Positions 1 through 64,000 of a stretch of DNA of 64,000 nt are shown piece by piece. The notes under the pieces are model-generated. The model was not told where the DNA came from. It did not search any database and worked only from the letters and a program-made list of their open reading frames with translations. Numbering within the stretch: position 1 is the stretch's first letter; each line of letters begins with the position of its first letter. The stretch comes from Antedon bifida (taxonomy: Eukaryota; Echinodermata; Crinoidea; Comatulida; Antedonidae). The position numbers were made by a program, and so were the translations under genes. The stretch lies in NCBI GenBank assembly GCA_963402885.1, contig OY727095.1, forward strand, positions 2,423,001-2,487,000. Reading direction: 5' to 3'.

Positions 1-129
1 AATTATGCGCAAAAAAATAATTTAGAAAAGATGCAATTGATGGAGTGACTTAATCTCCTAGCAAATTACAACACTTTTTTTCAGTCACCATCCAAATTAT
101 GGCTATGTTTTGACCAGCACAATCACGAT

Positions 130-665
130 TGGCATTTTTCATTATAATCCTACCATATACCATAACATCACCATCATTGTCAACAATATCATCATTATCA
201 ATACCACCACTAACATCAATGACATCATTATCAATATCATCAATTATATTTCCATTAATAACATATAAACAAATAACATCATTATCATCAATGATATCAT
301 TAATAAAATATAAAACCAACATCAATGACATTATCATCAATGGCATCATTATCATCAATGACATCATTATCATCAATGACATATCATTAATGACATCATT
401 AATAACATAAAACCAACACTAATATCAATGACATCATTATCATCAATGACATCATTATCATCAATGATATCACCATTAATAACATATAAAACCAACACCA
501 ACGACATCATTATCATCAATGACATCATTATCATCAATGATATCACCATTAATAACATATAAAACCAACACCAATGACATCATATCATCAATGACATCAT
601 TATCATCAATGACATCATACACCAACGACATCATTGTTATCAATTATATCTATCACCATTAATAA
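130..665. repeat. Degenerate (ATC/AAT)-rich microsatellite
   Basis: Trinucleotide-based tandem array of catcattatcatcaatga units interrupted by ataaaaccaacaccaa blocks. Because the period is a multiple of three it leaves open frames on both strands. Those frames are low complexity and I do not call them genes. Confidence 0.9.
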
Positions 666-1914
666 TAATAGTATCAATAGCGCCATTGTCATACCCAATT
701 CGCTTTAGGCTACTAAATTCAAAATTTCTTTCTATCAAATACAAATTTTCATGTAAAAGATATACAGCAGTCTGGAAGACATTTTCTAGACTTGCACATC
801 AAAATAGCTGAGAATATACAACAAGTAAGAGAATGGCATTTTGCTCTCGCAAGCCAGGTAAAACCTTTAACTAGTTTCAGCTTTTCATTTTAAATTCCCC
901 GCTATTACTACTGACCATGAATGTATGTTGTGGTTTTTTCAAATGTATTTCATTGTAAATTAACTGATGAAAGAAATGGTTTACATGTATTAATGTCAAA
1001 TTAAAACTCTATATTATATTATACTGTAATAAAATATTTTATTTTTGATAATCCGTTTACTAATTTATAGAATTTAATCCCAAAAAAGTGATGAGGATTT
1101 GTGATATCCCCATTGCCTCTCATTTAAAACTAATCCATTTATATTTTTGGACAAAATATTATTTGTCTTAATTATTGTTCGCTAACAACCAGTAATCCCT
1201 GAATCTGTATTAATTTGTATGTGATATATTATTGATACTGGTTCAATAATCTGTATTAATCCGTAATAATCTGTAAGCCTAATTAATCCAACAGATTAAT
1301 ACAGTACTAATTACTACTAATTATATTGGTCTTTAATATTTATTCATTTTTCAAAAGAAATACTTAAAAACACTTAAATAATCTTAAAATTGATTTTAAA
1401 AAGCTATGACAAAATGTTTAGTATTTAATTAAAATTAATGTTTATTATATAAAGCAAAACAATTAATGAGATCTATTTCTTTCATCAGTTAAATTCCAAA
1501 TATCAAGTTTTATGATTTTAATTTTTTTTTTTACATAGAATAGTGGTGTAAGGGTTTATATTGCTAGATATGTAGATGGTAATAGATTATAGATCAAAAC
1601 ATAGAATCTAAAAATCATCTGAAACGTATGTAATTTAATAAAATCTGCATCAAAAGTGATCAAGATTATTGTAACACACAATTTATCGAAAAATGATCTA
1701 AAAATTACTTAATTCAAGAATATCTGCATAAAACATGTTTTGCATTTAGTGAAAAATGAATTATGACTTTGGAAAAATCTAAACATTAAACAAAAATGTC
1801 TATTTTATACATGAATTAATAAAAAAGAAAACCAGTTGAATTAATTTAAACCTTATTAACAAAATTATTAGGATTCAAATGATATGAATAATTTAGTGAA
1901 AAAGAAAAAAGATA

Positions 1915-1990
1915 CTTTTGATGGGACTTGAACCCATAATCTCCAGAATACTAGCATGGAATCGGACCTTTAGACCACTGTGATTACGAA
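1915..1990 (-). repeat. tRNA-like SINE head
   Basis: On the minus strand it has an A-box-like cagtggtctaaaggt and a B-box-like gggttcaagtccc about 35 nt apart, as in a tRNA or a tRNA-derived SINE promoter. No full cloverleaf could be assigned. Confidence 0.55.
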
Positions 1991-2030
1991 ACATATCCAA
2001 ACATATCTAACTTACACTTATTCCTTACAG

Positions 2031-2207
2031 GTTTACAAGTTGTACTCAAATCTATTTTATGTGCAATGGCCCCCTTGCTGCAAATTGCCCTCCTTATTTT
2101 CTTTGTCATCGTTATTTTTGCCATCACCGGAATGGAGTTTTTCCGTGGATCTTTCCATAAAACATGCTTTAAATTAAGTAATGTTACTGGAACAGAAACA
2201 AGAACAT
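2031..2207 (+). CDS. CaV2: CaV2 exon: IS5 and start of domain I turret
   Basis: After ttccttacag the exon reads [20 protein letters not shown] followed by a hydrophobic IS5 and [16 protein letters not shown], matching the S4-S5 linker, S5 and turret of CaV2 domain I. It enters with two codon bases and leaves with one (phase 1) at the donor gtaagt. The ATG at 2066 is internal, not a start. Confidence 0.93.
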
Positions 2208-5200
2208 GTAAGTATTGTTTATTAATCATTGCTAAATCAAAACTGGGTGTGTTAATAAACAAATAATGAATGATTTGTATGGATGGAATATTTTCATTCC
2301 TTGATTTATTTAAAGATGTATTGTACCCCAAAAAACATAAAAAATGAAGATTAATGAAATCAGACTTTGAATAGGTTATTTTGTAGTTTTAATAAAGTTA
2401 ATAACTTTAAAAAAAAAATTATGTTTTCACTTGTAAAATGACAAAATAAATGGTTAAATTCAACCAAAAACCCATTGGCTGGTAGCGGCCAATTTGACTA
2501 TTTTTTTGCTTTAAATTACAGTTTTTCCAGGTAAATAATTTTTTCAACTATTATATGACATTAAAATGGCATATTCAAAAGACTTATTTTTTTAAGAGGG
2601 ACAATACATCTTTAACAGATAAACTGGTCTATCTTTCGATATATGAAAATATTATATCCATTCCACTCATAAAATAAAATAAACAGTGCAAACTTTGCTT
2701 TGATATCTTAAGCTTTGTTCCCGCTGGGATGCAACAAAAGGACGCAAGCTAATTGACCAATCACAAGTGACAGTTCGAATAATCCATCGCTTTTTATTGG
2801 TCTTTGCGTTTTGTCTTAGTGGGAACCAAGCTCATCCGAGATCATTTCAAATTATTCTACTGCAGTAAATAATATATATGCAGTAAATTGTACTACAATA
2901 ATTTTTACATGATCCCTTTAATAATGTGATATTGTGAAAAATGAATGACATTATTCTTCATTTTATAGGGGTATTTGCGGAGGACGAACCCATGGTGTGT
3001 AGCTTTACCAATGGTAGTGGTCGGCATTGTTCAAATCAGTCGCAGTGTACCGAATATTGGAGCGGTCCTAAGTTTGGAATCGTTAATTTTGACAATATGT
3101 TATTTGCAATGTTAACAGTATTTCAGTGTATTACTATGGAAGGATGGACAGAAGTAATGTATGATGTAAGTGAAGTCGCATTTGTCCGGTATCACAGGCA
3201 AATTCTTTAATACTTTGTCACATGTGTCATATGTGAAACTGTATCAGCATCGCATAAGTCTACTTTAAGTAGTAATACCATAACATAACTATATTTTTTT
3301 ATTTTGTTTTGCAGTGTGCGAATGCTCATGGAAGCGCATTTGTGTGGTTGTATTTTATCCCCCTTATAATTTTAGGATCATTCTTCATGCTTAATTTAGT
3401 ACTTGGTGTACTGAGTGGGTAAGTTGTATAAACTAATATCGCGTTCACATGTTAGAGGTTGCTCATGATTGGTGTGTTGGCTTATGGCCATATTCTAGTT
3501 TGAACAGCCACTTAAGAGTGGTTTTTGTCATGGTTGATCTTAAAAAGCTGCTCATGAGCAGCTCTTGATCAAGCTTAATCTTGTTTGGGTGAGGAATAAG
3601 GAAATCTGAAACAAGCTTATCAGCTTAGCCGGGATAATGCACCAATTAGTCCATCATGCAATTTGCACTCATTAGCAATTGGTCATGAGCAGCTCTTGAT
3701 TAGCAAACATGTGAACATGACTTAAATAATTTAAATCATTAACAAAAAAAAACGTAACTTATAAAAATCCCCTCCAGAGCTTCCTTTCTAAGGAAATTTC
3801 TATTTCATTAAATTCTAACAGAGAATTCGCTAAAGAAAGAGAGCGTGTAGAAAATAGACGACTTTTTTTAAAAATGCGGCGCCAGCAGCAAACAGAACGA
3901 GAATTAGACGGTTACATAGATTGGATTCGCAAAGCCGAGGAGGTGTTACTTAACGACACATCAATAACAGACGAAGAACGGGCAGCAATAGAAGGTAAAA
4001 ATTAACATATAATAGAGTTTGAAAGTTTTCCATCACAATACTATGTGATACCGCTCCGTTGCTACAGAAACGATTTGAACCGACCAATGAGAATTGACCA
4101 ATAAATGTTACAGACATTATTTGCGATCTCTTTTGACAACGAAGGAGGTCACATGGTACTGTGATGCTACAAACTCTATTGCGAATGAAATAAAAACAAA
4201 TTATTGCATGAAAACCTAAAATTAAACAGTCTAATATTAATTTTTTAATTTTTCTGATGTGAAAAATAATATAAAATGATATTGAAATAACCGATTTGTT
4301 TTGTATTATTTACTGATAAGAATGAAATTTTATTTAAAATATTTATTTATTATTTTTATTGAATTGATGTTAAATATTGAACCCAAAGATGCTCCTTATA
4401 ATTACATATATCAAGTGACCCTAACTATAAATTTATAAAGGTCAAATGTCAACCTTATTATCCCTGGTTAGCCACCCAATTGTCCATAGCTTAATTACAA
4501 AAGTTTATTTTGCTTTTTTTGCAATTATTTGATTTAATAAAGTATATAAAATCCTTTAAATTGCAATCACTGACAGCACAGTATACCACCATGTTAATGG
4601 CTGCACTAATAATACTGTATATTATGTTTTGAATGTTAAAATATCATGCACATGAATGAAAAATAATTATATTAAATATTATTCACTTGATTTTGCCGTT
4701 GGTGTTCACTGAACTGTATATTGCATTTAAAATCCTTATTTTGTTTGAGCATCATTTAAAGGGTTTTTATTTTTTCACTCATTTGTGTTTTGTGTGATGC
4801 ATGCTTTTTCCATGAGTTTGCTTTCGTTCTATATAGCTCGTCGTCGGGCGGCTGCAATGCAACAAAAAGAACTTCAAACTAACGGGGATGCTGGAAACGG
4901 TGTTGCCGCCGTAGTGGGAGAAATAGACACTATCGAGGTTAAGAAAAACGGTAGGCCCTCTTGGAATAATATCTCCAATCGCTCCTTCCTGGTCGCTTGC
5001 CGGCTGTTTTTTTATTACTCTATTTCTTCTTATTGTCTCTGGTAGTGGGAGTTGTCTAATGTTCCTGGAAGTCTTGCTTCTTATGTCTGTCATACTTCTA
5101 GTTGAACTTTAGTGTGTAACTTGAATTTAAAGCTTGTTTGAGATTAAGTTTGAGAGACTACATCATCTAGCTTTTCATGGTATAAAATACTAAAAATACT

Positions 5201-8200
5201 CTTTTTACCATTATAAATAAATGTTATACTTGGAATGTTTAAGATGATGTATTTATCAAGCTTGATCTTCAATGAAAATAGCCATCTCTCTATCTTGTCG
5301 CTTGCTTCGATGAAACCTCTTGCAATCAAAACAAAAATAAAAATATATAACTAAAATTATCTTCAGTACTGATACATGGAAGAAGATAAATGATTGAAAC
5401 GTTTATTCATTTAGAAATTACATTGCGTAACTATTCATTGCATGTGCATAGGTGGTGAAGCACAACCATTAAAGTATTTCGCAAGTCTAGCGCCTTCATT
5501 TAGGTCAATGAAGCAGTTTCACATTTAGGCAGATTTAAAAGTCTTCTGCAGAAAAATTCTCTGAAACCGGGATAACTCTCCAAAATCCAGATTGTTCTCT
5601 TCTGTGCTTCATTTTTTTCTAGTACTAATTTATTAATTGAACAATAATTTATTAATAATTGATATTGCGCATATTCCATAAAATGTAATGATGCCACAAG
5701 ACATTAAAATTTAAAATAATACTGTATAAAAAGTATAAAATGACCCATATTAAAATTTAGCTTAAACTACATAACAATACAAAAATGGTTTTTTTTTTAA
5801 GATTTAAAACAATCAAAGCTCCTTTATCTTGTGTGTATGTATCTTCTAATTATATTCGATATGCAAATGAATCCTATAAAATTTTTATCGCATCTTATTC
5901 TTCATATATAATTGAACTTAAGGTGCAAGACTTGCGAAAACTGAGATTATTCTCGCTGTTTGAATAGTACGCAGTTATGCAGTTATTACAAGTTACCGTC
6001 CAATAGTTTCTCCTATGCTTTAGTTATTGTTCCTAGATTTAACCTAGAGAATATTTCAACGTGTGCCTATCTTTGACATGGTTTATGAATATTCATTACT
6101 TTTATATACATAAACATAAATAAACATAAATAAATAGAAAGAATACTATGGTTATATGCACATAGTAGATGTTGTTTTTAGTAGGCTTATTTAGCATTAG
6201 AATTTGTGACTGTTTGACGTTTGTGCAAGTTTTTTGTTTGTGAAAGTTTGTTTTGTTTTAATTGATTGATAATTTTAAATTAGTAGGATTTTGTAGGTTA
6301 GATTAAATTATTTAAAACAACAATGGTTGTTGGACTAAAAAGAAATTAATTCTCCACAATCATAACTGCAAGAAGTAGTGAATGACCTGACCTTTAATAT
6401 GAATATTCATGAACCTGTGTTCTTAGCAAACCCATTAGTTCATCTAGTGTGTGTAATCAATGTTCAAGATATTTCTTATGAGGTTTATTGAGACATATTG
6501 GTAGATTATAAAAGAGGAGAAAAGGTTATAATCTTGTATGGACATTTTGATAAAGTTATGTAATTCCTCTTCAAAATTATATATAATAAACCTTTTGACA
6601 ACAATTTTGATTTGGAAATACAGCTTAACATAGAGCTTGACATACTAGCCCGATGTAGAAAGTTAAAATCTGGCTGGACTAGCAAATCGAAAAAATTGAC
6701 TCCTTACAGTCTGTACATACTTAAACTGCACATGGAGAAACAAAATTAATATTAATGTTCCGTAAAATTAGTCCGGCCTAGCAAGATGGCATGTGGGCTA
6801 TTAGAATCAACTGCCAAGTAGCCCAATGGGCTAGTGCGTAATGGAAGCATCTTTGTTCATTGATTACCACAGCAGAATTAGCATAGCTTTATTCACTAAC
6901 TACAACTTTCTTATTTCAAATCTTGTGTAGCTTGTGCAAGATGTTTTGAGTCTTCTTCTGTTTGTCTATTTTCTACTATATTCTTAGGTTTCTGGCCAAG
7001 TCTGTACTGCTTCCTTCCAGTGGCTGATCTAAAGGGAGGTCATGCATGTTGTTACAGTGTCCTTAAAAAACGCCCTTGACTGGTACTTGGAGGTTTGCTG
7101 TACAACAGTTGTTACAGGGGCCTTAGAAAACACCTTTGGCTGCTATATACAAGAGTGGTGTCCTTGAGAAATATTGTACACACCCATGGCTGGTTTTGTG
7201 CGTGACATCCTGATAAATTTTTCTGATTACCCCTCCTTTGGGATACCTCTATTCAGGGGACAGCCTTTGAAACCAACTAGAAGCAATACACTACGTCCAA
7301 GTTACACATTAGTCTGTTCCCGATAAGGTCACCCATGGAGGTATATTACCTCCATCGGCCACCTTAATTGTAAATTAAATCAAGGGTGTCGACCAATCTT
7401 AATTTTTCAAAAGAAGGGGAAAAGAGGAAGTTGGATCCGCCACTGGTTTGTTAAATGTACAATAGGCTTCGTAATGATGAACTGCTTCTTTTTTGTCAGT
7501 TAAAAGTGTCTGCGAATTTGTACTTGGTACAAGAGACTGTACATATATATATTTGACCTTTGATATTTGACGATTTAATACATTTTTTTCTTAAATAGCA
7601 TGGATTTGTAGTATATTGTATTTATTCTCCTTTTAGGCATGCTTTTAACAGATTGTGTTGTCGTACAATTTTAACATCTAATAGATTCTAAAACCTTGTT
7701 TTAGTATGTGAACTATAGCAATGTTTAAATACTGTGTTACTACTGTAGATAGCATCATCCCAATTTGCATGCATACACACAGTGATTTACAATATGCCAA
7801 AAAACATAAATTATATGAAATATGATTTATTAATGATCAGACATAAATATGCTATTGAATAATTCCTCTTTAAGAAATGATAATCTTGTAAAAAACAATG
7901 TTTCATGATTTATTTATTGATTTATATTTAAAATTTATTGATATGATAATCGAATAATAATTATTTTGTGACATATATGGGTATAAACTTAAATAGCGTA
8001 TACAAAAATTCCATTTGCAGAACAAGAACATTTTGAAATTTTCAAATAAATAAGAAAATATGAAACCAGAGTGTAGTTGAAAAAAATAAACTGCATAATA
8101 ATTACAGTATGCTTAATAAAAATATAAAATATTTAATGTTAAACAAAATATTTATAATATTGTTAGTCAATTATTCTTGTGTTATAATTATATACACCTT

Positions 8201-11200
8201 TCAGCATCTTAATTAAAATAAACTGATAATTACCCATGATTCATCAGTACTTATTACCCATGATTTATTAGTATACATTATTCATCAGTACATATTACCC
8301 ATGATTCATCAGTATACATTATTCATCAGTACGTATTACCCATGATTCTTTACTTATTACCCATCATTCTTCTGTACTGATTACCCATTTTTCTTCTTTA
8401 CTGATTACCCATCATTCACCAGATATTACCCATGATTCATCAGCACTGACTAGTTTTCCAATTTGACAAAATGTAGAATTATTGTGACTCATTTTAGCGC
8501 TGATGCATAAATTCATTAATACCAAGCATAGAATAATTTTCTGCATTGAAATGTTCACAGTTCTCAAAAATCAAACTATTGAACCTTCATTATTTTATGA
8601 ATAACGATTTGTACAAAAAATGTACCAAATTTTAGATTTTTATTTCTAAGTACAGTATTTTGGAATAATCTATTTCTAATGAATAAGTCATTTTAGGCCC
8701 TTGTAATGTATGTACACTAAAATTAGAAATGGTATTGCAGCCTCATCTTAAAAAAAATAATGGTATAAATACTGTAATAAATTTAAATTTACAGTAAATA
8801 CTAACTATTATAGAAAATACTGTTTCTCCATCTACAATTAAATATGTCCAAATTCTTATATTAAAAACAAATGTTATTTATAGTTCATTTGATCCCACGG
8901 TTACCAATATAATTAAGAAGATGTTTGTGGGCAGAATTCCTAGAAAAGCGTTCCATGTTATTATAAATCCACTAATAAGTAAGTGCATAAAAAATGAATT
9001 AACACCGCCAAGTTCAATAGCTAATGATGCCGCAAAGCTGTATCCAGTATAAAACATCTGTGGGGGCGTATTTTTTTATATCAAATACATGATGTATAGC
9101 GATATGTAGAAAGAATATTACAAGGAATTTTAGGTTAGATTTGATTGATATTAGTATATATATATATAGAGCAGACATTTTACATTTTACAGCAGCTTAA
9201 TTCGAAATTTATTATTTTGTTATGACAACCAATTTATTACAAATTATTCTCATTTAAAAAGATTTAATACCATAGTAGAGTATGTAAATTTGTTTTATTT
9301 GTGAAAAGAATATTTAAATTTTAATAGAATGGATTTGTTTAGCTTTAATATTTATCGTTAATGAAACATTTTGTTTACCATGATATTGGCTATTTGTACG
9401 ACAGGAGTTATATTGTTAATCGTTTCATTGTCTGGGCAAATCTTGGGTTCAGCCCTTTTATTTTTCTTTCTTTGACTAAGTCTAAAAAGAATAGTTTAGT
9501 ACTGTAAATGATAGAATGACAGTGATTATCTGTGCCACTTATTCCTCTATGTCTCTTATTTTTCTGCGCCACTTAAGTGGCTTATATTTCTGTGCCGCTT
9601 ATATACCATTTATTCTTTACACCATGTGTTCTTCTACAACACTAATTATTCCGCTATGCCGCTTTTTCCTATCTGTTGCTTACTCTTTTATACCACCTAT
9701 TCTTCGCCGCTTATTCTTTTACACCACATATTCTTCGTCATTTATTCTTACGCCGCTTATTCTATACCACTTATTCTTCTACCATATATTTCTTTTTATT
9801 CATCTACAAGTACGGTACTCATATTTCTTGCGCCGCTTATACTTCCTGCACCGCTTACATTTCTTGCGCCGCTTATTTTTCTTGCGCCGCTTATTTTTCT
9901 TGCGCCGCTTATTTTTCTTGCGCCGCTTATTTATCTACACTGCTTATATATTCATCTCTTCAGTTTATTCTATCATTTACAGTTATTTTATGTGGATATA
10001 ATGTTATAGTTATGGTCTAGCACTTTTTCTAATATTTTATGTATATTAATCTTCCTTTTCTTAATAAGTCAATGTTTTAGCATTTAGAGGTGGGATATTA
10101 GTAATATTAAGAGAGGCTGGCCAATCTATCAAATACATTGTGCACAGAGAGTTAAGAGACAAAGATCACAAATATTTAAATTTGATTTAAACACATGTTT
10201 ATCATTTAATTTGCATAAACCAATTTACATTAATTTAATTCTGTTTTTCAATGACCATTTATTTTATCCCAACCTTAAAAATAAACTTTAATTTATGATA
10301 TTTCTAGCATGTTTCATATTTCAAATTGTATAATTTAAAAAAATTTAAATATTTAATTACATTGTTTTATATAGTGGTTGCTTATTAATAAATTAAAATG
10401 TAATAATCCGTATCTATTGTGGTAGTGATCTATGTACATTACTAATTAAATATTAATTGTTTACTCTTTTATTTATTACAATTAAATTAGTAATTTTACA
10501 ATATGCAAATTAATGATAAACAGTGTTTTTATTGTATCAATAAATCTAAAAATAGATTTATGTATTACTCTTTGATCTAAAAATAGATTTATGTATTACT
10601 CTTTGATCTAAAAATAGATTATGTATTACTCTTTGGTCTAGTATTAATGTTTGACCAATTATAAAATATATGTATTGGTTTTAATTTATTTATAAACAAG
10701 TACAAAAAAAAATAATGGTTGAACATTAATGCAGACTCTTTAATCTGTACACAAAAAGATAGTGATGGGGATCTTTTGACTGAACACAGAATTTGAAATG
10801 CATTCAAGCGTAACAAGCTTTTGCACATGCTCATAAAACTCACTGATTAAATTGCAGCCTTCTGTGATAACTTCTACTCTACATCCATGGAGCTATAAAA
10901 TTAGTTAGCTCCATGCTACAACCATGGACCTATAAATGGAGTAATGGTCACAATTCACTGATTCCGTGTGTAAAGTGGGCGGATCATTGCTACGCTTGAA
11001 TCCTTTCATTTGTTGCGGTCAAAAGCTCTCTTCTGTTCTTGAATGAAAGGCCAATCCTATTGGCTGGTCAATCAAATCAACATACATGGTACAAACGCAT
11101 GATTCTTAATGAAAATTTTCTTTTTCTTCCTTCTCTTTTTCCACTACCCTCTCCTGCTTGCTTACATCACGTTTTATTTGGCAATTATCCTCTTTGTTTT

Positions 11201-14200
11201 CTTTGATATTTGCATAACCACTTACTAACACAATTTCCCGTCTATTTAATTTGGACTTTTCTAACGACTGCCTATGCATGTGTTAACATACACCCTCACA
11301 CACACACCCGTCTCATTAATATGCCCTACCCTCCCTCCCCCAACCCCCCTTCCCTACCATTTTTATGTTATGCATATTAACCCAGAGCCACTAACAAATT
11401 CCAAAAATCACTCCAAAAAACCAGAAAGGCAGAAAAAGAAGCAATGTTCGGGTTTTCGCAAGAAGGAGTACCAATTTCGGATATTGATTCGTAAGATGGT
11501 GAAATCTCAGGGCTTCTACTGGCTCGTCATTGTGCTCGTATTTCTGAATACCGTATGTGTTGCTATTGAGCACTATCCGCAACCATCATGGCTCGGAACC
11601 TTCCTCTGTAAGTATTTTTTTATATTGTTTTAAGTTAAGAGTTTTATCAAATAATATACAAATATAGACCTTTGTACCATATACCATCAGATGTTATGGC
11701 GGTTTCGCAACCGTATAAATACAATAACAAATATGGATACATCACAAAAAAGGTATTGGTAAGCCAGTAAAACTCTATTTCGCATGGCAACGATAGAACC
11801 CCACCTTTAAGATACCCCTCCTTTGGGACACCATATTCAGACACCTTCCTGTGGAAAGAGCAAGAGGCATTGTAACATTAAGACCAACCTCTAATCAGGG
11901 CACATCTCTAAAAAACTAGGGTTTAGAAGGACCAGCCACAATCTTACCACCAATCTATTCAATTCTATTTTTTGCATTTTCTAACCTTAAAACTTTCTTT
12001 CGTTTTACAGTCTATGCGGAAATAACATTCCTATGCGTCTTCATCTTGGAGATGTCAATAAAAATGTATGGTTTAGGACCTCAGATATATTTCAAGTCAG
12101 CATTTAATAAGTTTGATTGCATGGTATGTTATTATACATTATAGTGTAATTTGCATATTTTTGTTAGCTCTGTACAAAACCTCTTTATAACATAATGTTT
12201 CATCATACATGCCGACATCTTAAGTTGTTATGTGAGGTGGTTTGTTATGAAGGATATTTAACTTCGAGAATGGATTCAGGATTGCAACTTTGAGAATGGA
12301 CATGGGTTGCAGCTACAAGTGAGGAGGAAAAAAAAGTTTTAAAAAATTACAAAATACCCACAGGAATATAGCACATTCGATTGAGCTTTTTTGGTTTGTT
12401 TTTCACAGGTCATTTTAGCGAGCTTGTTTGAGGTCATCTGGTCAATATTCAAAGATTCATCGTTTGGCCTCAGTGTCCTGCGAGCTCTTCGTTTGCTTAG
12501 AATTTTCAAAGTAACAAGGCGAGTATATTTAAAAAAAAATGAATCTAGGAAAAATAATTGTAACATAATCATTTCTAAAAATCATGATCGAGTACCAAAA
12601 GTCAAATCATCCGGACATGATGTTTACATTCTCAAACTCTAGCAAACAATAGGTATGTCTCACTGAAGTATGGAACGGAAAGTAAATAAAATGAACGTGC
12701 TGCTTTATTTTGTATTTTGTGATATGGAGAAATGTAATTCGACAAATACCAAACTGCACACGGTTAACTTTTAATTCTGAATATTTTTGTAGGTTAGAGG
12801 TCAGGTCTAACTTATGTACCGTAATAAACATTAACATCCTTGTTCACAGATACTGGAAGTCATTGCGCAATCTGCTAGTCTCCTTGTTCCATAGTTTACA
12901 ATCGATTTTAAGCTTGGTCTTTCTCCTTTTCCTGTTTCTTGTAATATTTGCGTTGCTCGGAATGCAACTATTTGGTGGATAGTAAGTAACGGACAACGAG
13001 GAATCATCTCTCCACCTACCATATCATGGACGACATCCCAGCTTCCATTCTTTCTTGTTTAGAACTGTAAAACAATTTTAACTTATCGTGGACAAATAAA
13101 ATTGAATTATCAATTTGACATACAGTATTGTTGCTGTATTTTATTAAGCTTGGTTCCCACTAGGGTGCAATGCAAGACCAATCGTGATGTGACTAATCAA
13201 ATTTACCTGCGTTGCACTTGCATCCTAGTGGGAACCAAGCTTTATGTTGATTTAAAGTTTTCTCGACTTCGCTACAATTAATGGAAATTTATCGAAAAAA
13301 CTAAATTATAATTGAATAGAGATACTGCTTAAAACAAATCGTATTTCAACTTGTTTGCCACAGTTTTGCAATTAATTTCTCACCTAAGATCATTTGACCA
13401 TAACAATACGATATGGTGTCTCGTTTCCAAATGGCAAAAGTTACTATTACAATGAAAATGTAAACAAACAAGAAACAAAGGAATCAACATCACCCTTTTA
13501 TCTGATCATTAAATATATATATTACATTGATTATTAATTTAAAATTTTTTTCATCTTTCTGTTTCATTATATTCTCCATTCATCGGATCCACCTATAGAT
13601 ATTGGTCCTCTCTAAGGAATTTAGTCATCTCCCTACTCAGTAGTTTACGATCCATTGCGAGTTTATTGTTCCTACTCTTCCTGTTCATTCTCATCTTTGC
13701 TATGCTGGGGATGCAGTTGTTTGGAGGAAGGTAATTACGTGTACAGTAGTGAAAAGTTACGGTTGCAGCAATTCTCGCCTATCGCAATCCATGCGCCCCC
13801 AATTCCAAACATTACTGAAGTTGAGTTATTGGAAATATTCGAAGTGCATTGTGGGAGATGTTAACATCCTGATTGTGGGAAATATTTTGAAACACATGCA
13901 TTGTGGGAAATGTCAATACGGAAATAATTATGTTGACACATGTATTGTGGGAGATTGGCTAACAAACGGAAGATGTTTTTCGTTGGTGCTGTAAATATAT
14001 GAAAATTGAATTATTCTATACGTTCTATATTAATTTTTGGGTATCAATACAGTATTACTACAAATTAACCATATATTATAGCAGATTTACTGTTAATCAA
14101 ACCATATATGGGCATTGGGGTGTATTATGTGGATTGCAAAATGCGAAAATTGTATTGCATGTTATACAGTGTACTGTGAATATATAAAATTTATATTATA

Positions 14201-17200
14201 AATTAATATTTCTGTATGTTAACTACTGTAGAAGCCCTATAAAGATTTGTTCCGACTAGGACGCAACGCAAGGACAATATTCAATTGAGTTGACCAATTA
14301 CAACAGTTTGGATAATTCATCGTTTGTGATTGGTCAAATTACTTGCACTGATCTTACGCTGTTGCGTTGCGTTGCATCCTAGTTGGAACCAAGATTTAAG
14401 GTGGCAATTTGAGACCTAACAAAGTGTCCCCTTAATAACATTTGAAACATTCTACTATTAATTTATATTATTAATATTGAATATATAATTCATTTTTTAT
14501 TTTACAAACTATATATATATATATATATACACAAAAAAAATTATCTAAATTTTCATCCAATTTAAACAATTACAGTGAATCCATTGTAAAATGCACAATA
14601 GAGAATAAATTAATATCATACTTGAAAAAAATAGTATATTACCTTAGCGAATTTAATGACAAATTATTTCATTCAAATTTTTTTGTCAATTTTCCCATAA
14701 TCATAAATTTTATGTACCTCGTCACAATATTCAACCCAGCCTACTTTATTCCCCTATTCATTGCATGCATGTTTTTCAATATAATGAAATATAACTTATG
14801 TTAATATATTCATGTTTTCTTGAAAAATTCTATACAAATTTAGGAAGACTATGTGCATCATATTCTGATTTTTTTTGTTGTGCTCTACTTCATTGCAAAT
14901 TTATCTAAATAAAACAACATTTTTATGGGTATATTATCTGGTCCCTTACAAACAACTTACAGCAGTCAAATTAGTAGATAGATATGCTTGAAATAGACAG
15001 CCGAATATGCTTAATATTTAAAAAATAAATGTATTAAATGTATGTGTTGAAAGTATGTATCAGTATGTATACGTTCAAAACTTATACTTATTTCAAAACA
15101 AATGATTCATTACAAGTAAAATGTTTCATTGAGTCATGATATTAAATTTAAACAACAATTATTAGAAGATTATTGATTGGTATTGATCATATAAGATTAG
15201 CCGTTATTGATCTATAAAGAACAATTAGAATAGGTGTTTCGTGAATAGTATTATTGACTAATGGTAACCTTGTTTGAATATAGTCAATAATGATAACATG
15301 TTTTAGTGAGTGCAGTTTGCAATTGTGAAATTGGCGTAGGATCATTTCTTTAATTTAACATAATCTGGAAAAAATGCAGTAACATTTTGTATTATTAAAT
15401 TCTTTAGTTGTACATAATTGTTTTGTTATTGTTTTAGCTTCAATACAATTAATCCTAATGAGGATAAACCATCCAGCAACTTTGACACATTCCCCATAGC
15501 TCTCATGACTGTATTCCAGGTAAGATTTAAAAAAATGTTAGTGGAATTGGTAGAGTGAGTGCTTGCTTTCCTTCCTTACAATTCCAAGGTTAAAGGTTTA
15601 ATCCTAACCTAGTATGGAGTACAATCCTAACCTAATGCCTGGAGGTATATTGCATTTTACATGTGCAGTAATCTAAAAGTATCATAACCCTTTTTGCTAT
15701 GTATTTTATCAATGATTGTCTCCCTCAGACATAGAGTCTCTCAAAGGATGTGTAGATTTAAATTCCTGCCTTTTAGTTTTTTTTTTACAAAGCTACTTAA
15801 TGATTTCTTTAAAATTTATATTCAATTGTTTTATTTATTCTAGATCTTGACAGGGGAAGATTGGAATGCTGTTATGTACAACGGCATCGTCTCACAAGGT
15901 GGTGTACCATCTGGCATGTGGGCTAGCATTTACTTTATCATTTTGGTGCTCTTCGGTAACTGTATCCTTTTTTAACATTGCAAGATGTGGCTATAGTTCC
16001 ATGGCCAAGTTCAAGTTCAGCATTCAATCCCCAGGGTCCAGCATTCAATTCTTATGCTCCAGTATTCAATTCCCAGGATCCAGCATTCAATTTCCCGGGG
16101 TCTAGCAATCAATCCCCAGGCTCCAGCATTCAATTCCCAGGCTCCAGACTATTTCTCCTTGTTGCTGCCATATTAAATGAAATAATGAAAAATAAAGTTT
16201 TCCTAAGCCGCTGATCTTCAGATACTCTGTTGAATGTCTTCCTTGCCATTGCCGTGGATAACTTAGCCAATGCTCAAGAGCTCTCCAGATTGGAAGAGTT
16301 AGAGAACGCAGAGAAACAGGATAAAATCAATCGAGAGATGGAAGCGTTAGTTCAACAGACACCAAGTATGAGCAGAAAGGGATCACCAAACCCTGATACA
16401 GGACAACTCGCCATGTAAGTCTAGCTCTTGCCTGTTTAATAAGAAGCCCCTAGAATTAACTCTTTCTAAGGCAGTTGGAAGGCCATTCATTTAAATCCTG
16501 CTAGGATAGTCAAGCCCTGCAATATTAACTCTTTCTATGCCAATCGGAAGGCCATGCATTCAACTCGTTCTAGGCCAATCGGAAAGTCCTTCAATTGACC
16601 CTTTCTAGGCTAGTCAGAAGGCATTATGGTTATGGCTTCTGATTTCTTTATGTTGGTAAATTGTGGCAGCAGTTGGATACTGCATCTAGGAAGCCTCCTG
16701 TTTTTATCTGAAGTCTATCAACCAAAACATCAGTATAATTTTGCTTCATATTGTGTTTGATCAATATTCAATATTGTTATATAATTTTTTGTTTTACAGT
16801 GAAGAGGGGAAGTCAAATGACGTAAATAAAAAGACTGAAGGAGGTAGGAAAATCTAAGCTTAACTTACATGTTTAGTTATTAGACATCAAGACTATACAA
16901 AAGCAATTAAGCATGACAAGTTTTTTATCTTTTGACTAATGCAATTTCTGTATTCCCAAAAGCTATCACCAAGCTGGTCTTGAAGTCAGTATGGACTTCT
17001 GAGCGTGCTCAAATGTTTGTCATGCTCTATTGCTTTCGTAGTCGAAATACAGCAATCGGAATGTTGAATAAATGTCAATATGGAACTGAATCAAATATCA
17101 GTGAATTATGAAGTAGAAACTGTAATTGGTTTTAAAATTTAAAAAAAATGCACTACACAAAAAAAAGTGAAATCTTTACATTTGCTTCAAAACAATAATT

Positions 17201-20200
17201 TGATTTAATAAATATAAATTAAATATAATTTTATATTCTGAGGTTTATCCTACTTTAATTTATTTAATAATAAATAGCAATAGTAAAACAATTTATTTCT
17301 ACTATTATTCATTAATTAATTGTTTTAATAATATCACAATGATTCAGTTCCATATTGTTGGTATGTTATACCTTTATTGATAATGGTACATGCCATTTGG
17401 TTTAGTTTTACCAATGATTTTATAGCCGAAGGCTAGATCGCAAAGAACAAGGTTATAGCAGTTCAAAAAGTGATTCTCCATGGAGAGAGAACCAACAAGA
17501 TGGCGGCTGCAATTGACCAATCAGATATGCCCTACGCAGTCGCACTGCTATATGCCTGTGTTGAGCCTATCTGCGTGAGAACGATACGCAACGTGAACAC
17601 ATTCTATATGATCCTCGTATACAAACAATGCTAGATTACCAAGAAATTATTAATTCCATTGCGATTAACAATATAATTTTATAAAAACTTCACTGTGCTT
17701 TGGCAAGAATATGTGTTGTAATTTATTTTTTATATTAAATAATGTTTTTGAACACATTTACGGCCGCCATCTTGTTGGTTCCCTCTCCTGTTGGAATCAC
17801 TTTTCAGTCTGGAGTACGCCCTCTACCCTTCGGCTTTACCTCACTGAGTTTAACACACAATGCTCTGGTGAACATTATGCACTGGTAATTTCAACTATGG
17901 CACGCTGACTATGCATTATAAAATACTGCACATGGGTATAAAGGTATACTAGATTTACTAATCAACTGTTCTTTTACTGGTTCATTATTCATTGTGTAAA
18001 TTCTTTTAGTTTGTTTTAAGGTGTTTTCTCTTCTTCACAGTAAAGACTAAATTTTGCTTAAATTTAGTGATTTAGAATTTGAACGAATGCTCGTAAATTT
18101 TCCGTTCATACCTCTTTAGATTTTGAGTGTCAAGCTCGTTTGAAAGTATGTGTTGGTCATTCTATAACATGGTTAGGCATCATGGTATAATGGTTTCATA
18201 GTACAGTAGTGGCAATACTAACTATAGTTTTAAGATATCATTTTTCATGTACTGTATGTGAATAGTGGAGAGATGATTCCTGGTGTGTACATAACCGGTT
18301 TAGATGAGACCGAACTGGATGAGACCAGTTTAGTTTTTTTCCCCTTTGAGCAATGTTTATTAATTTAAATCATTGGGGCATTGTACAGTAATAAATACAT
18401 TTGATTTGTTTTTGAATTTTGGGATGAACAATCTCACCTCTTACTGTATCTTCTAATGGCTACAGAAAACATTGTGCTAACTATCTCCCAAAATATCACA
18501 GAAGAATATAAATGAGTGAGGGCATAATGTAGTATAGTTGGTCAAGCGAATTTCAGGCTATATTTGCAATTGTTGAATCGGTGATTCAGCTTTCTATAAA
18601 AAAAAATCATTTTGGCACATATGGCATGTCATATCAAAAGGATATCTTGTTTCAAGTCTTAATTTTTCTGTGAATTCAGCCCCACAACAACCGCGGGATT
18701 CAAGATATTTCATTGGTGCCAGGCGGAAATTTAGTCCTAAGTGGACCCCCCCCCCCCCCCCCCCCAATGTGGGCACATCCCTGATTATATTTTCTTTACT
18801 TTTAAAATAAATTTTGATTTTTTAAATATTCTTAACACTATTTCTTACAAGATATTTATTATACACTTTCTCAATCACATTTCATGGTGTGTTTATCATT
18901 TTCTATACTAAATTTATCATTAAAAACTAACATTGGGAATTCATGCGATATTATTTAAAATACTGACACTAACAGTCAAACAGTTTAATACTCAATTTTT
19001 CTAAATGCAAATTATTTAATACCGTCTGATATTTAAAGCACTTAATATTTCTTCATCACTGACATTTTTATTCACCTTTCTCTCAATCACTTTATATCAT
19101 GGATTTGTCTATGGTGTATTTCTATGCTAAATGTATTATCAATAACTAACATTGGAATGAAAATTGTAGTACTCAATTTTTCCACCATCTGCATGAGATG
19201 GAATCACTTTTTTAAAATCTTTGTTAAATTGACATTTATTTTAAAGGGAAATACCCCAAATTAATACAAAAATAATGATTATTTAATTTCACTTTGCCAT
19301 TTAGATTATATTTTGAAAATTTAAAGACAACAATATCCTTATAATTTCCTTTTGAATTTTTTTAATCAATTAGAAAATTGAATTTCCAAACTATACCAAG
19401 AAAAAGAATAAATTAATAACTAATTGTGATGTTATTCTAAATCTTAATGTCAAAATTCATTCTTGTTGAAAATTGTTATAATTAATTTATGGAAATAATT
19501 TCAAAATACAATATAAAAAAACAAGAATAAAGAATTATCTTCCTTTGATTAATATTTTAATTTCATAAAAATAAAAATGTTATTTCTGTCATTGAAACAT
19601 AAAGAAATTAAGAAAAAAAATCTTAAATAATATTTAGATTATTGTATTAAAAAAAGCTCTGAAAATTGATTTTGTTTTTAACCCAAAGTTAACCCAGACA
19701 TTTTTTGCCAATCAGAGGTTGCCCTATTTAGGATAGTTTTGTTTGTTTTCGTTTCTGTGTATTTGTAACTATGATTTTTGTTTTAGAAGAACTTGAAGAA
19801 GAAATAGAATCGGATACCGCTACGTGGAAAGTCCGGTTAAAGAGATACTATGATCATCTTAACGTGAATGGATTTCATTTTCCTTGTTCCTATCCCCAAT
19901 GTGAATGTCCTTGGGTTTGTTCGTGTCATTGTGAATGTTCCATAAAGAAGAAGACGAAAGATCCCGAAGAAGAAGGTTTTTCTAGTTTTGTTTCCTATTC
20001 TGGTGCAATATTTTAATAAATTTGAAATAAATAATATACAATAATCAGAAATGGTCTAGTTAAATCGAAAAAGGAAACTCTGATTTAAAACAAACGCAAC
20101 GTCTAGTAAATCTTAATTTGAACAAAAAAACTTCCAATTTGTTTTGGTATGAAAAAAATGACTTTGTTAGGATTGAACCATTCCATTTGAATTCAAAGCG

Positions 20201-23200
20201 TGTATAATACCATTAGACCAATATGCAGTTAGTATAGATTCTTAACCCACAGACATCAACTATAACATGAGCAGTCAAGGGCAGATCTTAGATTTACCGA
20301 ACGAGGGAGTGCTAACATTAAAAGAGAGGATATCAAAAAAGTAGTTTATAATTTCATTTTATCTGTCAAAGGGGCAATACGTGCACACATTAAATCTGCC
20401 CCTGGTGATATGTAAAGTACTATATGTAGACTTGAAGCTAGATAGTAGAATGTGAACCATTGTATTTATATATGGAGATGAACCCAGTATGTGAGGTATG
20501 AACTGTGTGTGCTTAGTCTAGGTATGCCTAAAAAAGTATAGTAGCTTATTTTTTGTTTTGACCTTTGCCCTTTCATTTTCGTGAAAATGAAAGGTCGATA
20601 TGAATGTTATTAATTGGTATGAATGTTGTAAATTGAAATATACAGTGTTTTTTCTACAGTGTTGATTTTGTTGTTTTATCTTACAATTATTTGTAGTTAG
20701 ATAACCAATATTATGTTATATTGGAAAAATTATAAATTTAATTTACATAGTAAATACTGCTGAAATTATGATTTATATACTTTATATATTTTATATTAAT
20801 TTTTGATGCTTTAAAAATATGTTGTTTTAAGTCGAATTGTGTTTTAATACAAAAATATTCATCAGACATTGTGAGATACAGTAGTGCATAGAAACTGTGT
20901 AATTGAAAGCTGTTAACATTTAACCTTTGACCCAATTGCTTTTTTTTGCATTTTTTTAGCTCCAGAAGGAGAGGAGGAGGAAGAAGAAGGGGTTCCAAAA
21001 GCAATTGTCCCATTCAGTTCCTTGTTCATTTTCAGTTCAACAAATCCGTAAGTTAAAAACTCATTCTTTTCTTTTTATATCTTCTATGGTCTTCCGATGC
21101 AGGTTTTGCCAGCAAGATTTGCCGGTTTAAATTAGCTCCGACTGGTATTCAAAATGGTGTAAGAAAATTTATACATAACATAAACTCTTGTCAAAATTAA
21201 TTTAAATTATTTTATATTTACAGCTTCCGTGTGCTGGTCCACAAATGCGTAATAAACAGATGGTTTGATATCACCATCATGATCGTAATCGGCCTTAGTA
21301 GTATAGCGTTAGCAGCAGAAGACCCGGTCAACACAGACAGTGAACGTAACAAAGTAAGTTTTACAATATTTCTGCTATGCAATTAGTGGCGTAACGCAGA
21401 GGCTGATCTAATGAGCCATCTAAAACTTCTCTTGGGCCACCAACCCAGCTCTGGTCTTAGGTTTAACCAGTAAGCGCTCATAGCCATTGCTAGCCGTTTG
21501 TCACCGAGGTCCATAACAAAAATAGAAGTGAAAATTGCAAAGCATGGAAACAGACAATGATTGGTTGGAAAGAAATGTGCTATTATCCCACAATGCACCT
21601 GTTTTGTTCTTGTGTTTGGTGAGAATGACTGAATGTATTATATATAATTTTTGCGATATACCACGTTTGACTTTTGACGTTGACTGAGTGCTTGTCTTGT
21701 ATTTTACAAATAATACATTGGGAGAAAAAAGGACACCCACCTCATCAATATTGTTTTAACACATAATACCTCTTCTGTGTCTCAATTAACTAACTAACAC
21801 TAATTTTAATTTTAAAATGTTTATTGCTTGTTTCTTTTAGGTATTAAATTACCTTGATTATCTCTTCACGGGAATCTTCACAATTGAGTTAGTTATGAAG
21901 ATAGTGGATATGGGCCTGATATTGCACCCTGGTGCCTATATCAGAGATATATGGAACATTCTAGATGCTACGGTTGTCATCTGTGCCCTTGTGGCATTTG
22001 GTGTTAATTCAACGTAAGTATTATAATCTTATGCTCTGTTTACACTATCAAACTAGTTTCACAAAAAAAGTGTAATGTGCCCAAATATGGTAGTGATATG
22101 CCCAAATTTAGTAGTGATATGACATCATCATGTCTACATATGGGCACCTTTAAGCATAGCTTAGTAGATGAAAAAAATTTGCCTGCTGGCTAGGTATGAT
22201 TGACCATGATTGACCATGTTCATTAGTTAGACCTATTTATAGGCACTTTCACTACTGGTTTAATCAATGGCACAAACTGGCACGGCCATGACATAATTTG
22301 TGCCCACTTTACAATGTGTTAATAAATAATTAATATATGCATTTCACCTATTGGTTCATATTCATTTACTGGGCATTGAATGTTGAGCGGTACAGGATCA
22401 ACAAGTGAAAGTGTAAACAGGGCTTACTAAAAATTATACCCGCTTGGTTACAAATGATGTATACACGGTATGTAAATTATATAAAAAATATATGTTCATT
22501 TGATTTTTTCATTTTGTAGCTCTGATGGTGAAGGTAGTGGAGACCTAAGTACCATTAAATGTCTCCGTGTGTTGAGAGTATTGCGTCCTCTGAAAACCAT
22601 CAAAAGAATACCAAAACTGAAGGTACCTCATTTTCATGTGTTTATTTCAGCATTTTTGTATTTGATTTAATAATCATGAGAAATCGTTTTTTAAATATTT
22701 TTATTTAACCTTATTTATAGAGGGTGACCCTAAACAGCGTATGCTCACAATCAAGGGGCCCTCATGATGAGTTATGATAAGTGTGTGTGTGTGTGTGACA
22801 GCTGGCTGTGTATATACTAGTACACGGGGTAACCTCCTACTCGCCTCAAAAGATGTACTGGGTTCTTTAAATTGCACATGAGCCAGATGTATACACTGGA
22901 CCTACGGTTTATACAGTAGTACTTATCCGAGAAGACTTTTTCTACCACCAGAACCATGGAGCGAGCAATGTGTTTGATTTGTGGCTTGATACAAGTCGGT
23001 GTGTTCTACTTGATCAAAAAACAATATTACTGACATTTTTTCTTATCATTTTAGGCTGTATTCGATTGCGTAGTACATTCAGTCAAAAACGTTGTAAACA
23101 TCGCCATCGTTTACTTCCTGTTCATGTTCATCTTCGCAGTCATAGGTGTTCAACTTTTAAAGGGACGATTTAATTATTGTACCGACATGTCTAAAGTGAC

Positions 23201-26200
23201 AGAACCCGATTGCATGTAAGTGTATTCCTAATCAATGGAAACTGACAATTTCTTTTACAAAATATCCACATCTTTCCTTCCGTCTCTCTCTCCTCACCCC
23301 TTCTCCTTTCTTTCGTACTTATGTGTGTCCAGGATATGGAGCGTCAAAACACAACTTGTATACTTTAGAGAGGTTGTATTTTTATGACGATTTAGTAGAT
23401 TGAAAGACAAGTTACTTAAAAATAAAATACCAATTAATGAAGAGAAAGCTAAATCAAAAAGTGAATTTAAATTGAGATTGTTTTTTTACTACTTTACAAC
23501 CACTTTTAAGAGGACACTTTCAGGACCCAACAAAAAATTTCCCTTAAAAAGGTGTGTTATATATTACCCCTTGTTGATTTCATGGAAAAGTGTCTCTTTA
23601 AAATGCCAATTTACACAGAGCGGTAACGGTAAGCGGAAAACCATGTAGCTTGTCCCACATAGAATCTGTATCTATCCTGAGCATAAACCTCCCGTCTGCT
23701 CCGTGTTGTGTGCAAGTGTTCATCAGGAATACCAATTAACATAGATTCTATATTTTTATTACCATTACTGCTCATCTGTGTAAATTGGCCTTAATAGAGG
23801 TGTCCCCTGAATGAGGATGGGCCCAATGAGGGGAGAATATAACTTAACACGCATCAATGAGGACAATGATTAGTAACTAATAATTACACATATCTCTTGT
23901 TCTAATTTTGATCTTTATCTATATTTCTTTTTCAGGGGAAATTTTTTCAGATATGAAGGCGATGAGATTACTAGTGTTGAGGCACGAGTTTGGGAAAAGC
24001 GCGATTTTCATTATGACAATGTTATCGCATCGATGCTAACGTTATTCACAGTTTCCACAGGAGAAGGGTGGCCTGAGTAAGTTGAAATTACCCAAATATG
24101 GTAGTGATATGCTCAAATATGGTAGTGATATGACCAAGTTGACCAATTTATTAAGGCAATTATAGTTATACAACACACAGGCACAAAACTTAAACAAAGG
24201 AAAATTTAGCAACTGTAGAACTGTGGTTGCCATCAATTTGAATTTTTCTAAATTTGTTGGATCTGAAAATGATGGGTTGAGCCGGCTAATAATGTTGAAT
24301 AAATGAGATCTGATATCATCATAAGTTGAACATTCCATAAAACAGTGTATTTCATCTTCAATACAATTCACAGACTACATTTGCTCTCATTAATTGGTGT
24401 ATATGCTTTTTTTTATTTGTTAAAATTGTCTTCTTTTTTTTCTAGCATTTTGAAATACTCAATGGATGCCACCGTGGAGGGCCAGGGACCTTCACCTTAC
24501 TCACGTACACAGATGGCCATTTACTATGTAGTGTACTTCATTATTTTTCCGTTCTTTTTCTTGAACATTTTCGTTGCCCTCATCATCATTACATTTCAGG
24601 AACAGGGAGACGCGCAGTATGAAGATGGCGATATAGATAAGAACCAGGTGAGATCAATTATCTTCAGATTAAGGCTGATTATTTAATTGGTCAGAAGTTT
24701 GCCCTACGCTGACGTAATTGAAACTACTTGCAAAAAAATTCTTGATAATTTAATAACTTTTGGTTGCGTAAAAACTATTATTTTCTTCAAAGACAGTGTA
24801 AATGCAGGTTATGCTATAATAATGGTATGGTGGTTAACGTGCTTGTCTTCCAACCCAAGGTCCAATCCTGACCTAGTGCAGGCTTGTAACTCTTTCAGCT
24901 TTACTCCCTAAGCCTCAAATGAAACTTATACCCTTTTCTGCTAAAAATAACAACTTTCTTTCTGTAAGAAAAATGTTTTTATATTATTGCCGTTAAAACC
25001 GGTCGTTAAGATTTTCCCACTACTGATTATTATTATTATTATAGTATTTGTTACAATTGCCAAATAAATATTGTATTTCAGAAACAATGCATAGAATTTT
25101 GCATTACTGCAAAACCCGTAGACAGATTTATGCCAAAGGATCAGACAAACTTTCAGTTTAAAGTGTGGACGTTCGTTGTGTCATCCCCCTTTGAATATTT
25201 TATCATGGCACTGATTGCAATCAACACGATAACTCTCATGATGCCTGTAAGTATCTGTTATATACTCATACTATAATGCCCTGTTATAAAAAATGTACTC
25301 TAAAGTATTCAGTGGATTAAAATAACACAATGTGCTGCCGTGGGTCCGTGGAGGACCTAATCCGAATTTCCTCAGTTTCCAGTTAAGCTTGAGGACAAAT
25401 ATAAATACCTTTACCTTTATTGTTTGAGGTTTTTTCATTTCAAAAGATATTAACTATTTTGAAAAAGTCTTTTCAATGATAAAATTCATTAAAATAAATT
25501 ATATAAAAATTTAAATTTATTGCGAATTGAATATGGATATAACATTTTGAAGTTATAAAGTTCCACCATCAGGACAATTAATGGGGAACTCACATAGGCC
25601 CCTTATATTAGAGAGTAATGCATACTAAGGGTTGACCTGTTTCCAACTTCCATAGGCAACTTCTCCAATACATTCATTTATTTCGCCAGAACAATACAAT
25701 AAAATACAAAAACAATTGGCAATGGATGGCAAAAGTAAACTAAAGTACTGTAGTCGGCGGGCCTGGAAGTCCAAACTGTGAAATTTGAAACAGTGTATAT
25801 AAAAGTGTATATAATTATTATTTACATGTATGAGGAATAGTGGAAAAAAATGAATATTTAAAAGAGTTGGTTGGAGCAAAGACGTGAAAATTTAAGGTTA
25901 TCCAAGTTAATAGATTCCAAAGAAATATAATGCTTATATAAACAAGTTTAATGCAGTCCTCAAGGGGAACACTATACATAGGCTCTTCTTTCTGTCCACC
26001 ATCTCATACCATTATGTTTTACTGTGGTATTATATTTCTGAATCTCAACAAATATACCAAATATATATTGATTTTATTTTGTTTTTGTTAAGTATTATGG
26101 ATAAACAGTTTTAAATATATTTATTTTATTTTAGTACTATGATCAACCTGATAAGTTGGATGACATTTTAAGTTACTTCAACGTTTTTTTTACAACAATG

Positions 26201-29200
26201 TTCACAGTGGAATGTATCCTAAAATTGGTAGCTTATGGCGTAAGGGTAAGTGATCTGACCATTGACATTAATTCTAATTTCTTAATTTTTTGTATAAAAT
26301 TTGTGTAAAAATCTGTCCTGTCCTTCCTATACCATGCAATGTGTACTAGTATACAAGAGTTGAAATATTGAGGAGCATTGACATTGGGACGGTAATCGAA
26401 GGGGACGGTAATTCACAGAGCGTGACAGTTATTTCGCAACACAATCGGCGAGGGTAAGCCCCCTCCTAGACATAGTCTGCAGACCCTGTACATGCGGGCT
26501 TGGGGGCTTCTTTGAAAAGTGTCTTTGTTTTAGCCAGGCTAGGTCTTAAGCTCTGTGACAAACTATGTGACAAAAAAATGTGATGTGCCCATATATGGAC
26601 ACGATGATGTCATATCACTACCATATTGGGGAATATCACTAACAATCAAATGGTAAGGAAACACTCAGGTGTTTAATAAAATATAAATAATTGTGTGTTT
26701 TTTTTAGAACTACTTCAGAGATGCATGGAATATTTTTGACTTCATTTGTGTTGTTGGTAGTATTACAGACATCCTAGTCTCTGAATATGGGGTAAGTTTT
26801 TTTTTCCTTTACAAATATTTAAAACTGATAACTCTTTTCTTCCAAAAATGAAAAAGTATTCTAGTTAAGGCATGCACAGAAAGCATCAGTTTTAAAAATT
26901 GGCGAGGTTTTTATTTTTATCGGTATAACTTTGGGTTGTTATTGTCAATTTTTATGTTGTTATATTAAAAATAGTCTCAAAAAAAGGTATTTATTCAAAA
27001 TTATTTATTTTGGTTTAAGTGTTGTTTACTAATTTACAATTGCATATATACCTTTTTTAGAACATAAAGTAAAAATGAAAATTTTAAAAAAAATTACTCG
27101 GAAAATGAAAATCTTTTTTTCGTTTTTATTATATATACTTTTTTCAATTGAATGGCTAAAACCTAATAGTTCATTCATTTAAATAATTTCATTTCTAACA
27201 AAAATAGATAAAAATATAACATCCATATTATTAACCTGCTAAAATTAACATGCTCATGTAATCTTTGAGTTCATTAACCTTAAGGTCATTGACCTGCTTA
27301 CATGTCTGTGTTTGAATTGGTTCGATTTAAACTAGATGCTAAAGTAATAAAAGATGTACCCCCCCAACGTAACCCCCTGATGATAAAGTACCTATTCATA
27401 TATCATTACATAGGCCTTGCTTAAAATTAACATTCAAAAAGGGGTTTCTCTTTGTTTAAGTGTACTGCAAAAATGCAAGCTTATTGTACCTAGACAAAGA
27501 AGTGTAAAAACTTTAACAAATAAAAGTCGACGCTTGTTGACGTAATATTTCACACAGGGAAACCCCTTGTATATTGTTTTTGGATGTACCTGTGCGAATA
27601 AACAGCTTTTTAAATTTACATCCTCCCTCCCTCTGTCAGATAAAAACAATATTATCTACCAATGTTATGAATATTTGTTTATATAATGTGTTTTAATTTT
27701 GGTTTTGCTATTTGAATTTTTAAAAAAATGTTATACTTTTGATCATTATTATATTCATTAATGTAAATAATAATCTGTTTATATATTACTGTCTACTCCT
27801 ATGTCTTGTTAGTAAACCTTCAATGAAGGCTATACATTACATTAGTTAACCAGCCAATACCTAATATGACACCTCATCAACTGTTGCCACCCCCTCTGCC
27901 ACAAAACCCCCCTCCTTTGTTACCCCTATATATCCATTCCTCTCTGCTAACCATGTATTGCCTTTGTGTTTTTCTTTCACCTACATAGAAAGTAAGTATT
28001 AATACGTGGCCCTTTCTAGTTGACTGCCACTCTCATGAGCTGCCATGCACACGAACACTGTGGAATGCTTGTGTTTGGAACCATACTTGCCTATTGGGCA
28101 TTCATGCACAAAAAATTATGTAATCATAGTGTCACGTCTCTAAGTATATTCTTGTAACGGCCTTTCAATCAATAAATCTTAATTAAATTTTTTTATGACA
28201 TAACTTTAAAAAAAAGATTAATTATGCTATAATTGCATATACAAGTAAATTTAATAATGAATGAATAAAATTATGATTTTGTTTTAGTTCCTAAATTTAT
28301 AATTTGTTGGTGATTCCTATCTCAGGTTTAGTCGCCAGGGATCTGCTCAGAGCATCATGTTTTGTGTTTTTGTGTTTTTGTTATTACTAATCATTTATAT
28401 ACATATCACTAGATGATGGTGTATTTGTTAAACTAACTCCCTCCGTTTCCACCCCTATATTTATTTATTGTTGGTTATTGTGAAATTTGTGTTATTAATT
28501 CAAATTGTACCGAATTATACAAATTAAATAACAAATAATGATATTTAATGTTATGCTGCACCACGCCAAATGTGTTAAAAAGACACTATCCAATCAATTT
28601 TAAACCAGTGGTCTAATGGTTAGGACGCAGGTTCGAATCTTGGTTGGAGTGGCTTTTTCTCATTCTCACAGATTTCCACATCTTTACTGTTTCAACAAAT
28701 TTAATGATTTCTAATATATCATTGGGCAGTTTAGTAAATATTCTATGCCTGTGAATTTATATTATATAACTTATAGAATTTTTGTTTGACATTTTTCACA
28801 AAAACCACCATTTCTTGCACTTTCGTTTGGCTGGTACCTACCATATATTACTAACGTTTTGTGTTTAATAATTGTATGGTAAAGTTGTTGCTTGCTTTAT
28901 GTAAAAATCAGGGTTTTTATACAGTGGAAAGTAAATGGATTCAGGGGTAGAAGGGATAGTTGGCAAGTTGTAGCTAGCTCATTTTATTTTGTATGTATAA
29001 ACTATAAACAATACATACAGACATGCTCATTTTCTAAAATATACTCTACTACCATAGAGTACATTATTCTACTCGAACAGAACATGTTGTGACTGGACTT
29101 TCCTTCTGCAATGTGGCAATCCCAAATGTCTACAGACCAGTTATTCACGCCTGCAATTAAAGGTGTTCTTGCTAGCAGAGACATCTGCTAGGCATCATTC

Positions 29201-32200
29201 TATCCTCTGTACCTCAGATCCACCTACTTTTTACAACCCTGTATTAATATGTAATCAATTGTAAACTCTTATTTAGATATTATGCACACTGCAATATTAT
29301 ATGTATATCATATCATCCTATGTAATTTTATTCAAAAACTAAATTCTTTCTTTAAAAATACTGTTAACTTTTAGAATTTTATGTTTTAAAGTCATTGTAT
29401 TTTATTAGGGTATTTTTATTAGATATATTTAAATGGTCATTTACACTTTGCAATATATATATTCATAATTTAAAGTAATTTTAAATTGATACATCTTTTG
29501 TATATCTTCAACAAATTACACATGTTTATATAAACGTACTGTTAGGGTAAACATTTAGCGTTTAGTACTGTATTCTTACTAACATTTTAGAAAATGAAAT
29601 TCTGCAATATTTATTTAATACTCTGAAGTGCCTACTAAAATGATTTGTTGAAGTTTGTGAATTTTAATTTGCTATTTTATTTTTTCCTTTAGTTGCGACT
29701 TTTTTGTTTCAGTTGACGCTGTACTAAGAGACAATACATATGTGTTATGTCTTGTATTTTGTTGTTTATAGCACATAAATATTCTTTGACTTTGTGTTCA
29801 TCTGCTGGATCACTTGACTACAATAACTTAATTTGATTGGCTGATTTCACAAACATCCTGACCTCTGTTTTCTATAGTTTTCCAAGGTTTGTCAACTGGT
29901 CTGGAAAACTTTTGAAAAAATTTCTTGACGAACTTGGTGTTAGCAAATTACAGATTGCCCTTTGTCCTGATATGATAATTTTAAAAAATTCATTCCTGAA
30001 AATAATTTTTAAAAATAACTTGCTATACAATTCTTGCAGAGAAAATTTATTTTCAAAGAAAACTTTTCTTGTATATTTCCTTCTATGATAATAAGATAAA
30101 TTGTGTTTGCAATGTTGTTTTCACATTATTCATTTTTCACCACAAATATATGTCTTCGTTTTTTCCCATTAATCTTTTGTATTTTTGGTTTTTGTTTTTT
30201 TTTTTTGCTCTCTAACTAATTTTTATTGCTGTTTTTTATCACAAATATTTCTAGAATTCCTTCGTCTAGAAGCTTCAAAATTCTAAAAAATAATCAAAAC
30301 ACATTTTTTTCATTGTATTTGTATTTTATTGATAATTAATACTTATAGTTGATTTAATTTACCACTGATATTTGTTTGAAAAACAAGAAAATTGTTCCAG
30401 AAATGTAACATTTTGGTTTTTCACCGTTTAATGGTCTCTGAAGGAATTTCTTAGAAAGTGTCAAAACAAACTAAACTATTTTTGTTTAGATTTGTTACAC
30501 ATTTAAAGCTTGATATCATAAAAAAAAAGCTCCTTTGATTTAATTCTGAATCGCACTATCAATATTTAAATAAAGGCCGTGTAATAATTGAGAATTTTTG
30601 TCAGTGACGAGGATATTTGTTAATTTAATTTGAGTCACTGTGAGTTACTGTACTTGTTCTATGCTATTTTCTCCATAATGATTTGACTGTCCTGTATTGT
30701 GTAATATATAAGCCATATAATACAAACACAAAAAACGCACTTACTAGTCATCTTAGATTCAAAGATTTGTCTAGATCCATGTGCATGCTACCATTTGTCA
30801 ACAGTGTCTATAATCCAGATATCTTTTCGTTGCGTTGAATATCAATATTTTTTATCAAATTATGTCACTTAAATACTTCACTTATAAAATTGAAGGTTGT
30901 TGGATGAATTTCAAATTGCATGTGGAAATTGCATGTTGCAATCTATGGGACAAACTTTCGTACTGCTACTGTATATAATAAATAGGATAGATAGTGAAAT
31001 AAAAATATAGTCTGCAAGGGTTGTCAGGAAGCTGATCTCTCTCTGTGTAGTTGTAAAAGGGTATAGCAGGTACAAATAACCAGCATAACTTAATTTGTAT
31101 TTGGTATGACACTTTCTTGTTTGTTTTTACAGGAGGGATTTATTAATTTGAGTGTTTTGAGGCTTTTTCGAGCAGCTAGGCTCATCAAACTTTTACGTCA
31201 AGGATCGTCGATTCGAATCCTACTTTGGACTTTTGTGCAGTCTTTCAAGGTATAAAATGACATTTATTATAGTGACTTTTGTAATTTTGCCTTCCATAGA
31301 CATTGTATTTGCATACTCTATCTAACCCTAGCTTGTTAGTATGAACACCGGACTATCTTCAGTTGGTTGGTTTGAGTCTCATCCAAGAAATATTGAGTCT
31401 CCCTGGTGTAGCACTTCTATGGGGCCAACACTGGATAGCTGATTGATGCTGCTCATGGTCTGGGGCTCCTTAAGCTCTGGGGCACATGAGTTCAGCCAGT
31501 TAGCGCTCATAGGTGTTAAGCCACTGATTCTCCTCAATGTACTGAGTATGTAGGACAATTTTATTATGGAAAACCGTCTTTGTACACTATACAAAACAAG
31601 TTGAAGAGATTGTTTTCAAAGGTAATTGAAAATGAAGTTGGTTCTACTCTATGGGTTACCAAACATCCAGAATCAAACATATTTGCATACATTTAACATA
31701 TTTTGTTTTTCACTTTTTTTTCTTGTCTTAGGCATTGCCATGGGTATGCCTATTAATTGGAATGCTTTTCTTTATCTATGCAATTATTGGAATGCAGGTG
31801 AGTCTTTTTAGCATAAATTTATTAATCTTTTGCGCCTAATTTTCTCTCTCTCTTGTCTGCTTTTATCATTTGAAGTTAGGTCCATGAATCTAAAAAGTCA
31901 TGTGATACACATACAACCATTTTGTTTCATATCCAGCCTTGTGCGCTCAAGCATTGCTTTTTAAAATTATATACTTGGCAACAACAGAAAATACTCCATC
32001 TTAAATGCCTGCGTTGATGTTAGACAAAATTTTAGGAAAGAATTTACCCTATACATTCTTCCCTAAAATCCCCTATTATAATCTGTTTAATATACATTAT
32101 TTTTTTATTTGAAAAATTAACAAATAATATGTTTCGCTTTTTGGGGGAATAGGAGTAGCAGATGTCATCAAAAAATCAAGTTGTTTTTTAAAGTGTATTG

Positions 32201-35200
32201 AGTGAGTGATGATGAGTTAATGGTTAGATTAGATTATTAGGATAAACAATTTGTGATTAAAAGTTATAACTTTATAGTATTTTAATATTAGGTAGTTAAT
32301 TTGTTTGAGTGACATTATTACAGTTGAATTCTGTGATTAAATAACAGAGTTTAATGATGTGAAGAAGTTATTATAATGTGATTGGATGAAAGTATCGTGA
32401 GGTTGAGTGACTGAGTGGTTACAGGGCTCGAAAATTTACCCTAGCAATTGATTCGACAACATAATAATTGACTTTTTTTTTTGGCTGTTTGCTTTCTCAT
32501 TTAGCTAGTTAGATTTGCTAGTAAGTTGACAGAAAATTAAACTTCGAGCTAATTCAGGGGCACTACAACAAACCATGGGCATAAAATTAGAGCGGGTTTG
32601 AGGAGGTTCTTGTCCATAATTCTGGTGGTGGAAGTCACACTATTGTTCTGGTTCAAATTCTTCCCTGCCCTGTTATGGTTTCAACTCATGCACTCCATTC
32701 TAGTATAGCTGTGTAGAATAGGATTTATCATACTAAGAACCAAGGGTGGGGGAGGGCGATACATAATCTACTGGCCGATTTCTTCACAGGTTAAAGGTGA
32801 AACAACTCTAAAGGGACTGGAAGTCTCTAAACCAAGGATGTGTTAACTTTATTTATGCTTTTGAATCTAGATATTCGGTGATATTAAATATTCTGATACT
32901 TCAAGCTCTATCAACACGCACAACAATTTTCATAACTTTTTTATGTCGCTCCTGCTATTGTTCAGGTAATGTTTCACTTCTGGCAAAATGCCAACCAAAC
33001 TAATATGTTAGACCAGGGAGTATGCATAGGTATGTGATAACTACAAAAACTACACTCAGTGCAGTACAAAAAATAAATGTCAAAGGTCATTATGAATACA
33101 CAAAGTCGTTGTTTCTGATTCTGAATGCCAGAGACTGTCATTGAGCTTTGAAGTTTTTGCATTTTTTACGTACCTATTCACATTCATGGAAATCTAGGTC
33201 ATCAGTTGTAAAAACTGATTTCACTTAATCATTCAAACAATAAGCAGTGGTGTTTTTTTCTTTTTTTGTTTCTCTCCACACACGCATGCAACGCCATCAG
33301 ATGTTCGGAAATGTAGAACTCAATGATGAAACAGAGATTAATAGTCATAACAATTTTCAGCTGTTCTTTACAGCTCTTCTACTACTATTCAGGTAGACCA
33401 AATCTAACAGCAGAAACATTAAAAATTGTGTCTGGTGTCCCGTCTATATATCCTTGTCTATTGATCCTTGATGTAACACCGACTATCCCATCATCAATGT
33501 GGAAAAAAAGATGTTTTAATAAATCCCAACCTGACACTTACCTTTTACCCATATGTATTGGCTACCTCTTTGAAATTCTTTACTTCTTTTGATTATGATT
33601 TTTGTTAAATTTGACTGCGTTTAATTTCATATTCAATATTCAAACTTTTATATGTGGTATCTGAACCTAATGTTTGGTTTATTGGACGGGAATTTGTCTC
33701 TTGCTGGCTGGATAGTAGTGATCTTTTTTGGAATTTTATCTTGCTAACACATACTAAGGGCTACCTTATGCTTAATACAGTTCATGATATCAATGCATTT
33801 GTTGTATGTATCTTTCACCTCATTTACACTTTTGGGCCAAACCTACTGTAAGTTCCTCAAACTAGGATCACCTGGACAAATGGCTGGAACTGGTTTAGAC
33901 TGGCATATGTAGTCGCGCATATCATATTTGAATTTTTTGACTTAGATCAAACCATAGAGCAACATTTTATTGTCAAACAATGAGTATAATATGACTCATT
34001 AATATTCAAAATGAAATTAACCAAATACCAATGGACTAAAAAAATATATTTTTTTAACTACAAAGACTGTAAGTGTAAACTCCCTTTTAAACACCACCAT
34101 CCTTTAGGCCAGTAAGTGTAAATGGGGTGATGATCTTCTATGTAATAACCTATCTTTGTTTTTATATTGTTTAAAGGTTTTAAAAATGTATTCTTTGCTG
34201 TCTTTACAACCAAAATAGCCTCTTTATACCTGTATATTGTTCCTTAACTATTACTATTCTTCCTTACCTATCAATTCCCTGTGTATTTCTTTCTTATTAA
34301 TAATACAGATCTGTAATAAACTTGCTATATAATGCAAAAGAAAAGATTAAAAAACATTAAAAATTAAAATTAGAAATTTAATACAACCTTTCTCACTAAA
34401 TAAGGTTTTAAAAAAGTTTGGCGTATTGCACGAAACTCCTTTACTGCATGTGGTATCAACTAAAGTTACAGTCTGTATTTAACTGGTTTAAACTGGTTAA
34501 ACGTGATATATTAGTTAGCCAATTATTAAACAGTATTGCTTTACCAGTTTACTTTGGTTCAAACCAGTTTAATTTGTTTTAAACCAGATTATTCTAGTTC
34601 TTACAAAAACAATGTGATAAAATCAAGTTAAAATCAATTCTTTAATACTCTATGTACTTTCGTGACATATAATTCTATTCTTTTGTATTTCCTTATTCTG
34701 CTAAATGTTGCTATTTATGTTTATTTACAGTAGCAGTTCTCTGCTAAAATAGATATTTGTCATATATTTAACAATAACAGATTTCTTTAGTATTGTGTAA
34801 TTCTATTGTTCAAAATAACGTGAAACTTTACTGCAAAACTAACCATTATCTTTTTTTAAAATCTTTTCTTGGGAATAAATATGTTTTTCTAAAAGAGAAA
34901 TGATTATTTAATATAGCATTTGTGAAAATATAAATAAAATTGTAATAGTTTTTACAAGGAAATATCAAAATATTATTTTAGCGCTCAGGTTGTGATAAAA
35001 AGATATGCCAAATCAAGCACGCACAAAAAGGATTATTAAATATTTATTGAATTCTCATTTCCTCTTTATAAACTATATTATAAAAATAATTATTGTAACA
35101 AATAATGTTCAAATGTCCAGAAATGTTTTTGAATTTAAAAAAGACTCTCTACATTATATAATCTAATAAAAAAACTAATTTACATTTAAAGTGATATTGA

Positions 35201-38200
35201 GAAAGAACTTCTAAATTTTATAAAAAAACAGAAAACACATCATTTGGCTTTAAAAGTGATGGTCTAAATTAAAAACTTATAAGTTTTAACATATGTATTT
35301 AATTGTATTATTGTAGAGATTCTTTTTGTAATTCAATATATCTTAGAGGGCTATATAATAAATGTTGTATCTATCCCTTCTTTTGTTTATTATAAATGTA
35401 TGTATCTTAAGAGCATATTTTCAACAAAACAAAACCGGTTACAAAAAAAAAAAAATCAGCTAGAATGCTTTAGAATGCAGGAAAATGGCGGATGGTTCAA
35501 TAAAAGTGTGCTCTTGTTTTGCAATATAGACATAAAATATGTATACAATCTACTTTCCCGTTTTCACATTAAACATTTTATGTATTTGTAATGCGTAATA
35601 ATAGCCTGTTGTAAAGTTGCCTTTCTAATATTAAGTTAAGATATTGCTTAAATCTTCTTTTATACTTTTGGGGATTTTATTCAATTGCATGATTTGCATA
35701 TTATCCTGAATTTATTTTCAAAAAAATTAACCATATCCAAATTATTTAGTATTGAAATTATTGTCAATGCCACCAATTTCATCTTTGACTCCATATTAAA
35801 TATATATTAATATACATTTTTATTGGACGTTTCTCAACGTGTATAGGTGCGCAACAGGGGAGAGTTGGCAACTGATTATGTTAGCATGTATATCGGGTAG
35901 AGCGTGTGAGGGCAAGGCAGGAAATGAATGTGGATCCCCGTTTGCATACGTATATTTCGTTAGCTTTATTTTCCTTTGCTCATTTTTGGTAAGTAAATTA
36001 AATTTTTTTACAGTCTAATCATGCCTTTCAGTCGTGCACATTTTTATTCCTCAGGGGTCTTTTATTAAAATGTTGGAGACACTACATTTATAAATGTGAA
36101 CAAAAAAGTTGATTTTTGAAAATGGTGTTTGGTTGCCAGTGTACACAAGATCCTACCACTATAAACCAGTGTACACAAGATCCTACCACTATAAACCAGT
36201 TTAGACAAGATCCTACCACTATAAACCAGTTTAGACAAGATCCTACCACTATAAACCAGTTTAGACAAGATCCTACCACTATAAACCAGTGTACACAAGA
36301 TCCTACCACTATAAACCAGTTTAGACAAGATTCTGCTGCTATAAGCTGGTGTAGACAAGATCCTACCTCTATAAACTGGTTTAGACAAGATCCTACCTCT
36401 ATAAACTGGTTTAGACAAGATTCTACTGCTAAAATTCTGGTGTAGACAAGTACTATAAATCTGTGTAGGCAAGACTATTCCAATTCTAATGTTTTATTTT
36501 CAGATGTTAAATCTTTTCGTTGCTGTTATTATGGACAATTTTGATTATTTAACAAGAGATGCATCAATTCTGGGTGCTCATCACTTGGATGAGTATGTTC
36601 GGATTTGGGGAGATTTTGAGCCTGCAGCAACGTAAGGACTTATTATTTTGATCTCTTTAGAATTTTATTATTTTGTCTACAAATTTAGATTTATTGACAT
36701 TTATGTCTGAAAATGGTTTTCAGATGCTGGTCATTTGATTTTATATGTTAAAATTATTTTCTAACTATATTCCTCTTTCAGGGGGAAGTTAAATTATGGG
36801 AAAATGTATACCATGTTGAGGAAAATGGAACCTCCTGTAGGATTTGGCGCAAATTGCCCTGTCAGAATAGCTTACAAGGTTTGTAAAATGTTTCTAAGCA
36901 TTTTTAACGTTTTATTATATTTCCATGATTGAAATAACTATACCTGGAATAATATGCAATTTCAGGCACATAAAGCCTGATCCCACTTGTTTTGAAAAGG
37001 ATAAGAATTGTTTTCAATATTGAATGTATTTTGTCTCCTTTCTCAGCGATTGATCAGAATGAACATGCCACTTAACGATACGATGGAGGTCCATTTTACC
37101 ACGACATTGATGGCTCTCATTAGAACAGCATTAGATATTAAAATCGGCAATGGTAAGTTCAATTCAAATTCAATCTCAGTTTTCCTTCAAAACCCCAAAA
37201 TTCAATTCAATTTCAATTCAAAATTTATTTTCACCACAACAGAAAAAGTATATAGTAGATAAATAACATAATGGTTTGATTGGAATTGGTACCCACTGTG
37301 ATCTTAATAGCATAAAAAGTGTAAATTTCAACAAGTTTTTATTTCATTTATCCTCAGTTGTCGATCGTGACCGTCATGATAGAGAATTACGAGAGGCTGT
37401 CAAAGTCTTCTGGCCTCGATTACCGGAGAAGAAAATAGACCTTCTGGTCCCTCCAGACTGTGGTATGAATTTTATGTTTTAGCTTTATGTATAATGAAAC
37501 TTATTTTGGTGTAATAATATAGATAGACAAATCTTGTTACATATTACTTTAAAAGGTAATAATATTTAATCTTGAATCCAAATTAAACTTTATTAAATTT
37601 TCTATATGATTTTATGTAGTAATTTAAATTATAAAAATATAATAGAGTTATTTAAATTAAAAATTAGGAGTTACCGATATATGTATTGTTCTCTTTTTCA
37701 TTTTTCTACAGCTCTCTTTTATTTATTTGTGTTTATTTTTTAACTCTTTCTTTTCGTTCTATTGTCATTTTATTTCTTTTTGATAATGTTAGGTTATTAC
37801 CCAACCTATCCAAAGAAGGTTTACGGTATGGAGCTCTCGTTTGTCGTGCGTTTGACCTCAATTGACCCATAGCTTTTTAAAAAGTGTATATATCCTTAAC
37901 ATTAATTTGCATATTTTTAATTAACTTAAGAGTTAATAACAATTAATGTGTCAAAACAACCTGTAAGAGCAAGACGGCGCAATGGTATTGAACTTGTGTG
38001 TGAGAAGGCATAAGTTCGAGAACTGTCCGTGCATCTTGTCATTAGAAAACAGTACAGTAGAACCCCTATTAAGGGGGAACCTTTGGCCCTAACAAAGGTT
38101 AGGGCCAAAGTGGGGTGGGCCGCAGTGTATATATTTCAAATTCATGGTAAAGTGTCCCCTGTCTACATTAGTATCATTCAGAAGGACACTAGATGTACAT

Positions 38201-41200
38201 GAAAAATTGTCATCAATTCAAGTGTTTTTCCGTTTTACCGTAGAAGGCCGAATTCGCATTTCCTCACTTTCTAGGGATCATTTATATATTTACATTTTTT
38301 ATTTTGTCATTATTCCTTTGTGAACAAAGAACATGTTGAAGAAGGCAGGTGTGATGAGTGTAAACGAAGGAAAGGTATTTAATACAGAGCAAACCGTCCG
38401 CCATATGCAAAACACAGCTTATTGCATTGGAAACTCAGTGAAGCATGTCCTTGTATCCTGCTACATTCCCATATGCGGCCCTATGTGTTTTTAGAGCCTG
38501 CAGAAGTTGAATATTTCATCATCTTTTTAAAACACCTTTAATGTGTACCTAACTCCCCCTTAAAAATCTACCAATACAATAGTTTTTTACATATTATTAT
38601 CCAATATATTAAAATAATTCACATTTCAATTAAAAATTTCCCATAGTATTTTACCTGCATGTTTGGTTCTCAACACTTGGTTCTGTCCACGAATTCAAGT
38701 GCATCTTTAACCTATATTGATAATCTTCACAAATTTAGCATGCCAACCTTAGCATTTGCAGTCCTTCCTAATTAAAACATTTTAAACAATTTAACTCATT
38801 TTGTTTTTTGAATTTTCCAATTTACATAAACTTATGCATTCATTGTATATTCCTGTTGAACAAATCACACCAATTATTTATTCTACTAGCTATCAGAATA
38901 TGGTTTCATATTTTTATCCTAAAAGCTCCAACCAAAAAACCAATGTTTACTGTAAGGAGTTTCTGTTAACTACAAACCTTGACCCACCTATCTTCAACTA
39001 AATGTCATCAGTATTTTTATTAAAAGCTTACTGTAATCTGCTAAAGGAGATAGCTTTGGCTATAACATATTTTTTAGACAAAACAGAAGCAGAAGAAATA
39101 TTTTATCCACATTTGCTGTTTTGTATACATGTATTAAATAAATAAAATGCTTTTTGACTATTTGAATTAGGAGATTGATATCTAAAATATTGCTGTTTAT
39201 GCGTCAGCTTTTTATCCCGCTTTTTCCTATATACCTTTGTTGTTGCCACAGCGCTAATAATAAAGTTTATTGACGACCAAAAACCTGTGTAATTTAAGGA
39301 ATGCCAAAATTGAGTGGTGTTTTTTTTACTATATATCTGGAAAAAAAAAAAAATCTTACTTTAGTAAACAATCGAAAATGAAGTGAACAATATATTATAT
39401 TTGGCAATCTTAACATACTAATAAAATGTGTGTGTGGTTTGTGTGCGTTTACTATTTTAAGATCATATTTTATACAACTTAATATACTATATCCATCTTT
39501 GAATACATCGGTAAATGTTTGTTTAATGTTTATTAAACTGCTTATGAAAATGCGTAGATACAGTATAGTAGTGAATAGCAACAACTGATTACATAGATGA
39601 TAATATAATATAACTAAAATAAGTGAAGCTGTAGCTTGATGGTTAGCATGGTTGCCTTTCAATCCCAAGGTCCAGGCTTCAATCCTGACTTGCGTCTTTT
39701 TCTACTCCACTCACTAAGCCTCAAATGAGACTCTATACAGTACTGTAGCTTACAAGCAAGAACAAGTTTTTCCATTCTGTTATGGAAAAGTTCTTGGCAG
39801 CGAACGAAAGAAAAAATGTACAGATATCCGTTACTCATCTACTCAACTTCCATATTAACATTCCAGCTTATTCCATTTATGAATAGGAGGTGATAGTTTT
39901 CATGGGTACTCAATTAATTAAGTAAAAGTCAGAAATGCATAAATGCATGTTTTTCTAGTACAGTTCCACAACCTAAGGAAAATGTGTGGGACTCATAGTC
40001 AGGGTTAGAATTGGGTTTTGGATCACAAAATTAAGTATGGTAGACTTAGTATATTGATTTTCTTGATGCACAGCCCTACAAAGACCAAACCTGTGTGATC
40101 TGGATCACCATGCAACTAACTGGAACTTGATTTATCTGCAGGTTGATAACATTAGTTAGATAAGTCTTTTTTAGCTTGGTTAGAAATGGCATTAAAAAAA
40201 TTTGGTTATAATATAATTTAAACGGTCGGAAATATGTTAATCAAAAGTGGTATTTTGTTTGTACTTTTTCATTTAGGTTTTAATAATAGTGAGTATTGCA
40301 TTTTATTTAGAAACATTTTTTTTTTGGAAGGTGGCAGTTATTTTTTGAACCCTGTAAAAATTTCATTTGGGTGAATTTTGCTGAAATTGAAGATTTTTTT
40401 TCTGTTTTGTTTTTGAAAATAAATTAGTTAAGGATTTTTTTTTTTTGCCATTTTTGTACTGTACTGTACATGGCACAGGTGTGAATCTACAAGCTGTTCT
40501 TGTGTGACCCGAACCTAAACTCTCTAGATGTCAAACCTGGAGTCATACCTTAATACCATACCAGTTTATATCATTTACACATTATATCTTGGCATTAACT
40601 TGGCATTATCGCTGGGTGATTTTAGCATTTGTCTTTTTCCATACAATAAATAATATTTTTATTATAAACTTATTGTTAATGTTAAATATTAATTTTGTAA
40701 AATGTTTGTTTCAGATTGGAGAAATGCTTTGCGTTTTTAAAATGAGCTCTTTTTGCGTATTTTGGATAAATATTTCTACTTGCTTTAATTTGGGATATCG
40801 ATCAACAGTTTTTAATCCAATTCATACCAATTCTCTTTCATTTTGTTTGTCTTTTCTATGATTTAGTTATTTTGCTTTTGTCTTTTATTTCAATCTTTTA
40901 TGTGTTTTATTTTCAATTACCCAATAGAAAATATGATATATGGTAAGGTATATCATTATAAAAACAATATATATATATATAGAAAATTAGTTTTTTGATT
41001 TGCTTGTTGTAAACAACATTTTTTCCTTCGACCAATAAAAAGTATCATCTCCAATCCTTGCCTTTTCCTTGATGCAGTTTTGTAGTTTTGCAACTAACAA
41101 AATTAAATCTATTTAAAAAATATTCAAAATATTTTTTGTAATTTTTAACCCTTTTGAAAAAAAAAGCTAAATATTAAACCCATTTAAAGCAATTGATTTT

Positions 41201-44200
41201 AGTTTGATATTCTCATTAGCTCAGTTGGGTAAAAATTTGGTAAAATTGTTTTTTTTTAAATCCTTGCTGTTTAATCCCTTACTGCTGCTCTGGAGTTCGC
41301 CTCAAACGGGTAAAAATACAGACTAGCAGCTTTTCAGATGAGACCTTTAGTCGGTGGTAAAAAATGGCCTGTGTTTAAGAACATAGTAAAAGAATCTGGA
41401 AAAATATTCTAAGTGTATTATTTAAAATTTGGAAAAAAGCAACTATAAATAACTTCTTAGAATGTCGTACACTACAATTAAGCTCTGTCTACTCTACTAC
41501 CAGACTTTATGTTACGAAAAAGATGATGTGCTCATATATGGACATGATGATATCATATCACTACTATTGTTTGGCACATCACACTTTTTAGTCAAACTAG
41601 TTTGATAGTGTAGACAGATCTTACTATTTATCTATGGTGATAGCTGAGGTATCTGACAAGTATAGTTATATTATTGTTTCAGAGCTGATTGGTGAAAAGT
41701 TAACAGTGGGCAAGATATACGCTGCATTGTTAATCTACGAAACTTGGAAAGAGTATAAGACGAGAGCGAAGAGAGATGGAACTGCTAGATTGGTAAGATA
41801 GATAAGTTTTTACTTTATTTTATTGTATTTATACCTTCTTAGGAATTTGTTGTTAATTCTGAGTCTATTTTGATAACGATCGTCAGTGTACATTGATTCT
41901 GATGTTGTATTCTTTATTATGTTGTAACATATCTTTCTTAACTTAAAAATCAAAATTGTCATATTTGCATATTTTCAACTAACATAATTTTTGTTCGATA
42001 TCATTTTCATCATAAACATCATCAACATTTATCTGGTTTATCATTTATCAACATCATTATCAAACATATATCATATTAACATCAAATGATTATTATGTTA
42101 ACATCACTAATATTTTGAACTTAATAATCTTATCGATATTTCGACACAATTGTTAAAGTTTAGATTAAGTATTCATGTTGTGTGTTTATCCTTCCTTGTG
42201 TTACAGTCTGTCTGTTTATCCATTTTATATATACCCATACTTCCTAAATCGTTTCCAGAGAAGATAATACAAGCTGTTGACCTCTCTTTGTGTTTTTATC
42301 CAGTTAATTTGTTTCAAATTTATACCTTTTATGGAATAAATTTGTTTATAATATTTTTTAATGTACTACGGCATGCTTGCTTGTTTAGAAATCAAACTCT
42401 CAGCTTTTAGAGGGATCTTTTGAAAAATAAAAAAAAATTATAAACTATAAATTTAAATTATAGTACAAGAAGTAAGAAAACTATTAGTAAAGATTTAATG
42501 CACTCACAGACGGTTGATTCTCTTTGGTAGAAGTTAAAACGCAAAAGTTATATTTTTTTATCATCTATTTATCAGATTATTCATACCAAAGTATTTTTTA
42601 AATAGAAACGTCAAATATTTGAAAATTTATAATGAATATTAATTTTTTGCATGTGTAAAATGTTATGACCAATAGGAACATGAAGTATTTTCTTTAATTA
42701 ATTTATAATTGTTAGCATGCAACTGTACTGATACGTTTTGTATACAATTTCTGTTTATTAGTTTCTGGTAATTCTATTTGTTGTTGTTGTATTGTGTGGA
42801 GGAGGTGTGCTAGAGGAGGTAAAAAGAAAACGTCCCAGGGAATATATTATGAGATGAGATTTGATGAGTTCTTCTCCATAGATATGCTAAGTTAATGCTT
42901 ATTGTGCTACTGAGAGGCAAGCATCACATTTTTTTTGCTATCAAGGCCAGAGTGTCACAAGTTTTTGTTGTAACTAAAACTAACAAAGGGCAAGCACATT
43001 GTTCTGGCCACTAAGACAAGCACCTATTTTTAGTTACCAGGACAAGCACAATTGTTCTGGCTACCAAAGCAGTTGCCTAATTTCTGGCAACAAAGGCCAG
43101 AGGCCTCTTTGCTGTTTGTGTTGGCGTCATGTTTTACTTCCATGAGCCAGTGACCACTGCATCTTAGTGCATGATTACTTATTTTACAGACCTTTTTTTG
43201 TATACAAAGTTTCTTTAAAAAAGATAATAAATGCTTATAAATACAATAAGTTCTACTATTTATTATAATATTAATAATTTGTTTCTTTTCATTTTCACGT
43301 TTTTGTTTGAAACCATACATTTATAAGATTGTTTTTGCACCTAAATTTGCATAAGCATTCAAAGTAATTAAACTCCCCTTTGATATGTAAATTTACTTTT
43401 GAATATGCATAATAGAATATACATATTGACTTAAGTATTAATATATGCATACATTTTGTTTATATTTTGAATAATTATTAATTAATTCCAAATATGCATA
43501 TAATTTAGTAATCATGTAGTTCCAAATTTAATTTATATATGCAAGTTGAATTCATGTGTGTTTGTTTTTGTTTCTTTCCTCCCCTGCTTGCTGGAACCTG
43601 TCCTCCTCACGGAACATTGCATGATTTTAGTTGAAATCTGTTATTGTAAATATTGTAACGCTAAATTGTTTGTGTCGCTTCTTGTCTTGTTAAACTGTCT
43701 ATAAGCTTCCATCAAAATTATTGTTTCAAAAATGATATGAATTATTATTATGATGAATTACTATTGTTATTTTATATATAAATGTCAGACGGTTGGTGAA
43801 AAGGTCGCACATGGCAAAGACATTACAGAAGCAGTTTTCCAGCTAAAATTTGTTTCTAATCAAATTCCTAAACTTTCAATCCAAGCAGTTGTAGAATTTT
43901 AACTAAAATCAATTATTAAATGTTATTTTTAATTTATAATGTGTGACTGTTTTATACATGGAAGCAATGATAATATTTGTTGAGGACATTTAATATTGAT
44001 TTGGATTTTAAATTTATAATTTTTAACAAAATCTGTATAAATTTAAAGTAATGGAATTGGTGCATTTTAAGGCTAATACATTTTATTTATTTTATTTATA
44101 TGTGCTTAAAAGTTTACTTAGTATCAAAATTCAGAAAGACCACTCAATAAATTTGTTTTATTCTTTAAAAAATATTATTTAAAATTTTCAAATAAAAAAT

Positions 44201-47200
44201 GACTTACTTTAAACTTATTAAATTTCATTTCCGAAAGTAAACTTAAACATTAGTTTCTACTTAAGTTAATGTTTCTAAAAAGAACCACCATATTTTAGAT
44301 TCCCGAATTATAGGCAGGCGTTTTGCAGAAATGTTACTGCCAGAGCCTCCACAATCACTTACTCTAACATTGATTGGACAGTATTGAGTAATAAATTAGC
44401 ATAATTTTGCCTAAAATGTATGTAGTAAAGCTTTTCAAATAACAATTCATAAATTCAGACTTATTGATAAAACCACTACAAAGGTCATTCAGATATTTTG
44501 GTACTACGTAAACAAGCATGCGCCCTCTATCATTATTTTATATCTCGATAGGAAAACGCTTATTATAAGTATATTATGAAGAAGCACCCAAATGCCGATC
44601 TCAATGAACCCAAATACAGGGCACTATTTTCAGACGACTTTTTAAAAGTACGACAAAATTGGGCCAGTATGGTACCTGTTATTGTCCTCTTGTGTTTCTC
44701 TCTCGCTCTGTGGTTTGTGTGGCAAGTGTTGAGAGTGGTAGTTTCTTTGTTAATTTCATTATTTTTTGTAAGATTTTTCGTTACTTTGTTTTCTTCAGCG
44801 TTTGACTCAACTGTGGATGCATTTTTAAAAAACTTGTATAATTAAAGTGCTAAAATTTAAGAAACATTATAAAGAGCAAATTTAAAGTTTCTTCATTTTG
44901 GAACAGTGTTTGATAGTATGTTTTTTTTCAATTTTTTAACAGTTTTTTAACCACAATTTATAGTTTTTTTTATATCAAAACTGATTTTTTTGTTATAAAT
45001 AAATTTGAAATCAAAACAATATTGACAAACTACTACTGTATTAAATAATGATAAAATTAGATAGCATCTTCCAAACATTTTCAAATGGAAATTCACTTAT
45101 GCTTGAATTTCAAATTTGTCTTTGGTGTTTCATGAACCTACTACAGATATTTACTATTACAAGTTTTACAAAAATGTTTCCAAATAATTTTTTGTTAATA
45201 ATCTTCTCCTTTATCAATACTCTCTCTCTCTCTTGTCAGTATTATAGCTGATCCTGAAGAATGCTATAGACGCCAAGTTGTACTCTTTTATTTCTCATCT
45301 GAACTTAATCTCAATTTATTGTGACTTTTTATTATTCAAAAAAATCTTTTCTTTTAAGATGTAAAATGTGTGTAATATGATTCTCTAGTTATTATCAGTT
45401 AGGACAACTTTTTTTTTAAATTGTGTCAATATTTTTTGTCTTATGTATATTGTTTCTTTGGCTGTTTGATGAGTGTTTTGACTTCCAAACATCTTTGAAT
45501 TTCTGTTTTTGACTTGGCTGTGTAATTTCTCCATCTTTTTATTCCTGTTATATTCCCATATACTTTTTCCTTGTTTTGTATCTACCCCTTTTTACTACAA
45601 ATCCGTGGCTTTCGTTATATTTTTATGTAAACCTACCTAAACTTTTTAAAACTATTTATAATAATATACTGCCTGTCGATATTTACAGTTTTTTTTATTA
45701 TCTATAAAATATTTTTAATTATCTAAACTAAATTAAATATAGAAAATGTTTCTATACTGACTGTTTATATTTATATGTATACGTAATCCCTAGATTGTCT
45801 TATTCTAATCCACATCAGTTAACTGGATTATCCCTGTTTTGTCTTAATCTAATCCATTTAAGTTAATTGGATTATCCACTTTGTCTTATTCTAATCCATT
45901 TTAATATTCCGGATTATCCACTTGATGTCTTATTCTAATCCATCCGTTTAATAACTGGATTATCCATTTTTCATGTGACTTTTTGTAATCCTCGTTTGTA
46001 CTCTCTTAAAAATGTTAAACATAGTAATGGTTCCGGTAGGTGCACCATCTCTTGGTTCTAATGTAAATTTTATTTTAACTTTCTCTTTTATAGCTGTCTT
46101 TTTGTCTGTCTGTTTTTTCTCTGATTTTTAACATAAAATCAATTCTACACTACATTGTACACATTAAATTGTGTAATTCTTTTAATGAAATCTATAATTA
46201 TTTATATGTATAATATAATTTTAATTTCAAGATTAAAATCAAAGGTGTAGTAAAATAAATATATCATTTTGCTATACTTTGTATATTATTAGAAATATAA
46301 ATTTAAGGAATTTTTATTTTATTGCTTGAGCGTTTTGATTAGGCATGTGATGTTTTCGATAAATCTGGTAAATCGTTTGCAACAAACACTTTTGGGATGT
46401 TTATACGCACATTTCAAGATTGCTCCAGTGTTATTATGTCTTGCGACTGTTGGAGCAGTATTTCTGTTATGCGCCCTCTATTGTGTACGGCAATTTCAGT
46501 TGTGGATTATGTCCCCTTACTGCATTTATCTGCTTGATGTTTTTTTCTTTTTCTCTCTTTCTCTTCTTAGTCTGTCGTAGTAGTAATTACTATCTCAAAC
46601 AGTAGTGCTTTTCGGCGAATTTTAAATTAAAATAGGCATTTGCATCCTTTCTGTGTGTTACTACAACCCCTGGCAATGCATAGGTTTGCATCTTATTATT
46701 CTGGCTTCTTATGCCATGAATGTCAACAATAATATATACTATCCCTTTACAATTGTTTGATTTTATATCCGTGAAATATTTGCAGTCATGGCGGATGATA
46801 CGTAGCATGCATTGTTGTAGGATTTTGGAATGCATAATTTACATAAATTATTAAACAGGTGTTCATAAAGTGCACCTGTGATGTATCACTTTAGTGACAG
46901 GTGTCATTTTCTGTTATATTTATATGTATGAATGCTCTTTTTATAGAGGGGAGTGTTTGCCTGAAAAAAAAAATGCTTGCTAATAGATAAAATAAATTTT
47001 ATATGAACATGATATTCGTTTCTCAAACAGCTGCGTGATCAAAAACGAAAGGAATACTTGGCCAAAGTGGAACGTCGTAAAGCGTTGGAGCTAGAGCAAC
47101 GATCTCGCTTACAAGTTCCCGCAAATAATAATGTCTTAACTCTAACTGATCAGCCGCAAAATGGGTCCATTCAGGTATTTTGTTTGTTCACTGATGGGTC

Positions 47201-50200
47201 ATTTTTTTGACATATTTTCTTTAAATATTTTGGTGAAAAGCAAAAACATGCACCCATTCTGTATGCTTGTCTTTTCAGCTGAAACAATGTTGAGCACATT
47301 AATAATTGGCACATTCATATTTTAACACTATTATTACACTTGTTGTACATTTCATATTTTAACTGAAAATGATATTTCATTTATAAAGAAAGCATACAGA
47401 ATATCGAGATGTTTTATCTGCTTTTGTGGTTGCTATAACACATTACATTCAAATGCTTTTCACAAGGGTGGAATTCTAGGTATCATCAATTTCTACTCAC
47501 TTTCTTGACCATTTTTTTACTGCATGTTAATGTCTTTTGCATATTTAAAAACTTGATTTGCATATTCCAGGTGTTTGCACTGCAATATCAGAGGAACTGC
47601 ACTTCATAGACGCTTCTAATTACCATAATTAACCAATTCATCTTTCATAGCTTTTATGAAATAATAATGATTATAGGGCTTCAACTCATCTATATAAATA
47701 TGCTTTTCATTCATACTAAACTTTATCTCTAATTAAATTAATATTTGGGGAAATTTTCTGAAGTATAACGATAAGGTTTTAAACACGTCAAATAAACGTA
47801 TGCTATATTCCAGTCACGGAATTAACCTGTTAGCAAACAATTAGTAACTGTTGAATTTGTAACCAAAAAAAACTAATCAGACATAAATACATGTGGGCCA
47901 TATAAATATATTTTTATTAAGACCAGGAAAACAATAGCACAATTACATTGAGGATCCTGAAGCAGACCTTATCAAATAAGAAACCCCTTGTTACAAAGAA
48001 AGTGGAGTTGTGGCTTGGTGGTTATGATGGTCCCGTCACATGTCAGGATTTTGTCTAAGGACCAAATTACAACTCCACTCCCAAAGACTTGTAATAAGAC
48101 TTTGTTTATGTAGAGCATCTTGTGTATATGTTTGTCTTGTGAACCTCTGAGGGTCCCTAATGATCAGCAATTGCTGGATGGATCACCCTCATTAAATATG
48201 GTATAAAAAAAAATTTAAAAAAATACATTATATACACACAATTTGAATAGGTGTGGTCATAACATTGTGGAGACAATATATGGCCCTTTGCCAATACTAC
48301 TGTAATCTGATGATATTTAGTATTAATATTCTATGCATTTCAGCATTTACTACAACTATATTTGCACCACAAATTTCAACATAACTCAAACCGTATACAG
48401 TATATGATTCATTGGTCTCTTATACTAGTATTCACAATATTGAATAGGCTAAATCTTAAACACACTTGTACTGTATATCTAAATAAACACAATATTAAAA
48501 GATTGTGTCTTGGTATTTAGTTATATTTACTGTTAATATTTTGGGTAAACAAATGTATTAGAATTGATAGTACAGTAGTCTACTTATAATTTATTGGGCT
48601 CTTTTATTCATAAATTCTATGCAACCAAATTATTGAAATTGTGACTAATGATTTTTGTTTATTTCTCATGGCAGATCTGAGATTTTGAAATAGTGGGGTA
48701 TAGCGCATAATACTGCCGACTGCCCCCCCCCCCCCACCCCCCTTTGTAGAAAATGCATGCACTAAAATTATATGAACAAACACAGAATGAATCTGACAGA
48801 TCTTAAAAACATAGAATCTATGTATAAAAGGTTATTGGTGACAATGGGATTATTTTATTATTATTTTAAGTAGTGAATTAGGCGGTTGAAACATGATACT
48901 AAGCATCAAGACGAAGGATATAATACAACAACAAACTTTAATGTTAGTATCTTTTATAACCAAGGCGCAATTTTCAAAAGCAACAAATACAAAAATAATA
49001 ATTTTTTTATATAGTACAAATAGCAAATAATAGTTTAAAATGGCTCGTAGAAAAATAATAAGATTGTGAAATAGAAAAATCTTTAAGCAGACTGTTAGTG
49101 TTAAAAGTTACTATGAATAATTTATATTTTCTCAATTTACCAACTCCGTCTTTGCTATTGCTATATTAGCATCATCTCACCATACCATAATATATTATTA
49201 TAAACTCAAATTTCAAATTTAACAGTTATTTTTTTTAATCTAACAACTTAATATAGACATCCAGCCATATTGTAGCGGTTTCCATTATTTAAAGATGTTT
49301 TGTCCCCCAAAAAACATGAAAATGAAGATTAAGTAAGTCAGCCTTCAGACCAAAAAAATGTTTTCACTTTATATAAAGACAAAATAAATGGTAAAATTCA
49401 ACCAAAACCCCACTGACTTCCAGTCAATTTGATTATTTTTTGCTTTAACATCTAAAACAGTTCTTACTGTAATTTTCCATTGGTTTTGCTCTTTTTATCA
49501 TGTTTCAAACAAACATACTAATGTGGTAGTCTTAGTTGGGTTTTACAAGGCAGACTAACATCATTGATTTTGTTTTATTTATAAGTAGATTTGGAATAAC
49601 ATTTCTTCAAGGTTTCTTCAACAAACTCTCTATTATACTTCTTTCTTATCATGTTGGTGCTTAATCTCTCAAATCATTGTTATCATTATCATCACTTCCT
49701 AACAATAACAATTAAATTACTAACTAATTATGAAGAAAATGCAGTAATAAAAGCCATTTACTGTTAAGATTATGAAATCAAAATTTATTTTTTTAATGGT
49801 TGTATTTCATCATTTTCATAAAATTTTCCATATTTCGATATCTCCTGTCTAACAATAACTAATAGTTATATTAGTAAAGTATTAACTTTATGAGTATTAT
49901 ATTTACAGATAATTTTAAATTTCAATTTAGAAATAATTTACAGTTTAATAACTATTTCATCATAAATTTCTCTTAGAATGTTCTAAAACTTATCAGGTCT
50001 AAAATCATAAATTAAATGTTGAACATAATATATATCATACATTTTCATTTTTAAAAATTGTTTTCTCAAATTTGGTTTTTCCTTTCTAATAAGCAAAATA
50101 TGAATTCAATTTTTATTACGTAAATATATTAATAAAATTAATAATTAATTAAGAAACTATATTGAAACAAATTTTGTTTATATTATATTAATTATGGAAT

Positions 50201-53200
50201 ATTTGCAAATAATTATTCCAAATTGTCCATATATAATTGTACATTTATTACTTTTAATATTTTTACTTTTTATTAATTTATTGTGCAATCAATATGTTGA
50301 CAAGCATTAATTACCATAATAACATAATGTAATTAAATATTTTGGTGAATTAAATTTCTAAAAAAGATACATATTTTTGTATAAATTACAATTTTGGTAC
50401 AAATTTCTCATATTTGCTATCAACATGTATAAGAAAAAAGTATTTGAATCTACCTTTTATGTAAATACTTAAAAGATAGATTTTCCTATATCATAATGTT
50501 TTCTTTTAATTTAATGTTTTTTTGATTTCAGGACTCTATGGCGTAGATTACCAAAGCATGCAACAGGTTTTGACAGAAAACAGAGGCTTGAATATTTTTT
50601 ATTTATCATAAATACAATTTTTAAAACTTTTATTTTTTCTGAAATATAAATATGTAAATGTAAAGGGTTTTATATTTCTTTTGTATTGTTAAATATTATT
50701 GGAATGTTTGAGGTATAAACAAGTTTATAAACAAGTTTATAAACAAGTTTATAAACAAGTTTCGGCAGTTTTAGTATCAATGGCAATTGTACATATGTTG
50801 TTGAGTGTTGGTAATATTACAATACAAATATCAAGTGCAAATAAATTTAAAATTGAAATAATTGCAGCTGTCCACGATCGGCAGTAGTGGTAGTGATTGT
50901 TTATTTGGATGGATAAACTATGCAGGGTATTTGAAAGGATCCATTCTAGTATTCGGGTAACAGTCATAATATGATTGACAGTATTATTTCTTTGGATCTA
51001 TTGTAATGTGAGTGCAACAGTCATAATATAGATGGAGGGATTTACGTTGATCCATTCTAGTTTTTGAATAACAGTAATAATATAGTTTTTAGTATTTCTT
51101 CTTCGGAATCCATTTTATAGTGTGAGATGTAGGGTATTTACATGGATCCAATCTAGTATCTCATAGGATCAAATTCTTTATTTTTTAAGTTTACTATTTG
51201 TTTTCTAGAATAGTTTTGACGTGTAATATTGGCAATGCACTCAAGGTGGATATGTTTTATTGTAGATTTTATCGTGCAATTCCAATGTTTTAAACATTCC
51301 ATTGAGTTTGACATTTATTTTAGCTAATATTTATTTTCATCATTTATATAATTTTAAGCTTATATTTTTTTACTATTCTAAATATAAATCATTATTTGTC
51401 AAACAAATTAGTAATCATAATAAAATTATAACAATAAATAATTAGTAATACTTAATCATTTACTAATTAAAACTGTGACATTAAAAATCTAATAAATTAA
51501 ATTTGATTTAAATTTGAATATGCAAATATCCAAAACCATGTGTATGCAAATGATGTATCTGGACTTAAGTAATTTGCATACATAAAATTATATACTATGT
51601 ACATATATGTAAATATGAAAGAGTCTATATAAAATATAATTAATAATTGGGTTTTATGGGTACTATTAACTTACAGTATTGTATTATTAATAAATTATTC
51701 ATACTCATTTAATCAAGTTTTTAAGGTTTTAAGCAATTTTATTAAATTTAGCAATCTGTTTTCTGTTAGTTATGAATGTTTTAAGATTCAAATAAGACTA
51801 TTGATACAATATATTTATCTAAACATTTTCAGTGAAAATATATCTATCTACATTTTTTCTTTCAATTAATGGAAGATTTTTCATTTGAGGTGTTATTCAA
51901 AACATTTTTATCCTTTATATGTAAAAATCAAAACACAGATACAGCAGGCTACAGTTGTTTTCTCTAACTATAAGCAAGATTTCTTACTGAAAATAATTAA
52001 TATAAATAGTTTGGTAAATGGTTTTGATTATAAGTTCAATTAAAAAATAAAATATCAGCTTTTGTTTAAATTAGAAGGGTTTATTGGTTAAATATTCCAT
52101 TGCAATTTTAATACAGAACTTGTCTGCTTATTTATAGCAACTTTTTATGTAACTCGGATCTTTTTAACAAAGTTTATAATTTTAATTTTGACGCATCTGC
52201 CGATGTCTTTAAATATAATAATGCAACATTTATATAGTCCTGTTTCCAACTAAGACATGCCTTTTACAAAATGTTACGATTGATTCGCTGTTAGGACATG
52301 AATAAGACTTTATAACCAAATGTCATTCCTATGCAGAAACTTTGTAATTGGTGGTTTTTTATTTTGTTATTGGAAATAAATTTTAAAACTTGAAACAAAA
52401 ATTTGAGAAAATGTTTGCTCATTATTGAGTTTTATCAGCGTCGCCTTCACATTGGTTGTTGGTTACTCTATAGTGTTTGAAGTTTTTTGTTGATTCTCTG
52501 GTTTTCTTGGTATTGACATTTTGGTATTAATGGTTCCTTATTTGTTTTGGTTTATATCTGGTGTTTGAGGTAAGGTAAAAATACTACATATTCTAGTTTA
52601 ACATGGTACTTGGTTTTGATAACAAATTAACGTTGGTATGTATAATGGTATACAAATCCTCAATCCGTTATTTTTGGGTTCACAAGAATATACAGTTTTT
52701 TAATTTTGGGCTTTGTATGGGTTTTTCTGGATTTGTGTGAATCTTTTGGTGTTGGTATATAGTATTTGGTTTACTTACCTACAGGTGTTGGTTGATGCCT
52801 ATTGTATATGCTAATGTGGTATTTAACCATCCATGTATGCATTGGTGTTGGAACATTAACATAACATTATTTAGCAAAAAAAACAATAAAAATCATAGTT
52901 AAATTATGATTTAAATATTATTTTTTCTAAACAGATCATTTCATTGTTTCCGTAATTTCATTCACAAATTTCTTTTTCAGCTTTTTTATCATTTGAAATC
53001 AATTTGTTTGTATTGTTTTTGGGATTTGTTTTGTACTTTTGTTGTGTTGTATTTTTAAGATAATTTGATCAACCAGTGTGGTTAAATGTTTCATATTGAT
53101 TTTCATCCGCCTTCTCAGATTTGCAAAAGCTTATAATAATTTTGTTGATACATTTTATGAATTTTTATTTTCTTTATAATTGGGTAATTTTGTGGGAAAG

Positions 53201-56200
53201 ATTTAATGTAGATTAGTGGTTTTGGTAAAGTTTTTATTTTTTATTTGTTAATATTAACTATATAGATAGATTTAGGAGAGGGTAATATATATAACAACTT
53301 CCTAATAACTGCACTCATGAATAATTCATTAATTCTCCATTTGTAATTAACATATCACAGACCAGGGATAAATGATTAACTTCTCCCTTACCTACAAATT
53401 TTCATGTTACAATTGTCATTTTACACTTTTTTATTCTTTTGTCACTTGTCACAGACTGTGTCAATAACCTTTGTAAAATTTTTTTCTTGCATGAATTGGT
53501 CAATTTTAGATAATTCAAGATGCTAAGCAGGTAACCGCAAAAGAAGTGTTCACCCTAACTTATGTTCACCTGGTTCACCCAACACAATTTGCATGACTTT
53601 CTTGATATCTTTAATTCACAATTTTTGTGCACTTTTATATACTAACATATCCACATATTTTCTGCATAAGAGTCTTGTCATTTTTACAATTATATGACTA
53701 TACCCCATATGATATCCAAACCGGTTATATATATATATTTTTAACTATTTATCTTTTATCATATTTATATACAGTAAATAGTGCTATAAATTAATTTATT
53801 CTTAATATGAATATTAAATTCGATCCCTGAAAGTTTTATCTTTTCTTAGATTGAACACACCTCTCCTTCAATTCCTTTATGCCCAATGCAGAAGGCATGT
53901 TTCGTCAGAAATGTGTTGTATAACCATATAAAAATGTATAAATAATGTGTGCCACACCAAATTGATATATGTGGCCTCTGTGAATATAACTATGTTTTTT
54001 TAATACACCACAAACAAACCAATAAGCCACTATCAATCTGAAATTAAACCATGTATAATTCTTTAACATAATTGAAAATTGGTTTTAATATTTGGTTTGG
54101 TTTTTAATATTTAAAACCAAATTTTAAGGGTGGAAAATTACAAATTCAAATTTATAAAATTTATAAAAAATTGTGCAAGATACTTTTTGTAGAAACAATG
54201 TGCACATCTTTGAACTGCACTGGAACACACCCAGTTACATTTGAAACATACACGCACACAGAACACAAGGACACAAATGTGTTTAGAGCCGATATCTAGT
54301 GATAGGATTGTCCATTTTACCTCCTTGTTTGTTGTGATAGTCTAAGGTTTCCTGAAATAAAGCACTTTACAAAAGAATGCATTTACTCCATTTTTTCCCA
54401 TTTCTTGCATGATCTTTTGGTATATTTTAATCATGTGTTTTTTTCCAAAATTTTTTAAGAAGGCTTGTTTACTTGCCTTGGCATGATTCATTTATAATTA
54501 TTCCATTTTCAAGCACAGGTTTCAGAATTGATATTATAATTTTTATTCCAAATAAGAAAAAAAAAGAATCATTCATTCCATTTCTTTACCATATCTTACT
54601 CTATAATTTGTGTACAGCAGTTAGTAATCAATGTTAAAATAACAATTTGCATAAATAGAAAAATTGACCAAGTATACTACAAATTAAATATGCAAATTTT
54701 AAGTTTATGCAAACTTAATTGTACTAATTTGAATATTAAATGAATGTTACATACATCTTTTACAACACAAATCACTATTCCCTCCACTCAGGAGGTAACC
54801 GTATGTACACCCCTGTATATTACTTAATACTGTGTCTCAATGGGACCTGAATTAATAGAACTTTGTTATGTATATTAGCAGGTTTTCCTCTGATCCCCAT
54901 ATAACACAATAATTATATTGTTTGGTATATCTAGTCCAGGTTCTATATACCCCTATATTCACCCATGCTTAAATTCTGTACCTGTATAATATTCAACTAT
55001 ATATTATTATCTATTTTTCTTCACATTTTTTCTTCATGAATAGGTTTGCGCACATTTTTTCTATAATTATCATATATATATATAAATGCTGTTTATATAT
55101 TTATTAGCACTAAAATAATTTCATGACTGCAGTTCACTATGAAATTAATTATATCACCGCTTTGTCTCACATTTTATTATAATTTTTTGTAGCTTTATCA
55201 AGATTTTTACTTGATAATAAACATTTTTACATTACATTTTAAAGAAATGTTTAGACTGGAAATTAGATAAATTTGGTTTTGTCAACTTGTAGGGAAGAAC
55301 AAGCATGTGTTGATCTGAGCCTCCGTGGTTAAATAAAGTTAAATTGAATTGTATATGGAGGTGTACTGTACCACACATATTTGAACTTAAAATTCAATGG
55401 ATTAAAATCCATGATATTGTGGTCAGCTTATAAACATTACGTTGCCTAAATTGTTTGTTTCAAGTTTAGATTCTGTAACTTTTTAGACATCCAAAATTAT
55501 TGTTCTGGTCCATGTTTAAGAAATTGATATTAAAAAAAAATATAGTACTATAAGAATTAACTTGGAATGGTAATGTAGTGGTAAGTATACTGTGCAATTT
55601 ATTTAAAAATGTATATATAATATTATGAATAAGTAATAATCTTTTCTTTTGTTTACTTTTGTAGCAAACGAAGATGTTCAGTGCTATCGCTAGTGTTGTT
55701 AAGAAAGAAAAAACAACGCAACCGATGGACGCAGATCATATTCAGGATAAGGAATTGGAAATGCAGATAAAAAATGCTGCGCCTGTACACGCCCTACTGA
55801 ACATACAGGTGGATGGAGCTCCAAAAATGAGGGCGCAATCACCTATGCCGATCAGGTACTATATGTAATCTAGTGTTATTTACAATTAGAGATATACTGT
55901 CCCTCGAAAACATGAAAAATGAAGATTAATAATTAGATTATGAATAGGCCATTTTGTAATTTTAATAAAGTAAATCACTTCAACAGAAAAACGGTGAAAA
56001 ATAATGTTTTCACTTATAAAATAACAAAGCAAACGGTTAAATTCAATCAAAAACCCATTGCTTTTTATATAAATTAGGTTTTTTAAGGTAAATAATTTTT
56101 CTTCAAAGTGAATAACTATTATGAAACATAAAAATAGCATCAAAAACAAAAAATTAGAAACAAAAAATTTCAAGGGGACAATATGTCTTTAAATTGATGA

Positions 56201-59200
56201 TAAATGAAATGTGCTATGTGAAATAATGGTTTAAAAGTTGACTATAGACTAAAATTAGTAGAAGATTGTTCGAAGACCAGGCTAAATTTGGTAGTTTGGT
56301 AATTTATTTTTGTTGTTTATTATATTTATCATTTTTTATCTTTTAGACAAAGTAACAGTACAAGTAATGGAGTTAATAGAAGAGGAGGTAAGGACTCGCC
56401 CAGCGGCTCAAGGGTAAGTAACGTAGCTTCAAATTATGTGTGTCATAATATGGAGTATAAAAAAATGGCATAAAAACTACAAATTGCAATTGCCATCTAT
56501 ATAATTTGCTCGTACCAACAAATTTAAATGGTTTTTTTCTGTCTGTCTGTTCGGGATGTTCTATAAGTTCTTCATTGTTTTATATTAATATCACACGACC
56601 GTTACAATTTCTCACCATTTTCTTTTGAATATATTTATAAAACTAATAATCTATACAGTATATCTTCATTCATTGTCTTAATAAAGATGTACTGTTGTTT
56701 CTTAACTAACAAATTGTTAAAAATGATTTTAAAATAAAAGAAAAGTAAATCCAAGTTAATCTAAAGCAAATTGCTCAAAAAATGACAATGCTGTGGGTGT
56801 TAGTGGCTGGATCTCAATGGGGATACAATCAAAATAAGCAGAAAAATAGATCAAAATGATAAAAGGAAAACAGCCCTCTAGATCTTCCACAGACATTACA
56901 TTCATTCAAATTGTGTTTTATTATTAGTAATTTTTTTCCACCATGAGAGACAGTGCATCTTTAAATAAGATTACCAGTTTTTTGTTGATAAATTGCTTGC
57001 TATAATTGTAATAATTTTGTTTGGTTTTACTTGTGCTTCTATGTGCTTTTAAATGTACCCTGACAGGATGGCCTAGTGGAGGGAATTGTATTGGACAGTT
57101 CTGACGAGGAATTTAATGATCAACTGTTTAGCTTATATGTTAATAACAATGAGGTGATCTGCGTGCATGAATTAACAACTTGTCTTTTAGTGACTGTAAA
57201 TGATCAAATAAAGTCCAACGCTTCTCACGAGGCATACTTCTTCAATACAATACTGTATACCTCATTAATAGTGGCCCTCATTCATTGTGAGTGTGTCCTT
57301 TTACAAGAGTGTACCTATGCCTTAAACATAGAATAGTGGGCTTCATTTGAGTGCCTCTCATTATTAAGATATCCTCTTACAAGAGAGTACCTATATCTCT
57401 TTTACATAGGAGAGTAAACCTCATGAAGAGTGCCCCTCAGTCCCTTATACATTAGTGCCTCTCATTATTAAGGTATCCTCTTAAAATAGTGGAGCTTTAT
57501 AGTAAACATCATCAAGAGGATGCACCATTAAAAGTGCATCTCATTGTTAAGTTGCCCTCATACAAAAGTGTACCTTTACAAAGAAAGTAACCCTCATTGA
57601 GAGTTCCCTCTCAAACAAGAGTGCACTTATTGGAATGAGTGAGCTGATGAGAACAAATTCTCAGGATACCTAGTCATTAATTGTGCACTTAATCATGACT
57701 TATTTGATCATTTTCAGTTTGGTATTCTTTTTTTTATGATTTTAGAAATGCTTTTTTTTCTTTTTTGGGTTTTGCATGCAGTGTTTATGCTTCTTATTAT
57801 TTCTCTTACATCATTGAAATATCAAAACAGGAACAACAAAACTCTTTTTATTGTGCGAAATTTAGATCCAAAAACCTTTCTCCCTAGATTCTGTTCTTTC
57901 AGTATAAAGTACTGTAGTTGATACCCAATTAGTACCATCAGAATATTAGTACAATTCAGTAGAAATGAGATCAGATTATAAGATGTTAAACATTTTTATC
58001 TTGCACTTTACCTTAATATGATCTTAAACTTTTAAAAATCTTTTGTTTTATTATTTTTCTTTTATTTTTATGTTTAACAGGGATTTGAGATGGTTGATAT
58101 GAAGCATAGAGATAATCCCGATAAAAAATCATCATCTTTAGATCGCAGAGTAAGTTACACATTAAAAGAACAAACAAAAATATTACAACATCATGTACAA
58201 ATTTAAACAACTGAGTCGCAATACCACTTATGATTCTATAATAATCTATAGTTTAACCATTTTCAGTTGTACCCATCTTAACATTTAAATTTATAATGTA
58301 CTGCTTTTAATTTAAAAAATAATAATAATTTTGAGTAATTCAAATACAGATCAAATCAATCTACCTGCATGGATGGTACTCAATACCTGCTGCCATGCAA
58401 AAGACTGATATCATGTGGTATTGTGACATCACAATTATCAATATACTTCGATACAACGCAATACTCAAAATACAAATTCAAATCTGATTTTACCATGTCT
58501 AAAGTTCTTTACAGAAATATGTGTGCGTAATTTGTTTGTTGTTTCTGTTTTGTAATTAACAAATACTTGTTTATTGAGTAATTTTTTAAACAACATGGAA
58601 TGATGCATTACTTAACAATGAAAATACATTATATGATATTTATATATATATAGATATTAGCATCCAATCACATGAATATACCTAATTCATTATTAATAAT
58701 TCATAACGTGCATCTCGTGTAATTTGCCTTCAGATGTCTCCCCAAAAGATAATTTATGCTAATATATTGATTTACATGTGCCATACATGCAGATGACATG
58801 TGATCACATTTGCCATACATGCAGATGTCATTTGATCACATGTGTCATACATGCAGATGACATGTGATCACATGTGCCATACATGCAGATGACATGTGAT
58901 CACATGTGCCACTGTAGATATGTATGTTATACAAAGGTGCACCTGCAGAATGCGCAGCTGCTTATTGCACTACATGCACAGGTGCACTACATGTGAATCA
59001 CATCTGTATATCATGTGTGTATCACATGTACAAACCACCACCACAGAATGTGTGGCTGAGTGGTACATTGCCTGATTCACAACCCTTTGGCCTGAATTAA
59101 ATATTAGTTGTTTTTATTTTTTACTTGTTCCCAAATTCACTGCACCTGTTGACCCTTGACCCATGTTATAGAGAAGGGCTTTGATGCTCTTAGAACTAAT

Positions 59201-62200
59201 TGTACGGTAGATGTTCAATCCTTACAACACTCTGGGATATGTATAATTTATGTTGTATAGCGTTGTTTGTTTATCCCAGAGCGACGTACAGATTGTTCAA
59301 TGTTTTGCACTTTATAACCCAGATTTCTGCATGTTGGTTTAAATCACAGTGCTTAACCCATCACTAAATTACTATTTCATTTTCATGCACACAAATAAAT
59401 ATACCACAATAAGTTTGTTCATTAAAACTTTGTCATTTGTTTCATAATTTTAAGTAATAACATTCATATTTGATTGTAATTATGAAAGCCTGACAATGTT
59501 TTTTTTCTATGGCAAGCTTATGATTTTTGCTTGATGTGTTTGACCTTTCATTTTTTTTTTCAATTTTTATTTAAAAGCAACCGTGGGACAAGCATGCAGA
59601 TTTTTACGCTTCCAACCATACTAGAGCTAGGCCTTCTCAAGACGTAGAATATTACCAGTTAGATAGAGATAGGGGTATTGAGCGTGCTATGCATGATCAA
59701 ACTCGAGGAGTAGGCAAAGGAAGGGGACGGGATGTTAGCAGAGATAGATATTCACCGTTTGACCAACTCGAAGGTCTTGAAGATTATGCAAATTATCCCG
59801 ATAGACGACCTGTTATTCGTAACAACCTTAGTGACCCCCATATGCGCCCGATCGATCAGTACACGCCAACAAATAGATCGCGTAGAAATTCCATTAATGA
59901 AGAGGCTAGAAATGATCGTAGTTTTTTCGATGATTTAAAAGATCCTATAGATGAAAGCATGGGAAGGCATCAAAGACGTTCGAGATCAAATGAAGACGAT
60001 AGAATGTCTAGATCGAGTATGAGTTTATCGCACCGTGGTAGATCACCACATCCTGGTTATCAGTCCTCCCCTCGAGAACACAGGCCTTTTAATATTCCAG
60101 GCCCTAAAAATGATATTAGAAAATCTAGCTGGCCACATCCGAATGAACGTGATAATAGGATAATGGATCCCAGACCGGGTAGTAAAAATATTAAACAACT
60201 TGGAGTAGATATGCAAGATTTTCAACACCGTCGTTCCTTCTCAGATTCACCCACTAGTGGATTAGATTCTAACTTAAATTTCCCTCGCAATGAATCTCGA
60301 GAACGACATTCAATTGCCGCGATAAGTCCTAGTAGTAGTCAATTCGACGTACAATCAAAATCTCAAAATAGTCTTCCAAGGGAATCTGACCAAACCCACA
60401 ATAGTAAAACAACAAACGATAGGTTTTGGGATGGTCGTAGTCCAGGCAACAGTATATTAAACAATAGGCAACCACGATCAACTAATCAAAATAATTTAGA
60501 CAATAACAGACTCGTAGACCATCAAAATAACAATAACCAAAGAAGGGACCTTGCCATGTCGTCGTACGATAGATCTTACAATAACAACATAGATAGGACA
60601 ACGGATAGGGATGGTACTGATACAAGAGCATCGAGGGACAGTCGTAAAACCTTGGATCCGACTTCTCAGAAGCGAGACAATTCCGAGAGTAGATTGGAGG
60701 ACTCGTTCAATCGCAAACGCAGACCTGGGTCAACGAACTTAAGAGAAGAGGTGATTGTTGTTGTTATAATTGTATTGCAATTTCAATGTTATACTGCAGA
60801 AGTAGTAATTATACCTACATACATGTGGTAGTTTATACCTCTCCTTTGTATCAGATTGATATAAATCAATCAATTTAAATGTGCCCTTGTATTTTAACTT
60901 CCAATGCTAATGGTAGAAATTTAGTGATAGCCGATTTAGCCGTTTTAAATGACTAGTCGATCCCTGTATTTGGTAGGATGCGTTTTCAGCAAAATATAGT
61001 TAGGAGTACCGTAGTAGATGAAATCTTAAAACGGCGGGTACTTAAGATTTTAGACGATACTGCATGTTTTATATCTTGTCACCATTGTTTACAATGCATG
61101 AAATTTTGATAATGTGTTTGATTTGATTTAAAAATAACAACCACAAAAGGTATAAATTCTCAAAACAGGCACGTTTGCATGGCCAACCATTTTGTTTTAT
61201 TCTCTACAAATTTATTTTCAACAAATTTTCTCCCTTTCACTGAAATGGCAAAATCCTCACTGGAGCTTTTGAGATTTAATTAATTTCTTAATAACTTCTT
61301 TCAAATTCAGGTTCCACATGTTTATGTATTCATCACAAACTCATTTTTGAATTGAATAATTATTTATTCAGTGAAATGAATATGCATTGGAAACTCTGTT
61401 TAAAGTACCCATTTGAAAAAAACAAATACTAGGTTCTTAAAAATGAAAGCATGGAATGATAATAATTATCCCACAATAGTTTGCTTGTTAAAGGTCCTTA
61501 AAATAATAATTTTAAACATGTTTTTAATGTTTATATCCAAACATTCTAGTTGACATTTTAACTTTAAATCCCTAGAATAGTAATTGTTCATAAATCACTT
61601 TTAAAACAAGATTTTATTCTAGTTTAATCGCTTGTTTTTGATATGCATGTATTTTGTGTCCTTTCTTTGCATTTTTCTTTTTTTTCTAATTTACCATATT
61701 GATTTGTGAAGGCTGCAGTTAGACAAGAGAGGCATACTTATGGGGACGGTATGTCCCCTCCCCAATCTCATGTCTCAGGTAACAATCAATCTCCTTTTAA
61801 ACATTTTTTCTAATCATGTTTATGTTACACCTATCCTGATTGGTCTACACTCTGACCAATGGATGTTTAGTTTTGTTTATCACTAACATACTTTTGTTGT
61901 ATTTTATTTTTATTTACTTATCAGCTATTTCTAATTTGCTAACTGTTTGCTCAGCAACCACAGCAGTAATCTCATTCAATCACATTGCATTATGTCATCC
62001 CATTGTCATTTGTATCATTATGATAACATTGATTATTATTTATTATGATAAATCATTCTTTGTAGATAGCTCTGCTCTTGTCTGAAATCATAGTTTCCAC
62101 ACTTTTCCTGTAGAATTTCCCATTTAGATTTTTCAAAACTTTCCTCTCTCCCATTTTAGCTTTCAGATCTTCTTTCAGATCTCTGCGCAACTTCAATATA

Positions 62201-64000
62201 TTTTTCAGTAGAACCCCTCTTTTGGGACACAAGCAACGATCCTTGGAGAAACGAATAAGTGGCAACCCCTATTCAGATTACAGCCCTTTAAAGGGACAAT
62301 TTGTCGGGTCCTGCTGTTGTCTCCTTAATAGAGGTTCTACTGTATACTTGTATCATTTGATATATTTCAAGTGAACTTTGTTAGAAATTCAACCGATACA
62401 TATTCTGGAAATGAATTCTCAAAAAATTGGTACTCATGAAGAATGGAAGATGAAACATAAAGGTTGACAAATGTACATAACAAATACGTCTTGCGGGTTT
62501 ACACTCTCTGAAATTTTGTTGACGCAATTCTCTTGTGGAAAATTGCTAGATTTCTCTTCAATGCTGAATAATAATAATAATGTTTAATGCTAATTCCAAA
62601 TTTAAACGTATCAGTGAATTTCTCGGTCTGCAATGAATCCTTGATATGCAAATGAATGAATGCTGGAACTTTTTTCTTTAAAATTAAAATTGTTAAATTA
62701 TTATGGAACAATTGTAGTTAATATGTTACAGATGTTGTTGCTAAACTCCCAAATTTAAATTTCATCATCAAAAATTATAGAAAGAAATCTTATTTAAAAT
62801 TTATACTGTATCTTATACCATCTCCATGGATAATAATGTTTCTGTATGATATACAGCATTTAATTATGTTTCCATGGTAATTTACCTATATTTTATAACC
62901 TAAATATGTATTGTAATATTCTCTGGAATGCAGTAGAAAGTTGTCTATAGTTGAATTTAGAAATTTATTAGTTCTATCATATTAATTCCAAAATATGAAA
63001 TTATATATTTGGTTGCTTGTCCTATCCTTTCTTTTGTAATAACTTTACTTTCATTTTGTTATCATTTGGTTTTGCACAATGTCTGTCTGTCTGTTCATAA
63101 TGTATCAGTATCTGTATTTTTTGTTTGTGAAATATTGTTGAATTTTCAGATACTGTATTTTATTTACTATTTTGTCTTTAACTTCAGTTGTCTTTAACTT
63201 CTTTTCATGACTTCTTTTGTATCCATTTCTTCCTTATCATATCTTTTCCATTTTCTGTAATGTATAATGTTTATATCCTAAACCTTATAATCTACTTTTC
63301 AGGTACTATCACACTTAAGCATTCATTTGTTTTGTTATATATGTTGGATGCATTAGTTACAGCATATTCTCATCAACTCATTCAATGTTATCACCCATAT
63401 TTGTTTTTCGTTTTATTTTTCTTTTATGTACTGTATATTTTTCTAAAAACCAGAATTTCAAAAGTTTCTAAATTCATTCCAACTTTTGAAAATCTATTTT
63501 GGAAACACAATTTTCTGGAAAATCAGAGAATTGAGAGAGTTGAATATATTAATATGTTTTTGTTCTATTCATTACTTCATTATCTCTCTCTTTTATCTGT
63601 ACTGTATTTTTTTTCTTTTATCTTGTGTTTTTTTTGTCTGAATTCTATTTGTTTCTTTGTATCTTGTTTATAATTTATTACTTTCTTTTATTTGTCTGTA
63701 CTGTATTTCTTTCACTTACCTTGTCTGTACTGTATTCCTTTCTTTTATCTTTCTCTACTGTATGTGTTTCTTTTACTTGTCTGTACTGTATTTCTTCTAT
63801 GTATTTTTCTTATTTTTTTTCTCTATTCCATTCATTCCATCTCCTCATTTACTAAATTTTCATTTCATTATGTTCTACACTCTTTTCCTAATTTCTTACT
63901 CAGCTAAGGGAAGAAGATGAAACAAGTTTTAATGAAGATGATTCATATGATGACTCTAACTATTATTCTTATGATGCCTATGATGCCTTTTTCAACCAGC
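2031..64000 (+). CDS. CaV2: Voltage-gated calcium channel alpha1 subunit, CaV2 type (whole visible locus, both ends missing)
   Basis: Plasma-membrane, four-domain (4 x 6 TM) Ca2+ channel pore subunit. In animals CaV2 carries presynaptic Ca2+ entry for transmitter release. The exons listed separately join in phase from IS5 to the distal C-terminal tail. Seen directly: P-loop glutamates in TMEGW (I), TGEDW (II), TGEGW (III) and TGESW (IV), which gives EEEE and a Ca2+ (not Na+ or T-type) filter; the I-II linker motif QQxExxLxGYxxWIxxxE that binds the beta subunit; S4 arginine ladders in III and IV; and an EF-hand/IQ region. The [11 protein letters not shown] version of the AID and the SSPFEY start of IVS1 favour CaV2 over CaV1. 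IS1-IS4 and the extreme C terminus lie outside the window. The gene symbol is the family name, not an orthologue assignment. Confidence 0.96.
2311..2614. mobile_element. MITE, family with AAAGATGTATTGTACCC ends
   Basis: Begins taaagatgtattgtacccc and ends gggacaatacatcttta, which are near-perfect inverted ends. Related copies sit at 49290-49460 (partial) and 55888-56193, sharing internal aacatgaaaaatgaagatta. Non-coding and about 300 bp. Confidence 0.8.
2710..2832. mobile_element. MITE, family with AAGCTTGGTTCCCACTAGG ends
   Basis: Ends aagctttgttcccgctggga and tcttagtgggaaccaagct are inverted copies. Sister copies occur at 13145-13242 and 14241-14398. The interior contains the paired ttgaccaatcaca / attggtc motif found in the sisters. 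No coding capacity. Confidence 0.8.
2969..3165 (+). CDS. CaV2: CaV2 exon: domain I turret and P loop
   Basis: Reads on from phase 1 as [11 protein letters not shown], a cysteine-containing turret, [20 protein letters not shown] and [17 protein letters not shown]. The glutamate of the domain I filter is codon 3139-3141. The cysteines in the turret ([15 protein letters not shown]) match positions that form extracellular disulfides in CaV channels. The exon ends in phase 0 before gtaagt. Confidence 0.96.
3315..3418 (+). CDS. CaV2: CaV2 exon: IS6
   Basis: Encodes [20 protein letters not shown], then [15 protein letters not shown], the pore-lining IS6 helix. Phase 0 in, phase 2 out (gg|gtaagt). 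The next exon completes the glycine codon. Confidence 0.95.
3419..3821. other. Intron filled by a terminal-inverted-repeat element
   Basis: Most of the intron is the element at 3443-3720. No exon is seen. Confidence 0.7.
3443..3720. mobile_element. MITE with GTTCACATGTT ends
   Basis: Left end gttcacatgttagaggttgc, right end aacatgtgaac, with inverted internal gctcatgagcagctcttgat copies. About 280 bp and non-coding. Confidence 0.7.
3822..3994 (+). CDS. CaV2: CaV2 exon: proximal I-II linker with alpha-interaction domain
   Basis: Reads [20 protein letters not shown], then [20 protein letters not shown] and [17 protein letters not shown]. The second block (3883-3942) is the AID, the helix that binds the cytoplasmic beta subunit and overlaps the G-beta-gamma site in CaV2. 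The key Tyr and Trp (GY..WI) are present. Phase 2 in, phase 1 out. Confidence 0.97.
3995..4836. other. Intron with one MITE
   Basis: Contains the element at 4011-4180, then AT-rich sequence. A TGCATG (RBFOX-type) word lies about 35 nt before the next acceptor. Confidence 0.7.
4011..4180. mobile_element. MITE with AATAGAGTTTG ends
   Basis: Ends aatagagtttg and caaactctatt are perfect inverted repeats. The inner atcacaatactatgtgat / tcacatggtactgtgat arms also pair. 170 bp and non-coding. Confidence 0.8.
4837..4950 (+). CDS. CaV2: CaV2 exon: distal I-II linker
   Basis: Completes the Ala codon and reads [20 protein letters not shown], then [17 protein letters not shown], a basic then acidic cytoplasmic linker. 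Acceptor atatag, donor gtaggc, phase 1 to phase 1, so it could be skipped without a frameshift. Less conserved than its neighbours, hence lower certainty. Confidence 0.8.
8227..8447. repeat. Tandem array of TTACCCATGATTCATCAGTAC-type units
   Basis: About ten degenerate units built on tacccatgattcatcagta. Units vary in length, so this is an old minisatellite. Confidence 0.85.
8878..9057 (-). CDS. Unidentified 59-codon membrane-protein-like reading frame
   Basis: On the minus strand ATG (9057-9055) to TAA (8880-8878) reads [20 protein letters not shown] followed by two hydrophobic stretches and ends VGSNEL. The local sequence is richer in GC and in balanced codons than the surrounding intron, and the ATG is preceded by cccccacag, a good splice acceptor. 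It may be the last exon of a nested gene or a relic of an inserted element. I do not recognise the family and no further exon was found. Confidence 0.3.
   Translation of the reverse strand: MFYTGYSFAASLAIELGGVNSFFMHLLISGFIITWNAFLGILPTNIFLIILVTVGSNEL
9516..9960. repeat. Minisatellite of CGCCGCTTATT units
   Basis: An 18-bp unit, ttcttgcgccgcttattt, is near-perfect about five times at 9828-9930. It is flanked by older variants (ccacttattcttctac-like) back to 9516. All frames on the plus strand stay open because 18 is divisible by three. Low-complexity peptides only. Confidence 0.9.
10544..10640. repeat. 31-bp triplication
   Basis: Three consecutive copies of a tctaaaaatagatttatgta-initiated 31-bp unit, the last with one deletion and one substitution. 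Confidence 0.9.
11386..11607 (+). CDS. CaV2: CaV2 exon: end of I-II linker and IIS1
   Basis: From phase 1 it reads [20 protein letters not shown], then [20 protein letters not shown] and [20 protein letters not shown] (IIS1) up to GTFL. The basic stretch before IIS1 and the FYW start are typical of CaV. Acceptor aacccag, donor gtaagt, phase 1 out. Confidence 0.95.
11608..12010. other. Intron; transposon-end relic
   Basis: The stretch around 11795-11850 (agaaccccacctttaagata...) resembles the AGTAGAACCCC terminal sequence seen at 62208-62342. Otherwise nothing. Confidence 0.5.
12011..12123 (+). CDS. CaV2: CaV2 exon: IIS2 and IIS2-S3 loop
   Basis: Reads [20 protein letters not shown] then [18 protein letters not shown]. 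It includes the conserved acidic residue (E of FILEM) that in voltage sensors pairs with S4 arginines, and the S3 FDC start. Phase 1 in, phase 0 out. Confidence 0.96.
12409..12518 (+). CDS. CaV2: CaV2 exon: IIS3-IIS4, ending at a GC donor
   Basis: Reads [20 protein letters not shown], then [16 protein letters not shown] plus AG of an Arg codon. The S4 arginines [11 protein letters not shown] are present. Phase 2 is required by both alternative next exons (each begins A + Y W). Only the break acaag|gcgagt gives this phase, so the intron appears to be GC-AG. The nearby GT (12523) would leave phase 0. Confidence 0.9.
12519..12849. other. Intron (GC-AG) before the first alternative IIS5 exon
   Basis: AT-rich with no recognisable exon. 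Its donor is gcgagt rather than GT. Confidence 0.7.
12850..12981 (+). CDS. CaV2: CaV2 alternative exon A: IIS4-S5 linker and IIS5
   Basis: 132 nt, phase 2 in and out. Reads [20 protein letters not shown] then [24 protein letters not shown] second exon of identical length and phase at 13599 encodes 32 of 44 identical residues. Joined to 15438 it forms LFGGY-FNT. The donor gtaagt immediately follows ..ggata, and reading through would hit TAG, so both copies cannot be translated as one exon. Confidence 0.93.
12982..13598. other. 617-nt intron separating the two alternative IIS5 exons
   Basis: Contains a small MITE (13145-13242) and a pyrimidine-rich tract before the second acceptor. No other coding signal. 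Confidence 0.75.
13145..13242. mobile_element. MITE, AAGCTTGGTTCCCACTAGG family
   Basis: Ends aagcttggttcccactaggg and atcctagtgggaaccaagctt are near-perfect inverted repeats over about 20 bp. 98 bp in total, lying between the two alternative exons. Confidence 0.85.
13599..13730 (+). CDS. CaV2: CaV2 alternative exon B: IIS4-S5 linker and IIS5
   Basis: 132 nt, phase 2 in and out. Reads [20 protein letters not shown] then [23 protein letters not shown]. Compared with exon A, 12 of 44 residues differ, mainly in the S4-S5 linker and the lipid-facing side of S5. B looks closer to the vertebrate CaV2 consensus as I know it. Donor gtaatt; joined to 15438 it gives LFGGS-FNT. Including both A and B would duplicate S5 and is unlikely. 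Confidence 0.93.
14241..14398. mobile_element. MITE, AAGCTTGGTTCCCACTAGG family, diverged
   Basis: Ends aaagatttgttccgactagg and cctagttggaaccaagattt pair. The interior shares ttgaccaatta / gattggtcaa with the other copies. Confidence 0.8.
14509..14530. repeat. (AT)n microsatellite
   Basis: About 11 uninterrupted AT dinucleotides. Confidence 0.9.
15438..15519 (+). CDS. CaV2: CaV2 exon: domain II turret and pore helix
   Basis: Reads [20 protein letters not shown] then ALMTVFQ. The short acidic turret and NFDTFP are typical of domain II. Phase 2 in (completes Tyr after exon A, Ser after exon B), phase 0 out. Confidence 0.96.
15520..15843. other. Intron with a tRNA-like SINE relic
   Basis: 15541-15615 carries ggaattggtagagtgagtgc and ggtttaatcctaacc, resembling A and B boxes. 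Nothing else. Confidence 0.45.
15844..15961 (+). CDS. CaV2: CaV2 exon: domain II selectivity filter and IIS6 start
   Basis: Reads [20 protein letters not shown], then [19 protein letters not shown]. The filter glutamate is codon 15856-15858. Phase 0 in, phase 1 out. The break aact|gtatcctttt is a U12-type donor. Confidence 0.97.
15962..16221 (+). other. Probable U12-type (minor spliceosome) intron carrying a minisatellite
   Basis: The first ten bases are gtatcctttt, an exact match to the U12 donor RTATCCTTT. tttcctaag near the 3' end, about 16-20 nt before cag, is an imperfect fit to the TTCCTTAAC branch site. Minor introns are known to be conserved in voltage-gated Na and Ca channel genes. 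The rest of this short intron is largely the tandem repeat at 16015-16148. Confidence 0.75.
16015..16148. repeat. Minisatellite, about 23-bp unit, inside the U12-type intron
   Basis: Roughly six degenerate copies of ccaggctccagcattcaatt plus two or three bases. Confidence 0.85.
16222..16414 (+). CDS. CaV2: CaV2 exon: end of IIS6 and start of II-III loop
   Basis: Reads [20 protein letters not shown] then [46 protein letters not shown]. The [10 protein letters not shown] signature ends IIS6 in CaV1 and CaV2. The loop begins with charged, coiled-coil-like sequence. Phase 1 in, phase 2 out. Confidence 0.96.
16415..16799. other. Intron with a degenerate tandem repeat
   Basis: 16440-16630 has three to four diverged copies of an about 55-bp unit containing aactctttctaggccaatcg and ggaaggccattcaa. 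Confidence 0.7.
16800..16843 (+). CDS. CaV2: CaV2 exon: short II-III loop exon
   Basis: 44 nt between ttttacag and gtagga, phase 2 in and phase 1 out, reading [14 protein letters not shown]. The phases fit both neighbours. The sequence itself is too short to be diagnostic. Confidence 0.75.
17424..17843. mobile_element. Foldback/MITE element with AAGATGGCGGC in both arms
   Basis: The left arm (about 17424-17507, including ccgaaggctag, aaaaagtgattctcc and gagaaccaacaagatggcgg) is inverted in the right arm (17762-17843). About 420 bp and non-coding. The arms carry AAGATGGCGGC, the consensus recognised by YY1-type zinc fingers, at 17497-17507 and 17763-17773. Confidence 0.8.
18746..18765. repeat. 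Poly-C tract
   Basis: Twenty consecutive C, flanked by AT-rich sequence. Confidence 0.95.
19787..19975 (+). CDS. CaV2: CaV2 exon: II-III loop with a cysteine-rich block
   Basis: Reads [63 protein letters not shown]. Seven cysteines fall within 19 residues, in C-x-C steps, flanked by acidic and basic segments. I do not recall such a block in vertebrate CaV2 loops. Acceptor ttttag is good, donor gttttt is weak; phase 1 to 1, so it could be skipped in frame. The loop would be cytoplasmic, where the block could bind metal or be acylated (inference). Confidence 0.8.
19976..20959. other. Intron with a tRNA-like SINE relic
   Basis: Minus-strand tRNA-like boxes at 20160-20228, otherwise AT-rich. 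Confidence 0.6.
20160..20228 (-). repeat. tRNA-like SINE head
   Basis: On the minus strand tattggtctaatggtat (A-box-like) and atggttcaatcctaa (B-box-like) lie at tRNA-like spacing. Confidence 0.5.
20960..21047 (+). CDS. CaV2: CaV2 exon: end of II-III loop, pre-IIIS1
   Basis: Reads [20 protein letters not shown] then [10 protein letters not shown]. The acidic run followed by [14 protein letters not shown] is the conserved entry to IIIS1 (vertebrate SSMFIFSTTNP). Phase 1 in, phase 2 out. Confidence 0.95.
21224..21353 (+). CDS. CaV2: CaV2 exon: IIIS1
   Basis: Reads [20 protein letters not shown] then [32 protein letters not shown] is diagnostic for HVA calcium channel IIIS1. Phase 2 in, phase 0 out. 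Confidence 0.97.
21354..21840. other. Intron with SINE-like sequence
   Basis: 21390-21490 (cagtaagcgctcatagcc and neighbours) resembles sequence at 31480-31520, suggesting a dispersed repeat in opposite contexts. No exon. Confidence 0.45.
21841..22013 (+). CDS. CaV2: CaV2 exon: IIIS2-IIIS3
   Basis: Reads [20 protein letters not shown] then [45 protein letters not shown] and the RDIWNILD start of S3 are classic. Phase 0 in, phase 2 out. Confidence 0.97.
22014..22519. other. Intron occupied by a MITE
   Basis: Almost filled by the element at 22033-22427. Confidence 0.75.
22033..22427. mobile_element. MITE, GCTCTGTTTACACTATCAAACTAG family
   Basis: Left end gctctgtttacactatcaaa, right end agtgtaaacagggc. 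The interior has repeated aatatggtagtgatatgccc and gatgatgtcatatcac-type words shared with copies at 26546-26640, 41478-41623 and a fragment at 24085-24140. Confidence 0.8.
22520..22622 (+). CDS. CaV2: CaV2 exon: IIIS4 voltage sensor
   Basis: Reads [20 protein letters not shown] then [14 protein letters not shown], the arginine/lysine ladder of IIIS4. Phase 2 in, phase 0 out. Confidence 0.97.
22623..23054. other. Intron with a short (GT)n run
   Basis: A (GT)8 run at 22781-22797. No exon. Confidence 0.7.
23055..23215 (+). CDS. CaV2: CaV2 exon: IIIS5
   Basis: Reads [20 protein letters not shown] then [40 protein letters not shown] and FAVIGVQL are family hallmarks of IIIS5. Phase 0 in, phase 2 out. 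Confidence 0.97.
23216..23935. other. Intron with one MITE
   Basis: Holds the element at 23605-23789; nothing else recognised. Confidence 0.7.
23605..23789. mobile_element. MITE with GCCAATTTACACAGA ends
   Basis: gccaatttacacaga at the left and tctgtgtaaattggc at the right are perfect inverted repeats, extended inward by gcggtaa / ttaccattactgc. 185 bp and non-coding. Confidence 0.85.
23936..24076 (+). CDS. CaV2: CaV2 exon: domain III P loop
   Basis: Reads [20 protein letters not shown] then [26 protein letters not shown]. The third filter glutamate lies in TGEGW. FHYDNV and [13 protein letters not shown] are diagnostic. Phase 2 in, phase 2 out. Confidence 0.97.
24077..24445. other. Intron containing a LINE tail fragment
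   Basis: A MITE-derived fragment (24085-24140) is followed by a minus-strand non-LTR retrotransposon remnant. The intron ends in a T-rich tract. Confidence 0.65.
24145..24371 (-). pseudogene. Non-LTR retrotransposon (LINE) ORF2 C-terminal fragment
   Basis: The minus-strand frame reads [20 protein letters not shown] then [14 protein letters not shown]. The C..EDEIH....C..YDDIR pattern is typical of the cysteine/histidine-containing C-terminal end of LINE reverse-transcriptase polyproteins. Only about 75 residues remain, so it is a 5'-truncated relic with no RT or endonuclease. Confidence 0.65.
24446..24647 (+). CDS. CaV2: CaV2 exon: IIIS6
   Basis: Reads [20 protein letters not shown] then [48 protein letters not shown]. 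The [10 protein letters not shown] end of IIIS6 and start of the III-IV linker is conserved. Phase 2 in, phase 0 out. Confidence 0.97.
24648..25081. other. Intron with a tRNA-like SINE relic
   Basis: 24822-24880 (ggtatggtggttaacgtgct ... aaggtccaatcctgac) resembles the element at 39629-39690. Confidence 0.5.
25082..25246 (+). CDS. CaV2: CaV2 exon: III-IV linker and IVS1
   Basis: Reads [20 protein letters not shown] then [43 protein letters not shown] and SSPFEY are hallmark residues. Phase 0 to 0. Confidence 0.97.
25247..26134. other. Intron, nothing recognised
   Basis: AT-rich with no exon, structured element or clear repeat. Confidence 0.6.
26135..26245 (+). CDS. CaV2: CaV2 exon: IVS2
   Basis: Reads [20 protein letters not shown] then [17 protein letters not shown]. 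The acidic residue in TVECILK is the conserved S2 counter-charge. Phase 0 to 0. Confidence 0.97.
26246..26707. other. Intron with a truncated MITE
   Basis: Contains 26546-26640; no exon. Confidence 0.6.
26546..26640. mobile_element. MITE fragment, GCTCTGT...GATGATGTCATATCAC family
   Basis: taagctctgtgacaaactat and gatgatgtcatatcactacc match the family at 22033 and 41478. The right end is missing. Confidence 0.65.
26708..26791 (+). CDS. CaV2: CaV2 exon: IVS3
   Basis: Reads [20 protein letters not shown] then [20 protein letters not shown] is the near-invariant IVS3 start. Phase 0 to 0. The following junction is where vertebrate CaV2 genes insert a two-residue microexon. Confidence 0.97.
27989..27991 (+). 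CDS. CaV2: Candidate 3-nt microexon (Lys) in IVS3-S4 linker
   Basis: A strong pyrimidine tract and acceptor (tttttctttcacctacatag) is followed by aaa and then a perfect donor gtaagtatt. If used it adds one Lys between SEYG and EGFINL in frame. It could instead be a recursive splice site or chance. Confidence 0.2.
28603..28653 (+). repeat. tRNA-like SINE head
   Basis: ccagtggtctaatggttagg followed by caggttcgaatcttgg: A- and B-box-like words with shortened spacing, so not a functional tRNA gene. Confidence 0.55.
31133..31249 (+). CDS. CaV2: CaV2 exon: IVS4 voltage sensor
   Basis: Reads [20 protein letters not shown] then [19 protein letters not shown]. The ladder [15 protein letters not shown] is essentially invariant in HVA channels. 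Phase 0 to 0. Confidence 0.98.
31250..31731. other. Intron with a tRNA-like SINE
   Basis: 31329-31384 carries cttgttagtatgaacaccgg and ggtttgagtctcatcc (A/B-box-like). 31480-31520 matches a dispersed repeat near 21470. Confidence 0.5.
31732..31797 (+). CDS. CaV2: CaV2 exon: IVS5
   Basis: 22 codons, reading [20 protein letters not shown] then MQ. A conserved small exon in HVA channels. Phase 0 to 0. Confidence 0.97.
31798..32870. other. Intron, nothing recognised
   Basis: No exon, clear element or tandem array seen. Confidence 0.6.
32871..32965 (+). CDS. CaV2: CaV2 alternative exon A: IVS5-P turret and pore helix
   Basis: 95 nt, phase 0 in, phase 2 out. Reads [20 protein letters not shown] then [13 protein letters not shown] second exon at 33301 has the same phases and the same HNNF..FF...LLLLFR core but a different turret. 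Both precede RCATGESW. Donor gtaatg. Confidence 0.9.
32966..33300. other. 335-nt intron between the two alternative IVS5-P exons
   Basis: The end has a long pyrimidine tract, then GCATG at 33284-33288, 12 nt before the exon B acceptor. GCATG is the core word bound by RBFOX splicing factors. Confidence 0.65.
33301..33392 (+). CDS. CaV2: CaV2 alternative exon B: IVS5-P turret and pore helix
   Basis: 92 nt, phase 0 in, phase 2 out (one codon shorter than exon A). Reads [20 protein letters not shown] then [11 protein letters not shown]. The acidic turret and FF.AL.LLFR look closer to vertebrate CaV2. Using both A and B would shift the frame, because A ends in phase 2 and B starts in phase 0; the pair must be alternatives. 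Confidence 0.92.
33393..35846. other. 2.5 kb intron
   Basis: No third turret exon was found. 34480-34590 contains several aactggttt / aaaccagtt words in both orientations. Otherwise AT-rich. Confidence 0.6.
35847..35988 (+). CDS. CaV2: CaV2 exon: domain IV selectivity filter and IVS6 start
   Basis: Reads [20 protein letters not shown] then [27 protein letters not shown]. The fourth filter glutamate is codon 35860-35862. The cysteines GRAC..NECG match the IV P-S6 loop disulfide positions. Cys precedes ATGES where vertebrates have Ser. Phase 2 in, phase 0 out. Confidence 0.97.
35989..36503. other. Intron dominated by a 30-bp minisatellite
   Basis: See the repeat at 36136-36475. The remainder is T-rich. 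Confidence 0.85.
36136..36475. repeat. 30-bp tandem repeat, about 11 copies
   Basis: Unit caagatcctaccactataaa plus ccagtttaga, with first copies nearly identical and the last four diverging. The 30-nt period keeps a frame open on each strand, giving 10-residue peptide repeats. Both frames are closed before the flanking exon. Confidence 0.95.
36504..36631 (+). CDS. CaV2: CaV2 exon: IVS6 and start of EF-hand region
   Basis: Reads [20 protein letters not shown] then [44 protein letters not shown] is invariant in CaV1 and CaV2. Phase 0 in, phase 2 out. Confidence 0.98.
36782..36878 (+). CDS. CaV2: CaV2 exon: EF-hand region
   Basis: Reads [20 protein letters not shown] then [12 protein letters not shown]. 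Matches the loop and second helix of the proximal C-terminal EF hand, and the PP.G.G..CP.R.AYK motif. Phase 2 in, phase 0 out. Donor gtttgt. Confidence 0.96.
37047..37152 (+). CDS. CaV2: CaV2 exon: pre-IQ region 1
   Basis: Reads [20 protein letters not shown] then [30 protein letters not shown] is a family signature. Phase 0 in, phase 1 out. Confidence 0.97.
37358..37462 (+). CDS. CaV2: CaV2 exon: pre-IQ region 2
   Basis: Reads [20 protein letters not shown] then [15 protein letters not shown]. Matches the ELR.....WP.L..K..DLLVPP segment before the IQ motif. Phase 1 in and out. Confidence 0.96.
37793..37825 (+). CDS. CaV2: Candidate 33-nt cassette exon after EF hand
   Basis: Preceded by a long pyrimidine tract and gttag, followed by gtatgg. 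Phase 1 in and out, so inclusion adds about eleven residues ([11 protein letters not shown]) between PPDC and the IQ exon without a frameshift. Vertebrate CaV2 genes splice alternatively near this site (exon 37a/b). Not conserved enough to be sure. Confidence 0.3.
37969..38030 (+). repeat. tRNA-like SINE head
   Basis: gacggcgcaatggtattgaa (A-box-like) and cataagttcgagaac (B-box-like) at tRNA spacing. Confidence 0.45.
39629..39690 (+). repeat. tRNA-like SINE head
   Basis: gtagcttgatggttagcatg and ccaggcttcaatcctgac at tRNA spacing. A related relic is at 24822-24880. Confidence 0.55.
40928..40942 (+). CDS. CaV2: Candidate 15-nt microexon before the IQ exon
   Basis: A pyrimidine-rich stretch ending cccaatag is followed by 15 nt and the donor gtaagg. 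Phase 1 in and out. Would add ENMIY in frame. Could equally be chance. Confidence 0.2.
41478..41623. mobile_element. MITE, GCTCTGTCTAC...GTAGACAG family
   Basis: Left end taagctctgtctac, right end gtagacagatctta, with caaactagtttgatagtg on the right and gatgatatcatatcactact inside. Same family as 22033-22427. Confidence 0.8.
41683..41792 (+). CDS. CaV2: CaV2 exon: IQ motif region
   Basis: Reads [20 protein letters not shown] then [28 protein letters not shown] is the start of the calmodulin-binding IQ-like helix of CaV2 (vertebrate [15 protein letters not shown]). Phase 1 in, phase 0 out. Confidence 0.96.
44552..44845 (+). CDS. Unidentified membrane-protein-like reading frame in intron
   Basis: Directly after ctcgatag the frame reads [60 protein letters not shown], then another hydrophobic stretch and TAA. 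The first 40 residues are hydrophilic with ordinary protein composition, unlike the low-complexity frames elsewhere; the rest would form one or two membrane helices. The first ATG is at 44576. It could be a small intronless gene nested in the intron, an exon of one, a retrocopy, or an alternative CaV2 3' exon (the acceptor phase would fit after 41792). I do not recognise the family. Confidence 0.4.
   Translation, partial: ENAYYKYIMKKHPNADLNEPKYRALFSDDFLKVRQNWASMVPVIVLLCFSLALWFVWQVLRVVVSLLISLFFVRFFVTLFSSAFDSTVDAFLKNLYN
45784..45992. repeat. About 55-bp tandem repeat carrying paired TAATCC sites
   Basis: Three to four copies of a unit containing cttattctaatccat and ctggattatcca. The stretch has ten TAATCC/GGATTA words in about 210 bp. 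Confidence 0.8.
47031..47174 (+). CDS. CaV2: CaV2 exon: post-IQ basic helix
   Basis: Reads [20 protein letters not shown] then [29 protein letters not shown] highly charged helix following the IQ region. Phase 0 to 0, acceptor aaacag. Good codon usage against an AT-rich background supports it. Confidence 0.85.
48001..48200 (+). repeat. SINE with tRNA-like head and ATTGCTGGATGGATCAC tail
   Basis: gttgtggcttggtggttatg near the start resembles an A box. The tail reads taatgatcagcaattgctgg atggatcaccctcattaaat, then A-rich. About 200 bp. Confidence 0.6.
49290..49460. mobile_element. Partial MITE, AAAGATGTATTGTACCC family
   Basis: Starts aaagatgttttgtcccccaa and shares aacatgaaaatgaagattaa. The matching right end is missing. 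Confidence 0.65.
50532..50546 (+). CDS. CaV2: Possible alternative terminal exon (DSMA-stop)
   Basis: After a strong tract and acceptor (ttttttgatttcag) phase-0 reading from the 47031 exon gives Asp-Ser-Met-Ala-stop. No clear polyadenylation signal was confirmed downstream. Could be a decoy acceptor. Confidence 0.15.
   Translation, partial: DSMA
50713..50762. repeat. 12-bp array of ATAAACAAGTTT, four copies
   Basis: Perfect tandem copies. Each contains ATAAACA, a forkhead-type (RYAAACA) word. Confidence 0.9.
50928..51168. repeat. Degenerate tandem duplication
   Basis: Two to three diverged copies, each with gatccattctagt, taacagtcataatat and agtatttctt blocks. Confidence 0.7.
55665..55855 (+). 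CDS. CaV2: CaV2 exon: C-terminal tail
   Basis: Reads [20 protein letters not shown] then [44 protein letters not shown]. Phase 0 in, phase 2 out. The ATG at 55674 is internal. No named domain; placed by phase, codon quality and splice sites. Confidence 0.85.
55856..56346. other. Intron containing a MITE
   Basis: Mostly the element at 55888-56193. Confidence 0.75.
55888..56193. mobile_element. MITE, AAAGATGTATTGTACCC family
   Basis: Begins gagatatactgtccctcgaa and ends ggggacaatatgtcttta. Shares about 300 bp of layout with 2311-2614. Confidence 0.8.
56347..56413 (+). CDS. CaV2: CaV2 exon: C-terminal tail, Ser/Asn-rich
   Basis: Reads [20 protein letters not shown] then SR. Phase 2 in, phase 0 out. 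An internal gaggtaagg at about 56388 is a second plausible donor, but it would leave another phase. Confidence 0.75.
56414..57066. other. Intron with a MITE end
   Basis: gagagacagtgcatctttaa near 56945 is an isolated right end of the AAAGATGTATTGT family. Confidence 0.5.
57067..57153 (+). CDS. CaV2: CaV2 exon: acidic C-terminal tail
   Basis: Reads [20 protein letters not shown] then FSLYVNNNE. Phase 0 to 0 with a weak donor gtgatc, so possibly a skipped exon. The frame stays open past the donor to a TAG at 57334, so intron retention would extend it. Confidence 0.65.
57154..58080. other. Intron with degenerate repeats
   Basis: 57262-57620 contains diverged copies of gtgcccctcattattaag and cctcttacaagagagtacct. 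A TGCATG word is at 57773. Confidence 0.6.
58081..58149 (+). CDS. CaV2: CaV2 exon: C-terminal tail
   Basis: Reads [20 protein letters not shown] then [13 protein letters not shown] resembles the VEMREM..D stretch of vertebrate CaV2 tails. Phase 0 to 0, strong sites on both sides. Confidence 0.8.
58150..59577. other. Intron with a 32-bp E-box repeat
   Basis: See 58774-58912. Otherwise AT-rich. Confidence 0.7.
58774..58912. repeat. 32-bp tandem repeat of palindromic CACATGTG/ACATGTGATCACATGT
   Basis: About four copies of a unit comprising atcacatgtgccatacatgc plus agatgacatgtg. Each unit contains a perfect 16-bp palindrome and CANNTG E-box words. Confidence 0.9.
59578..60750 (+). CDS. CaV2: CaV2 large C-terminal exon, disordered Arg/Asn/Ser-rich tail
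   Basis: 391 codons, phase 0 to 0. Starts [20 protein letters not shown] and continues with [20 protein letters not shown], many RS/SR and RRSRS pairs, Asn runs, and ends [12 protein letters not shown]. The composition (R, N, S, D; few hydrophobics) predicts intrinsic disorder, comparable to the His/Arg/Ser-rich distal tails of vertebrate CaV2.1 and CaV2.2. The donor gtgatt is moderate. Without splicing the frame runs 26 more residues to TAG at 60829. Confidence 0.92.
60751..61711. other. Intron, nothing recognised
   Basis: AT-rich with no element or exon seen. The first 81 nt are open in the CaV2 frame and would encode a hydrophobic tail if retained. Confidence 0.6.
61712..61778 (+). CDS. 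CaV2: CaV2 optional C-terminal exon
   Basis: Reads [20 protein letters not shown] then VS. Phase 0 in, phase 1 out at cag|gtaaca; an earlier donor at 61749 (gtatgt) also gives phase 1. Joined directly to the exon at 63904 it would reach a stop within six codons, so it either defines a short C terminus or needs an unseen exon. Confidence 0.6.
62208..62342. mobile_element. MITE with CAGTAGAACCCCTCTT ends
   Basis: cagtagaacccctcttttgg at the left and aatagaggttctactg at the right form inverted ends. Partial relatives are at 38051 and about 11795. Confidence 0.75.
63540..63900 (+). repeat. Pyrimidine-rich repeat with CTGTACTGTATTTCTTT units
   Basis: Five or more diverged copies of tgtctgtactgtatttcttt upstream of the last acceptor. 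Hydrophobic open frames here arise from the T-rich composition. Confidence 0.75.
63904..64000 (+). CDS. CaV2: CaV2 C-terminal exon, 3' truncated by window end
   Basis: After a very strong tract and cag, phase 0 reads [20 protein letters not shown] then [12 protein letters not shown], acidic and tyrosine-rich. This joins in frame to 60750 when the 61712 exon is skipped. In phase 1 it ends at TGA (63918-63920). The remainder lies beyond the window. Confidence 0.75.

Follow-up and report, generated by a model that had tools for sequence, protein, structure and literature searches.

A putative mutually exclusive exon pair for the repeat-IV outer pore in the Cav2 calcium channel gene of the crinoid Antedon bifida

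Alternative pore exons in related channels

In the Cav3 (T-type) channels of molluscs, nematodes and other protostomes, exons 12a and 12b encode alternative S5-P1 turrets and end just before the selectivity filter (PMC9694082, PMC4436565; these and the other papers named here are cited from excerpts). NALCN has two tandem pairs of mutually exclusive pore exons, 15a/15b and 31a/31b, the former also being present in echinoderms and hemichordates (PMC3557258). In Drosophila, where cacophony is the only Cav2 gene, the excerpts report the IS4A/IS4B and I-IIA/I-IIB pairs as its only two mutually exclusive sites (PMC11828482, PMC12370356).

The pair of exons described here, 23A and 23B of a Cav2 gene of A. 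bifida, is like Cav3 exon 12a/12b in offering alternative S5-P1 turrets that end just before the filter. It is not of the exon 12 type, however, as far as the excerpts describe that type: the Cav3 exons lie in the repeat-II turret, carry extra cysteines, differ in length (~41 versus 52 residues) and have been shown to switch the Ca/Na preference, whereas the crinoid exons lie in repeat IV, have no cysteine and encode 31-32 residues. In NALCN, again from the excerpts, it is the filter residue itself, E or K in repeat II or III, that the exons exchange, while the crinoid filter glutamate is in a constant exon. Like cacophony, the crinoid gene is the only Cav2 gene seen in its genome and has a pair at IS4 among its probably exclusive pairs, but the excerpts give no IVS5-P1 pair for Drosophila. 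This kind of exon pair is known from Cav3 and NALCN; no account of one at the crinoid place, the outer pore of Cav2 in repeat IV, turned up in the literature searched.

A repeat-IV exon pair in the Cav2 gene

The window, by which we mean the whole 64-kb stretch analysed, holds most of a Cav2 channel gene, which occupies nearly all of it on the + strand. Compared with solved channels over repeats III-IV, the gene scored 1216 bits against Cav2.2, 1168 against Cav2.1 and 1130 against Cav2.3, versus 931 against Cav1.3 and 484 against Cav3.3, which places it nearer to the Cav2 type than to the other two. The EEEE filter is present, with TMEGW in exon 2, LTGEDW in exon 10, STGEGW in exon 16 and ATGESW in exon 24. 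The closest protein found was the annotated Cav2 of Antedon mediterranea (P0126, isoform X5), with ~94-100% residue agreement within exon limits; lower printed percentages come mostly from alignments running into introns. The features on which the comparison turns are as follows (P0128 is the annotated protein of Anneissia japonica).

3822..3994, + strand: exon 4, matching P0126 and P0128; it carries the Cav-beta binding AID motif of the I-II linker
31732..31797, + strand: constant exon 22, end of repeat-IV S5; donor CAG/gtgagt, phase 0 out
32871..32965, + strand: alternative exon 23A, 95 nt, A-type turret and P1 helix; phase 0 to 2, donor CAG/gtaatg
33301..33392, + strand: alternative exon 23B, 92 nt, B-type turret and P1 helix; phase 0 to 2, donor CAG/gtagac
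35847..35988, + strand: constant exon 24, with the filter (CATGESW, which includes the repeat-IV glutamate), the P2 helix, the P2-S6 loop and the start of S6

Exons 23A and 23B are both open, are bounded by AG and GT, lie next to each other between the same constant exons and have the same phases; their proteins are identical at 17 of 31 aligned residues. The frame is kept by exactly one copy. When either was spliced in silico on its own, the frame remained open through IVS6 and beyond, while joining both led to a stop after 4 codons into B and omitting both led to a stop 17 codons past GMQ. An earlier note on this DNA had proposed tandem homologous exons for the turret and pore helix of repeat-IV S5-P1, and a frame break on their double inclusion; both claims were borne out, and the coordinates, lengths and phases it gave for the two exons are correct. 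The two exons are a real, well-formed pair that is usable only by single inclusion.

A profile of 17 homologues, from which the window's own sequences were excluded, was run against the 2358 ORFs of both strands of the window. It matched 23B at 59.7 bits (E 2.3e-17) and 23A at 54.3 bits (E 1.1e-15); the next-best ORF reached 9.6 bits (E 0.11), and on five shuffled windows the same profile did not exceed 10.6 bits. The two matches are therefore not due to chance. No third copy of the exon was found among these ORFs. In the whole genome (315.6 Mb), where a search at E up to 10 returned 17 matches and the best candidates were scored, Cav2-type copies of the exon were seen in the window only, the other matches belonging to a Cav1-type gene, an apparent Cav3 gene and an apparent sodium-channel gene. 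The window gene is the only Cav2-type gene seen in the A. bifida genome.

The Cav1-type gene, on contig C16, provides a comparison within the same genome. Its type is supported by 176 bits to Cav1.2 versus 142 to Cav2.2, and within the 50 kb examined the equivalent exon is a single open frame of 93 nt, with flanking introns at the same two places as those around 23A/23B. The cassette exon is ancestral, and its duplication is not general. Elsewhere in this Cav1 gene, at C16:143898-144577 (minus strand), there seem to be two tandem IS6-type exons, one reading IYFVSLILLGSFFVLNLILGVLSG, where vertebrate Cav1.2 has its exon 8/8a pair.

A scan for other duplicated exons compared 36 exon pieces, from the exons up to 55856 apart from a small one near 38330, with the window ORFs (hits at E < 0.5). 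An adjacent homologous copy was found only for the IVS5-P1 exon and for the IIS4-S5 exon, and the remaining matches were weak or joined one channel repeat to another. The best of those left unexplained linked exon 19 (IVS2) to 46137-46247 in a C-terminal intron (E 0.015) and may be due to chance. The window has no Rfam matches. In the intron that follows exon 24, close to the IVS6 exon, a 30-base unit is repeated 9.7 times as a minisatellite (36136-36426). The features at the other tandem pairs, one of which precedes the window, are listed below.

12409..12518, + strand: constant exon 7 (IIS3-S4), which precedes the IIS4-S5 pair; unusual GC donor AACAAG/gcgagt
12850..12981, + strand: exon 8A, 132 nt, IIS4-S5 linker and S5
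13599..13730, + strand: exon 8B, 132 nt, IIS4-S5 linker and S5; the type used in P0126 and P0128
L009 8434-8525 (92 nt) and 9823-9950 (128 nt): IS4 exon pair, the third tandem pair, with the same end phase, on contig C8 and 50-1566 bases upstream of the window

Exons 8A and 8B resemble exons c/d of the sodium channel gene para, which are mutually exclusive S4-S5 exons of repeat II. The GC donor (gcgagt, 12519-12524) is common to both IIS4-S5 exons; at this place the A. mediterranea model reads KVTSYW, versus the KVTRYW expected from a gcgagt donor. The protein models of a sea urchin (P0122) and of the acorn worm Glandiceps (P0129) carry both IIS4-S5 types in tandem, so that the pair is seen across Ambulacraria, which suggests that it is older than the echinoderm-hemichordate split; the pair is frame-neutral, so that double inclusion is possible in gene models. 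Patiria X1 has an A-like type alone. At IS4, where Drosophila cacophony also has a mutually exclusive pair, P0126 uses the first type and P0128 has the second. The earlier note had counted two exclusive pairs and four pore versions. The count does not hold, since there are three pairs (IS4, IIS4-S5 and IVS5-P1), which allow eight combinations, and since IIS4-S5 is not part of the outer pore.

Relatives and the age of the pair

Exon 23A is found letter for letter in the annotated A. mediterranea protein (32/32 residues); the annotated protein of Anneissia carries a stretch of the B type, which matches the window's B at 24 of 31 residues, with 5 of the 7 changes falling in the turret as judged by eye. 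Antedon belongs to the Antedonidae and Anneissia to the Comatulidae. The A type is thus identical in a congener and the B type present in another family, while both forms together were seen in no relative: among the annotated protein models, A was not seen in Anneissia, nor B in A. mediterranea. The protein database was clustered at 90% identity, which hides isoforms, and the annotated proteins are database models. No B type was seen in the nine eleutherozoan proteins examined, which come from eight species (Patiria, two Asterias, Diadema twice, Strongylocentrotus, Lytechinus, Amphiura and Apostichopus); all nine carry forms that we read as A-like. Among the 120 matches listed in a search for the partner exon in echinoderm fragments, compared over the exon stretch, no named one is from an echinoderm, and many are unnamed.

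An exon tree was made from 35 sequences and 31 columns, with a bootstrap that had not settled; in three rows (Saccoglossus, Lineus and Lingula) the initial residue, and in that of Lineus also the final one, was filled in by hand. It groups the window's B with that of Anneissia (support 98/93). Provided that this tree is correct, B dates back at least to the split between Antedon and Anneissia and has been kept across two crinoid families, the Antedonidae and the Comatulidae.

The eight annotated arthropod isoform pairs of Cav2 that we compared, from six species and each named as belonging to one gene, all differ by a swap at this site, in the part from GMQ to LLFR. They are from Penaeus japonicus (two pairs), Anopheles maculipalpis (two), An. 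aquasalis, An. funestus, An. darlingi and Macrobrachium nipponense, and were picked for showing two forms, so that eight of eight is not a frequency. For example, the An. aquasalis isoforms X3 and X1 have no other difference in 1919 residues. The stretch swapped is the same as in the crinoid, but the sequences differ and do not group with A or B in the tree. No printed description of this arthropod IVS5-P1 swap was found in the literature searched. The decapod isoforms (P. japonicus P0136/P0154, Macrobrachium P0189/P0148) also swap ~35 residues around IVS2.

How old the duplication might be depends on how these comparisons are read. The pair could predate the split between crinoids and other echinoderms, with exon A as the form retained in the sea stars, urchins, brittle stars and sea cucumbers. 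The tree agrees with this in grouping the window's A with seven of the eleutherozoan sequences (84/95, not starred) and the two B exons apart from these; the same tree has just 31 columns and an unsettled bootstrap, and in the AU test a single clade of the three crinoid exons was not rejected (p-AU 0.247). We give this reading about an even chance, and an origin of the duplication before the echinoderm radiation is favoured rather than shown. A still older origin, with the pair being a splice site of the bilaterian ancestor and A and B matching the two arthropod forms, could explain why mosquitoes and decapods use the same place. At turret positions 6-7, by eye, the window's A has K-Y where the arthropod M form has K-F, and its B has E-L where the arthropod I form has E-L or D-L. 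Yet Anneissia B has K-L at these positions, it is the P1 helix of B, rather than of A, that resembles the M form (by eye), and the 31-column tree joins neither arthropod form to crinoid A or B, which makes independent duplication as likely as common descent. This reading as a whole is, in our opinion, unlikely.

Exon choice and its consequences for the channel

The donors of 23A and 23B score 3.6 and 2.8 bits, both below 22 of the 24 reference donors of the gene; the two references scoring lower are exon 28, whose end was set one base off and fits 37462 better, and exon 10, which was placed from the A. mediterranea protein. The acceptor of B, in which the pyrimidine tract ends ~20-25 nt before the AG, is the weakest of the set at -9.5 bits, below all 25 references. 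Regulated exons often have weak splice sites. The intron that separates the two exons has 335 nt, too long for steric hindrance to keep them apart in splicing, and this explanation was rejected. The 4 kb region contains 27 inverted-repeat pairs, of which the 25 listed are short and mostly A+T-rich; one pair (31881-31897 with 33174-33190, 17 nt, 82%) could loop out exon A but is not relied on here. Because of the 335-nt intron, the weak donors of both exons and the weak acceptor of B, we favour a regulated choice combined with decay of the frame-broken double products. Each mature channel would then contain one of two versions of a stretch of 31-32 residues that starts at the end of IVS5, takes in the turret and finishes where the IVP1 helix ends. 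Exclusivity would be enforced at least by the frame, double inclusion or double skipping leading to early stops and presumably to decay, and the weak splice sites could leave the choice between A and B to trans factors.

The exchanged stretch corresponds by alignment to residues 1620-1650 of the solved Cav2.2 chain, that is, the S5-P1 loop and the P1 helix, and ends before the filter. Ziconotide contacts Asp1628 and Asp1629 of the repeat-IV loop of Cav2.2 through its Arg21 and Lys4 (PMC10761187, excerpt). Both positions fall within the cassette, in agreement with the suggestion of the earlier note that the choice concerns a region contacted by toxins; at the first of them all three crinoid sequences would have D, and at the second B would have E, A would have T and Anneissia B would have S. 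The same note also had auxiliary subunits contacting this region, which is not supported: in the excerpts, alpha2delta binds the loops of repeats I-III and the IS1-S2 loop (PMC10761187), or has its contacts placed on loops I and II (PMC9889812), all of which are outside the cassette. The repeat-IV effect on activation described in PMC9889812 (excerpt) concerns residues 1680-1683 of Cav2.3, which by alignment are in the P2-S6 half and are constant in the crinoid gene.

The net charge of the turret is -1 in A, -4 in B and -1 in Anneissia B. Charge is accordingly a contrast at the level of the species, since the acidic turret of B is not conserved, and Lys versus Glu at turret position 6 was rejected as a conserved contrast, as Anneissia B has Lys there like A, in place of the Glu of the window's B. 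Across echinoderms the contrast is in the P1 helix after NNF, with H/S/A/G in the A-like forms and Q-L in B (by eye). The choice may alter the outer mouth in its charge and shape, and also how the P1 helix packs, with the EEEE filter unchanged. It might in this way tune the local ion concentration and how strongly protons, divalents or pore-blocking peptides block the channel, and possibly its gating.

A stronger effect, a switch of ion selectivity as with Cav3 exon 12a/12b, could be imagined from the turret lysine of A where B has glutamate, since in the snail Cav3 a turret lysine alone flips the preference from Ca to Na (PMC9694082, excerpt). That lysine, however, acts from the repeat-II turret on the repeat-II aspartate, whereas the crinoid turret belongs to repeat IV; moreover, Anneissia B also has lysine at the position, and with the filter glutamate in constant exon 24, outside the cassette, selectivity need not switch. 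We regard such a switch as highly improbable. It could also be that one copy is a dying or unused duplicate, which looks intact and is not spliced into transcripts. The splice-site scores, with weak donors on both exons and the weakest acceptor of the set on B, would fit this, as would the fact that the listed A. mediterranea model has A and the listed Anneissia model B. Against it, both copies are open and in phase with AG and GT ends, each type is present in an annotated crinoid protein, and B has retained 24 of 31 residues between two families with most of its changes in the turret, so that we consider an unused copy very unlikely. In our judgement, 23A/23B is with high probability a tandem-duplicated, mutually exclusive cassette in the sole Cav2-type gene seen, its exclusivity, regulation and effect being what we infer from the sequence.

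Vertebrates diversify presynaptic calcium entry through several Cav2 genes, whereas splicing is the only route for animals that have just one. The crinoid would offer, provided that it uses both exons, a natural pair of channels, ~14 outer-mouth residues apart, in which the roles of the repeat-IV turret and P1 helix in conduction, block and toxin recognition could be studied. The arthropod gene models that use the same site suggest a recurrent or ancient solution. As a tentative proposal, to which we give somewhat less than an even chance, IVS5-P1 could be a hot spot where the Cav2 genes of distant animals (crinoids, mosquitoes, decapods and perhaps water fleas) have duplicated or kept outer-vestibule exons, which would provide single-Cav2 animals with presynaptic channels that differ in the charge of the mouth and in sensitivity to peptide toxins and, in the crinoid, together with the IS4 and IIS4-S5 pairs, with up to eight channels.
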